IMG/VR virus record: IMGVR_UViG_3300005613_004701
Span: 1-39,059 of that record
Direction: 5' to 3' (one strand)
Length of the DNA: 39,059 bases
Source: a virus
A program made the translations under genes and the position numbers. Below, piece by piece: positions 1-39,059 of this stretch (the first letter of the stretch is position 1; each line of letters begins with the position of its first letter). Under the pieces are notes generated by a model. It did no database searches. It was not told where the DNA came from and saw only the letters and a program-made list of their open reading frames with translations.

Positions 1-5
1 ACCAC

Positions 6-47
6 TTGTTTTTGATAAATTAAAAATTGTTTTTGATAAATTAAAAA
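6..47. repeat. perfect 21-bp tandem duplication
   Basis: Two identical 21-bp units lie at 6-26 and 27-47, each starting TTGTTTTTGATAAA. They abut the portal stop codon at 52-54. No hairpin with a T-tract is evident, so I do not call a terminator. It may be replication slippage or part of the spacer before the next, unseen gene. Confidence 0.9.
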
Positions 48-51
48 CCGT

Positions 52-3000
52 TTATTCTCCAATAAGATATATGTGTCCTAGATTATTTTCTAATTCTTCT
101 CTTTTATATATAATTACAGAAGGATCATTGTCCTCTATAATTTCACTAGCAGTTTTCGTTATTCCTTTTTCTTCTGCCGCTTTTCTCTGTTTCACAGATT
201 CTTTTATGTTCTTGATAATTATATTTCTAACTGCATCTATGTTTTCCTCTATTGCATTTTCTTTAAATCTCAAAACTCTCCAACCGACATTTGCTAACTT
301 CTGGTCCCTCTTTACATCACGAGATTTAGCATCTGCCCTTTCGTGCCAGGGAGCGCCATCGCAATTGTGGGTACATACATTATTTACCAAATATGTGTGA
401 TTAGAACTGCCTTCGCCTTCAGTTTCAAAATTTATAACATTGCCTTCGTATGGGATTCTCACTATATTCTTAACAGGGATATAGAAGTAATCATCGTCTT
501 CTCTATATATCCTGTTTTTTCTATTTTTAACACAACTGATTTCCCAAAGACCGGCGGTTTTATACTCTCTATCTCCAGCGAACACGCAAACTGTATCTTC
601 TTTTCTAGATAAACAAGTTACAGCAAATTGTCCAGTAGACATTATTAAGGACTGAATGTCGTTAAGCATTCTTTTAGATGAAGAAATAAACCTCATAGTC
701 CCATCCTCTCTAATGCATCCATCTCTAGCACAAAAAGCATCTAAAAATGCATTTTTACCAGACAAGGGAGCACTAAACATCCAAGAAGGCATTTTCTTAT
801 TTTTGGCTTTATGACCAAAATATTCTCTAAAGAATTTCGTTAAAGCTCTGTTGCAACAATTAATTCTTCTTGTATTATTGTTAATTTCTACATATTCTCC
901 ACAATATTCAATCCCAAATACATTATTAATTATTTCTTTAGTTTTATTTGCTAATTCAACTTCATCAATATTGAAAGAAAATGTTACAGATCCACCAGAC
1001 CCTTTTCCTTTCTTATAAACAAATGTAGAGCTTCCTTCTGCTGCGTAAATTCCCATTAACCAACAAAAATTATCTGTTAATTTTACTTTGTCAGGCAATT
1101 TTCTAGCGTTATGTGCTGTACCGTTATATTTTGACAATTTTAAATCAAAATTTTCTATTGAAGAATATTCCGTTTCTCTATTTTTAGGAATTACTAAATA
1201 GTCGCCTTTTTCGATTTTAGATGCTTCTATAAACTTAGGACTATCAGGAACTATATAATCTCTAGTTCTTGTTATTTTAGGTTCTTCTCTCCTAATTCTA
1301 GTTTTTTTAGGCTTACACACTAAAAACGGGTGATTCGGAGTGACTTTCATTCTCAACATACCTAAAGCTTTGATGTCGAGCAACATACCTTTAGATTTAT
1401 TAATAATTTTATGTTTTATTTTAACTAGGTCTCCTTTTATCCCTATTAATTTGTCACTTTTTTTTATATCCTTGGCGAATTTAGTACCATTGCTTGTTGG
1501 AACCAATGTGTCTGGATGCAAACACTCCAACCCCACACCTATATCAGGCATTGCAAAATCTAAAACAAACGGTTGAGGCTCTCCAGCAACTGCGACCTTG
1601 TATTGCGCAAAAGTCCTATAAGGTAGTTTCATATCATTTAACAAGTTGTATATCTTTCCCTCTAACCTTGTCAGTTTTATCTGCGTTGGTTGAGGCTGCT
1701 GCATCTGCTCTTGCACATTTTTGCCCTTACCTCTCTTTTCTACCCTGAAACCAGGCGGTACGGATGCGGCTGCTGGCATCGCTCCTCCCATATCCCCGCC
1801 AGGCATACCTCCCATGCCTCCCATCTCTCCGCCAGGCATACCTCCCATGCCTCCCATCTCTCCGCCAGGCATACCTCCCATGCCTCCCATGTCACCTCCT
1901 AACGGTGGCATTCCTCCAAGTCCTCCGCCCATACCACCTCCCATACCACCTCCCATTCCCATCTGCCCCTGTACTCCTACAACGGCAGTCTCTTCCCTCA
2001 ATCTCTGTATCTCTTGGTCGTAATCAATATCAAATTCTTCTAATAATTTTTGCGTTGAAATAATCTGTTTGTCGTGAAGCTGCACCAACATCTGCTTCAA
2101 ACTAGAAGTGTCCCTCAACTGCAAATCATTCCACTTAATCTTTGGATATAAGTAAACAGTTTCGCCTACCTCTTTACTTCTCTCTTCATCAACAAATCCC
2201 TGCATCATTGCGATAGGCAAGAAGATGTGCATTTCTATCCACTCGGCAAGCATGGCCCTCCAACTCTCAAGCCTGCGAATCATTATTTCTACACCAACCT
2301 GGGCCGAGCTATAACCGCTCATTTCTCCATTTAGAATTGCCTGGTTAAGCATGAAACCATCAAGCAGTTCCTTGCCAATATATTCAAGCTCGTTGTTAAT
2401 ATTGTGAATCTTGCCAGTGTTTCCACAAATTGCTATCCTTCCATTTTTCCTTACAAAAACCCAACTATTAGGAACTTTTACACAATAAACTTGTCCTTCG
2501 TAATTTTCGCGTAAAATATGTTGTTTTCTCAGATTAAATTTAATGTTTCTACGTCTTTCAGACCAATATGTTTGATACTTGAGTCTGTGATGAGGATATT
2601 TTTCGGTATTATCTTCTATACTTGTTGTAGGCCAATATCCGAGTTTCAAACATATCTCAGCCCAATCATCAGATAAACGTTTAGATACTGTGGTATATTT
2701 ATAACGTTGTGTAAGTCTGTCGTTCCTGCAACATCCATCTCCTGCCACCATTGCATCATATAAAATACGCAATTTATCTTTTGGCAAATTTAGTATCCAT
2801 TTAGGAATTTTTTTATCCCAACAATGAGAACCAAATTCTTTTGATAGATATCTAGCTATTTTTGTACTATTAATTGTAAATAATTCACACCCATTGTAAC
2901 GTTTATCACTATATGTCGAATATTTTGGATATGCTAAAGCAACAGATGATTCTATAGCATTAAAAGCAGGATTAGTCTTACTTTGACTAATTTGACAAGC

Positions 3001-4503
3001 TTGAATTAATTTGTCTTCTGGTAAATTTTTCCCTCGATCCTCTTTACTCCCGCCTTCTGTTATGTAATATCCAACAAATTCAAGATATTTTTCAAGAGAG
3101 AGATGCCCTAATGGAGAATTAGAATATGGTAATTCATCAGGAATTTTTCCTATCCAATTTGCCGTAGACAATAATTTGTCATCATGTTTAATTTGTTGTG
3201 AATATACTTCTTGTAATTTACCATTTCTTTCTATGAGCATCCTGTGATTTGGAGTAACGTTAATGTCTACCGAACGTGCTTTAAAATGATACATATCTCC
3301 AAACAAACTTGAATCATAATAATATTCATGATATTCATCTGGTTTTTGATATTCCATCTGTTTTGTATCTACATTATATGTAGCTACATTTTCGTCCTCA
3401 CTCAAATCTTTGAAAAGTTTCCAACCATTTTGTGTCAATATTTCTGTGTCTTTATCATAGCAAGCCCCTTCCCAGCTATATTCAAAAGCGTGGTGAGTGA
3501 CTAGCGTCAGGTTAGGATCGTTTGCAACAGCAGCAAGCTGGTTCGAAACGTCAGAAATGTCTTGAGGACCGGCAGGACGCTTCTCGTCACCTATCTTCAC
3601 AATTCTAACAGGAAGAATAAGCCTCTCGGCAACAATCCAGTTTGCTGTCATCAATTTCGTCTTGTACGCAAGAATTGTAAACGATCTTCTAAGTAACGGA
3701 TTGCCGTATACTCCATAAGGACTAGGATTGTGCTTTACATGACTTACACTTCTAGTTGAAAGAGGAATAGGTGCTCCCCTGGAAACAAGTTCGATAAGTT
3801 TTGGAGGAAGTCTATCATAAATTTGTCTAGGTTGCTTTCTCTGGACAATCATCCTTAGTTCTTCATCAGGGACTAGGGCTATAACAGGCTCTGAAGCTAG
3901 AGGATTTGTTTGCACTTCTATCCAGTCAGGATTCAATACAACGATTCTTCTTATCGAACCGCCAGCGTGATTGCATTGTTCACCGTTTGGAAGTCTTCCT
4001 GAACCTCCGCAGTGCTTGCAATCAATCTCTACCCAAGGGAAAACGTCACCAATAAGAAAATATTCGTGACTGATTAGTTTTGCCCAGTGGTTTATCCTTA
4101 GTCTTTTTGTCTCTTTCTCGTAATAGTTGAGAACTTTGTTATTTTTGCATTCAAGTTTGAAGTTATTAACAGGGAAAGTTGAATAGAAATCTATCGCTGC
4201 TGCGACCTTGCACTCGTTGTCATAGTAGAATCTACACCACTGATAAATTTCTCTCCGACGCGAAGCTATTTGCCAGTTCTGGGGAGTGTGTAGCGGGCTA
4301 AAGAACATAGGTTGTGTCCAAATTACAGACGCACCTGAGCCAGCGAATTGAGCGTTTTTAGTTAATGGAGTATGTGCTACTGAGCTTTCTACGAAGCTGC
4401 TTTCATTTTGATTTGATCCGGTCTTGTAGTATCCTCCTGTTGCTGCAACTAGTGCTTTTTTTGCTTTTGTATTATTTTGGGGTAATGAAAATTTTATAGA
4501 CAT
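52..4503 (-). CDS. phage portal protein fused to a Vsr/DUF559-like nuclease, interrupted by two inteins
   Basis: The ORF is 1483 codons, with a good ribosome site (GGAG, 6 nt before ATG). Removing the inteins (residues 348-695 and 994-1380) leaves about 748 residues. Residues 1-347 plus 696-840 look like a large-phage portal, the dodecameric ring through which DNA is packaged and ejected; the segment around GNPLLRRSFTILAYKTKL is typical. Residues about 845-915 are a Gly/Met-rich linker with tandem repeats. Residues about 940-993 plus 1381-1450 match the Vsr/DUF559 PD-(D/E)XK nuclease pattern: LDFAMPD (D982, D987), then GLE (993) joined after splicing to CDG (1381-1383), then VGWRVLRF. Intein 2 therefore splits the E-x-D motif. 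Position downstream of terL supports the portal call. Seen: inteins, linker, nuclease motif. Inferred: portal function, from context and general similarity. A portal with a nuclease tail is unusual, and its role is unknown. Confidence 0.75.
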   Translation of the reverse strand: MSIKFSLPQNNTKAKKALVAATGGYYKTGSNQNESSFVESSVAHTPLTKNAQFAGSGASVIWTQPMFFSPLHTPQNWQIASRRREIYQWCRFYYDNECKVAAAIDFYSTFPVNNFKLECKNNKVLNYYEKETKRLRINHWAKLISHEYFLIGDVFPWVEIDCKHCGGSGRLPNGEQCNHAGGSIRRIVVLNPDWIEVQTNPLASEPVIALVPDEELRMIVQRKQPRQIYDRLPPKLIELVSRGAPIPLSTRSVSHVKHNPSPYGVYGNPLLRRSFTILAYKTKLMTANWIVAERLILPVRIVKIGDEKRPAGPQDISDVSNQLAAVANDPNLTLVTHHAFEYSWEGACYDKDTEILTQNGWKLFKDLSEDENVATYNVDTKQMEYQKPDEYHEYYYDSSLFGDMYHFKARSVDINVTPNHRMLIERNGKLQEVYSQQIKHDDKLLSTANWIGKIPDELPYSNSPLGHLSLEKYLEFVGYYITEGGSKEDRGKNLPEDKLIQACQISQSKTNPAFNAIESSVALAYPKYSTYSDKRYNGCELFTINSTKIARYLSKEFGSHCWDKKIPKWILNLPKDKLRILYDAMVAGDGCCRNDRLTQRYKYTTVSKRLSDDWAEICLKLGYWPTTSIEDNTEKYPHHRLKYQTYWSERRRNIKFNLRKQHILRENYEGQVYCVKVPNSWVFVRKNGRIAICGNTGKIHNINNELEYIGKELLDGFMLNQAILNGEMSGYSSAQVGVEIMIRRLESWRAMLAEWIEMHIFLPIAMMQGFVDEERSKEVGETVYLYPKIKWNDLQLRDTSSLKQMLVQLHDKQIISTQKLLEEFDIDYDQEIQRLREETAVVGVQGQMGMGGGMGGGMGGGLGGMPPLGGDMGGMGGMPGGEMGGMGGMPGGEMGGMGGMPGGDMGGAMPAAASVPPGFRVEKRGKGKNVQEQMQQPQPTQIKLTRLEGKIYNLLNDMKLPYRTFAQYKVAVAGEPQPFVLDFAMPDIGVGLECLHPDTLVPTSNGTKFAKDIKKSDKLIGIKGDLVKIKHKIINKSKGMLLDIKALGMLRMKVTPNHPFLVCKPKKTRIRREEPKITRTRDYIVPDSPKFIEASKIEKGDYLVIPKNRETEYSSIENFDLKLSKYNGTAHNARKLPDKVKLTDNFCWLMGIYAAEGSSTFVYKKGKGSGGSVTFSFNIDEVELANKTKEIINNVFGIEYCGEYVEINNNTRRINCCNRALTKFFREYFGHKAKNKKMPSWMFSAPLSGKNAFLDAFCARDGCIREDGTMRFISSSKRMLNDIQSLIMSTGQFAVTCLSRKEDTVCVFAGDREYKTAGLWEISCVKNRKNRIYREDDDYFYIPVKNIVRIPYEGNVINFETEGEGSSNHTYLVNNVCTHNCDGAPWHERADAKSRDVKRDQKLANVGWRVLRFKENAIEENIDAVRNIIIKNIKESVKQRKAAEEKGITKTASEIIEDNDPSVIIYKREELENNLGHIYLIGE
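364..1524 (-). mobile_element. portal intein 2 (387 aa) with LAGLIDADG homing endonuclease
   Basis: This is residues 994-1380 of the portal ORF. It begins with Cys (CLHPDTLVPT, block A), has TPNHPFLV (block B), and ends VCTHN before a +1 Cys (canonical block G). LAGLIDADG-type helices are visible as FCWLMGIYAAEGSS and NAFLDAFCARDGC, so the homing endonuclease may be active. The insertion point is between E993 and C1381-D of the fused nuclease domain, one of the most conserved spots of that fold. That matches the tendency of inteins to sit in active sites. The host nuclease can only be active after splicing. Confidence 0.93.
1798..1896 (-). repeat. three 33-bp repeats encoding the Gly/Met linker
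   Basis: Three near-identical 33-bp units (starting at 1798, 1831 and 1864) encode the 11-residue unit MGGMGGMPGG(E/D). Flanking GMGGG runs extend the low-complexity stretch to about residues 845-915 of the portal ORF. It probably acts as a flexible tether between portal and nuclease and is expected to vary in copy number. Confidence 0.9.
2419..3462 (-). mobile_element. portal intein 1 (348 aa) with LAGLIDADG homing endonuclease
   Basis: This is residues 348-695 of the portal ORF. It starts CYDKDTEILTQNGW (block A), has VTPNHRML (block B) and ends AICGN before a +1 Thr. The penultimate residue is Gly rather than the usual His, a known but less common C-terminal splice junction. Endonuclease motifs are LEFVGYYITEGG and ILYDAMVAGDGC. 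It interrupts the portal body between WEGA and TGKI. Confidence 0.92.
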
Positions 4504-4517
4504 TTATATCTCCAATC

Positions 4518-4826
4518 TTACCCATCGATGGCAAGATCCGTACATGATTTTTCTACTTCTTCATCGTCATAATTCTTGTAATCGCTATACATAATTACGT
4601 CTTTACAAGTTTTGAATTCTTCAGAAACATAATCACCTAGTCTTGGAGTTTTCTTTTTCTTTTTTGCGGCTACCTGTATAGTTTTATCTGTGCCATAAGG
4701 ATTATATTGTTTTCCTCTTGGATCTCGTTGTCTTGATACTATTCCTCCTATCTCCATATTTTGAGTATTTGCTCCGCAGTTAGGGCAATTTGGAGGAAGA
4801 GGATAAGATAGGTTTGACCCGCACAT
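4518..4826 (-). CDS. zinc-ribbon protein or C-terminal frameshift extension of the upstream gene
   Basis: The frame contains a two-pair zinc ribbon, CRMC then CPNC, followed by a lysine-rich stretch and an acidic tail. The only ATG (4826) lies inside the first CxxC, so starting there would lose its first cysteine. No Shine-Dalgarno sequence precedes it. The frame stays open upstream to about 4931, reading a Pro/Lys-rich linker, with no ATG, GTG or TTG start. It begins at the ten-A run ending the preceding gene. The simplest reading is translation as a -1 frameshift product of the 4919-6106 gene; separate translation from a truncated start is the alternative. Function unknown. Confidence 0.55.
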   Translation of the reverse strand: MCGSNLSYPLPPNCPNCGANTQNMEIGGIVSRQRDPRGKQYNPYGTDKTIQVAAKKKKKTPRLGDYVSEEFKTCKDVIMYSDYKNYDDEEVEKSCTDLAIDG

Positions 4827-4918
4827 TCTACAGGTGGTTTTAGGTTTGGTTGGTTTTGGTCCGTCTATATAAGAAGCCCCTGGAGGTCTTCTTGGTTCTT
4901 TTAATTGAGATTCTTTAG

Positions 4919-6106
4919 TTAACTTTTTTTTTTAGATGCTTGCTTGGACCAGTTATAGGGATTCCCAAACGAAGCAGGCTTGTAACCCCTATCACCTTCA
5001 GCACGCATAGCTTCAAGCCTTGCTTCCGTGCTTCTTTCTTTGGCGATATAAGGTTTACGTAATTGTCCGGGTTTTAGCTGGTAGTTGTTTTCATCTGGAA
5101 TCCATTTATCGACTTCGAAACGTTTTTGGATGTAACCGCCAGTCCAATTACCGTCTTTGTCGCGGTAAGGTCTGCTGTACTTGTCCATGATATTTTGTCG
5201 CCATAGTACTTCCCAGTCGATATTCCAGATGTCATCTACGACTAGTCCGAATCCCTTATTTCTTTCAACGATATGATAGTCTGATATAGGTTGTCTCAAG
5301 AACGGGTCTATTCTTGTTTCTGTGGGTCCGTACATGAAAACATTATCGACAACACCTTTGTGTTGTGCTGTTTTTGTCAAGTTAAACTTGTTGGTTTTAT
5401 TTTTTTGTGCGATTTTTTTTATCTGATCGTTAACATTTTGTACGAATGAAGCGATTTCTTTATATGTGGCATCTATTACTCCCTCTTCGGGATTAGATTC
5501 AAGAATTTTGTTTTCGTCAGGAAGAACGTCGAAGATCTTGTTGGCTATATCTAGTTTTTCTTCGTCTGTAAGATCGGTCTCATAGTATTGTTGAAGTACA
5601 TCTTTAACGGATTCGTGATATGCTTCAGGTATTTTTGGAGATATTTCTGAGTATGCAGTTGCGCTATCTGCTTGTTGGTCAAGCCAATCTTTTAGATCGC
5701 TGTGAGTGGCCCATTTTTCTTCTTGCAGCAAAGCATCTTCAAAAGGATCTGGTTCGTGATAATCTGCGAACTGACCCTCATCAGGAATATAATCAGGATC
5801 ATCTGGGGCAATACCCAATTGAGCCTTTTTTATGTTAAAAGCTTTTGTTTTTGCTGTCATTTCTGATCCTTGTTGTATAGCCAAATTTCTTTGGACGTTA
5901 GCAAATTCTCTAATTTGATTCAGCACCTGGTCCGTATCGTTTGCTTGTGCTCCTATCGCATCTGCCCAGGAAACTATCTGTTCTGGCGTGAACGTCGCAA
6001 ATTCGTCTGGCACTTGTACTCCCGCTTGTTGCAACTGCTTAGTCAGATCTTCTAAAGTTTGTATTTGTTGTATATCAACTTGCGCCTTTTTCACTAGATA
6101 CCTCAT
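4919..6106 (-). CDS. uncharacterised virion or assembly protein, about 395 aa
   Basis: I do not recognise the family. The N-terminus is (V)KKAQVDIQQIQ, followed by helical Gln/Asp/Glu-rich sequence. From about residue 250 there is a more ordered aromatic region (FMYGPTETRIDPFLRQPISD, GYIQKRFEVDKWIPDE). It overlaps the preceding gene by about 30 nt. Three starts are possible: TTG 6109, ATG 6106, or GTG 6094; the last has GAGG 6 nt upstream and gives MKKAQVDIQQ. Its 3' end carries the ten-A run (4924-4933) and a TAA, after which a zinc-ribbon frame continues in -1. The location between terminase and portal suggests a head or packaging role. Confidence 0.75.
   Translation of the reverse strand: MRYLVKKAQVDIQQIQTLEDLTKQLQQAGVQVPDEFATFTPEQIVSWADAIGAQANDTDQVLNQIREFANVQRNLAIQQGSEMTAKTKAFNIKKAQLGIAPDDPDYIPDEGQFADYHEPDPFEDALLQEEKWATHSDLKDWLDQQADSATAYSEISPKIPEAYHESVKDVLQQYYETDLTDEEKLDIANKIFDVLPDENKILESNPEEGVIDATYKEIASFVQNVNDQIKKIAQKNKTNKFNLTKTAQHKGVVDNVFMYGPTETRIDPFLRQPISDYHIVERNKGFGLVVDDIWNIDWEVLWRQNIMDKYSRPYRDKDGNWTGGYIQKRFEVDKWIPDENNYQLKPGQLRKPYIAKERSTEARLEAMRAEGDRGYKPASFGNPYNWSKQASKKKS
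4924..4933 (-). promoter_or_regulatory. A10 slippery run, candidate -1 frameshift or transcriptional slippage site
   Basis: On the coding strand the end of the 4919-6106 gene reads TCT, ten A, GTTAA. The zero frame stops at TAA two codons after the run. A one-base backward slip on the AAA codons continues as AAG TTA ACT AAA into the start-less zinc-ribbon frame. Runs of this length allow ribosomal or polymerase slippage in bacteria and phages. A homopolymer-length sequencing error is the main alternative. Confidence 0.55.
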
Positions 6107-6719
6107 CAAACATTTTATTAAAGAAATCTTTTGTTGTCGTAGGTTTCTTGATGTCTTTCCAGGAATCGTCTTTCTTGTTTCTCTCTATCTCGGCAAGTTT
6201 TTCACCACTTGTCTTTTCGGGAACTCTCTCAAAAGCCTTGTCGTCAAAGATACTCATATTATTTTGTGGCAAATTATACTTAGATCCCTTGAATCCACCA
6301 ATGCTTGATACATTGTTCGTTTTCCTCATGTCGGTATTTTGCAGTGACTCAACCATCTCATCTCTTCTCTCTTTTCGTATATCTTCTCTTTTGAGTGAAG
6401 ATTGTTTATTCTCTTTTTTTATTCTTTCTCCTGAGTCTTGTTTTTTTGCGAGTCCTTCTAATTTGCCTGAATCCCAAATAGAATTAGAAGTTTCGGATCT
6501 CATGTATTTAGAAGGCCCGCCAAAATCAGATATAGTTCCTTGTCCTGCTGAAAGAATTGGATTGCCTTTACTTTCTATAGCAGATGAATTATCTGATCTT
6601 TGGGGTGTTTTTAATTCTTGTTGGGCTTCTTTCTGCTCTGCTGGTTTCTCTTCTTTGGCTTCTTCATTTTTGTTGAGGAAACTTATTTTTCCAGCATCTT
6701 GGTTTCTTTGCAGTACCAT
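6075..6719 (-). CDS. uncharacterised charged, low-complexity protein (214 aa)
   Basis: It starts at ATG with AGGAG 9 nt upstream. The protein is strongly hydrophilic and rich in Lys, Glu, Ser and Asn, with no membrane segment and few hydrophobic residues. It is likely disordered or coiled. It sits 1 nt downstream of the 6721 gene and overlaps the next gene, as in a tightly packed structural operon. I recognise no domain; a scaffold or chaperone-like role is possible only by position. Confidence 0.7.
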   Translation of the reverse strand: MVLQRNQDAGKISFLNKNEEAKEEKPAEQKEAQQELKTPQRSDNSSAIESKGNPILSAGQGTISDFGGPSKYMRSETSNSIWDSGKLEGLAKKQDSGERIKKENKQSSLKREDIRKERRDEMVESLQNTDMRKTNNVSSIGGFKGSKYNLPQNNMSIFDDKAFERVPEKTSGEKLAEIERNKKDDSWKDIKKPTTTKDFFNKMFDEVSSEKGAS

Positions 6720-6720
6720 A

Positions 6721-7368
6721 TTATTCTACTCCTTTTATCTCTTTTCTAAGGTCCGGATTCCTGTCAAGTATCAAGTTATACAAATTATCACTATTCTTCT
6801 GGATATCAAGAAGTTCTCTCAATGTCGAAGCGGTTTTTGGTTTGGCCTTTTTACCTTTTGGCTGACCGTATACTTCATCAAGGTCATCGCCTGGAGCGAT
6901 TTCATCTTCTGTATCTTCTTGTTTCTGCGAGGTAAAGTTTATAGTGATCTTTTTATCTTTTCTTTCTGCGTCTATGAAACTAAGACCAAAGTTTTCTTGT
7001 ATGTCGGTGACCATCTTGTTGAAGTCTTCATCAGAAACTCTTTTCCTTGTCCCGTAATAACGGTCTGGAATGACTATTGAAACTTCCTTGACACCACCTG
7101 CAAAGATTTTTTCGTTTACGAACTCTTTTTCGTACTCTTCGAGTCTCCTTGGCGGGTATCCAAAACCTTCTAGTGTTTTGAAGATATATTCTGTCAGGTC
7201 AGGTTTGGCTTGAACTTCTTCTGTTTGTATTTCTCCCGTTACTGGTTCTTCTGGTTGCAGTCTATTTATGTTTTCATCTGATAATTCGGGTTCGAAGCCG
7301 GTTAAATCGTCGCGCACAAATGATTGCGCGACCATCTGCCTTCTTGTCCCGCGTGGAACAATGCTCAT
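6721..7368 (-). CDS. uncharacterised protein (215 aa)
   Basis: A good start: GGAG, 7 nt, ATG. The N-terminal 70 residues are acidic linker. Residues about 70-155 look folded (EYIFKTLEGFGYPPRRLEEY, SIVIPDRYYGTRKRV), with alternating strands and helices. A Lys-rich linker and a helical tail follow. No known family recognised. It is cotranscribed with the neighbouring head-region genes. Confidence 0.75.
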   Translation of the reverse strand: MSIVPRGTRRQMVAQSFVRDDLTGFEPELSDENINRLQPEEPVTGEIQTEEVQAKPDLTEYIFKTLEGFGYPPRRLEEYEKEFVNEKIFAGGVKEVSIVIPDRYYGTRKRVSDEDFNKMVTDIQENFGLSFIDAERKDKKITINFTSQKQEDTEDEIAPGDDLDEVYGQPKGKKAKPKTASTLRELLDIQKNSDNLYNLILDRNPDLRKEIKGVE

Positions 7369-7390
7369 TTTTATCTCCTGTTAATGTTAA

Positions 7391-7993
7391 TTACTTTTCA
7401 GCGAGAAGGGCTTCAACATATTCAGGCGGATAGTATGACGAGTAGTAATCGCGCAGGAACGCTCTTGTCTTTGGGTTGAGCTTAGCAAGCTTAACGAACT
7501 TCTTCTCTACTTCTGCTTCTTTTTCTTTTCCTGCAAGATCTCCTGATTTCTCAGATTCACCCTTTTGGTGCAGTGGTTCTACGTCAAGCTGTCCTGAACT
7601 TTCCGCCTTGTCATCAGAGTTAGAACCAGAAGCTTCTTTTACTTCTTCAACAGCATCAGATTCTTTCTCTTTTTCCTTTTCTTCCTTTTCTTCCTTTTCT
7701 TCCTTCTCTTCTTCTTTCTCTTCGTTATCGGAAGATTGTGCCTCTTTAACTTCTGCTTCAGTCTTGGCTTCTTTTTCATCAAGGACTTCAGGCTTGTTCA
7801 CGAGCTTTTCTTCAGCTTTTGGCTGCCCGGAATCTTCGCCATCGCCTTCTTGCCTATCAACTACTTCAGCCTCTTTCACAGAAGCTTCTTTGACCATCTG
7901 TTCGTTCTTAGAGGTATATTTTTCTATGATCTCATCGAAGGTCTTTGGTTTTCCAAGGTGAATACTGTTTGAAAGAAGTTTAACTTCACTCAT
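7391..7993 (-). CDS. highly acidic Glu/Lys-rich protein (200 aa), scaffold-like composition
   Basis: AAGGAG lies 6 nt before ATG. Residues about 35-165 are almost entirely Glu, Lys, Asp and Ser, including a (K)EEKEEKEEKE run encoded by a TTCTTCC-type repeat near 7675-7720. The last 40 residues (KLNPKTRAFLRDYYSSYYPP) look like a folded helical motif that could dock on a partner. Composition and place in the head operon resemble phage prohead core or scaffold proteins, but I see no diagnostic motif. Confidence 0.7.
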   Translation of the reverse strand: MSEVKLLSNSIHLGKPKTFDEIIEKYTSKNEQMVKEASVKEAEVVDRQEGDGEDSGQPKAEEKLVNKPEVLDEKEAKTEAEVKEAQSSDNEEKEEEKEEKEEKEEKEKEKESDAVEEVKEASGSNSDDKAESSGQLDVEPLHQKGESEKSGDLAGKEKEAEVEKKFVKLAKLNPKTRAFLRDYYSSYYPPEYVEALLAEK

Positions 7994-8181
7994 TTTTTAC
8001 TCCTTAACTTTTGCCTATTCCCGTCGCTTTTGGGATAGTTAGGTTATAGTTATTTTTACTAAATTATTAATTTAAATCCTTTTAGTTAATTCCTTTGTTT
8101 TTTATTTTATTTAATCAATCTAAAATAAGATTCCATTGATTGTCTTTTAGCGAATTGTCCACCTGATCCTCTTGGTTGAGG
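7994..8181 (-). other. gap with an in-frame 24-codon extension beyond a TAA
   Basis: Directly after the TAA (8182-8184) of the 496-codon gene, the same frame continues for 24 codons (8181-8110). It encodes PQPRGSGGQFAKRQ and ends in MESYFRLIK before a second TAA. The sequence has protein-like composition and could be an ancestral C-terminus cut off by a CAA-to-TAA change. The remaining 110 bases are AT-rich and contain only the ribosome site of the next gene. Confidence 0.45.
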
Positions 8182-9672
8182 TTAAGGTTTCGCAGCAACA
8201 TTTTTAAAGTAACTATCAAAACCTATTTGTTTAATCAGGTTTTGTACAAATGCTACTTGTTGGTCAGGATCTTGAATTTGACTTACTGCTTTATGTATTT
8301 GACTTATTGCACCAGAAACATCTAACTGTTGTGGTTGTTGTGGTTGTTGTGGTTGTTTGGGTTGCTCCATCTGCCGTATCACCTGTTGAGCAATACCAGG
8401 ATTAACATTACTTATAAGATTATAAATAACCTGTTCAATATTATTTTGTTCTTGTGCTTCTGGTTGAGCCGTAATAATTTTAGACTCTTTTATCAAGTCA
8501 GAATCAGATCTAGAAGCTTGTGCTGCTGTTCTTTGGGCTATTTGTCTAAAACTATTGATAACCAAATCTTTTATTTGAGATGGCAAAGCTGATATTGCTT
8601 GGATAATTTGGTCTACTTTTGATGTCCTAATCGCTGCTTGTAGCTGTTGTAATTCATCGGGAACTTGTACTTGCTGACCTTCTAAAATTTCTACTTGTTG
8701 TTCTATCTTCTCTGGAACATCTGCTACAAACGAATTTAAAACAGAAAGACCCTCACCTACTGCTTGTGAAAACGCATTAACATCAGCAGCATTAGATATT
8801 GCAGTCGCAACAGGAATAGCACGATTCATAAAATCTGTTGTTAGTTCCCAAACTCCCCTTGACGTAATGCCACTTATCCCTTTGGCCTTATTTAAAAATC
8901 CCTGTAAATTCCTTATTGTTGTTTGCATCTGTTGTGCAAATTTATTTCTTTGCGGGAATGCTACTTCAGGACTTCCTTGGAATTGCTGCAATGTCTTTGT
9001 TAGTGCAGCTATATTATTTACAAATATGGCTTGGGCTTGTTGATAAACCTGCCCCTCCCCCTTCAGTCCGCTAAAAAAATTACCCCAAAACCCGGCAGCC
9101 TCTTTTACTATTTCTTTAGCTTCTGCCGCAACTTTTTGGGCCTCTTCAGCAAAACCTCCTTTCTTCAATTTCTCAGCAAATTCAAGCATCGAGTTACCCA
9201 AATCAATTTGTTCGTTAATATAGGCTGCCTTTCTTTGTTCAACAGTATCGTAAACAGCAATCGCTTGTGTCATACCCTTAGCAACTTTTTCTTTAACAGC
9301 ATTGTCAAAGTACTCTCTCTCCATCTTGATAAGTTCTTTTTGATGCTTGCTTGCAAATTTCTTAAGAGAAGTATCATCGGCATATTTCTCCCATCCACTT
9401 ACAGGATTGTTAATAGAATCAACATACTCGTTCTGGCATTCCTGCCAAATTACCTGGCTTGGAGTATCGGGTGATTTTGCTCTCTTTTGTCTATAACAAT
9501 TGCTCCAACATCTTTCGTTCCTGACCCAATAGCCTTGTATGCCTACATACTGGGCTGTCTTGATATGCACAAGCCTGTCTGCGAATTTGTCTATCTGAGA
9601 CGCAAACTTGACCTGTTTCCTTTCGTCTAGATTACTCGCTATTTTTGTTAAATTTTTAACTATATTTTCCAT
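8182..9672 (-). CDS. uncharacterised helical Gln-rich virion-type protein (496 aa)
   Basis: It starts at ATG with AGAGG about 6 nt upstream. The N-terminus, LTKIASNLDERKQVKFASQI, has an alternating helical pattern common at the start of proteins in this sort of phage operon. A Trp/Cys segment (YWVRNERCWSNCYRQKR) follows. Residues about 130-430 are long amphipathic helices with many Gln and Ala. Residues about 435-450 are PQQPQQPQQ. No enzyme motif is visible. It may be an ejected or internal virion protein, inferred only from composition and location. Confidence 0.75.
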   Translation of the reverse strand: MENIVKNLTKIASNLDERKQVKFASQIDKFADRLVHIKTAQYVGIQGYWVRNERCWSNCYRQKRAKSPDTPSQVIWQECQNEYVDSINNPVSGWEKYADDTSLKKFASKHQKELIKMEREYFDNAVKEKVAKGMTQAIAVYDTVEQRKAAYINEQIDLGNSMLEFAEKLKKGGFAEEAQKVAAEAKEIVKEAAGFWGNFFSGLKGEGQVYQQAQAIFVNNIAALTKTLQQFQGSPEVAFPQRNKFAQQMQTTIRNLQGFLNKAKGISGITSRGVWELTTDFMNRAIPVATAISNAADVNAFSQAVGEGLSVLNSFVADVPEKIEQQVEILEGQQVQVPDELQQLQAAIRTSKVDQIIQAISALPSQIKDLVINSFRQIAQRTAAQASRSDSDLIKESKIITAQPEAQEQNNIEQVIYNLISNVNPGIAQQVIRQMEQPKQPQQPQQPQQLDVSGAISQIHKAVSQIQDPDQQVAFVQNLIKQIGFDSYFKNVAAKP

Positions 9673-9861
9673 TACTGTCCTCTAAGCGATGGTCGATGTC
9701 TCCTGTATCTTTGCCTACGCATTTGACATACTCTCCAGCTAAAGCGCTAAAGATTCTAGATTCAAACAACAGTTGCTCTCAAACGAGAGTCTAACACTGT
9801 CTAATCTAAGAGAAGATGCCTCTTCTCTTTCTATATTTATACTAGCATTTATGTGATCATC
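9656..9861 (-). pseudogene. frameshifted small ORF between two genes
   Basis: The minus strand encodes a protein-like frame from 9861 (DDHINASINIEREEAS, then RLSFESNCCLNLESLAL) that meets a TAG. It resumes in -1 as LAGEYVKCVGKDTGDIDHRL and runs into the next gene to a TAA at 9656. Joining the frames gives about 65 residues of continuous, plausible protein. There is no in-frame ATG at the left end. The junction CTTTAG is not a classical slippery heptamer, so I favour a decayed gene. Confidence 0.45.
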
Positions 9862-10414
9862 ATTTATTTTTATTTGTTAACTTCCTTCTCATACGACGCA
9901 TATAATTTCTCCTTCTTACAGAAAAATTAAATCTAGGCTCAAAATCCTGGCCGGTAAAAACATAATCGAGTATGTTTTGCCCTATGAAACTTCTTACATC
10001 ATTAACTTGTTGATCGTGTGTAACAAAAATTCTTCTGTGAGTAGTTCTAGCAAAAAAGTCTCCATGAGGCTCAACATCCCTGGTAATTACTCGACCAGAT
10101 CTACACTTATATTCTATTCGTATCGTTTTATTATTATGTTTAGCCCAACGCATCGCCTGGGAAGCAGACGGAAACGCAGGATAGTCTTCAGGCGGTTCTA
10201 TTTCAGGCAACGGTTCAACTACTTCTTCTTCATCTCCTCCCTTTTCTATCTTTCCCATTGCCTCTTCAGGAGTAACGACTGGAAGCTCGTCTTCAACTTC
10301 TATGTCAAACGTTTCTGTATCATACAGTTCAAGAGGTTCTTCAGGATTATCAGGATCGTATAACATTTGTGCTTCAATTATTTTTAAAAATTTTTCTGTC
10401 GCTATTATCTTCAT
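9860..10414 (-). CDS. WYL-like domain protein (184 aa)
   Basis: The N-terminal half is acidic linker. Residues about 95-165 match the WYL pattern: IRIEYKCRSGRVITRDVEP, then RRIFVTH, then DVRSFIGQNILDYVFTG and a final aromatic F. WYL domains are small Sm-like beta folds that bind ligands or nucleic acid, usually in transcriptional regulators. Here no helix-turn-helix is attached. The C-terminus is very basic (RRRNYMRRMRRKL). Its place among head genes is odd for a regulator, so it could be a structural reuse of the fold. Confidence 0.6.
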   Translation of the reverse strand: MKIIATEKFLKIIEAQMLYDPDNPEEPLELYDTETFDIEVEDELPVVTPEEAMGKIEKGGDEEEVVEPLPEIEPPEDYPAFPSASQAMRWAKHNNKTIRIEYKCRSGRVITRDVEPHGDFFARTTHRRIFVTHDQQVNDVRSFIGQNILDYVFTGQDFEPRFNFSVRRRNYMRRMRRKLTNKNK

Positions 10415-10428
10415 TAATTAAAGTTGTG

Positions 10429-10824
10429 TTAATTTCCTTTAATTTCCTTCATTTTTTTAAAGGTTGCAACAGAATTTCCTCTTTTATCCTTTTCTAAAAC
10501 GACTTTATCTCCAACACAAATATTATTCTTGCTGAAGAAATCCAAGTTAGCTTCTATAGCCAACAAACAGTCTGTGTCACTGGAAACTGTTTTTATTGAC
10601 TTAGATACTGATATAGGTTCGATGTTAGTTATTTTAACTATTTTATTTTCTGGTGAAATAAAAGCTATATCTAGTGGTATGTATGTATTTAAATTCCAAA
10701 AATTAAGTACTTTGGGAGTAGAGAACTTAAAAACCATACCAGAATCTTCATCGAGACTCTTTCTGAACATAAGTCCCTTTTCAACTTGTCTGGGGGTCTC
10801 TGCTATTTCTATTATCATTTTCAT
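10429..10824 (-). CDS. DUF192 family protein (131 aa)
   Basis: The sequence follows the DUF192 (COG1430) pattern: RQVEKGLMFRKSLDEDSGMV near the N-terminus, then LNFWNLNTYIPLDIAFIS, and a later LLAIEANLDFFSKNNICVGD. Cellular members are about 120-150 residues and often have a signal peptide; this one has none and starts directly in the domain. The ATG overlaps the stop of the upstream gene (ATGA), so translation is coupled. Biochemical function of the family is not established. Confidence 0.75.
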   Translation of the reverse strand: MKMIIEIAETPRQVEKGLMFRKSLDEDSGMVFKFSTPKVLNFWNLNTYIPLDIAFISPENKIVKITNIEPISVSKSIKTVSSDTDCLLAIEANLDFFSKNNICVGDKVVLEKDKRGNSVATFKKMKEIKGN

Positions 10825-11207
10825 AGTTCGTCAAACTTCATATTTTGTCTTTCCAGATCAAATAAAAAATCTTCCAATTCATTATCTTCTACGTCAAATA
10901 TCATTCCCTTTTTATTAGAAGTAGATATAGACGCAGTTGTATCGTTATATCTGGAATACAAATTGAACCAAGTGCTCACTGAGTTTTCATCTACAATAGT
11001 AGAAGTTCTTTTTTCAAACATCTCTTCTACTTTAGGAAGCATCCTGTATTTCCTTAGTTCCTTGTCGTAGCCGTATTCAAACTCAAGTTTCCCTCCATTA
11101 AACTTGAACATTTGTTTCTTTTCGTGGTCATACCACAAAAGTTCTCTTTCGATAGGAACGTTTTGAGTTACTGGTTTTTCAGACTTTAAAACTAGAACTT
11201 GTTTCAC
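10821..11207 (-). CDS. uncharacterised protein (about 128 aa)
   Basis: The frame is open from 11228. The likely start is GTG at 11207, which overlaps the upstream TGA as GTGA and has GGGAGAGG 8 nt before it, giving MKQVLVLKSEKPV. The protein mixes beta-like segments (ELLWYDHEKKQMFKFNGG) and an acidic helical end. No family recognised. It overlaps the next gene by 4 nt, indicating tight coupling. Confidence 0.7.
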   Translation of the reverse strand: MKQVLVLKSEKPVTQNVPIERELLWYDHEKKQMFKFNGGKLEFEYGYDKELRKYRMLPKVEEMFEKRTSTIVDENSVSTWFNLYSRYNDTTASISTSNKKGMIFDVEDNELEDFLFDLERQNMKFDEL

Positions 11208-11614
11208 TTTATAAACCTCTCCCACCATGTCTCTTCTTGTTTGTTCTTCGCATTAATATTTCTTCTGGCGTGCAAATAGTCGATATCACTATTCTTTTCA
11301 AAAAAAGATTTATCGTTACCGAGAATCATAGTCTGAATAATTCCCGATCCCTTTGAGGTAATTTCGACATTATCACCAATGCAACGAATAAGTCCTTGTT
11401 GTTTCATGTCCTCTATATCGGAAGATGAAACAGTGTTGGGTTTCTTGTAGATTTTGTTTGAAACCTGGTTTCTTTCATCTCGCCATATTGAATACAAAGA
11501 TTTAGCAGATCTTGGATCGATGTAATCTTTAGACATTTTTATCGCTTGATCTGCAAATGGCAGATTATTAATCAACAAATCTAATACGTATGAATGTTGT
11601 GAACTTTTTTTCAT
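11204..11614 (-). CDS. uncharacterised small protein with winged-helix-like segment (136 aa)
   Basis: Residues about 68-98 (DIEDMKQQGLIRCIGDNVEI) have the helix plus beta-wing look of a small winged-helix fold, but this is weak. The ATG overlaps the stop of the 11614-12426 gene as TAATG. The C-terminus is Asn/Lys/Glu-rich and ends WWERFIK. Possibly a DNA- or protein-binding accessory of the head operon. Confidence 0.65.
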   Translation of the reverse strand: MKKSSQHSYVLDLLINNLPFADQAIKMSKDYIDPRSAKSLYSIWRDERNQVSNKIYKKPNTVSSSDIEDMKQQGLIRCIGDNVEITSKGSGIIQTMILGNDKSFFEKNSDIDYLHARRNINAKNKQEETWWERFIK

Positions 11615-12426
11615 TATGGCCTTGACATTAAGTGTCTTTGTGGGTAAGGATCTTCTGTGCTTCTGTTATACCAACTGAAAGGTTCGTTCCTTAATTCTCG
11701 GAAATAAAATCCTTCGCCAACTCTTCCGTCGTTGTTATAATTTTCAAATCCTTTTCTGTACCTTCTTTGGTGTTGCTTGTCCTTTTGTCTGCCCTTTACT
11801 TCGTCTGCTATATCTTCCCATTCGAAAACTCTTTCTAGCATAGGAAGGTCCAGGTTCGCCCAAGGACCGGAAATGCCTCTTGCTGTTTTTACGACTCCTT
11901 TATTTGTAAAAACTTGCCCGCTTAAAACAAAGAGAAGAAGTTTTTCAACATACGACAACGAAGAATTTTTTCTGATTACCCAATCGATGCAAAGTTTATA
12001 ATCAGGGACACAACATATAACATCTTTTGGGAAATCTATGTAATCGGTATTTAATGCCGATTGAAGATGTTTGAAGAAACCATTTTTAATAAGTTCTTTT
12101 CTTGTATCTGGACACGCAGAACAAAGAAGACGAGCTAAAGTATCTATTTCTTTTAGAGAATTGATAAAAAGGTTTACAATCTTTACGTCTACGGCACATG
12201 ATGCTTCCATTTCTGGTTTAAAATTTAGTAGATCTGACAGCTCTGAAAATAGATTGTTTAAGAGATTATTGTTCTCTTTGATTTGTTTGTCTATAAGTTT
12301 TATTTTTGTTTTTATTGGAGCGTTATATATTTTGCTCTTATATTTGAATCTACAATTCTCCTGGTCCACTAGTTTGATGCCGTAGTGGGCAGTTTCTTTT
12401 TGCAAAATGTCCCATGTATTTGCCAT
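11614..12426 (-). CDS. uncharacterised protein (270 aa)
   Basis: The N-terminal half is helical. It has a segment with several Cys (LLCSACPDTRKELI, DVICCVPDYKLCIDW) but no regular zinc pattern. The C-terminal 80 residues are polar and aromatic (FENYNNDGRVGEGFYFRELR). No known family recognised. Between it and the 12536 gene lie about 110 nt. On the minus strand that gap holds a short start-poor frame ending MVSKTDDGQTKKF, whose TAA overlaps this ATG; I do not call it a gene. Confidence 0.7.
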   Translation of the reverse strand: MANTWDILQKETAHYGIKLVDQENCRFKYKSKIYNAPIKTKIKLIDKQIKENNNLLNNLFSELSDLLNFKPEMEASCAVDVKIVNLFINSLKEIDTLARLLCSACPDTRKELIKNGFFKHLQSALNTDYIDFPKDVICCVPDYKLCIDWVIRKNSSLSYVEKLLLFVLSGQVFTNKGVVKTARGISGPWANLDLPMLERVFEWEDIADEVKGRQKDKQHQRRYRKGFENYNNDGRVGEGFYFRELRNEPFSWYNRSTEDPYPQRHLMSRP

Positions 12427-12535
12427 TAAAATTTTTTAGTTTGTCCATCATCGGTTTTACTAACCATAAGAGTCACATAAAAGAACGGATACAAAATACT
12501 TTAATATCTAACTAATTTTTCTTTGTTTTTTAGAA

Positions 12536-13300
12536 CTAATGATCTTCACTATCTTTCTTTGAGAGAACAGGATGTTTTTGTATCTTTTCTTTTGTTTGTT
12601 CTTCGTCTACGAAGATAACTTCTTCACTATTATCATAAATGAGATTGTTATCTGTTTTTGGTTCTTCTTTTTTTGTGCCTACTGGCTTTATGCTTTTCTT
12701 GACTTCTGCTGCAACTTCGTCTATTTTATCTTTTACACTTTTCTTTGTTTTTTTAGATTTTTTAGATTTCTTTTTTGTTTTCTTTGCCAATTTGAAAAGA
12801 TCGATTTTTTTGGGTTCTTCAACTACAGGTTCTTCCGTCTCTTCTTCGGGTTTATCATCATCAAAATCGATTATAGGACCGATTTGTACCGGTTCGGCAT
12901 CTTCGCTACCAATGCGATCCAATGCTGTTTTCCTGCTATTGTCTTTATCAAGAACTTTTTGTGTTTCCATGTCGTAAGACATCATATTCGATTCTTTTCC
13001 TTCAATATCTACTTCTTCAGGTAGTTCCTCTTCTTCAATAAATTTTAGCTTAATCTCTTGCGATTTAGTCAGGTCTAGTCTTTCATTGTCTTCAACTGCG
13101 GGTTCTTCTTGTGCAATAATGTCATCTACATTCAATGAGTCGTCATATTCTTCGAGAAAACCACGACTGACAGCGGTAAGGATATCAGTTGCTTCCGCTT
13201 GGTCTCCTACGACACTAATCATTTGTCCTGGTTTCAACGCATATCCAATAGTGGGCAGTACAATAGTTCCTCTAATTTTGTTTGATACTTTAAATCTCAT
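12536..13300 (-). CDS. uncharacterised protein with small N-terminal domain and long charged tail (254 aa)
   Basis: AAGGAG precedes ATG by 7 nt. Residues 1-55 are a compact beta-rich domain (RGTIVLPTIGYALKPGQMIS). Residues 60-160 are acidic, 160-200 are strongly Lys-rich (KKTKKKSKKSKKTKK), and the end is mixed charge. The tail is expected to be disordered. The N-terminal domain may be a docking module on the virion. No family recognised. Confidence 0.72.
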   Translation of the reverse strand: MRFKVSNKIRGTIVLPTIGYALKPGQMISVVGDQAEATDILTAVSRGFLEEYDDSLNVDDIIAQEEPAVEDNERLDLTKSQEIKLKFIEEEELPEEVDIEGKESNMMSYDMETQKVLDKDNSRKTALDRIGSEDAEPVQIGPIIDFDDDKPEEETEEPVVEEPKKIDLFKLAKKTKKKSKKSKKTKKSVKDKIDEVAAEVKKSIKPVGTKKEEPKTDNNLIYDNSEEVIFVDEEQTKEKIQKHPVLSKKDSEDH

Positions 13301-13302
13301 AC

Positions 13303-13755
13303 TTACACTCCTTGTAGTTCTCGGTTAGTTCTGTCTGTTACAGTCTTATATTTTTGCATATTATGAGGACCAATTGGTTCTCTACTTGTTGTATCGACAA
13401 GTTTTTCCCTAAAATCTACAAATCTACCATCATTCGCTCCTTCCCCTATCCCTCCTCCTGTTTGGTCTTCCGATCCGTCCCCTTTGCTTCTTATAGTAAC
13501 TGTATCTTGTGTCGGTATGTCATTTGTTCTGTCTTCTTCGTAATCACCTGTTGAAGAAAATCCAGATGGTGATTCCGTCCCTCTAAACCGTCTTCCAAAA
13601 CCACGATATCCTTCTTCATCTCCAGGTGTGGTCATTTTTGGTCCTTGACCATCATTCGGGCTTCTTCTTTGATATGGATCTCTAAATATGTCAGGATCTT
13701 CTATCTTGGGAATATTTCCCCTGAATGCCAGCTTGTATTTTTTATAAAAATTCAC
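13303..13755 (-). CDS. uncharacterised Gly/Arg/Asp-rich protein (150 aa), GTG start
   Basis: It starts with GTG immediately after the TAA of the upstream gene, which suggests reinitiation. The N-terminus MNFYKKYKLAF resembles that of other proteins here (MNWYKKSKYSL of the endolysin). The rest is polar and Gly-rich with no clear fold. It is tightly packed between its neighbours (2 nt to the next start), which supports reality despite low complexity. Confidence 0.65.
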   Translation of the reverse strand: MNFYKKYKLAFRGNIPKIEDPDIFRDPYQRRSPNDGQGPKMTTPGDEEGYRGFGRRFRGTESPSGFSSTGDYEEDRTNDIPTQDTVTIRSKGDGSEDQTGGGIGEGANDGRFVDFREKLVDTTSREPIGPHNMQKYKTVTDRTNRELQGV

Positions 13756-14502
13756 TTAGATCTCGTCAGGATGTTGTTTTTGCCATTCTAAAAAATCCTC
13801 ATATTCTTCTTCCATTTGATCTGCTTCAATATCAAAAATATCCGCTTTGTATTCTTCATCAGCAGCAATGTCTCGTTTTCTGCTAACGTCAGCAAGAAGA
13901 GTCATTTTGTTAGCATTAATATTATTTACAAGAAGCTGCTCGTCTGTCGTAAGTTCTCTTTCTTGTGCTTGTTTGTAAATATGATAAAGCATGGCATCAG
14001 CGTCTTGCAAAGTTGCCATTGCTTTCTTGTTAAATGAAGGATTATTCTTGTTAAATTCTTCTCTTGAATCGTAGTTAGAAAGAAGTTGACTGTCTTGGAC
14101 GTTATTTACAATTTTTCTGTCTGGCTCTAGCTTGGTATATGCATCCCAAAAATTTTTGTTTGCATCTGTCTCTTTATCAGCCTTTACAAAATCTTTCTGA
14201 AATTCCCTATTTGCTTCAATAGGCATATCCATCAATAGAACTCCCTTTTGTCCTCTTGTATCTATAGCAGAGCCTGTTCCTTTATTAAGGTGCTTTTCGT
14301 AAATAATATTATCTGCGGTATTTCTAACTTCTTTGAGCTGTTTTTCTCCTATTTTATCGCCTTGTGGATGTTTCCTGCTATCTCCCAACATTTTATTTGT
14401 AATTACAGCATCTCCTTTCTGAGACACGTTGTAATGCTCGTTTTGATCTTGAAGCATTTTTTCTGTTGGTTTAATCTGTGCTTGTTTCTTGAGATTATAC
14501 AT
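13756..14502 (-). CDS. uncharacterised helical protein (248 aa)
   Basis: The start is ATG 14502 (MYNLKKQAQ). GGAG lies 6 nt upstream and overlaps the TTG at 14514, which makes that earlier start unlikely. The protein is Lys/Asp/Asn-rich and mainly helical, ending in a very acidic segment (EEEYEDFLEWQKQHPDEI). It directly follows terL, a position often held by portal-adjacent or packaging accessory genes, but no motif is recognised. A 7-bp AT-rich stem (AATTAGA/TCTAATT) lies just upstream at about 14523-14542. Confidence 0.72.
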   Translation of the reverse strand: MYNLKKQAQIKPTEKMLQDQNEHYNVSQKGDAVITNKMLGDSRKHPQGDKIGEKQLKEVRNTADNIIYEKHLNKGTGSAIDTRGQKGVLLMDMPIEANREFQKDFVKADKETDANKNFWDAYTKLEPDRKIVNNVQDSQLLSNYDSREEFNKNNPSFNKKAMATLQDADAMLYHIYKQAQERELTTDEQLLVNNINANKMTLLADVSRKRDIAADEEYKADIFDIEADQMEEEYEDFLEWQKQHPDEI

Positions 14503-14572
14503 AGTTTTCTCCAATCCAAAAAATTAGATTATATTCTAATTTAGATTATGAAATTAAAATGCTTTTCCTTTG

Positions 14573-16483
14573 TTAATTCGGATTAAAAATTGAAGGCGGG
14601 ACATTTGCATTTTGCGTGCGCGTTGGGGATCTTCTCTCCATTGCATCTGAGACTTGCTGCCCTGTTCCAGTACCGTAAGGTGTCCCTTGCATAGATCTCC
14701 ATGTTACAGAATTACTAGTAGGATTTGCTCCTAAGTTAACGACCATACCACTTGGCAATTTGTGAGCCTTGGCATTCATAGCAACATAGCAGGCACCGGC
14801 AAGAGAGTCAACGCAATCATCGCTTCTTACTTCTCCCTCTCTGGGTGCATATACTCTAAACCCTTTAACCGTTACTTTTCTCCTTAGGTGAAGCATTTCG
14901 TCCATTAACAATTGGTGACGCGGAATCCATATTCTATCACTATTTATTAAAATTTCCAACTGAGTATATATAGCCATCTTATATTGCATAGAATAGTGTG
15001 TGCATTTGGCAGGAATCCCTACCTTTTTAAGTTTCTCTATGCTTTGTATGGAATTCCAAACATCATACGTAACCATTCCTAAGTGGAATCTTCTCCTGAG
15101 ATTTATAACATAGTCATCAACTTCTTCTATCCTAACTGGATTTCCTTGTGTAGGTTTCCAACATTTTATTTGATCAACAACTATTCTAAAGTCCGATTTC
15201 CCTTCCATATTTCTGTACGCTTCTCTGTGCAATACAACCATAGCATAATTATGACTTGTCAAAGCAGGATCTAAATGTGCGAAATAAACAACACCAACTT
15301 TTCCTGTTTCTTTCGTTGAAAGTCCAGGTTTAAAACAACTTAGAACTTTTTCCCTTACAAAGAAACTTTCACCTGATGTCCCGGAAAACTCTGCTCCGAA
15401 TTCCATTCTGAAATCTTCTTCGCTCATAGCCCTGTTATGTTCTCTTAAAGAAGATTCCGTTAGATGAGGTTGAACTTTCCAAGTTGGCAACTTGCACATC
15501 AACATATCGTCCACAAGGCTTGATTCTTTGTATAACCTGTAAAACAGTCCTTCCTCACCTCTTGGAGAAGATATACAAATAAGTTTACTGTCAAGAATTC
15601 TATCTGTTTTTTCTTTCCCATATTCATCAAGAACCGGATCACCATTGTCGTCAACTACTTTTATTTCATGACCGAACTGTTCCAATCCTGGTGTAAGTGC
15701 TGTATATATTCTCTCGCCTGAAGAAGATCCTCCAGATTGCTTATAACTTGCTACTTCGTCAAGTATCAAAACAAAAGTTTGTTTACCAAGAAGGGCATCT
15801 GAATTGCTGTGACCTACCTCTACTTCGATAGATCCTTTCGTCTTAGCCATAAACGTTTCATTGTTCTTCTTGTCTTGTGGAGTTAACAAACAAATTTTAC
15901 TTGCCTCTATTCCTTCTGGAACTATCTTGCTTTGGAAATAGGGGCTATGAAGAATCCTGGCCTTTACTTCACGAAACGCTATCTCGGCTTGTTTTGCTGC
16001 TGTGGCAACTGTCAAAATAGTTATTGGCTGAGAGTCACTTATTCCATATATCAAATAAGGATTACCTCCAGGACATTCCAATAACCTCATAGCTTCATAG
16101 GCCATGATTATCCCACAAAGAAAATCCTTGCCTCCTCGCCTACCCCACACTAAGATAAGTTGTTTGAATATCGCACCATTATCGAACTTGGATAACAAAT
16201 CCCCATTTTCATCACAGTTTAATCCTATGTCATTACATAATTGCATTTCTTCATTAGTAAGAGTTACATTTTCGTTGCCAGGAGAGCCTCTATAAAATAT
16301 TTTTAGAATAAGTCGTTGTACAGGTCGAAGATTAATTCCTGTACCAGGAAGATTTAAATATTCCTTTTTTTCACAAAAAGAAATAATATCAGGGATAGTT
16401 CCTTGAGTCCCACCGACTTCGTATAATTCAGTTTTTGCTTTCTGTATTATATCACTAATAGATTTTTTAGATTTTTTTTTCAT
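14573..16483 (-). CDS. terL: terminase large subunit (ATPase and nuclease)
   Basis: This DNA-packaging motor protein has 636 residues, a normal length for a large-phage TerL. Walker A is GRRGGKD at 114-120. Walker B with catalytic Glu is VLILDE at 238-243. A coupling motif, CISSPRG, lies at about 303-309. The RNase H-like nuclease has acidic residues at D405 (FAHLDPALTS), D474 (VTYDVWNS) and the D555/D556/D559 cluster (RSDDCVDSLAG). No intein is present, unlike portal and nrdJ. ATG overlaps the upstream stop as TAATG. The enzyme translocates DNA through the portal and cuts concatemers. Confidence 0.95.
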   Translation of the reverse strand: MKKKSKKSISDIIQKAKTELYEVGGTQGTIPDIISFCEKKEYLNLPGTGINLRPVQRLILKIFYRGSPGNENVTLTNEEMQLCNDIGLNCDENGDLLSKFDNGAIFKQLILVWGRRGGKDFLCGIIMAYEAMRLLECPGGNPYLIYGISDSQPITILTVATAAKQAEIAFREVKARILHSPYFQSKIVPEGIEASKICLLTPQDKKNNETFMAKTKGSIEVEVGHSNSDALLGKQTFVLILDEVASYKQSGGSSSGERIYTALTPGLEQFGHEIKVVDDNGDPVLDEYGKEKTDRILDSKLICISSPRGEEGLFYRLYKESSLVDDMLMCKLPTWKVQPHLTESSLREHNRAMSEEDFRMEFGAEFSGTSGESFFVREKVLSCFKPGLSTKETGKVGVVYFAHLDPALTSHNYAMVVLHREAYRNMEGKSDFRIVVDQIKCWKPTQGNPVRIEEVDDYVINLRRRFHLGMVTYDVWNSIQSIEKLKKVGIPAKCTHYSMQYKMAIYTQLEILINSDRIWIPRHQLLMDEMLHLRRKVTVKGFRVYAPREGEVRSDDCVDSLAGACYVAMNAKAHKLPSGMVVNLGANPTSNSVTWRSMQGTPYGTGTGQQVSDAMERRSPTRTQNANVPPSIFNPN

Positions 16484-16848
16484 TATTCTATATTAAAATG
16501 CAATATTGGATATCCCATTCTTTCAGATACATCTGCAAATAATTGTTTAACTTTCATACCAAAATCTTGTAGATAATCATTAATATCTGTATACGATGTG
16601 TTATTTAAAACATGTAATTGCAAATTTTCCACAAAAAGACCAACTGTTTTGCCTAAATTCAGCCTGGTGTTCATCATAGTTTCAATGTTTGATCTCCGTT
16701 CTTTCACATCGTCAACATTTTCTTTTAAATTTGCTAGATAATTAATCTCTATCTCAAAAGAATCCAAGAAATCAATAGATGTTTCTTCTATAGACTGAAG
16801 CTTATTAATTTGATCGGATACAAATTTATATTGAGTCGGAGATATCAT
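16483..16848 (-). CDS. small helical protein upstream of terL (121 aa)
   Basis: An all-helical, charged small protein (FVSDQINKLQSIEETSIDFL). It overlaps terL by TAATG and its own start overlaps the upstream stop by ATGA. Small terminase subunits are often encoded immediately before terL and are helical, so TerS is possible. However, I see no helix-turn-helix or other TerS-specific feature. Confidence 0.7.
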   Translation of the reverse strand: MISPTQYKFVSDQINKLQSIEETSIDFLDSFEIEINYLANLKENVDDVKERRSNIETMMNTRLNLGKTVGLFVENLQLHVLNNTSYTDINDYLQDFGMKVKQLFADVSERMGYPILHFNIE

Positions 16849-18545
16849 GTCCCTATCGTGTCCTGCGAAACAGACCAGTCATACGTTGAGTATTGGTCTA
16901 TTTGTCTTATTCTAAAATAATATTCTTTTCCTCTATCTAGAAAGTTAACACTTTGGCTTTGATACAAAACATGTCTATCTATATAACTTGAAGGGACACC
17001 TCCAGATGGTATTTCGACATATTCGTTTGGTTCTCTTTCATAAAGCCAACCAGATACTGAGGATTTGCTTGCAGCAGATGTTACAATATTAGAAAAGTTT
17101 ATATCTTCAGACACTTGTATTTCAAAATGATATAGAGAATACCTATTCGATTCGTTAATTATTACTGATTTGTGTTCCCAATATCCTTTATCGTAAATAT
17201 AGTCGCTAGACAAATCTACCTGAAGAGTATCTATAACGTCTATAAAAAGTTGACTGATTTTAAAATTATTATTATTTAAATAGTTTCTTAAATTATCACC
17301 CCAATAATTTGTTACTGGCAACATCAATACATCGGATGCCAACGCGGAAAATGTAGAGTTCCATTGACCATCTCTGATATTATCATAGACCGCATAAGAC
17401 GGAATTAATAGATCTACTTTAATACGCACATCCTGGCTGTTTGATACAGTTCTTACAACTTCGTATGCCTCTTCTTCTTTGAGACTGTATCTTGCCATTG
17501 CCTTAGCAAGATCCCACGTTGAATCGTGCCATATTTCATGTTTTGGATCTGTCTTAGTCGCTGGGTATCTGAAATTAACAGTATTAAGTGGATCACCGAA
17601 GAAAGAAATAGTCCAGTCTAGATAAGGCGAGCTTAACACAAATGCTTCTCCAATAGAAAAACCTTTTAATAACGATTCCATAAATGGAGTAGGTCTAAGA
17701 AATCCATCAATAGTCGGGTTTGATAGCGCTCCAGCACAATTAGAGTAACCCCCTCTCAAAGCCAATCCGCACCACATTTCTTCATTACTATCCCGTATTG
17801 TAAATGCCCCATCATAATCTGCATTGTAGAAAAAGACTCTTGCGGTATCAGTGTTTCTGAAAAACGATGCTGTGGATCTGTCTGCAAACCATCCCCAATA
17901 CATAGAATCGTGTTGGAGATATGGAATAACAGGATCGAAATATGGATCTGTCAATATTGTTGAAACAAGTCTAACGTTTGTTCTACGCAAAACATTATTA
18001 AACGCATACAATAATTCGTCTCTATATTCTTGCCCTTGAACAGATTCAATATCGGAATATGGATCTAAAACAAAAGCTCCATTCATATATACCTGGTTCT
18101 TTAGATTTTCTCCGCTATCAATAATTGCTTCAGCATATTCAAGAGTAGGACCGTCTATTCTCGAACATATAATTGCAATGTTTAAGGCTTCCTCATTATA
18201 AGATTCTAGTTCTTTTCTGTCGTAAAGAGGATTAAGTGTTTTTTTCCCATACGTGTGTCTTATCCTTGATATCCTGGATGTCGATGCTATAATATCCTGT
18301 CCATCATAAAATCCACCAGGGACATTCATCCCCAAGATGATAATACTCGTTTCTTCTGTAAGAGCGTCCTTTATAGGATTTTCCACTTCAGATTGAAATG
18401 TAGAATAATCTGGTAATATCTCTGACAAGCTGCAAGGGACAGACACTTTGCAAGAACCATCAAGATCATATTTCCCCAAATAATAATCAGCTAACAATTC
18501 GCTGTCGGAATCGTTTTCACGGTATGCAATTAAAATCTCACTCAT
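16845..18545 (-). CDS. TIGR03790-like protein with a C-terminal fibronectin-like region (566 aa)
   Basis: The order of segments resembles the TIGR03790 family as I know it. First comes an N-terminal ILIAYRENDSDSELLADYYL, then TSIIILGMNVPGGF, then ICSRIDGPTLEYAEAIIDSG, and finally a Trp/Gly-rich end with FFGDPLNTVNFRYP at about 325-340. The family is bacterial, often secreted, and of unknown function. The C-terminal 100 residues end YYFRIRQIDQYSTYDWSVS, typical of a fibronectin type III or Ig-like fold. No signal peptide is visible. Finding it next to terL suggests a virion decoration or tail-associated protein. No close Shine-Dalgarno sequence precedes ATG. Confidence 0.6.
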   Translation of the reverse strand: MSEILIAYRENDSDSELLADYYLGKYDLDGSCKVSVPCSLSEILPDYSTFQSEVENPIKDALTEETSIIILGMNVPGGFYDGQDIIASTSRISRIRHTYGKKTLNPLYDRKELESYNEEALNIAIICSRIDGPTLEYAEAIIDSGENLKNQVYMNGAFVLDPYSDIESVQGQEYRDELLYAFNNVLRRTNVRLVSTILTDPYFDPVIPYLQHDSMYWGWFADRSTASFFRNTDTARVFFYNADYDGAFTIRDSNEEMWCGLALRGGYSNCAGALSNPTIDGFLRPTPFMESLLKGFSIGEAFVLSSPYLDWTISFFGDPLNTVNFRYPATKTDPKHEIWHDSTWDLAKAMARYSLKEEEAYEVVRTVSNSQDVRIKVDLLIPSYAVYDNIRDGQWNSTFSALASDVLMLPVTNYWGDNLRNYLNNNNFKISQLFIDVIDTLQVDLSSDYIYDKGYWEHKSVIINESNRYSLYHFEIQVSEDINFSNIVTSAASKSSVSGWLYEREPNEYVEIPSGGVPSSYIDRHVLYQSQSVNFLDRGKEYYFRIRQIDQYSTYDWSVSQDTIGT

Positions 18546-18590
18546 ATATATACATTCGTCACAAGCAGGTTATTTCCTTGCGCGAAGAAA

Positions 18591-18611
18591 CCCATTGCAG
18601 AACGCAATGGG
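18591..18611 (-). terminator. hairpin terminator candidate after dut
   Basis: An 8-bp perfect stem, CCCATTGC/GCAATGGG with a 5-nt loop, is followed on the minus strand by TTTCTT. A second 7-bp stem (18614-18620 with 18632-18638, TTGGACC/GGTCCAA) lies just before it. It falls between dut and the 16845-18545 gene and could terminate the dut/nrdJ transcript. Confidence 0.5.
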
Positions 18612-18658
18612 CCTTGGACCAAAACCTTACCGGTCCAAAAGATGATTTCTTATTACCT

Positions 18659-18875
18659 CGCCTGTAGTTATTATATCGACAATCGATTGAAAATCCTTCA
18701 ATAATTTAATTTTTCTCAGGCGGCAATTCATCCTCACCCACAAGGGGCTGCTTCGCAGTTTTTAGCCTTCGCTAACGCTACGGCTAAAATGAGGTTTTCT
18801 TGCCGCTTTTTCTATAAAGTTGGTTCAGTGAAAGAGGAAACCCGAGAGTCTTTAGCCCTTGGGTAATTCATAATA
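18659..18875. other. GC-rich structured intergenic element, possible IS200/IS605-type RNA remnant
   Basis: There is no ORF here. Nested complementary arms are visible: CGCCTG (18659) with CAGGCG (18717), CGGCAA (18721) with TTGCCG (18800), CCTCA (18732) with TGAGG (18790). Inside are CTGC/GCAG and TTTTAGCC/GGCTAAAA hairpins. It ends on plus with a CCCGAG/CTTGGG stem enclosing CTTTAG and then GGGTAATTCAT. That end resembles, from memory, right-end hairpins of IS200/IS605 elements. No transposase or TnpB gene is nearby. Confidence 0.4.
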
Positions 18876-18887
18876 TAAAATTTTAGA

Positions 18888-19403
18888 CTAACCAGTGCTG
18901 CCAAATCCACCAACTCCCCTTGAAGTTTCTGACAATTCGTCAACCTCTTCTATATTTAGTATCTCTGTTTTTCTAATAAGCATTTGAGCGATCTTGTCTC
19001 CTGTTTTGTATTTTATTATTTTTTGACAGTCAAAATTTCTTTCAAAACTTCTTATAACTTCTTCTTCGTTCCTGCCGAAAAAAGTGAGATTGGAAACAGC
19101 TGGAACTTTAAATCTAAGTTTATACTCTCCCCTGTATCCTTGATCTCCGATAGCCGTACAGTTTGCTAAAATCAAATCAGTTTTAGAAATAGAAGAACGG
19201 GCTACTATCTCTATGTGGTATCCTTCAGGAGGCTCAATAGCTAAACCCGTTTTGTATTCTATATAAAGCATTCTCCATTGATTCAAATTTACTTTGGCAA
19301 CTTTAATATCTCCGTCATTAATAGTCACCAAATCGTAACCAGCATCATCGTTGTGTGCTCTTTTCGGTAATACGGCATCCTTGTGTAATTTTTTTACTTT
19401 CAT
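18888..19403 (-). CDS. dut: dUTP diphosphatase
   Basis: It hydrolyses dUTP to dUMP and PPi, limiting uracil in DNA and feeding dTMP synthesis. All five trimeric dUTPase motifs are present in order: AHNDDAGYDL (1), ARSSISKTDL (2), IGDQGYRGEY (3), DKIAQMLI (4) and the Gly-rich RGVGGFGSTG (5). Motif 3 reads IGDQGYRG where IDxxYRG is usual. The region between motifs 3 and 4 carries an extra loop, giving 171 residues. GGAG lies 6 nt before ATG. It lies downstream of the nrdJ half-genes with a 14-nt gap, forming a nucleotide-metabolism unit. Confidence 0.93.
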   Translation of the reverse strand: MKVKKLHKDAVLPKRAHNDDAGYDLVTINDGDIKVAKVNLNQWRMLYIEYKTGLAIEPPEGYHIEIVARSSISKTDLILANCTAIGDQGYRGEYKLRFKVPAVSNLTFFGRNEEEVIRSFERNFDCQKIIKYKTGDKIAQMLIRKTEILNIEEVDELSETSRGVGGFGSTG

Positions 19404-19417
19404 TTATTTCTCCAATT

Positions 19418-20389
19418 TCAGGTGCATACTGTCCAACCGCAATTTTTACAAATCTTGCAACCTTGTTCTCTAATTAGTTCATTCCCGCATTCTTCGCATT
19501 CTTCTCCGTTGACTTTTCTACCATCATCTATATATTTCTTGATTGATCTTGCGATAGCTTTTTCGAAAGATCCGAAATCAGCTGTTCTTGTTTTTTCTAG
19601 TTGTTCTACAATAAATGAAATATCTGCTCCATGTCTGAGACTTGCAGAAACCAATCTGGTAATAGCTTCTTCCATTTCGCCTGATTCGTCCATTACATTT
19701 TCAATTTCCGCCCCATTGCTTGTAACAAGTTTATAATGACCTCGTTTGATTTTTTTTAGTGTGCCGTGCTTGTGCGATTTGGGTATTTGCCCATTTTTGA
19801 GTGCAAAAATTTCATAAGGTTCATTAGACAACAAACCAACTAAAGTAAGATATTCTTCACCCTTAATAATGATGTGATATATATCGCAGGGTAATACTTT
19901 TGGTCTCTTCGGTGCATCTTGTTTATTAATCTTGTTTGATTCTCTCGATATACATGATGTATTATCTACTAAAACTCCTGTTCTGGAATTTTTCCTATAC
20001 ACGGTGATTCCCTTCAAACCGGCCTTCCATGCTGTCTCGTATATTTGAGCAACTTTTTCTACTGTAGTGTCTTCTGTAAGGTTAATCGTATTATGACATA
20101 CAATTCCATTTGCAACATAAGAATTACCATCTTTTATATGCATATCATATGTTTTTTCTTTCCCTCCATATTCTATGGTTTTAACTTCTGAGAACTCATC
20201 TGATGGATCGTATTTGTCTACACAGAAACCAACCCACGATGCTAAAGTATAAATATCATTATTATTAATAGTTATATTGTTAAGATTTATAAATTTTAGT
20301 AGATTTATAGCTTTCTTTTTGTCTTTTCTATATTTTATAGGGATTCTATTTTTTTGTTCACAAAAACCTTTAACTTCTTCTATTTCCAT
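19418..20389 (-). CDS. nrdJ: class II ribonucleotide reductase, C-terminal half-gene with split-intein C fragment
   Basis: Residues 1-100 are the C-terminal part of a split intein, ending in the canonical GIVCHN followed by +1 Thr (residue 101). Residues 101-323 are the NrdJ C-terminus: TINLTEDTTVEKVAQIYETA and GLKGITVYR are family signatures. After that come the C-terminal regulatory/TSCPD-like segment and a terminal zinc ribbon (CEECGNE, CKICKNCGW). It has its own strong ribosome site (AGGAG, 6 nt, ATG), so it is a separate gene, not a nonsense-interrupted ORF. Protein trans-splicing with the 20561-24208 product would rebuild adenosylcobalamin-dependent NrdJ, which reduces ribonucleotides to deoxyribonucleotides. 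Confidence 0.9.
   Translation of the reverse strand: MEIEEVKGFCEQKNRIPIKYRKDKKKAINLLKFINLNNITINNNDIYTLASWVGFCVDKYDPSDEFSEVKTIEYGGKEKTYDMHIKDGNSYVANGIVCHNTINLTEDTTVEKVAQIYETAWKAGLKGITVYRKNSRTGVLVDNTSCISRESNKINKQDAPKRPKVLPCDIYHIIIKGEEYLTLVGLLSNEPYEIFALKNGQIPKSHKHGTLKKIKRGHYKLVTSNGAEIENVMDESGEMEEAITRLVSASLRHGADISFIVEQLEKTRTADFGSFEKAIARSIKKYIDDGRKVNGEECEECGNELIREQGCKICKNCGWTVCT
20090..20389 (-). other. split intein C fragment (IntC, 100 aa)
   Basis: Block F/G features are visible: TYDMHIKDGNSYVANGIVCHN is within residues 80-100. Typical IntC pieces are about 35-40 residues. The additional 60 residues at the N-terminus (MEIEEVKGFCEQK onward, Asn/Ile-rich) may be the leftover end of a lost homing endonuclease domain or a longer split design. 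Confidence 0.88.
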
Positions 20390-20411
20390 TTTTGTCTCCT
20401 GTCATTTTTAG

Positions 20412-20545
20412 TGTCACTTACCACGGGGCAAGCCCTCGCTTCGCTCGCCCTTCACTCAACTACCTACGGCAGTTTCGCTACGGTGTGGGGTTTCCTGCCT
20501 CCCACCGTATGACCTTTTTTGAATTACCCCTACCACAAGGATAAG
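20412..20545. other. structured GC-rich element between the two nrdJ half-genes
   Basis: The 170 nt between the split-intein halves hold no ORF but strong complementary arms: CTCG/CGAG around CTTCG, GGCAG (20468) with CTGCC (20494), and ACGGTG with CACCGT flanking the Gly-rich-like GGGG/CCC run. It shares short motifs with the 18659-18875 element: TTCGCTA, CTACGG and TG(A/G)GGTTT(T/C)CTTGCC-like text. On minus it includes GGGGTAATTC, as at the end of that element. Perhaps a mobile RNA element or its remnant that separated the halves. Confidence 0.45.
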
Positions 20546-20560
20546 AGATTCCACAGATAT

Positions 20561-23500
20561 TTACTCAACTAATGTTAACGTATCTACATTCTTTATTTTA
20601 ATTCTGTCTCCTTTTTTTATCTCAGAAATTTCTATCCATTTCTCTAATCCTGTTTCATCGTCTAAAACAATAAATTTTTCATTTGCTGTACACGATATCC
20701 TTAACCCATCGAGTAGTTCCATGTTTAAAATGTGTTTTTCCCCATTATTATAATACTCATCCAATTTAACAACTTCCATTTTGTAGTTCGTTACATATAT
20801 ATCTCTATTTTCTTTTTCAAATTTGTTAGTAGGGATATTGTTCAAATCAGTTAATTCATCAAAATACATTAATCCAATATTAGTTTCTATTAAAGAATCC
20901 GAAGTTATACATGACGAAATTGAATGACAGATATTTTTCCCTGCTGCCGCTTGCATCTCAATACGCTTTTTCCAATCGATTTCTTCCGCACATGAACCGT
21001 ACCAGGGAGATTTCGTTAAATCAGTTTCACCTGTTATATCCATCCACATTTTCACCTTTGGATGATAAACTACAAACTCTTCCCAGGCATCACCATTCTG
21101 GTCTACAAAATCAACTCTAGCATTCTTGTCGCTAGGATTAATCTTTTTTCTTCTTTTGTATTCCATTCGGAAAAGAGGCTCAATGCCAGAGGTTGTCTGT
21201 GTCAGCAAGCTGACCGATCCCGCCGGGGCAGACGTAAGAAGTCCAATATTTCTTCTCCCGTATTGCTTCATGTCTTTATAGAGTTCTGGATCTTCTTCTT
21301 TTATACGTAATAGAAACGGGTTTTTCTTTTCTAGGTCATAATCCCAAACCTTAAATGGTCCTAATTCTTTAGCGATTTCAACAGAACTTCTATAACATCC
21401 GAGTTTCATCATCTTATAAATCTTCTCTGCGGTTTCGATCCCTTTTTTAGAACAATATGGGATGCCAAGAGATGCAAGCGTATCACCTAAACCTGTTGTC
21501 CCGGTTCCTGTTCTTCTTCCTATTTCACAAACTTCTCGTATTTTTTCCCAAAGAGAAAGTTCTATTGCCTTTATATGTTCGGGTTCGGGATCTTTATTAA
21601 CCTTTTCAATTATCCTGTCTATACACTCAATCTCAAGATCAATTATATCATCCATAAATCTCTGTGCGATTTGAGCGTCCTTATATAATTGCTCAAAATC
21701 GAATCTCGCCTCTTTGGTAAATGGATCTATCACATATCCAAAAAGATTTATTAATAACAAGCGACACGAATCGAGATTTGACAATGGGATCTCTGAACAA
21801 GGATTTGTGGACAATGTTTTAAAACCATACTCAGCGTAACAATCAGCAGGACTTTCTGATGTTATTTTATCCCAAAAAAGAATTCCAGGCTCAGCGCAAT
21901 TTGATACTACTATTCCGTTTAAGAGGACAAATGTATGATTGTCTTCTACCGTAATATCATAAACAAACTTTTCATCACAAATACACTCTTCATTAGAAAT
22001 AACTTTTTCGAAATTAATATCAGATGACAAAAAACTATTAATTTTATCATCATTTTTTAATAGAGAATTTTTATATATAATTCTATGAGAAATATATTCT
22101 CTGCCTTTTGTACTTTTAAACACCTTGTTAAATAATTTTTCATTTATTTCATAAGGGACACCCATTGCATCTATCTTACCAACTGATTTATTTTTTATAA
22201 TTTTAATTTTTGGTATTTCACAATTAATAAGTAACTCGGAAAACTCTTTTATAAATTGAGAAAAAACTCTTAAACGATATGAATTCTTAGTCTTACACAT
22301 TTTCTCGCATATTATCTTGTTCCCTTTAGAACTATTTTTATGTAATGAACACATAATATTATACTGTCTCAGAAGTGCTCTCAGGTTTTCTAATAAAGGC
22401 AAATTTGATTGAGAAATCTCAACTGATGATATGTTTTCACTTGGAGTCGTAGCATCGCCTGAAAAAAAACCAGTAATAAACGCACCTGTTTTTTCTTTAG
22501 ATAAATTAAAAATAAAATCAGGTATGCATTTTTTTCTATTACAATCTAAAAGCCCTAACCCTATGAAAAGCCGTGATAAGAAAGTAGAATTGAAAAAAAT
22601 GCATGTATATCTTCCCTCTGCTTCAATTTGGTATTTACATTGAATTTTTTTAGAAACATTATCAAAAAACGATTTATAATATTTAATTTCGTCAGAATTA
22701 ATATGAAATCTTAACCCGTTATTATGTAATGTTCCTTCAGCTAACCATAATCCCATTAAAAATGACAAGTCTTTTGTTATTTCAAATTTCATGTCTAAAT
22801 TTAAATTGGGCTGTCTAGCAGGCGAAAATTTAAACTCATCAAACTGGATATTATATATATCATTGATAAGTAGAATATCTTTAACAGGAATACAACCTTG
22901 TATTTTCAGGTTAGTTGCTCTTTTACATTTATTCGAATCATAAAACCCCAATAAATTTATTATTTCTTCTTTAGATAATAGTTTTTCAACACCACTACCT
23001 GTTAAATAATTTCCATTGCCACTAAAAAAAGATAGATATTTTGAAAGGTCAATAATATCCGTAAATTTTTCAGGGTTTCCATTGTGTTTTGCTGAAACTA
23101 TCTTATCACCTTCCCTGATGTTTTTTGCTTCAATTGCTTCGGTCTCTCCGTACTCATTAATACGGTAAACAATATGATCACTAGTCAAATAAATTGATTT
23201 ACCATGATTAACTTTAATACAATGTATTTTCTTAGATAATGGATATTCTTGGCTACTAATAATTTTTTTCCATTGCAAATTATTGGTTTCCAAATTTAAA
23301 GACAAAATCTTTATTGTTTTAGATTGATTTTCACGAACAAAATGGAAAAGATCAAACATATTTATAACTTTTATAGTATCATCAACAAAGATCATAGTCT
23401 TAGTATCTCCTCTTAAACATGCATGCGCTTCTTCTACGATTTGTCTCCAAACATCCCTGGCGTTTACCATTCTGGATATTTTTGGCTTCTTTGAATCTAC

Positions 23501-24208
23501 AGGCCAACGCATCTCATAGTCTTTATTTTTATTAACAGATTCTAAAAATTCATTAGTAAGTCGTATAGAGATATTAGCCCCAGTTATTTCTGTCAAATTT
23601 CTTTTTGCTTTTGCGAATTTCAGAACTTCAGGATGATGAATGTCAATTGTAATTATGAGCGCACCTCTGCGGCCTTGTTGCCCCACTTCTCTAATAGAGT
23701 TAGAATATCTTTTCATAAAAGACACAACACCAGTACTTGTTCTAGCAGCATTTGTAGTAGGTGCTCCATCTGGTCTTAAATTAGAAATATCTATTCCTAC
23801 TCCACCTCTGCGTTTAGATATTTGTACTATTTGCTGATCTATATAAAGAATACTAGAGTATGAATCCAGAGGAGATTCACAAACATAGCAATTACTCAAT
23901 GTAACAAATTGATACGAGTTTCCAACCCCATACATTAAAGAACCTTGTGGAACTATTTTTTTGAAGCCTTCTAGATACGAAAATATCTCCTCGAACGACA
24001 TAGGCTCTTTAAACTTTTTCTTCTCTATTCTGGCTAATTCCTTAGCAATTCTGATGTGCATTTTTTCGGGACTATCTTCGAGAATATTTTGTTTGTTGTC
24101 CCTTAATGCATATTTGTCTAAAAAAACTTTAGCTGCTAATTTGTCACCATTAAAATATTTTGTCGATTCTCTGAGAGATGTGTGGTAATCATATACCTCT
24201 AATTCCAT
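20561..24208 (-). CDS. nrdJ: class II ribonucleotide reductase, N-terminal half-gene with one full intein and split-intein N fragment
   Basis: The ORF has 1215 residues. Exteins are residues 1-263 and 771-1099. Family signatures include KRRGGVGIDISNLRPDGAPT, the radical-site motif STNPCSEIPL (N802, C804, E806), TGTTGLGDTLASLGIPY and PAGSVSLLTQTTSGIEPLF. This is the adenosylcobalamin-dependent (class II) type, oxygen-indifferent. A full intein occupies 264-770. From C1100 to the end is an N-terminal split-intein fragment, so the C-terminal 223 extein residues must be supplied in trans by the 19418-20389 product. A consensus-like promoter lies 78 nt upstream. Phage NrdJ genes are frequent intein targets. 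Confidence 0.93.
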   Translation of the reverse strand: MELEVYDYHTSLRESTKYFNGDKLAAKVFLDKYALRDNKQNILEDSPEKMHIRIAKELARIEKKKFKEPMSFEEIFSYLEGFKKIVPQGSLMYGVGNSYQFVTLSNCYVCESPLDSYSSILYIDQQIVQISKRRGGVGIDISNLRPDGAPTTNAARTSTGVVSFMKRYSNSIREVGQQGRRGALIITIDIHHPEVLKFAKAKRNLTEITGANISIRLTNEFLESVNKNKDYEMRWPVDSKKPKISRMVNARDVWRQIVEEAHACLRGDTKTMIFVDDTIKVINMFDLFHFVRENQSKTIKILSLNLETNNLQWKKIISSQEYPLSKKIHCIKVNHGKSIYLTSDHIVYRINEYGETEAIEAKNIREGDKIVSAKHNGNPEKFTDIIDLSKYLSFFSGNGNYLTGSGVEKLLSKEEIINLLGFYDSNKCKRATNLKIQGCIPVKDILLINDIYNIQFDEFKFSPARQPNLNLDMKFEITKDLSFLMGLWLAEGTLHNNGLRFHINSDEIKYYKSFFDNVSKKIQCKYQIEAEGRYTCIFFNSTFLSRLFIGLGLLDCNRKKCIPDFIFNLSKEKTGAFITGFFSGDATTPSENISSVEISQSNLPLLENLRALLRQYNIMCSLHKNSSKGNKIICEKMCKTKNSYRLRVFSQFIKEFSELLINCEIPKIKIIKNKSVGKIDAMGVPYEINEKLFNKVFKSTKGREYISHRIIYKNSLLKNDDKINSFLSSDINFEKVISNEECICDEKFVYDITVEDNHTFVLLNGIVVSNCAEPGILFWDKITSESPADCYAEYGFKTLSTNPCSEIPLSNLDSCRLLLINLFGYVIDPFTKEARFDFEQLYKDAQIAQRFMDDIIDLEIECIDRIIEKVNKDPEPEHIKAIELSLWEKIREVCEIGRRTGTGTTGLGDTLASLGIPYCSKKGIETAEKIYKMMKLGCYRSSVEIAKELGPFKVWDYDLEKKNPFLLRIKEEDPELYKDMKQYGRRNIGLLTSAPAGSVSLLTQTTSGIEPLFRMEYKRRKKINPSDKNARVDFVDQNGDAWEEFVVYHPKVKMWMDITGETDLTKSPWYGSCAEEIDWKKRIEMQAAAGKNICHSISSCITSDSLIETNIGLMYFDELTDLNNIPTNKFEKENRDIYVTNYKMEVVKLDEYYNNGEKHILNMELLDGLRISCTANEKFIVLDDETGLEKWIEISEIKKGDRIKIKNVDTLTLVE
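20564..20911 (-). other. split intein N fragment (IntN, 116 aa)
   Basis: Residues 1100-1215 begin with Cys after the extein NICHSISS: CITSDSLIETNIGLMYF is block A. Block B is weak (SCTANEKFIVL) and has Glu where His is usual. The fragment ends TLTLVE followed by TAA. Length fits known IntN pieces of about 100 residues. Confidence 0.88.
21899..23419 (-). mobile_element. nrdJ intein (507 aa) with LAGLIDADG homing endonuclease
   Basis: Residues 264-770 interrupt EEAHA/CAEPGILFWD, a conserved NrdJ site. It starts CLRGDTKTMIF. Block B is YLTSDHIVY. It ends LLNGIVVSN with +1 Cys; the penultimate residue is Ser instead of His. Endonuclease motifs are LSFLMGLWLAEGTLH and GAFITGFFSGDAT. It is long for an intein and has Asn/Lys/Ile-rich composition like the phage. 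Confidence 0.92.
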
Positions 24209-24285
24209 TATAAATATTACCTTTCACTATTATAAAAATATTAATAACTACTATGTTGTCTTCGTCACAGATACAAACAACCTAC

Positions 24286-24314
24286 AATCTATCCTTGCTT
24301 AATATTCATGTCAA
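24286..24314 (-). promoter_or_regulatory. sigma70-type promoter of nrdJ
   Basis: On the minus strand a perfect -35 TTGACA (24314-24309), a 17-nt spacer and -10 TAGATT (24291-24286) lie about 80 nt upstream of the nrdJ ATG. This suggests early or middle transcription of nrdJ-dut by the unmodified host holoenzyme. Confidence 0.65.
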
Positions 24315-24360
24315 ACACAAAAAAAATTTTAACTCGAATTGTTATTATCTGTTAACGAAA

Positions 24361-24391
24361 AAATATTTTTCTTCTAGGTTGAAAAATATTT
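24361..24391 (-). terminator. AT-rich hairpin terminator after the AAA+ gene
   Basis: A perfect 11-bp stem, AAATATTTTTC/GAAAAATATTT with a 9-nt loop, is followed on minus by further T residues. It lies directly after the AAA+ stop and before the nrdJ promoter. The arm sequence recurs in the palindrome at 28739-28759. Confidence 0.55.
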
Positions 24392-24392
24392 A

Positions 24393-25784
24393 TTATTCAA
24401 AACCTATTCTTCTTTTTGGAACATATTCGCTTCCACAACCAAACTTCTTATCCTTTACCTCTGCTATCGCTTCGTTAAAATGTTTTTGTTTTACTATAGC
24501 TATCTCATTTCCATCAATGCTTTTATCTTCAATTGCGAGAATGGCTGAATATTCCGCTATATGAAAAATATACGCTCCAGGAAGACCTTCCGTCTCACTC
24601 ACCATATCTTTTATATCAATGTCTTTATCGAGTTTGAAATATTTTGTAAAAAGTTTTATCATCTTTTCTCTTTCTTCTTCGCCTGGAACTGGTATCTCTA
24701 TAACCTTGTCAAATCTTCCTGGTCGATTCTTAATAGCCTTTTCTACTTTTTGGATCATGTTAGTAGTTGCTATGGTTATGACATTGGAAAATTCTTCTTC
24801 CAAACCGTCCATGCGGTTCATCAATTCAATGCAAAAATGACTGTCACCACCAGGTTCCCTATCTTCGGTGATATAATCTATGTCTTCGAGAATAAGCAGG
24901 GTAGGAGACAGGTCTTTTGCCATTTCGCATATTCTTGACACATCATTAGTCGTCCTGATGTCTGATGGCAAAATATACAATACGGTCATTTTCATTTCGT
25001 TGACTAGGACTTTGCATATCATCGTCTTGCCGGTTCCAGGCTTACCACATAAAATAATTCCACGCTTTATAGAGATGTTGTTTTTGGCAAGTATATTCCT
25101 GTTTTTGTATAGATTATTAACATTTCTTTTAATAACTTTTTTAATTTTATCTGGTAATACAATAGAATTCCAATTAGTCTTTTCATTCAAGGTAAGAAAC
25201 TTGCAGGATGGAGTTATTTTCTTATTCTTGTATAAATTGTTATCCTTGCCGTATTGTATCCATTCTTCCCAAAAGTCTTTTGGATTTTCGTGCTTGTATA
25301 CTGTATAATGTTGTAGTGTCCCATCATAATTGGGAGTTGTTTGCACAACCACTTTATCTTTAGTCTTTTTGTTTTCTAAAAAAATGAAAGCCTTCTTATA
25401 AAGCACGAAAGTCTTATCAAGTTCAAAATTCTCTATTATCATCTTTGGTTCTTCTATTATGGTTCCTTTAGTAACCCAAAAACGATCAACTATTTCATAT
25501 TTCTTTTTATTGAAAAATTCATTCATCTTGAATTGAATGATATTACTGAGATAAAAGCTTATAGTTGATTCTAGGACTTCGTACTTCTTCCTAAAAAAAC
25601 CTATGACTTTTTCAAGTGCTATTTCCTTGTAATCAAATATTTCAGAAATGTGTCCTATTGTAGAATCTACAAGTTTGACATCAAAGTATTTCTTGTCTTT
25701 GTTACTTTGTGGAAACTTGTAAATTGTAGAAGATTCGCATTCGCCTACAATGTCATAATCATCATTATAATTATCATATTCCAT
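24393..25784 (-). CDS. AAA+ ATPase, BCS1/FtsH-like
   Basis: The protein has 463 residues. The C-terminal half is a classic AAA domain: Walker A GKPGTGKT (247-254), Walker B LLILEDID (about 296-302), sensor 1 TIATTN and second-region-of-homology NRPGRFDK with arginine finger. The N-terminal 235 residues are not a known domain; they contain beta and helical segments, with no transmembrane helix or protease motif. AAA ATPases of this type remodel or unfold proteins. In phages, similar genes are seen as stand-alone chaperone-like ATPases of unknown target. Cotranscribed with the 25794 gene upstream (9-nt gap). Confidence 0.85.
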   Translation of the reverse strand: MEYDNYNDDYDIVGECESSTIYKFPQSNKDKKYFDVKLVDSTIGHISEIFDYKEIALEKVIGFFRKKYEVLESTISFYLSNIIQFKMNEFFNKKKYEIVDRFWVTKGTIIEEPKMIIENFELDKTFVLYKKAFIFLENKKTKDKVVVQTTPNYDGTLQHYTVYKHENPKDFWEEWIQYGKDNNLYKNKKITPSCKFLTLNEKTNWNSIVLPDKIKKVIKRNVNNLYKNRNILAKNNISIKRGIILCGKPGTGKTMICKVLVNEMKMTVLYILPSDIRTTNDVSRICEMAKDLSPTLLILEDIDYITEDREPGGDSHFCIELMNRMDGLEEEFSNVITIATTNMIQKVEKAIKNRPGRFDKVIEIPVPGEEEREKMIKLFTKYFKLDKDIDIKDMVSETEGLPGAYIFHIAEYSAILAIEDKSIDGNEIAIVKQKHFNEAIAEVKDKKFGCGSEYVPKRRIGFE

Positions 25785-25793
25785 TTTTTATTC

Positions 25794-26561
25794 TTATCTC
25801 TTCAATGAACCTTGTGTATCTCTAGCAAATAATTTTTCTACAAGATATTCTCTCCCAATATTGGGATAGAATTCCTTGACCTTACTAACAATTTTCTCTA
25901 AAGGAAAATAATTTTTGAAGAATTTATTATCTGAACAATTTAATATTTTTCTTCCACATGATAATTTTGATATCCATTTAAGACCCCTGTTACAATTTGG
26001 AATCGTATGCTTTTTATGATGATTGTTTATTCCATAAAAATCAGTGTTACCGTCTCTGTATTTACAATCGTAACCAATCAAAACTATTGGATCGCAGCCT
26101 AATGCATACGCCAGTTGAAAAGCAAGCGGGCCGGTACTACCTTTCCCGAATAGAACCATTGGGTTAGGGGGCAATCTAAATGGACCAGGCATTAGCTTAA
26201 ATTGATAAGCTATCCCTCTTGGGTCTGCCGAGTTCCTGCTGTATTTCACTGCTTTTAATTTTGGCAATACAGATCTTTCAGTCATCCAAAGTTCTATATC
26301 TTGCCACATTAATATTGTTGGATCTAAAGATTTAAAAGCCCTGTTAACGCCTATAGTAAAATAGTTCTTTAATAAAGGTTTAATATCATGATCGTTAACA
26401 GACGGACCATTCCCTATAATAAAAACAGGGATATTTTTCATCGTATATTTCCAGCGTCTCACGGTTAGACGTGATTTTTTAGATATATATACCGCTTTTC
26501 TTTTGAGCATTAAATTTTGTCTTTTTAAATCTATGGTTCTAATTCTACATCCCAATGACAT
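25794..26561 (-). CDS. DUF115/MptE-like Rossmann-fold protein
   Basis: Signature segments are PVFIIGNGPSVNDHDIKPL, TIGVNRAFKSLDPTILMW, GSTGPLAFQLAYALGCDP and IVLIGYDCKY. This pattern is shared by DUF115/6-hydroxymethylpterin pyrophosphokinase MptE-like proteins and by GT42-type glycosyltransferase-like phage proteins, so the reaction cannot be told from sequence. The open frame has a 40-residue basic N-terminal extension. The second good ATG (MKNIPVF, about 26441) starts right at the Rossmann fold and is likely the real start, with GGA 8 nt upstream. Confidence 0.6.
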   Translation of the reverse strand: MSLGCRIRTIDLKRQNLMLKRKAVYISKKSRLTVRRWKYTMKNIPVFIIGNGPSVNDHDIKPLLKNYFTIGVNRAFKSLDPTILMWQDIELWMTERSVLPKLKAVKYSRNSADPRGIAYQFKLMPGPFRLPPNPMVLFGKGSTGPLAFQLAYALGCDPIVLIGYDCKYRDGNTDFYGINNHHKKHTIPNCNRGLKWISKLSCGRKILNCSDNKFFKNYFPLEKIVSKVKEFYPNIGREYLVEKLFARDTQGSLKR

Positions 26562-26638
26562 TCCTTTGGTAACAACTCTAAAGGCTTCATACAGCTTTAG
26601 ATGTACTTTTTTATTTTATAAAAATATAAATAATTTTG

Positions 26639-27274
26639 TTATGGAAGAAGAGTCACATCCCAATACCCAATTTCATTCCATTTGTCCGTATTAATAAATT
26701 TGTCCCAGGACTTAGGTCTTTTTTTATCGGCATAAGAATACAATGGATGCCATCTTGGTTCTTTTGGGACAGAAAGCAATTTCAATCCTGCTTCTTGAGG
26801 AGTTCTGTCCTGTTTTTTTACATTAACTTTGAAGTCTGCGATAACAACATTTGTCCATTCTGTCTTACCTCCACGACTTCTAGGTAAAATGTGATCCATC
26901 GTAGCGGTTTTGTAGGTAAGCCTCTTGCCAGAATACTGACAGTTGAAGTTATCTCTAATCAAAAGATTTCTTCTAGTAAGTCTTACCTTCATATCCGGCA
27001 TTTTGTTGTACTTGGTAAGAATTATGATTTCGGGAAGCCTTACCTTAAATGTTTTAACATTTATCCACTTATATCCATAATCATCTTCATCATTGATAGA
27101 AAGAGAAAAATCTTTGAACCAATCTTCCCACGAATAAGACATATAAGTTTCGTCATCGAGAAATCTGGCTCTACGAGAAAGGGTTTTGCATAAGGTCTTT
27201 CTGAAAGACTCTACACGAATTGCGTTCCAACTTTTATTGAGAACTAAGGTAGGATTTTCAAGGATTGATCTCAT
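26639..27274 (-). CDS. HNH endonuclease lacking the zinc cysteines
   Basis: The 211-residue protein matches the stand-alone HNH family that begins VLNKSWNAIRVES and carries a C-terminal nuclease core. That core includes LTRRNLLIRDNFNCQYSG, then the HNH motif MDHILPRSRGGKTEWTNV. Catalytic DH and Asn are present. The zinc-binding pairs usual in this family (CxxC twice) are reduced to CQYS and ADFK. It either folds without zinc or is impaired. It overlaps the macrodomain gene by 17 nt. Likely a free-standing mobile endonuclease or a packaging/nicking nuclease; it is not linked to an intein here. Confidence 0.8.
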   Translation of the reverse strand: MRSILENPTLVLNKSWNAIRVESFRKTLCKTLSRRARFLDDETYMSYSWEDWFKDFSLSINDEDDYGYKWINVKTFKVRLPEIIILTKYNKMPDMKVRLTRRNLLIRDNFNCQYSGKRLTYKTATMDHILPRSRGGKTEWTNVVIADFKVNVKKQDRTPQEAGLKLLSVPKEPRWHPLYSYADKKRPKSWDKFINTDKWNEIGYWDVTLLP

Positions 27275-27788
27275 TATTTAATACACTATTAATTTCTTTT
27301 ATAAAATTACTGTTCTTATCTACAAAACATATATCAAACATATCACTAGCATTTTGAGCGGCGTTAACCATTATCCTGGCTACCGAAGATTTGTCTAGCC
27401 CTCCAATGCCGGTTCCAAGAGCTGTTATTGACAAAGATCTGACTCCATCAATAACAGCTTGAGTAAATATACTTTTCATTGCTCTTTTGACAATATCCAA
27501 ACTGGTAGGCCCGCCAGGATATTTCATAGTTACAGCATGATAAATATATTTAACTCCATTCTCTGACAACTTGCCAGATTTTGTAATGTAACATTCTCCC
27601 TCATTAACTGGCGAACCGTTTTCCAAACAAGCCTTTCTCGCATTGTCTTGTATCTCGTACCCGCCAGCAGTTCGTATGGCACCTGCTACACCAGCGCCCA
27701 TGGTCCCGATACCATTAGCGGCATTAACGATTACATCGGTCTTGGCCTCTGTAATATCTCCAACGTATGCTTTTATTGATTTAGCCAT
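27258..27788 (-). CDS. macrodomain protein (ADP-ribose binding or hydrolysing)
   Basis: The whole 176-residue protein is one macrodomain. The N-terminal VGDITEAKTDVIVNAAN, the Gly-rich GTMGAGVAGAI loop and the C-terminal ALGTGIGGLDKSSV loop form the ADP-ribose pocket. Macrodomains bind ADP-ribose derivatives or remove ADP-ribose from proteins or nucleic acids. Next to a NAD-synthesis operon and with an ADP-ribosyltransferase-like gene elsewhere in the window, a role in NAD/ADP-ribose signalling or anti-defence is attractive but inferred. It shares an operon with the sigma factor gene (9-nt gap). Confidence 0.88.
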   Translation of the reverse strand: MAKSIKAYVGDITEAKTDVIVNAANGIGTMGAGVAGAIRTAGGYEIQDNARKACLENGSPVNEGECYITKSGKLSENGVKYIYHAVTMKYPGGPTSLDIVKRAMKSIFTQAVIDGVRSLSITALGTGIGGLDKSSVARIMVNAAQNASDMFDICFVDKNSNFIKEINSVLNNEINP

Positions 27789-27797
27789 TTTCGTTTT

Positions 27798-28622
27798 TCA
27801 AAATAAAGAATCATTACTATTACATCTCTCTATTATACTTAAAATTTCATCACCAAAGTAGGAAGGATTAACTTTTATTCTAATTTTTAATCTCTTCAAA
27901 ATATTGTGGTACATCTGGCTAATCCTTGACTCGGATATTTCAAGTTCCTCTGCTATTTCTTTCATCGTCAGATCTCTATAATAGTAATAGTATACGATTT
28001 TTCTTTCAAGATTCGTGAACCTCTTCCCAATAAGTTTATTCAAAAATTCTTTACGCAATACCTCCCCATCAGGTGCCGCACAATTATGTGCTTCAAGATA
28101 CATGTTAAAATCCTTCTTATTGTCACTATCGTCTATGTCAGGGTTCAAACACGCCTCTATACTAGACACAGATTTTGCTTTGAACTTGCCTATGTTGCTA
28201 TTATATTCTTCTTCGTTTATATCCAATCTTTTTAGAATATCAGCTTCTGCCATCTTCTTGCCATATTTGTTTTCTAGATTATGACGCTCTTTTTCTATGT
28301 TTGATTGTCTTACTCTTACGCTTCTTGGAACCCAATCTTCCTTTCTTAATCCATCAAGCATCGATCCCCTGATTCTTATATAAGCGTAAGTTTCAAATTT
28401 ATTACCTCTAGTCATATCAAATCGTTCAATTGCCCTGTAAAGTCCATCAACTCCATGCGAAGCTAATTCAGATGAAGAAACGTGATTATTCAGCTTTCTT
28501 GATAACCTAAATGCAATTTTGTTTACAAAATCAAAATAGTGTTCAACTAGTTTGTTCTTGCTTTCGTCGTCTCTGTCTGTTAAATAAGTGTCCCATGTTT
28601 GAGAAAGTTCCTGCTGTTTCAT
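27798..28622 (-). CDS. RNA polymerase sigma factor, FliA/WhiG (sigma-28) class
   Basis: The protein is about 274 residues. Region 2 is diagnostic for this class: SSELASHGVDGLYRAIERFD, then NKFETYAYIRIRGSMLDGLR and EDWVPRSVR. Region 4 has LTMKEIAEELEISESRISQM, a helix-turn-helix that reads -35. ATG 28622 is preferred over the 15-codon upstream start because GGAGA lies 5 nt before it. Phages usually use T4 gp55-like or other sigma factors for late genes; a FliA-type protein is less common. It may direct host polymerase to a set of phage promoters. It is read from a promoter in the 28711-28784 region, divergent from pncB. Confidence 0.92.
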   Translation of the reverse strand: MKQQELSQTWDTYLTDRDDESKNKLVEHYFDFVNKIAFRLSRKLNNHVSSSELASHGVDGLYRAIERFDMTRGNKFETYAYIRIRGSMLDGLRKEDWVPRSVRVRQSNIEKERHNLENKYGKKMAEADILKRLDINEEEYNSNIGKFKAKSVSSIEACLNPDIDDSDNKKDFNMYLEAHNCAAPDGEVLRKEFLNKLIGKRFTNLERKIVYYYYYRDLTMKEIAEELEISESRISQMYHNILKRLKIRIKVNPSYFGDEILSIIERCNSNDSLF

Positions 28623-28710
28623 TAAAATCTCCAAAAGATAAAATATTATCTTCGGCAAGAAGTGCAACGAATCAAGAGAACATCAATAGCGACAACGAAG
28701 TACTAATGGT

Positions 28711-28784
28711 ATTATACGATAAAACGACACACGAACGCAAATATTTTCTGAAAATATTTTTGTGATCAAGTTTTACCGTATAAT
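28711..28784. promoter_or_regulatory. mirror-symmetric divergent promoter region with central palindrome
   Basis: Two TATAAT boxes face outward: minus 28716-28711 (towards the sigma gene) and plus 28779-28784 (towards pncB). Each is preceded by the same text, GTTTTA(T/C)CGTATAATA. Midway lies a perfect palindrome, AAATATTTTC-T-GAAAATATTT (28739-28759), whose centre is within 2 bp of the midpoint of the boxes. -35 elements are weak (TTGCGT for minus, none well spaced for plus), suggesting an activated or phage-specific promoter pair controlled by a dimeric regulator. Confidence 0.6.
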
Positions 28785-28805
28785 ATTATTACATATGAGT
28801 TTTAA

Positions 28806-28904
28806 AATCGGTAAATTTTGCTGTTTTCCCGATTCTAAATCAAAATTTATGCTATATACTAAGAACTTGAGCAGAAATCGGGTGATCTATGAAACTTCCC
28901 GATT
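28806..28904 (+). promoter_or_regulatory. pncB leader with two tandem hairpins sharing the same stem
   Basis: Hairpin 1 pairs AATCGG (28806-28811) with CCGATT (28829-28834). Hairpin 2 pairs AATCGGG (28876-28882) with CCCGATT (28898-28904). Because the arms are interchangeable, 28828-28834 could also pair with 28876-28882, giving an alternative fold. The 180-nt leader ends with AAAGGA and ATG of pncB. It may be a regulatory leader or repeated operator; I do not recognise a known NAD riboswitch class. Confidence 0.45.
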
Positions 28905-28962
28905 CCTGTAATAATTTCACGATTTGTAACTCAAGATGTAATATAAAAAAAAGGATGAAACA

Positions 28963-30120
28963 ATGATTCAGTCTATACTCGATAGCGATATGTATAAATT
29001 CAGCATGATGAATGCCGTAATGCAATTGTACCCAAATGCAGTTGTCAGGTACGACTTCTTCAATCGCGGAAAAACAGAATTCCCAAAAGACTTCGACAAA
29101 CTACTCAAATACGAAGTGCAAGACATGAGAAATTGGCCGTTGCTTGAGCAACGCGAAAAAAATTGGCTCAAGAAAAACTGCCCATTTCTTCCTGATACTT
29201 ATATAGACCTTTTAGCAGGCTATCATTTTGATCCGAACGAAGTAAATATCAGCCAGGATAATGGCGAATTAAAAATCTATATCGTTGGACCATGGTACAA
29301 GACAATTCTTTGGGAAGTCCCATTAATGGCATTGATAAGTGAACTTTATTTTAAAGAAATTGGTTGCGTGCCAAATCCAGATTACATCAATGTTGCCGCA
29401 AAAAAAGGTAAAGAACTAGAAGAAATAGGAGCATATTTTGCGGATTTTGGAACTCGTAGACGTTTTTCTTTTGTCGTTCATTCTCATGTCGTCAAAAAGT
29501 TAAAAGAATTCAAAACATTTGTTGGGACCAGCAATGTCTATCTTGCAATGAAAAATGACATTAAACCAATAGGAACTGAAGCACACGAATTCCAACAATT
29601 TCACGCTGCTAAATATGGATACAGAATAGCTAACTCGATCACTCTTGGGAAATGGATTGACGTATATCATGGAGATCTTGGCATCGCATTAACCGACACG
29701 TTCACTACAGATGATTTTTTTAAATCGTTCGATATGATGTACGCCAAGCTATTCGATGGGTTGAGACATGATTCAGGAGATCCTGTTACTTTTACCAAAA
29801 AGGCAATCAAACATTATGAAAGTCTTGGAATCGATCCAATAACCAAAACAATCATTTTCTCTGATGGATTAAATGTGAAAGAAGTAAAAACCATACATGA
29901 GTTCTGCAAAGGTAAGATTAAAGACGCCTACGGAATTGGTACAAACCTATCAAACGATGTTGGAGCTGAACCTCTGAATATCGTCATTAAAATGACTGCT
30001 GCCAAACCAGAAGGCAAAGGCAAGTGGATTCAAACTTGCAAACTGTCAGACATACCAGGTAAACATACTGGAGATCCCAATGCAATAAAACTTTGCAAAG
30101 AAGTTCTTGGGATACAATAA
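28963..30120 (+). CDS. pncB: nicotinate phosphoribosyltransferase
   Basis: It converts nicotinate, PRPP and ATP into nicotinate mononucleotide, the first Preiss-Handler step of NAD synthesis. The 385-residue length fits bacterial PncB. Signatures in order: ILDSDMYKFSMMNAVMQLYP, NGELKIYIVGPWYKTILWEV, DFGTRRRF, FVGTSN, GTEAHEF, then LRHDSGDP with the autophosphorylated His (H269), and YGIGTNLSND. Nicotinamide phosphoribosyltransferase is a related alternative, but similarity to enterobacterial PncB is clear throughout. AAAGGA lies 7 nt before ATG. First gene of the plus-strand NAD operon. Confidence 0.93.
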   Translation: MIQSILDSDMYKFSMMNAVMQLYPNAVVRYDFFNRGKTEFPKDFDKLLKYEVQDMRNWPLLEQREKNWLKKNCPFLPDTYIDLLAGYHFDPNEVNISQDNGELKIYIVGPWYKTILWEVPLMALISELYFKEIGCVPNPDYINVAAKKGKELEEIGAYFADFGTRRRFSFVVHSHVVKKLKEFKTFVGTSNVYLAMKNDIKPIGTEAHEFQQFHAAKYGYRIANSITLGKWIDVYHGDLGIALTDTFTTDDFFKSFDMMYAKLFDGLRHDSGDPVTFTKKAIKHYESLGIDPITKTIIFSDGLNVKEVKTIHEFCKGKIKDAYGIGTNLSNDVGAEPLNIVIKMTAAKPEGKGKWIQTCKLSDIPGKHTGDPNAIKLCKEVLGIQ

Positions 30121-30179
30121 TGAAAACAATAAGAATGAGTAGACCTATTTTTGTCTAGTTCTAGGTACTAGGTAATAAA
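30120..30179 (+). pseudogene. decayed copy of the Ser-X mini-gene
   Basis: ATGAAAACAATAAGAATGAG overlaps the pncB stop and resembles the leader of the mini-gene at 30405. The text then shrinks to TCTAGTTCTAGGTACTAGGT, like the ends of intact copies, with an in-frame TAG after 12 codons. Probably a contracted or broken repeat unit. Confidence 0.55.
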
Positions 30180-30398
30180 ATGAAAATGATCCTTAAAACT
30201 AATTCTAGTTCTGAATCTTATTCTTGGTCTAGTTCTTGGTCTAGTTCTTTGTCTTGGTCTTATTCTTGGTCTATTTCTAGGTCTTTTTCTTGGTCTTTGT
30301 CTTGGTCTTTGTCTTTGTCTTATTCTACGTCTAGTTCTTGGTCTTTGTCTACGTCTAAGGCTTGGTCTACGTCTAGTTCTAGGGCTTGGTCTAGGTAA
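30180..30398 (+). CDS. Ser-X dipeptide-repeat mini-protein, copy A (72 aa)
   Basis: The leader is MKMILKTN, followed by 32 perfect two-residue units: every odd position from 9 to 71 is Ser (30) or Ala (2). Even positions vary among Trp (9 times), Ser, Leu, Tyr, Thr, Arg, Ile, Phe, Lys and Glu, and the end is WSR. At DNA level each unit is TCT plus a triplet starting almost always with A or T. Despite many T-first triplets none is a stop, which supports translation on this strand. As a beta-strand one face would be Ser and the other largely aromatic. The final TCTAGGTAA supplies AGG before the next start. No known family recognised. Confidence 0.65.
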   Translation: MKMILKTNSSSESYSWSSSWSSSLSWSYSWSISRSFSWSLSWSLSLSYSTSSSWSLSTSKAWSTSSSRAWSR

Positions 30399-30404
30399 CA
30401 AATT

Positions 30405-30563
30405 ATGAAAATGATACAAAAAATAATAAGAACAAATAGGTCTTATTTTTACTCTTGGTCTAATTCTAGTTCTATATCTTTGTCTTATTCTAGTTCTTGG
30501 TCTTTGTCTAGGTCTTTGTCTTTGCCTAGTTCTAGATCTTGGTCTTTGTCTAGGTCTAATTAA
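30405..30563 (+). CDS. Ser-X dipeptide-repeat mini-protein, copy B (52 aa)
   Basis: The start ATGAAAATGAT matches copies A and C. The leader is MKMIQKIIRTNR, then 20 dipeptide units, Ser-first in nearly all, such as SWSNSSSISLSYSSSWSL, ending SRSN. It begins 6 nt after the stop of copy A and ends 6 nt before the NUDIX start. The same TAACAAAT(T/C)ATGAAAAT junction is found at both borders, suggesting reinitiation along one mRNA and tandem duplication. Function unknown. Confidence 0.62.
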   Translation: MKMIQKIIRTNRSYFYSWSNSSSISLSYSSSWSLSRSLSLPSSRSWSLSRSN

Positions 30564-30569
30564 CAAATC

Positions 30570-31118
30570 ATGAAAATTAAAAATAGAAAACAAATAACTT
30601 CGTTCCCTTTTATTAATCTATTCAAAGCAGAATACGAACATAAGGGGAAGAATATGCAATGGATTTATGCCAGCAGATCAAATACCACATCCAAAACAGA
30701 CGCGGTTGCGGTTATCGGAATAATTACTGACAAAAATCCTAGACTCACAAAAATTGTATTAATAAAACAATACAGAGTAGCATTAGGAGACTATATAATA
30801 GAATTTCCAGCAGGACTTATAAACGAAGGAGAATCGGCAGAAGAAACAGCGAAACGAGAGTTTAAAGAGGAAACAGGAATGGAACTAAAAAATATATTTA
30901 CCACTAGTCCACCTGTTTATAATTCAGCAGGACTCTCAAACGAGACTGTTATTATCGTCTATGGTATCGCAAAAGGAAAACCATCTACAGATCTAAATGA
31001 GTCATCAGAAGACATAGAAATTCTAACCCCTACTTACCAAGAACTCTCAGAATTAATGTTAACTGACATTAAATTCTCCGCAAAAACTTGGTTATTTTTA
31101 AAGAGTTGTATTGGCTAA
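30570..31118 (+). CDS. NUDIX hydrolase, ADP-ribose pyrophosphatase type
   Basis: The NUDIX box is complete at residues 82-104: GLINEGESAEETAKREFKEE followed by TGM. The preceding IKQYRV and YIIEFPAG are typical of ADP-ribose pyrophosphatases (NudF-like). These split ADP-ribose into AMP and ribose 5-phosphate. ATG follows copy B by 6 nt without a clear Shine-Dalgarno sequence, so translation probably depends on reinitiation. In the pncB-nadE operon it could recycle ADP-ribose released by NAD-consuming defences or by ADP-ribosylation turnover. Confidence 0.9.
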   Translation: MKIKNRKQITSFPFINLFKAEYEHKGKNMQWIYASRSNTTSKTDAVAVIGIITDKNPRLTKIVLIKQYRVALGDYIIEFPAGLINEGESAEETAKREFKEETGMELKNIFTTSPPVYNSAGLSNETVIIVYGIAKGKPSTDLNESSEDIEILTPTYQELSELMLTDIKFSAKTWLFLKSCIG

Positions 31119-31160
31119 TTTATAATAAGGTTTTATTTCAAAGGCAAAGGGAAATTTCAT

Positions 31161-31976
31161 ATGGAACCCAAAATTTTAATAGAAAAAATAACTAAATGGC
31201 TTGTAGATTACTGCAAGGCAAACAATGTAAATTCACTAGTTGTAGGCGTATCAGGTGGTATCGATTCATCTGTTGTCGAAAGATTGTGCGAAGGAACAAG
31301 TATTAAAACTATTTGCATAGCTATGCCATTCGATACAAACGAAGACAGCGAATCATTAAGATTGGCAAGACTTCTTTGTTCGAATAGAGACATACTTTTT
31401 ACAGTATATCCAATAGGAATTATAGCAAAAGCATATTTCGCAACATCATCATTTGTTTCCTCCGGTTTTGATTCTATCACCAACAAAAGTATTTATTTGG
31501 GAGGAGAAGACAAAATAAGACAAGGCAACATAAGATCAAGAATCAGGGCCAATATTCTTTGCGATATCGCCCACAGAGAGGGCGGGATAGTTGTTGGTAC
31601 AGGGAATAAAGATGAAGATGAAATAGGATACTTCACCAAATGGGGAGATGGGGCAGTTGATATTTGCCCATTGTCCTCAATCCATAAATCAACTGTATAT
31701 AAAATAGCAAAACTGCTTAATGTTCCAAAAGAGATCATAGATGCCAAACCAACAGCAGGCTTGTGGGACGGACAAACAGACGAAGACGAGTTAGGCATGA
31801 CATACGATGAAGTTGAGTGGGCAATCAGATGGGACGATGAAAAAGAAAAGCGCAAATTCCTAACCAAAAACAGACCGTCGAATTACCAGTCTATTCTAAT
31901 CAAGGTTAGAGACAGAAGAAAATCTAACAAGCACAAGTTGTCCTACCCGCTTGTATTCGATCCAACGATAAATTGA
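31161..31976 (+). CDS. nadE: ammonia-dependent NAD synthetase
   Basis: It adenylates and amidates nicotinate adenine dinucleotide to NAD, the last Preiss-Handler step. The PP-loop motif SGGIDSS is at residues 31-37. GTGNKDEDEIGYFTKWGDGA and PTAGLWDGQTDEDELGMTYD are strong family signatures. There is no N-terminal glutaminase domain, so it uses ammonia. Length 271 matches the short bacterial form. AAAGGGA lies upstream of ATG. No nadD-type adenylyltransferase is in the window, so that step must come from the host or from elsewhere in the phage. The 3' end overlaps the convergent spanin gene by 34 nt. Confidence 0.95.
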   Translation: MEPKILIEKITKWLVDYCKANNVNSLVVGVSGGIDSSVVERLCEGTSIKTICIAMPFDTNEDSESLRLARLLCSNRDILFTVYPIGIIAKAYFATSSFVSSGFDSITNKSIYLGGEDKIRQGNIRSRIRANILCDIAHREGGIVVGTGNKDEDEIGYFTKWGDGAVDICPLSSIHKSTVYKIAKLLNVPKEIIDAKPTAGLWDGQTDEDELGMTYDEVEWAIRWDDEKEKRKFLTKNRPSNYQSILIKVRDRRKSNKHKLSYPLVFDPTIN

Positions 31977-32557
31977 TTCTTCGGTGAAAAGATATTCTTC
32001 CAAAGAAGAAATATACCAAAACCAAAGAAAACTGCACCAATAACGCCCCAAACATTGATAGACCATCCTGATTTTTGCTGAGTTTCTTCTATATCAACAG
32101 GAATCGGTTGCGGTCCTATTTCTGGTATCGATTGTGGAACCTCCTCTGGAAGCGTCTCCAGACTGCCTTTTATTTTAGATGAGCTACGCAAGATCTCATC
32201 CATTTGAAAGCTTACAGCATCTTTCTGAGGCTCTGGTAGCGTTTCTGTGATGCTCTTGACACGATCAACTATATTGTCAGATTCTAAGATAACATCTTTC
32301 TTAGTGTCCTCAATCTTTTTCTCTAAATCAATTATCTTCTTGTTTGTTTCTTCAATTTGTTCAGATTTTTCATGATACTTACTTACAAGATCTTCTATCT
32401 TTATTGCGTTCTTTACAACTGGTGTTGGTCTAGGAATATCAACAACAGGTTGGACAACCGGTTCTTTATTCTCACAAGTCATAAACTCAAACGGATAACA
32501 ACCTGATAAAACAATTAACAACATAACCGATATTTTTAAAGTTATTCTTTTCATCAT
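31943..32557 (-). CDS. unimolecular spanin candidate (lipoprotein with C-terminal membrane helix)
   Basis: The N-terminus is a lipoprotein signal: KRITLKISVMLLIVLSGC, with lipobox LSGC and the mature Cys at about residue 20. A Pro-rich stretch follows, then an extended coiled-coil/helical middle (residues about 55-125). Near the C-terminus is one transmembrane segment (VWGVIGAVFFGFGIFLLW). An outer-membrane lipid anchor plus an inner-membrane helix is the layout of u-spanins such as T1 gp11, which fuse the envelope membranes at lysis of Gram-negative hosts. It is next to the endolysin. The ATG overlaps the preceding stop (ATGA). Family assignment rests on topology, not on sequence similarity. 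Confidence 0.75.
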   Translation of the reverse strand: MMKRITLKISVMLLIVLSGCYPFEFMTCENKEPVVQPVVDIPRPTPVVKNAIKIEDLVSKYHEKSEQIEETNKKIIDLEKKIEDTKKDVILESDNIVDRVKSITETLPEPQKDAVSFQMDEILRSSSKIKGSLETLPEEVPQSIPEIGPQPIPVDIEETQQKSGWSINVWGVIGAVFFGFGIFLLWKNIFSPKNQFIVGSNTSG

Positions 32558-32763
32558 ATTACTCTGTCAAGGAGACTCTTACCTTCAGAAAGGAAAGGAA
32601 TTGCTAGTCTCCACGCTAAAGATTTGCAATGAATTACTTTTTCTATTAACTTAATATTTATTGATTTCTTAGATACTATTATTCTAGTCCCTTTATTGTG
32701 ACTACCTTTAGTGGAGTATCCTATTGACATTCTCTCAAGTCTAAAGCCCAGGGTAGTTGACAT
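32554..32763 (-). CDS. small ORF coupled to the spanin gene (69 aa)
   Basis: Its TGA overlaps the spanin ATG, a hallmark of coupled translation. The protein is basic with several Ser/Lys stretches (YSTKGSHNKGTRIIVSKKS) and no transmembrane segment, so it is not an obvious holin. There is no clear Shine-Dalgarno sequence, and an internal ATG (MSIGYSTKG, about 32730) is an alternative start. It could be a member of the small Ser/Arg-rich proteins seen further right. Confidence 0.45.
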   Translation of the reverse strand: MSTTLGFRLERMSIGYSTKGSHNKGTRIIVSKKSINIKLIEKVIHCKSLAWRLAIPFLSEGKSLLDRVI

Positions 32764-32774
32764 TAAAAAAAGGA

Positions 32775-32800
32775 TTGTGTTTTATCGTTCCGAATATAAT
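32775..32800 (+). promoter_or_regulatory. candidate promoter of the endolysin gene
   Basis: TATAAT at 32795-32800, 18 nt before the endolysin ATG, is preceded by GTTTTATCG, the same octamer-like text found before both TATAAT boxes of the 28711-28784 region. The -35-like TTGTGT has only a 14-nt spacer, so a phage-modified polymerase or activator may be required. The text around the -10 is palindromic (CCGAATA/TATCGG). Confidence 0.4.
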
Positions 32801-32817
32801 ATCGGAATATTCTACAA

Positions 32818-33633
32818 ATGAATTGGTATAAAAAATCCAAATATTCTTTAGAAATTATGTTAAAAGAAGCAGGTATTTTTGATAAGGCAATCTGGGCCGA
32901 AATATCTATTTTGTTGCCACTACTTTCATATCTAGGCTGGTCAAAAGCAGACCTGTTCAATTCGCTCGAAAAAAACAACAATGATACCAATGCTGTCAAA
33001 AAAGAAATAATAGAAGAAGCAGAACAACAAAATGTGCCAGAACAAATAGTTCAACAAATTCAACAGACAGAACCTGAACCCAAATCTGCACCTGAACCTT
33101 TATTTCCATACGATAGTTTCAGGCAAAGATTGATCGCAAGAGAAGGATTCACAACAAAAGCAAATCCGATTGGGAGAAAAGGAGAAATAGATATAGGGAT
33201 AGGTCATGCGATGTACAATCCAAATAATCCAAATCCCACGGCAGTATCCAGAAGAATATTCTCAAAACTGTTCGATAACTCAGTCAACTTTGATGCGGTT
33301 CTCAGCGGTCAACAAGAACTGACAGAAGAACAAGCAAACATGCTTGCGAATTATGATATAGACCTGCATCTAAACAGGGCCAGAAGAATGTTCCCAAGAT
33401 TTGACACTTATCCAGGATACTTGCAGGAAGCATTATTAGATTCCGTATATCGGGGAGATACGGGATCTAAAACAACAAGATTAATCAACCAAAACAACTG
33501 GACAGCAGCAGCAAAAGAATATCTAAACAGGTACGATTACCGCAATGCAAAAAGATTAGGCATCCCTGGGATCAAGTTACGAATGGAATCAAACAGGGAT
33601 GCCATGCTTCAGTACGCTAAAGAACTAGGATAA
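32818..33633 (+). CDS. endolysin, lysozyme-like (GH24/pesticin-type) with N-terminal helical segment
   Basis: Residues about 98-270 look like a phage lysozyme. They contain FRQRLIAREGF with the catalytic Glu, then GEIDIGIGHAM, corresponding to the Thr-Ile-Gly-Ile-Gly-His segment of T4-type lysozymes but with Asp in place of Thr, then LQEALLDSVYRGDTG. The enzyme would cleave peptidoglycan glycan strands. Residues 1-45 (MNWYKKSKYSLEIML, then AEISILLPLLSYLGW) hold a hydrophobic stretch that could act as a signal-anchor, followed by a Glu/Gln/Pro linker. A virion-associated lysozyme is the alternative. Confidence 0.75.
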   Translation: MNWYKKSKYSLEIMLKEAGIFDKAIWAEISILLPLLSYLGWSKADLFNSLEKNNNDTNAVKKEIIEEAEQQNVPEQIVQQIQQTEPEPKSAPEPLFPYDSFRQRLIAREGFTTKANPIGRKGEIDIGIGHAMYNPNNPNPTAVSRRIFSKLFDNSVNFDAVLSGQQELTEEQANMLANYDIDLHLNRARRMFPRFDTYPGYLQEALLDSVYRGDTGSKTTRLINQNNWTAAAKEYLNRYDYRNAKRLGIPGIKLRMESNRDAMLQYAKELG

Positions 33634-33635
33634 GT

Positions 33636-33818
33636 CTAATTTTTAAAAGATCTACTGTTGTTCGTTCTCCAAGAAAAAGAATAATAACTTTCTCTTAGTG
33701 CATATTTGGTACTTTTACAAATTGATCTATGTGAACGAGAAATAAGATTTAACCATAGAGGCGTTTTTGACCAACACCTAGATTCTAAATAGCAATTTGT
33801 TCTGGTAATTGTTTTCAA
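33636..33818 (-). CDS. small Ser/Arg/Trp-rich protein (60 aa)
   Basis: The ATG overlaps the upstream stop by ATGA, supporting translation. The start ATGAAAACAAT...AGAACAAAT resembles the leaders of the Ser-X mini-genes (MKTITRTN versus MKMI..RTN). The body is basic with aromatic and Ser residues (ESRCWSKTPLWLNLISRS, SYYSFSWRTN) but no strict dipeptide register. It shares SRCW with the 38237-38491 protein. Function unknown. It ends 2 nt from the convergent endolysin stop. Confidence 0.55.
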   Translation of the reverse strand: MKTITRTNCYLESRCWSKTPLWLNLISRSHRSICKSTKYALRESYYSFSWRTNNSRSFKN

Positions 33819-34456
33819 GTCCAGAGTGTTCCTCTAATTTTTATAAGTCTTATTAAATGCTCAGTATCTTCTTCGTAAGCTTTCTCCAATGCTCCTACCT
33901 CATATTTTTTAGACGAATCCTTAAGATCTTCTTGTTTTTTAGGCCGATCAACAGTCCACCATCTGTAGAGATATTTCAGTTCTTTTTCCAGTTTTTGGTC
34001 TTCTTCGTGCTTTTCTTTCAAAAACTTAATATAGTCTCTTTGGCGTTCTTTATCTTCCCAATTTGCCTTTTCAAGATCTGCTATTTCTTCGCTGTGATCG
34101 TAAGATGTATGTTCGAGCAGTTCTTCTTCTTCAATAACATTACAAAAAATAGCGAAAGAAGCATGAAGCAACACGTAATCTCTGTCACACCAAGTAGGAG
34201 CTAGAGTTTTGATCTTTATCTTATTGTAGGGATGAAAAAGCCAACACTTCGAGTAATAGAAACTGTCTCCAATCTTCCTTTTAACTCTACTCAACCAGTA
34301 AAAGAAATTATAAGGAAACTTTTTACGTTTCTTAGACCACTCTTCAGAGCGTTTTTTGATATCTTCTATTGAAAAGGTCTTTAGTTTCTTTTTCTCAATA
34401 TCCTTATCTATCTTATTTATTCTTTTAAGTAGTTTCTTTTTCATTCTCGGATCCAT
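33815..34456 (-). CDS. conserved-looking phage protein of unknown function (213 aa)
   Basis: The frame is open from 34477 (TTG); ATG 34456 (MDPRMKKKLLKR) is the likelier start, with GGAG upstream. The middle, IKTLAPTWCDRDYVLLHASF followed by AIFCNVIEEEE, is a pattern I have seen in uncharacterised proteins of large phages. The ends are Lys/Glu-rich helices with paired Trp (YLYRWWTVDRP). No catalytic motif is visible. Confidence 0.7.
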   Translation of the reverse strand: MDPRMKKKLLKRINKIDKDIEKKKLKTFSIEDIKKRSEEWSKKRKKFPYNFFYWLSRVKRKIGDSFYYSKCWLFHPYNKIKIKTLAPTWCDRDYVLLHASFAIFCNVIEEEELLEHTSYDHSEEIADLEKANWEDKERQRDYIKFLKEKHEEDQKLEKELKYLYRWWTVDRPKKQEDLKDSSKKYEVGALEKAYEEDTEHLIRLIKIRGTLWT

Positions 34457-34659
34457 GTATGCTATTTCTCCATTCAACTACTTTATCAAACAAAGCGTTG
34501 ATTTCATTAACAGAATTCCTCAAAGGTTTAACATCATCTTCTGAGACTGGTCTTTTTGCGTTCTGATAGTCCCTGTCAATTCCAAACGAATCAACATAAA
34601 GACCATTGACATACTCCCACGACTAAAGTCGTGGGCTTTCTTGTTATTCTCGTAATCAT
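34425..34659 (-). pseudogene. small gene broken by an IS200/IS605-like palindrome
   Basis: AAGGAG (34672-34667) and ATG (34659) start MITRITRK, then the frame enters the 20-bp palindrome and stops after 23 codons. The other frame, open from inside the palindrome, reads EYVNGLYVDSFGIDRDYQNA, then KRPVSEDDVKPLRNSVNEIN and ends at 34425, overlapping the next gene. Removing 19 bases of palindrome joins both parts into one continuous 70-residue protein. Seen: intact start, hairpin, frame break. Inferred: insertion of the hairpin. Confidence 0.6.
34611..34652 (-). mobile_element. IS200/IS605-like end hairpin (remnant)
   Basis: Arms CCCACGACT and AGTCGTGGG (34616-34635) are separated by 2 nt. On minus the context is AACAAGAAAGCCC, hairpin with CTTTAG at the tip, then GGGAGTATGTCA. 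This resembles, from memory, the right-end hairpin of IS200/IS605 elements and their TnpB guide-RNA scaffold. No transposase is present. Confidence 0.5.
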
Positions 34660-34670
34660 TTTGTTTCTCC

Positions 34671-35108
34671 TTAATCCTCACAATCTTCTGGAGGATTGTT
34701 GTTAAAAAATTCTTGTACTTGTATGATCACTTTTTCTGGGATGTTTTCTTTGCGGAGTATTTCTTGCCAGTTAGGATATTCAATTTCTCCAAAACCCCAT
34801 TGATTCTTTTCGCCAACCATGAAATAGGCTGGTTTGCTGAAGACCCTAACACCTTCTACATTTTTATAGGGCCAAGCTTCTAGCGGGGAATCGGGACAAC
34901 ATCCACAATTGTGTTTGATGAAAACTTTGTCTGTATCTTTGTTGACAGATGGCGAAGAAAGCCTTTTTGTTCCCCACCTGTCACTATGCTCTTCGATATC
35001 AGGATACAGACCTATCGCTTTCTCTGTTCTGTCTAGATCTTCTCTCTGTTCTCTTAATTTCTCGGTTAGCTCTTTTCTTTTTTGCTTAACTTTTTCCATA
35101 TAATCCAT
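34671..35108 (-). CDS. uncharacterised protein with coiled-coil N-terminus (145 aa)
   Basis: Residues 1-40 form a charged coiled-coil (KVKQKRKELTEKLREQREDL). The remainder has a Cys/Pro cluster, HNCGCCPDSPLEAWPY, and Trp/Gly-rich strands. A TATAAT box lies about 15 nt upstream (35128-35123), but a -35 box at standard spacing is not seen. The about 250 nt upstream hold a 5'-truncated ORF rather than an intact gene. Function unknown. Confidence 0.65.
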   Translation of the reverse strand: MDYMEKVKQKRKELTEKLREQREDLDRTEKAIGLYPDIEEHSDRWGTKRLSSPSVNKDTDKVFIKHNCGCCPDSPLEAWPYKNVEGVRVFSKPAYFMVGEKNQWGFGEIEYPNWQEILRKENIPEKVIIQVQEFFNNNPPEDCED

Positions 35109-35164
35109 TTTCCATTCCTTGTATTATAGCCCAGTTAATATACACTTTTGTTCAATGAATAAAA

Positions 35165-35355
35165 TCAAATCATGCTGCATCCCCCCCCTTTCAAGAGATT
35201 GAATTGCTTGAATGCCTTTCTTCTCTCTCCCTGTATAGGCTCCGTTGCTATCGCTGTTAATTCATTATTCAGATCAGACTCGTAAAAAGGTCTATACTGA
35301 ATACCAAATCTCTCGATTCTTGAGATTGATCCTCTACTTAATAGTTCGTTTGATA
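35165..35355 (-). pseudogene. 5'-truncated gene remnant
   Basis: A protein-like frame with no start codon reads RGSISRIERFGIQYRPFYES, then DLNNELTAIATEPIQGERRK, then AFKQFNLLKGGG and stops at 35165. It directly follows the IS-like scar that also truncates the 35356 gene, so its 5' part was probably lost in the same event. A run of eight G (35181-35188 region on minus) lies near its end. The protein family is not recognised. Confidence 0.5.
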
Positions 35356-35565
35356 TTAAGCAAGATCGGTCGTTGAAGCAAGAAGCCCTTTAGGTGAGGG
35401 TAGTTCATCTTTGCAAAAGACGATATCTCCTTTTTTTATATCGTTTATAGGAGAAACAGTAACTTTATCTCCACTATTGATCTTGGGTTTCATCAAGTTT
35501 CCTTTTGGCGAAAAACTAATGTCTTTACTGTCAAGGAGATTTTGTTTGTGCTGTTTCCAGTTCAT
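35356..35565 (-). pseudogene. S24/LexA-like small phage protein, C-terminus replaced by IS-like sequence
   Basis: The first 52 residues match small S24-like phage proteins: DISFSPKGNLMKPKINSGDK, then INDIKKGDIVFCK. GNLM stands where the catalytic GNSM is usual. In related proteins the strand after FCKV continues into a second half of similar length. Here it breaks off, and the last 16 residues (ELPSPKGLLASTTDLA) are read from the IS-like end sequence. ATG overlaps the upstream stop (ATGA). Likely a truncated, possibly non-functional gene. Confidence 0.55.
35365..35410 (+). mobile_element. IS200/IS605-like right-end scar
   Basis: On plus: GTTGAAGCAAGAAGCCC, a short hairpin with CTTTAGG (arms CCCT/AGGG), then GGGTAGTTCAT. 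This closely resembles, from memory, right ends of IS200/IS605/TnpB elements. It is flanked by a 3'-truncated gene (35411 onward) and a 5'-truncated gene (before 35355), as expected for an insertion followed by deletion. Confidence 0.5.
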
Positions 35566-35957
35566 ATGTTATTCAGAAAAAAGGCAGTTCTTTCAAGGTT
35601 GGGCATTATTATACCACCATTATCTTGTACCATATCTTCAACTTTTGACAAGCTTTTCATCTGATGCTCGTTAAATTTTTTCCCATTATCTTCGTCTAAG
35701 ATACATAGAACAGTTTTTTCCGGTCTCTTATTGCTGTCATCAACGACTTCAGCAATAGAGTAGACTCCTTCCATTTTTGGGGTAATGACATAAAGACAGA
35801 AGTCGCATTCTTTTTTTTGTTTTATCTCTTCTGCCTGGCATTCAGTAGTCCAATCTTCGACAACAGGGTTAAAGTAATTAATAGTTTTAAGCATTGGAAT
35901 AAATTTGTCTCTCCAAGTGCTTTTATTACATGTCCCGCCTAAAAATACTTTATTCAT
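35562..35957 (-). CDS. nucleoside 2-deoxyribosyltransferase-like protein
   Basis: The 131 residues resemble the PF15891-type family: VFLGGTCNKSTWRDKFIP, FNPVVEDWTTECQAEEI, CDFCLYVITPKMEGVYSI and AEVVDDSNKRPEKTVLCIL. The fold is a small Rossmann-like domain; true members exchange bases on deoxynucleosides, which would fit nucleotide salvage. The active-site Glu/Asp cannot be assigned with certainty. Overlaps the S24-like gene by 4 nt. Confidence 0.7.
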   Translation of the reverse strand: MNKVFLGGTCNKSTWRDKFIPMLKTINYFNPVVEDWTTECQAEEIKQKKECDFCLYVITPKMEGVYSIAEVVDDSNKRPEKTVLCILDEDNGKKFNEHQMKSLSKVEDMVQDNGGIIMPNLERTAFFLNNI

Positions 35958-35959
35958 GT

Positions 35960-36367
35960 TTATGCCTCTTGTGATTGTAAGTCAATACGTTTTGCTTTTG
36001 CATATTTCCGAGCCTTTTTATTACATTTGCTAAGACTCCATTTCTTCGCAGTAGATTCTATTTCTTCTTCTTTTAATCTTCTTATCTTACTTATATTGAT
36101 CGGAACAAATACCGAAAACTGCCAGCAATATTGTCCTTTTGGCGGATTAAAACCGAAATTATCAATACCAATTATTTTTTCGACACCTATAGGATTGTAT
36201 TCTACTTCAAGTATTACGTCTCCTCCATATTTTTGCGCAACTTTTATATTAGGCGACAAGTATGTATACCTATAACTGCAACTACGACTGTTTCGTTTCC
36301 CCCACAAAATTCCTTCCATTTGTATCTCTTTCCATCTCTGTTCGGTTGTTCCGTGGTAAAATTTCAT
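35960..36367 (-). CDS. ADP-ribosyltransferase-fold protein candidate
   Basis: The start MKFYHGTTEQRWKEIQMEGI (ATG 36367) gives 135 residues; the frame is open 9 codons further upstream. YHGTT, TYLSPNIKVAQKYG and VILEVEYNPIG follow the order of His, Tyr and central strands in small H-Y-type ADP-ribosyltransferase or Tpt1-like folds. The third catalytic acidic residue is not obvious. If active it would use NAD to modify a host target, consistent with the NAD operon and macrodomain. Assignment is by pattern only. It lies 2 nt before the deoxyribosyltransferase-like gene. Confidence 0.5.
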   Translation of the reverse strand: MKFYHGTTEQRWKEIQMEGILWGKRNSRSCSYRYTYLSPNIKVAQKYGGDVILEVEYNPIGVEKIIGIDNFGFNPPKGQYCWQFSVFVPINISKIRRLKEEEIESTAKKWSLSKCNKKARKYAKAKRIDLQSQEA

Positions 36368-36369
36368 CT

Positions 36370-36576
36370 TTAATCCAAATCTAGAAAGTTCCATTCTTCA
36401 GGTTTCTCGCCACAAATTTTGCATTTTTCTGAAAATCTTTTGTTTACTTTTTCTAAAGTATCGCCTGGGCCATAAATTTTTACCTCAAATTTTATTTTAT
36501 TGACATCAAAAATATCAAAAAGAAAGACACGCACTATATACGTGTCTTTCTTAACTAACTCGTGATGTTGTTCATT
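36370..36576 (-). CDS. start-less ORF in frame behind a TAG stop (68 codons)
   Basis: Right after the TAG of the 36577-37188 gene the same frame stays open: NEQHHELVKKDTYIVRVFLF, then DIFDVNKIKFEVKIYGPGDT, a Cys pair (KCKICGEKPEEW) and NFLDLD, then TAA 2 nt before the next ATG. There is no ATG; GTG at about 36534 is possible but lacks a ribosome site. The base composition changes at the TAG from GC-rich to AT-rich. It may be a truncated native gene at the border of an acquired cassette, or a readthrough tail. Confidence 0.4.
   Translation of the reverse strand, partial: NEQHHELVKKDTYIVRVFLFDIFDVNKIKFEVKIYGPGDTLEKVNKRFSEKCKICGEKPEEWNFLDLD
36512..36552 (-). terminator. strong hairpin terminator candidate
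   Basis: A perfect 12-bp stem (AAGAAAGACACG/CGTGTCTTTCTT, 36520-36531 with 36541-36552) is followed on minus by TTTTTG and more T. It closes the GC-rich three-gene cassette, though it falls within the start-less ORF. Confidence 0.6.
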
Positions 36577-37188
36577 CTAAGTTTCTTGAGCGGGAGCGTA
36601 TTCGTTTTCGGTTTTCCTAAATGTCCAAGCTACGGCTTCCTGGCATGTTTTCATCGTTGGAGGAACTTGGAGATAGTATTTCTTGTACGTTCCATTAGGT
36701 TCAGGCGTACCATTGAATACTTTAACGAGCATGACCGGTTCTTCAAAAATTCCATCAAATTTAAGAAGTTCTCTACCATTCCCATATTCGTCGGAATGAA
36801 CTACTGTAAACCTGTTCTCTTCTCTCATTCGCTCAAGGCCATAGACCTTCATCCCAACATAACGTACTTCGGTATTGGGATGTTGAATGATCTCTTGGAA
36901 TGTTAAAGATTCGGGATCTCTGACATAACGGGGAGGTACCTGAACACCTTCAAAATAGTAGGAGATGCTTCCGAAACGATCAATATCGTAACCGTGCTTC
37001 TTGCCTTCTTTGTAGCATGTCACGCGGGTTCTCGATATATACGCAGGGCCGTCTTTGCAATGCATTCTTTCAAGATCGTCCCTTTTAATGTCTACTTGAT
37101 CGTCGTTTCTAAAAGGGTAGAACTTGTTTATCCCACGAACCCTACTTTGCCATTTTTCGACCTGTTGTCTATTACGTTTTCCTGACAT
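36577..37188 (-). CDS. DUF6745-like protein (203 aa)
   Basis: Segments CKDGPAYISRTRVTCYKEGK, ISYYFEGVQVPPRYVRDPES, EVRYVGMKVYGLERM, LLKFDGIF and the C-terminal YYLQVPPTMKTCQEAVAWTF/ENEYAPAQET resemble the DUF6745 family found in diverse bacteria. Function of the family is unknown. GGGAG lies 5 nt before ATG. Base composition is clearly less AT-rich than the surrounding phage genes, as in the next two genes, so the three were probably acquired together. Confidence 0.65.
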   Translation of the reverse strand: MSGKRNRQQVEKWQSRVRGINKFYPFRNDDQVDIKRDDLERMHCKDGPAYISRTRVTCYKEGKKHGYDIDRFGSISYYFEGVQVPPRYVRDPESLTFQEIIQHPNTEVRYVGMKVYGLERMREENRFTVVHSDEYGNGRELLKFDGIFEEPVMLVKVFNGTPEPNGTYKKYYLQVPPTMKTCQEAVAWTFRKTENEYAPAQET

Positions 37189-37221
37189 TATCGCTCCCGC
37201 TAATATAACGAGTTTTTAAGA

Positions 37222-37542
37222 TCAATCTTCGTCCGAAAGCTCGAAGTATACCCATTGGGGCTGGTAGAACAACTCGATAGCATCGTTCTTGATGGCGATA
37301 GTTCCATCGATATTATCTTCCCTCTCGGGATGATCGCTGTTGCTCGGACCAGATATCTCGACTGATCGAGCATTCGCCAAGAGGATACAATCCGATGTAA
37401 CTTTCGTCAACTTGCCACGGTATTGATATCTCGCACAAAGAACTGCGACCTTCTGACCGACATAATTCTTAGCGTAATCCTCGAAATTCTCGATTTTAGA
37501 GGGATCAATCTCCACTTCCATAACTGCTTCTTTTTTTGCCAT
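37222..37542 (-). CDS. small beta-barrel (Sm-like) protein of the GC-rich cassette (106 aa)
   Basis: AGGAG lies 9 nt before ATG. After an acidic start the sequence is strand-rich: YVGQKVAVLCARYQYRGKLT, SDCILLANARSVEIS, then IAIKNDAIELFYQPQWVYFE. The Gly-Lys-Leu-thr and cys-Ile-Leu-Leu-Ala pattern recalls Sm/Hfq-like small barrels, but this is not firm. Probably works with the neighbouring DUF6745-like and 37612-37944 proteins, since all share composition and spacing. Confidence 0.6.
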   Translation of the reverse strand: MAKKEAVMEVEIDPSKIENFEDYAKNYVGQKVAVLCARYQYRGKLTKVTSDCILLANARSVEISGPSNSDHPEREDNIDGTIAIKNDAIELFYQPQWVYFELSDED

Positions 37543-37586
37543 TTGTTTGTACTCCTACATATAGTTCTTCTTCTTTTGGTAGCAAC

Positions 37587-37609
37587 CTGTTTTGCAACAA
37601 ACAAAACAG
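37587..37609 (-). other. hairpin between cassette genes
   Basis: A perfect 8-bp stem, CTGTTTTG/CAAAACAG with a 7-nt loop, lies in the 69-nt spacer between two cassette genes. No T-tract follows directly, so it may be an mRNA processing or stability element. Confidence 0.45.
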
Positions 37610-37611
37610 AA

Positions 37612-37944
37612 TTAGTCAGCTACTCTTCGCTCTTTTTCTGCGGCAAGGGGATCGTATTCGCGCTGGCGAGTAACGCAGAACCAGGTGTCCGGAACCAACG
37701 TTACGGGACCATGCTCGTCGTGATCGACTACGATCTCCGTCTGAGACTTAATAAAGATGTCTCCATTTTCATCAACGACTGACTCACACTGAGAGATCGA
37801 AGGCGAAGCGATCCTGTGAGCGTGCCCGGTTACCTCGCCGTAAGCGAGTACCGGAGTCTGAATCTTTCTCCCTTTCTTGGGAGGTCCATCTACCTTGCAG
37901 AAGAAGATGTCGCCTTGTCTTGCTTGGTCTTTGTTCTTTTCCAT
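37612..37944 (-). CDS. conserved small protein of the GC-rich cassette (110 aa)
   Basis: The sequence has the feel of a widespread bacterial family: QGDIFFCKVDGPPKKGRKIQ, VLAYGEVTGHAHRI, GDIFIKSQTEIVVDHDEHGP, then VTRQREYDPLAAEKERRVAD. I recall similar proteins beside DUF6745-like genes, but know no function. AAGGAG lies 9 nt before ATG. It is the first gene of the cassette; a small inverted repeat, GTCCCA/TGGGAC, precedes it. Confidence 0.65.
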   Translation of the reverse strand: MEKNKDQARQGDIFFCKVDGPPKKGRKIQTPVLAYGEVTGHAHRIASPSISQCESVVDENGDIFIKSQTEIVVDHDEHGPVTLVPDTWFCVTRQREYDPLAAEKERRVAD

Positions 37945-37976
37945 TTTGCTTTTCTCCTTGTTCCTTTAAAAACCAC

Positions 37977-37993
37977 GTCCCACTATTTGGGAC
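37977..37993 (-). promoter_or_regulatory. inverted repeat upstream of the GC-rich cassette
   Basis: GTCCCA-N5-TGGGAC lies about 35 nt before the ATG of the first cassette gene, a spacing that would suit an operator. A TACAAT -10-like box lies upstream on minus at about 38020, with no convincing -35. Confidence 0.35.
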
Positions 37994-38087
37994 AAACTTA
38001 ACTTCAACTATTGTATTGTATCGGACTTTTCTTCACTTTTACTATAAATATTATTTTTTTCAAGAAAATTTTCCTTTATTTAATTTG

Positions 38088-38240
38088 TTACCTAGACCAA
38101 TACAAAGACCAAACCTTAGATAAAGACATAGAATTAGACCAAGACGTAGAACTAGACAAAGAACTAGACCAAGAATTAAACCAAGAACTAGACAAAGACC
38201 AAGAACTAGAACCAGAATTAATTTTTATGATCATTTTCAT
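38088..38240 (-). CDS. Ser-X dipeptide-repeat mini-protein, copy C (50 aa)
   Basis: The leader MKMIIKIN is nearly identical to that of copy A (MKMILKTN). It is followed by 21 dipeptide units, such as SGSSSWSLSSSW and SWSSSLSSSTSWSNSMSL, and ends WSR as in copy A. Its DNA also matches copy A at both ends (ATGAAAATGATC and TCTAGGTAACAAATT), although it lies 8 kb away on the other strand. The ATG overlaps the TGA of the preceding gene (ATGA). Conservation of leader and terminus with free variation of the even residues argues for a selected protein. Function unknown. Confidence 0.65.
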   Translation of the reverse strand: MKMIIKINSGSSSWSLSSSWFNSWSSSLSSSTSWSNSMSLSKVWSLYWSR

Positions 38241-38491
38241 TTGATCATGCTTTCATGCTTGCTTAAAAAAAGTCGATTATTCCAGCAAAAAGAAACGAAA
38301 TAAAAACTACCATGAGATTTAAAAGTAATAATTTTCCTATTACCATTAAATATAATAGACTCGAAACTATCACTTGAGAATATTGATCGAGAATAAAATG
38401 TAGTAGTTAAACAAGAATTATAGACATTTGAACGCCAGCATCTGCTTCCGTCTTCAGTGCAACAATGAGATCTTCTGGCTATGTTCATCAT
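38237..38491 (-). CDS. small Ser/Arg/Phe/Cys-rich protein (84 aa)
   Basis: ATGATG starts 1 nt after the preceding stop, and the TGA overlaps the copy C start, so the three frames form one coupled mini-operon. The sequence MMNIARRSHCCTEDGSRCWR shares SRCW with the 33636-33818 protein. Further on, SRSIFSSDSFESIIF and FVSFCWNNR are aromatic/Ser-rich. No known domain. Confidence 0.5.
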   Translation of the reverse strand: MMNIARRSHCCTEDGSRCWRSNVYNSCLTTTFYSRSIFSSDSFESIIFNGNRKIITFKSHGSFYFVSFCWNNRLFLSKHESMIK

Positions 38492-38492
38492 T

Positions 38493-38690
38493 CTAATATC
38501 TGGTCAACCAAAAACCGAAATATAAACTATTAGTCCACGAAGAAAAATAAACGTTTTTATAATATCTCAATATCCAATCTTCCATTCTGTAAGAGTACGA
38601 TTTCCACATGCCGCGATAACACCAATATTTATTCCAACAAAAAGAAAAATGCTGGCTATGCCTTGATCCTACTTGTAAACAAATCTTCAT
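38493..38690 (-). CDS. small Trp/Tyr/Ser-rich protein (65 aa)
   Basis: The frame opens at TTG 38714; ATG 38690 (MKICLQVGSRHSQHFSFCWN) is the better start. The body is aromatic (KYWCYRGMWKSYSYRMEDW, then YFSSWTNSLYFGFW). SFCWN recurs in the downstream 38237-38491 protein, suggesting the two are diverged duplicates. Function unknown. Confidence 0.45.
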   Translation of the reverse strand: MKICLQVGSRHSQHFSFCWNKYWCYRGMWKSYSYRMEDWILRYYKNVYFSSWTNSLYFGFWLTRY

Positions 38691-38754
38691 TTTTCCAAAA
38701 TGTTTAAATCTCAAAGAAATTTCGCATTAAAAGAAATTATATCAGAATTGATAA

Positions 38755-39059
38755 TCACATAATCTGGAATTTGCCAGTCTGACTAAAAACGTCTATCGCC
38801 CTTTTAAGTCTCTTTAGGTTTCTCTCTGCATTTTTCTTTGAAGAAAATACAAACTCAATACCACTACCAGTTGAAAAATATCTCTGCCAATTTCGTTTTA
38901 CATCAACATGAAGTCTGTATTTATATCTTACAGCATCTGGTTCTTTTCCGTGATCCCAACAACCATTAGGTTGAAGAAATCTAAACCATTCTTGACCATT
39001 ATTATCTATAAATGAACGAGATTTAGAATATGTATATCCTATGATTAGACCGTGATACT
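38755..39059 (-). CDS. unknown protein, N-terminus outside the window
   Basis: An open frame enters from the window edge (codon register at 39057) and ends at TGA 38755. It encodes about 100 residues: YTYSKSRSFIDNNGQEWFRF, a Cys/Trp segment (NGCWDHGKEPD), YKYRLHVDVKRNWQRYFSTG and a helical, basic C-terminus ending FQIM. No family recognised. About 64 nt separate it from the next minus-strand start. Confidence 0.6.
   Translation of the reverse strand, partial: YHGLIIGYTYSKSRSFIDNNGQEWFRFLQPNGCWDHGKEPDAVRYKYRLHVDVKRNWQRYFSTGSGIEFVFSSKKNAERNLKRLKRAIDVFSQTGKFQIM

Follow-up and report, generated by a model that had tools for sequence, protein, structure and literature searches.

The DNA analysed here (hereafter the window) is a virus record of 39,059 bases, itself a fragment, and near its left end lies a gene that joins a portal protein to a nuclease domain in a single open frame interrupted by two inteins (Table 1). 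An initial annotation, made from the sequence alone, had proposed that a portal protein and a Vsr/DUF559-like nuclease share one reading frame. This proposal is borne out by searches with the joined exteins, which together comprise 748 residues. The joined exteins match the portal family phrog_16240 (1.3e-40), and the window's portal is 31% identical (7e-68) to the portal of Bacillus phage G, its nearest cultured relative. The joined tail matches the Pfam DUF559 family (PF04480; E = 5.9e-11, 42.6 bits, cut-off 20.6) and also REase_MTES_1575 (3.3e-10); in the unspliced frame the C-terminal half of the nuclease alone is detected. We consider this anatomy essentially certain. The boundaries first drawn for the feature, 364-1980, do include the second intein, the N-terminal half of the nuclease (1525-1686) and the tether, but leave out the C-terminal half, which lies outside them at about 175-363. 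The intein within the portal body (2419-3462) was absent from that annotation.

Table 1. Features of the portal-nuclease gene and the terminase gene in the window (positions in the window; aa, residues of the unspliced frame unless stated)
Feature	Position	Strand	Content or basis
Complete open frame, 1483 aa	52..4503	-	portal, intein 1, portal, tether, nuclease N half, intein 2, nuclease C half
Portal body, N-terminal extein, aa 1-347	3463..4503	-	joined exteins match phrog_16240
Intein 1, 348 aa (aa 348-695), inside portal body	2419..3462	-	Pfam Intein_splicing, best stretch 357-688
Portal body, C-terminal part up to crown region, spliced residues 348-495	1975..2418	-	portal alignments of the L018 model end at residue 464-483
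Flexible Gly/Pro/Met-rich tether	1687..1974	-	sequence
Short basic motif VEKRGK in tether, conserved	1726..1743	-	motif count in relatives' tethers
Nuclease N half: LTRLE helix (Vsr E25 equivalent), beta strands, LDF (catalytic Asp), up to catalytic Glu of GLE	1525..1686	-	
Intein 2, 387 aa (aa 994-1380), LAGLIDADG motifs, ends THN, next residue C	364..1524	-	
Nuclease C half: CDGAPWH (catalytic His), SRD..RD (catalytic Asp), GWRVLRF	about 175..363	-	DUF559 8.8e-7 in unspliced frame
C-terminal tail, last residues NLGHIYLIGE	55..174	-	close relatives end similarly
Terminase large subunit, ATPase and nuclease residues intact	14573..16483	-	phrog_2 5e-19

The placement of the 387-residue intein directly between the catalytic Glu and the Cys-Asp of the nuclease motif (LE and CDG), as originally described, is confirmed: intein 2 sits between ...VLDFAMPDIGVGLE and CDGAPWHERADAKSRDVKRDQKLANVGWRVLRF. 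It contains two stretches that match Intein_splicing and a LAGLIDADG_3 match at aa 1250-1291, and its splicing residues are intact (an N-terminal Cys, a TPNH block, and a C-terminal HN followed by Cys), from which we infer that it splices in vivo. Since the insert parts the catalytic Asp and Glu from the His and final Asp, nuclease activity should need splicing, a dependence that had also been proposed at the outset and that follows from the anatomy of the gene. Intein 1 starts with Cys and ends with CGN before a Thr, so that its penultimate residue is unusual (no His), and its insertion point is occupied in many relatives.

An intein lies exactly after the catalytic Glu in five distinct genes, namely that of the window and those of relatives L030, L045, L056 and L048. 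The residue that follows the intein at this site is Cys wherever the sequence is complete (L048 is cut by the end of its contig), and relatives that lack the intein have Ala, Thr, Val, Ser or Cys at that position. Conserved motifs of important genes are common insertion sites for inteins, so the occupation of the active site is a hint that the motif matters. This arrangement resembles the inteins of phage core genes, such as crAss-like TerL and ribonucleotide reductase, in which a LAGLIDADG intein occupies a conserved site of an essential phage gene, but here the insertion falls between catalytic residues of an accessory portal domain. The window itself also encodes the large subunit of a ribonucleotide reductase (20561-24208), which is interrupted by an intein that contains a LAGLIDADG domain. 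Portals of the clade have further insertion points near profile positions 91, 110, 349 and 385. As separate observations, up to four inteins occur at recurring points in a single portal (L026, L028, L029, L040, L046, L058, L128 and L134, among others), and some are short, at about 140-150 residues, too small to accommodate a homing nuclease.

When viral contigs were scanned with the portal body, 64 related loci were recovered, and a second, profile-based scan yielded 80. The window's nuclease tail, used alone as a query in viral contigs, gave no confirmed match because its peptide patterns were too specific, whereas the portal query found the relatives. Among 71 complete unique sequences, essentially every full-length relative encodes the nuclease within its portal frame, mostly uninterrupted; many relatives (e.g. 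L005-L023) are intein-free proteins of 742-794 residues. The DUF559 profile is matched by 44/44 of the uninterrupted relatives at E 0.01, and each of 16 large contigs (16/16) contains exactly one DUF559 match, in the portal frame, except that in the frame-broken contig G009 it forms a separate short frame. The portals without a nuclease are cut by a contig end or, in the case of L060, broken into several frames. In L060 (contig G009) the portal and the terminase are both split across frames, which suggests sequencing errors, and only here does the nuclease have a frame of its own. Two other irregularities were seen: the contigs of L105 and L106 (G023:222665-222952 and G024:10312-10599) encode, besides the portal nuclease, an additional DUF559-like protein in a 303-residue frame, and in L101 (G022:189096-189488) the nuclease match spans two TGA codons, which perhaps reflects recoded TGA or a match that runs past a stop.

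Since the gene sits close to one end of a fragmentary record, an assembly or gene-calling artefact could have been thought to join two genes. The initial annotation had named this as an outcome that would overturn it, with portal and nuclease as separate proteins in relatives. Yet portal and nuclease form one frame in essentially all full-length relatives, and this frame recurs in dozens of independent contigs from many metagenomes. We therefore reject an artefact, which is refuted for the clade and retains practically no probability.

The carriers of the portal-nuclease gene are uncultivated large phages. No related portal was found in GTDB genome contigs, and in 50,697 GenBank phage records the nuclease gave nine weak matches, none annotated as a portal. 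A fusion of a portal to a DUF559 nuclease was not found reported in the literature that we searched, which lay largely outside subscription journals. The phage G portal clade (gp14) resembles the window's portal in its 31% identical body and in the low-complexity end of its tail. Members of this sister clade (L143-L152) have tails without a nuclease, low-complexity where read, and the phage G genome contains no match elsewhere to our nuclease profile. Given this sister clade, it is probable that one lineage gained the nuclease on a flexible tail already in place, or that the other lineage lost it.

The conservation of the nuclease domain is strict. In the 44 uninterrupted domains (domain numbering), E11, D47, E58, G61, H65, D74, R77 and D78 are invariant and D60 nearly so. 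In the set of 71 complete unique sequences, D47 and E58 are each present in 71/71 and the His in 69/71, the two exceptions being consistent with rows of the alignment disturbed by an intein, like the window's own row; the Glu of LTxxE is found in 56/56. In a small lineage (L028, L054 and L059), Glu or Cys replaces D60, an Asp two residues past the catalytic Glu that is conserved elsewhere. A profile alignment to E. coli Vsr places E11, D47, H65 and D74 at the catalytic positions of Vsr. We take these to be E25, D51, H69 and D97 in the established Vsr numbering.

Structure prediction agrees with this assignment. We modelled relatives in place of the spliced window protein, using AlphaFold on the uninterrupted domain of L002 with an alignment of 44 rows, and obtained a confident core (79/151 residues with pLDDT >= 90). 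The fold check suggested in the initial annotation thus gave a high-confidence prediction of a Vsr-type nuclease for an uninterrupted relative. The best structural match is the DUF559 protein 3hrl (Z 13.4, rmsd 1.9, 94 aligned residues), followed by I-Bth0305I (Z 12.9, rmsd 2.3, 96 aligned) and Vsr (Z 11.0, rmsd 2.2, 103 aligned). The same structures lead a sequence search of the PDB, in which I-Bth0305I is first by E-value. The window's nuclease thus shares its fold and its E, D, H, D active-site pattern with NGO0050 (3hrl), I-Bth0305I (3r3p) and Vsr (1vsr, 1cw0), but, unlike them, it is joined to a portal by a low-complexity tether and shows no additional DNA-recognition domain; in place of the Phe-x-His of Vsr it has Glu-x-Asp.

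Furthermore, close pairs of relatives have dN/dS values of 0.02-0.09 over the folded core, and distances between nuclease domains track those between portals (Mantel r 0.75, with 0/999 permutations as high). The intact catalytic pattern suggests that the tail domain is an active EDxHD/DUF559 (Vsr-type) endonuclease. The proximity to the mobile-intron enzyme I-Bth0305I, the best PDB sequence match by E-value, could alternatively point to a domesticated homing endonuclease or DUF559 remnant with a structural or DNA-binding role only. We regard this as very unlikely, as the catalytic positions are invariant in 71 sequences and under strong purifying selection. Nor does the protein resemble homing endonucleases of the I-Bth0305I type in its setting: these are mobile, carried by introns or inteins and equipped with their own DNA-recognition region, whereas the domain described here is a fixed C-terminal part of the portal throughout the clade, preceded only by the tether.

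The tethers of the relatives are 78-139 aa long and rich in Gly (32%), Pro (13%) and Met (11%), with Ala also common. The motif [VIL]xK[KR]G[KSR] occurs in 26/31 tethers, usually 22-27 residues before the nuclease, against a mean of 0.03 in shuffled sequences, although this figure overstates the evidence because the pattern was chosen after viewing and the sequences are related. In a full-length model of L018, which is too poor for the topology of the portal to be read at residue level, the tether region (residues 480-598) is unstructured. The low-confidence portal core of this model aligns along the length of solved portals (SPP1, lambda, SaPI1 and HFTV1) with Z values of 7-10 and large rmsd, and the alignments stop at residue 464-483, so that the tether begins past the crown region. 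The crown is the innermost part of the ring in solved portals and faces the capsid interior (PMC4493910). As the tether leaves after the crown, the nuclease is probably inside the head by homology, and not at the outer DNA entrance, near which it had initially been placed.

The window also encodes a terminase, and its sequence bears on what a second nuclease might do. The terminase retains its ATPase and its three nuclease Asp positions in the window and its relatives, in which D405, D474 and the DD..D group are conserved. We therefore reject the idea that the portal nuclease replaces a lost terminase nuclease; it is an additional domain, and the cut that ends packaging should be independent of it. 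We also considered whether the portal nuclease replaces a Holliday resolvase. In the large contigs RuvC and RusA have no match and endonuclease VII has one, below the cut-off; Pox_A22 is likewise unmatched, in a search that was silent everywhere. The missing resolvase matches are weak evidence because the contigs are incomplete and phage versions diverge. The family of the T4 head-completion nuclease gp4 (phrog_218, positive in T4) has one weak match inside a long frame and is otherwise absent from the large contigs, and it is not among the matches of the spliced window protein. Together, the absence of RuvC and RusA matches, the sub-threshold endonuclease VII match and the single weak gp4 match in the large contigs were counted in favour of a role in packaging.

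The reading that we favour, tentatively, as the most likely one is that the nuclease processes the phage's own DNA during packaging or head completion. The gene would make a genuine portal from which both inteins splice out, removal of intein 1 restoring the portal body and removal of intein 2 joining the catalytic Asp and Glu to the His and Asp; before splicing there would be no active nuclease. In the assembled head, twelve nuclease domains would be suspended at the portal's inner mouth, where they could nick or trim abnormal structures or DNA ends. The domain would thus correspond to accessory nucleases such as gp4 of T4, which acts in head completion, and gp49, which is bound to the portal, but as a covalent part of the portal itself. 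In T4, the resolvase gp49 attaches to the portal and releases branched DNA that has stalled (PMC9958956, PMC10893049), and gp4 is a restriction-fold nuclease needed for head morphogenesis (PMC7824862). The likeness lies in a restriction-fold nuclease acting in head morphogenesis (gp4) and in a nuclease located at the portal, gp20 (gp49). However, both T4 enzymes are separate proteins, gp49 has another fold, and no close relative of gp4 was found in the window's clade.

Besides the intact nuclease residues of the terminase, two considerations weigh against a packaging role. A nuclease inside the head cannot easily be brought to branched DNA held up outside the channel, the presumed site of action of T4 gp49, so the internal location argues against debranching ahead of the motor. 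Moreover, an active nuclease stored next to the genome would have to be specific or kept in check, and no such control is evident here.

Enzyme domains fused to portal or MuF proteins have been described before (PBECR, 2H and InPase; PMC5512222), and the likeness to the present case is an enzymatic domain on a protein of the head vertex. Published fusions to RNase-like and other effector domains were proposed to be injected (PMC5512222), and a tether that starts after the crown, placing the nuclease inside the head, would also suit a virion-carried effector: the portal would load the nuclease into the head, from which it would be freed (e.g. by a prohead protease) and injected to cut the DNA of the host or of a superinfecting phage. 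We consider this the main rival, though an unlikely one. A portal that is not cleaved remains in the virion, and the tether shows no conserved cleavage site. Neither an S77 nor an S78 prohead protease was detected in the large contigs, although the S77 search lacked a positive control (its control was silent) and the S78 model matches neither T4 nor phage G. The earlier fusions also involve other enzyme families, whereas this nuclease occurs in essentially the whole clade and is inherited vertically, unlike swapped effectors. This near-universal presence, the vertical inheritance and the strong purifying selection favour a morphogenetic role, and the dN/dS values of 0.02-0.09 and the co-inheritance with the portal suggest a housekeeping function more than a swapped effector.

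The presumed position at the portal's inner mouth would also allow the tethered nuclease to inspect entering DNA and cut any that lacks the phage's modification, so that less host or satellite DNA is packaged. Structural neighbours of the domain include PvuRts1I and AbaSI, two modification-dependent enzymes, but they score clearly below DUF559, I-Bth0305I and Vsr, and no reading domain is present, which makes such a filter improbable. A bolder extension, in which the nuclease is an obligatory part of the portal ring that acts inside the head on every packaged genome, with the active-site intein serving in some members as a timing or safety switch, seems similarly improbable.

Portal-enzyme fusions are already known; a nuclease as an obligatory part of the portal of a whole clade is a new variation. 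It is of specialist interest that the active site of this portal component is also a recurrent intein target. An active nuclease would mean that up to twelve DNA-cutting domains lie beside the packaged genome and need a new kind of control, and the system would offer a direct test of the job of accessory nucleases at the portal. The portal-effector fusions described earlier were interpreted as weapons for injection, whereas a conserved, vertically inherited nuclease suggests a role in morphogenesis. For such work, the intein would be a natural on-switch and the intein-free relatives are ready constructs. Elsewhere in the window, a gene at 28963-30120 on the plus strand resembles nicotinamide phosphoribosyltransferase, with a possible function in NAD salvage, and one at 25794-26561 on the minus strand weakly matches a phage family annotated as sialyltransferase.
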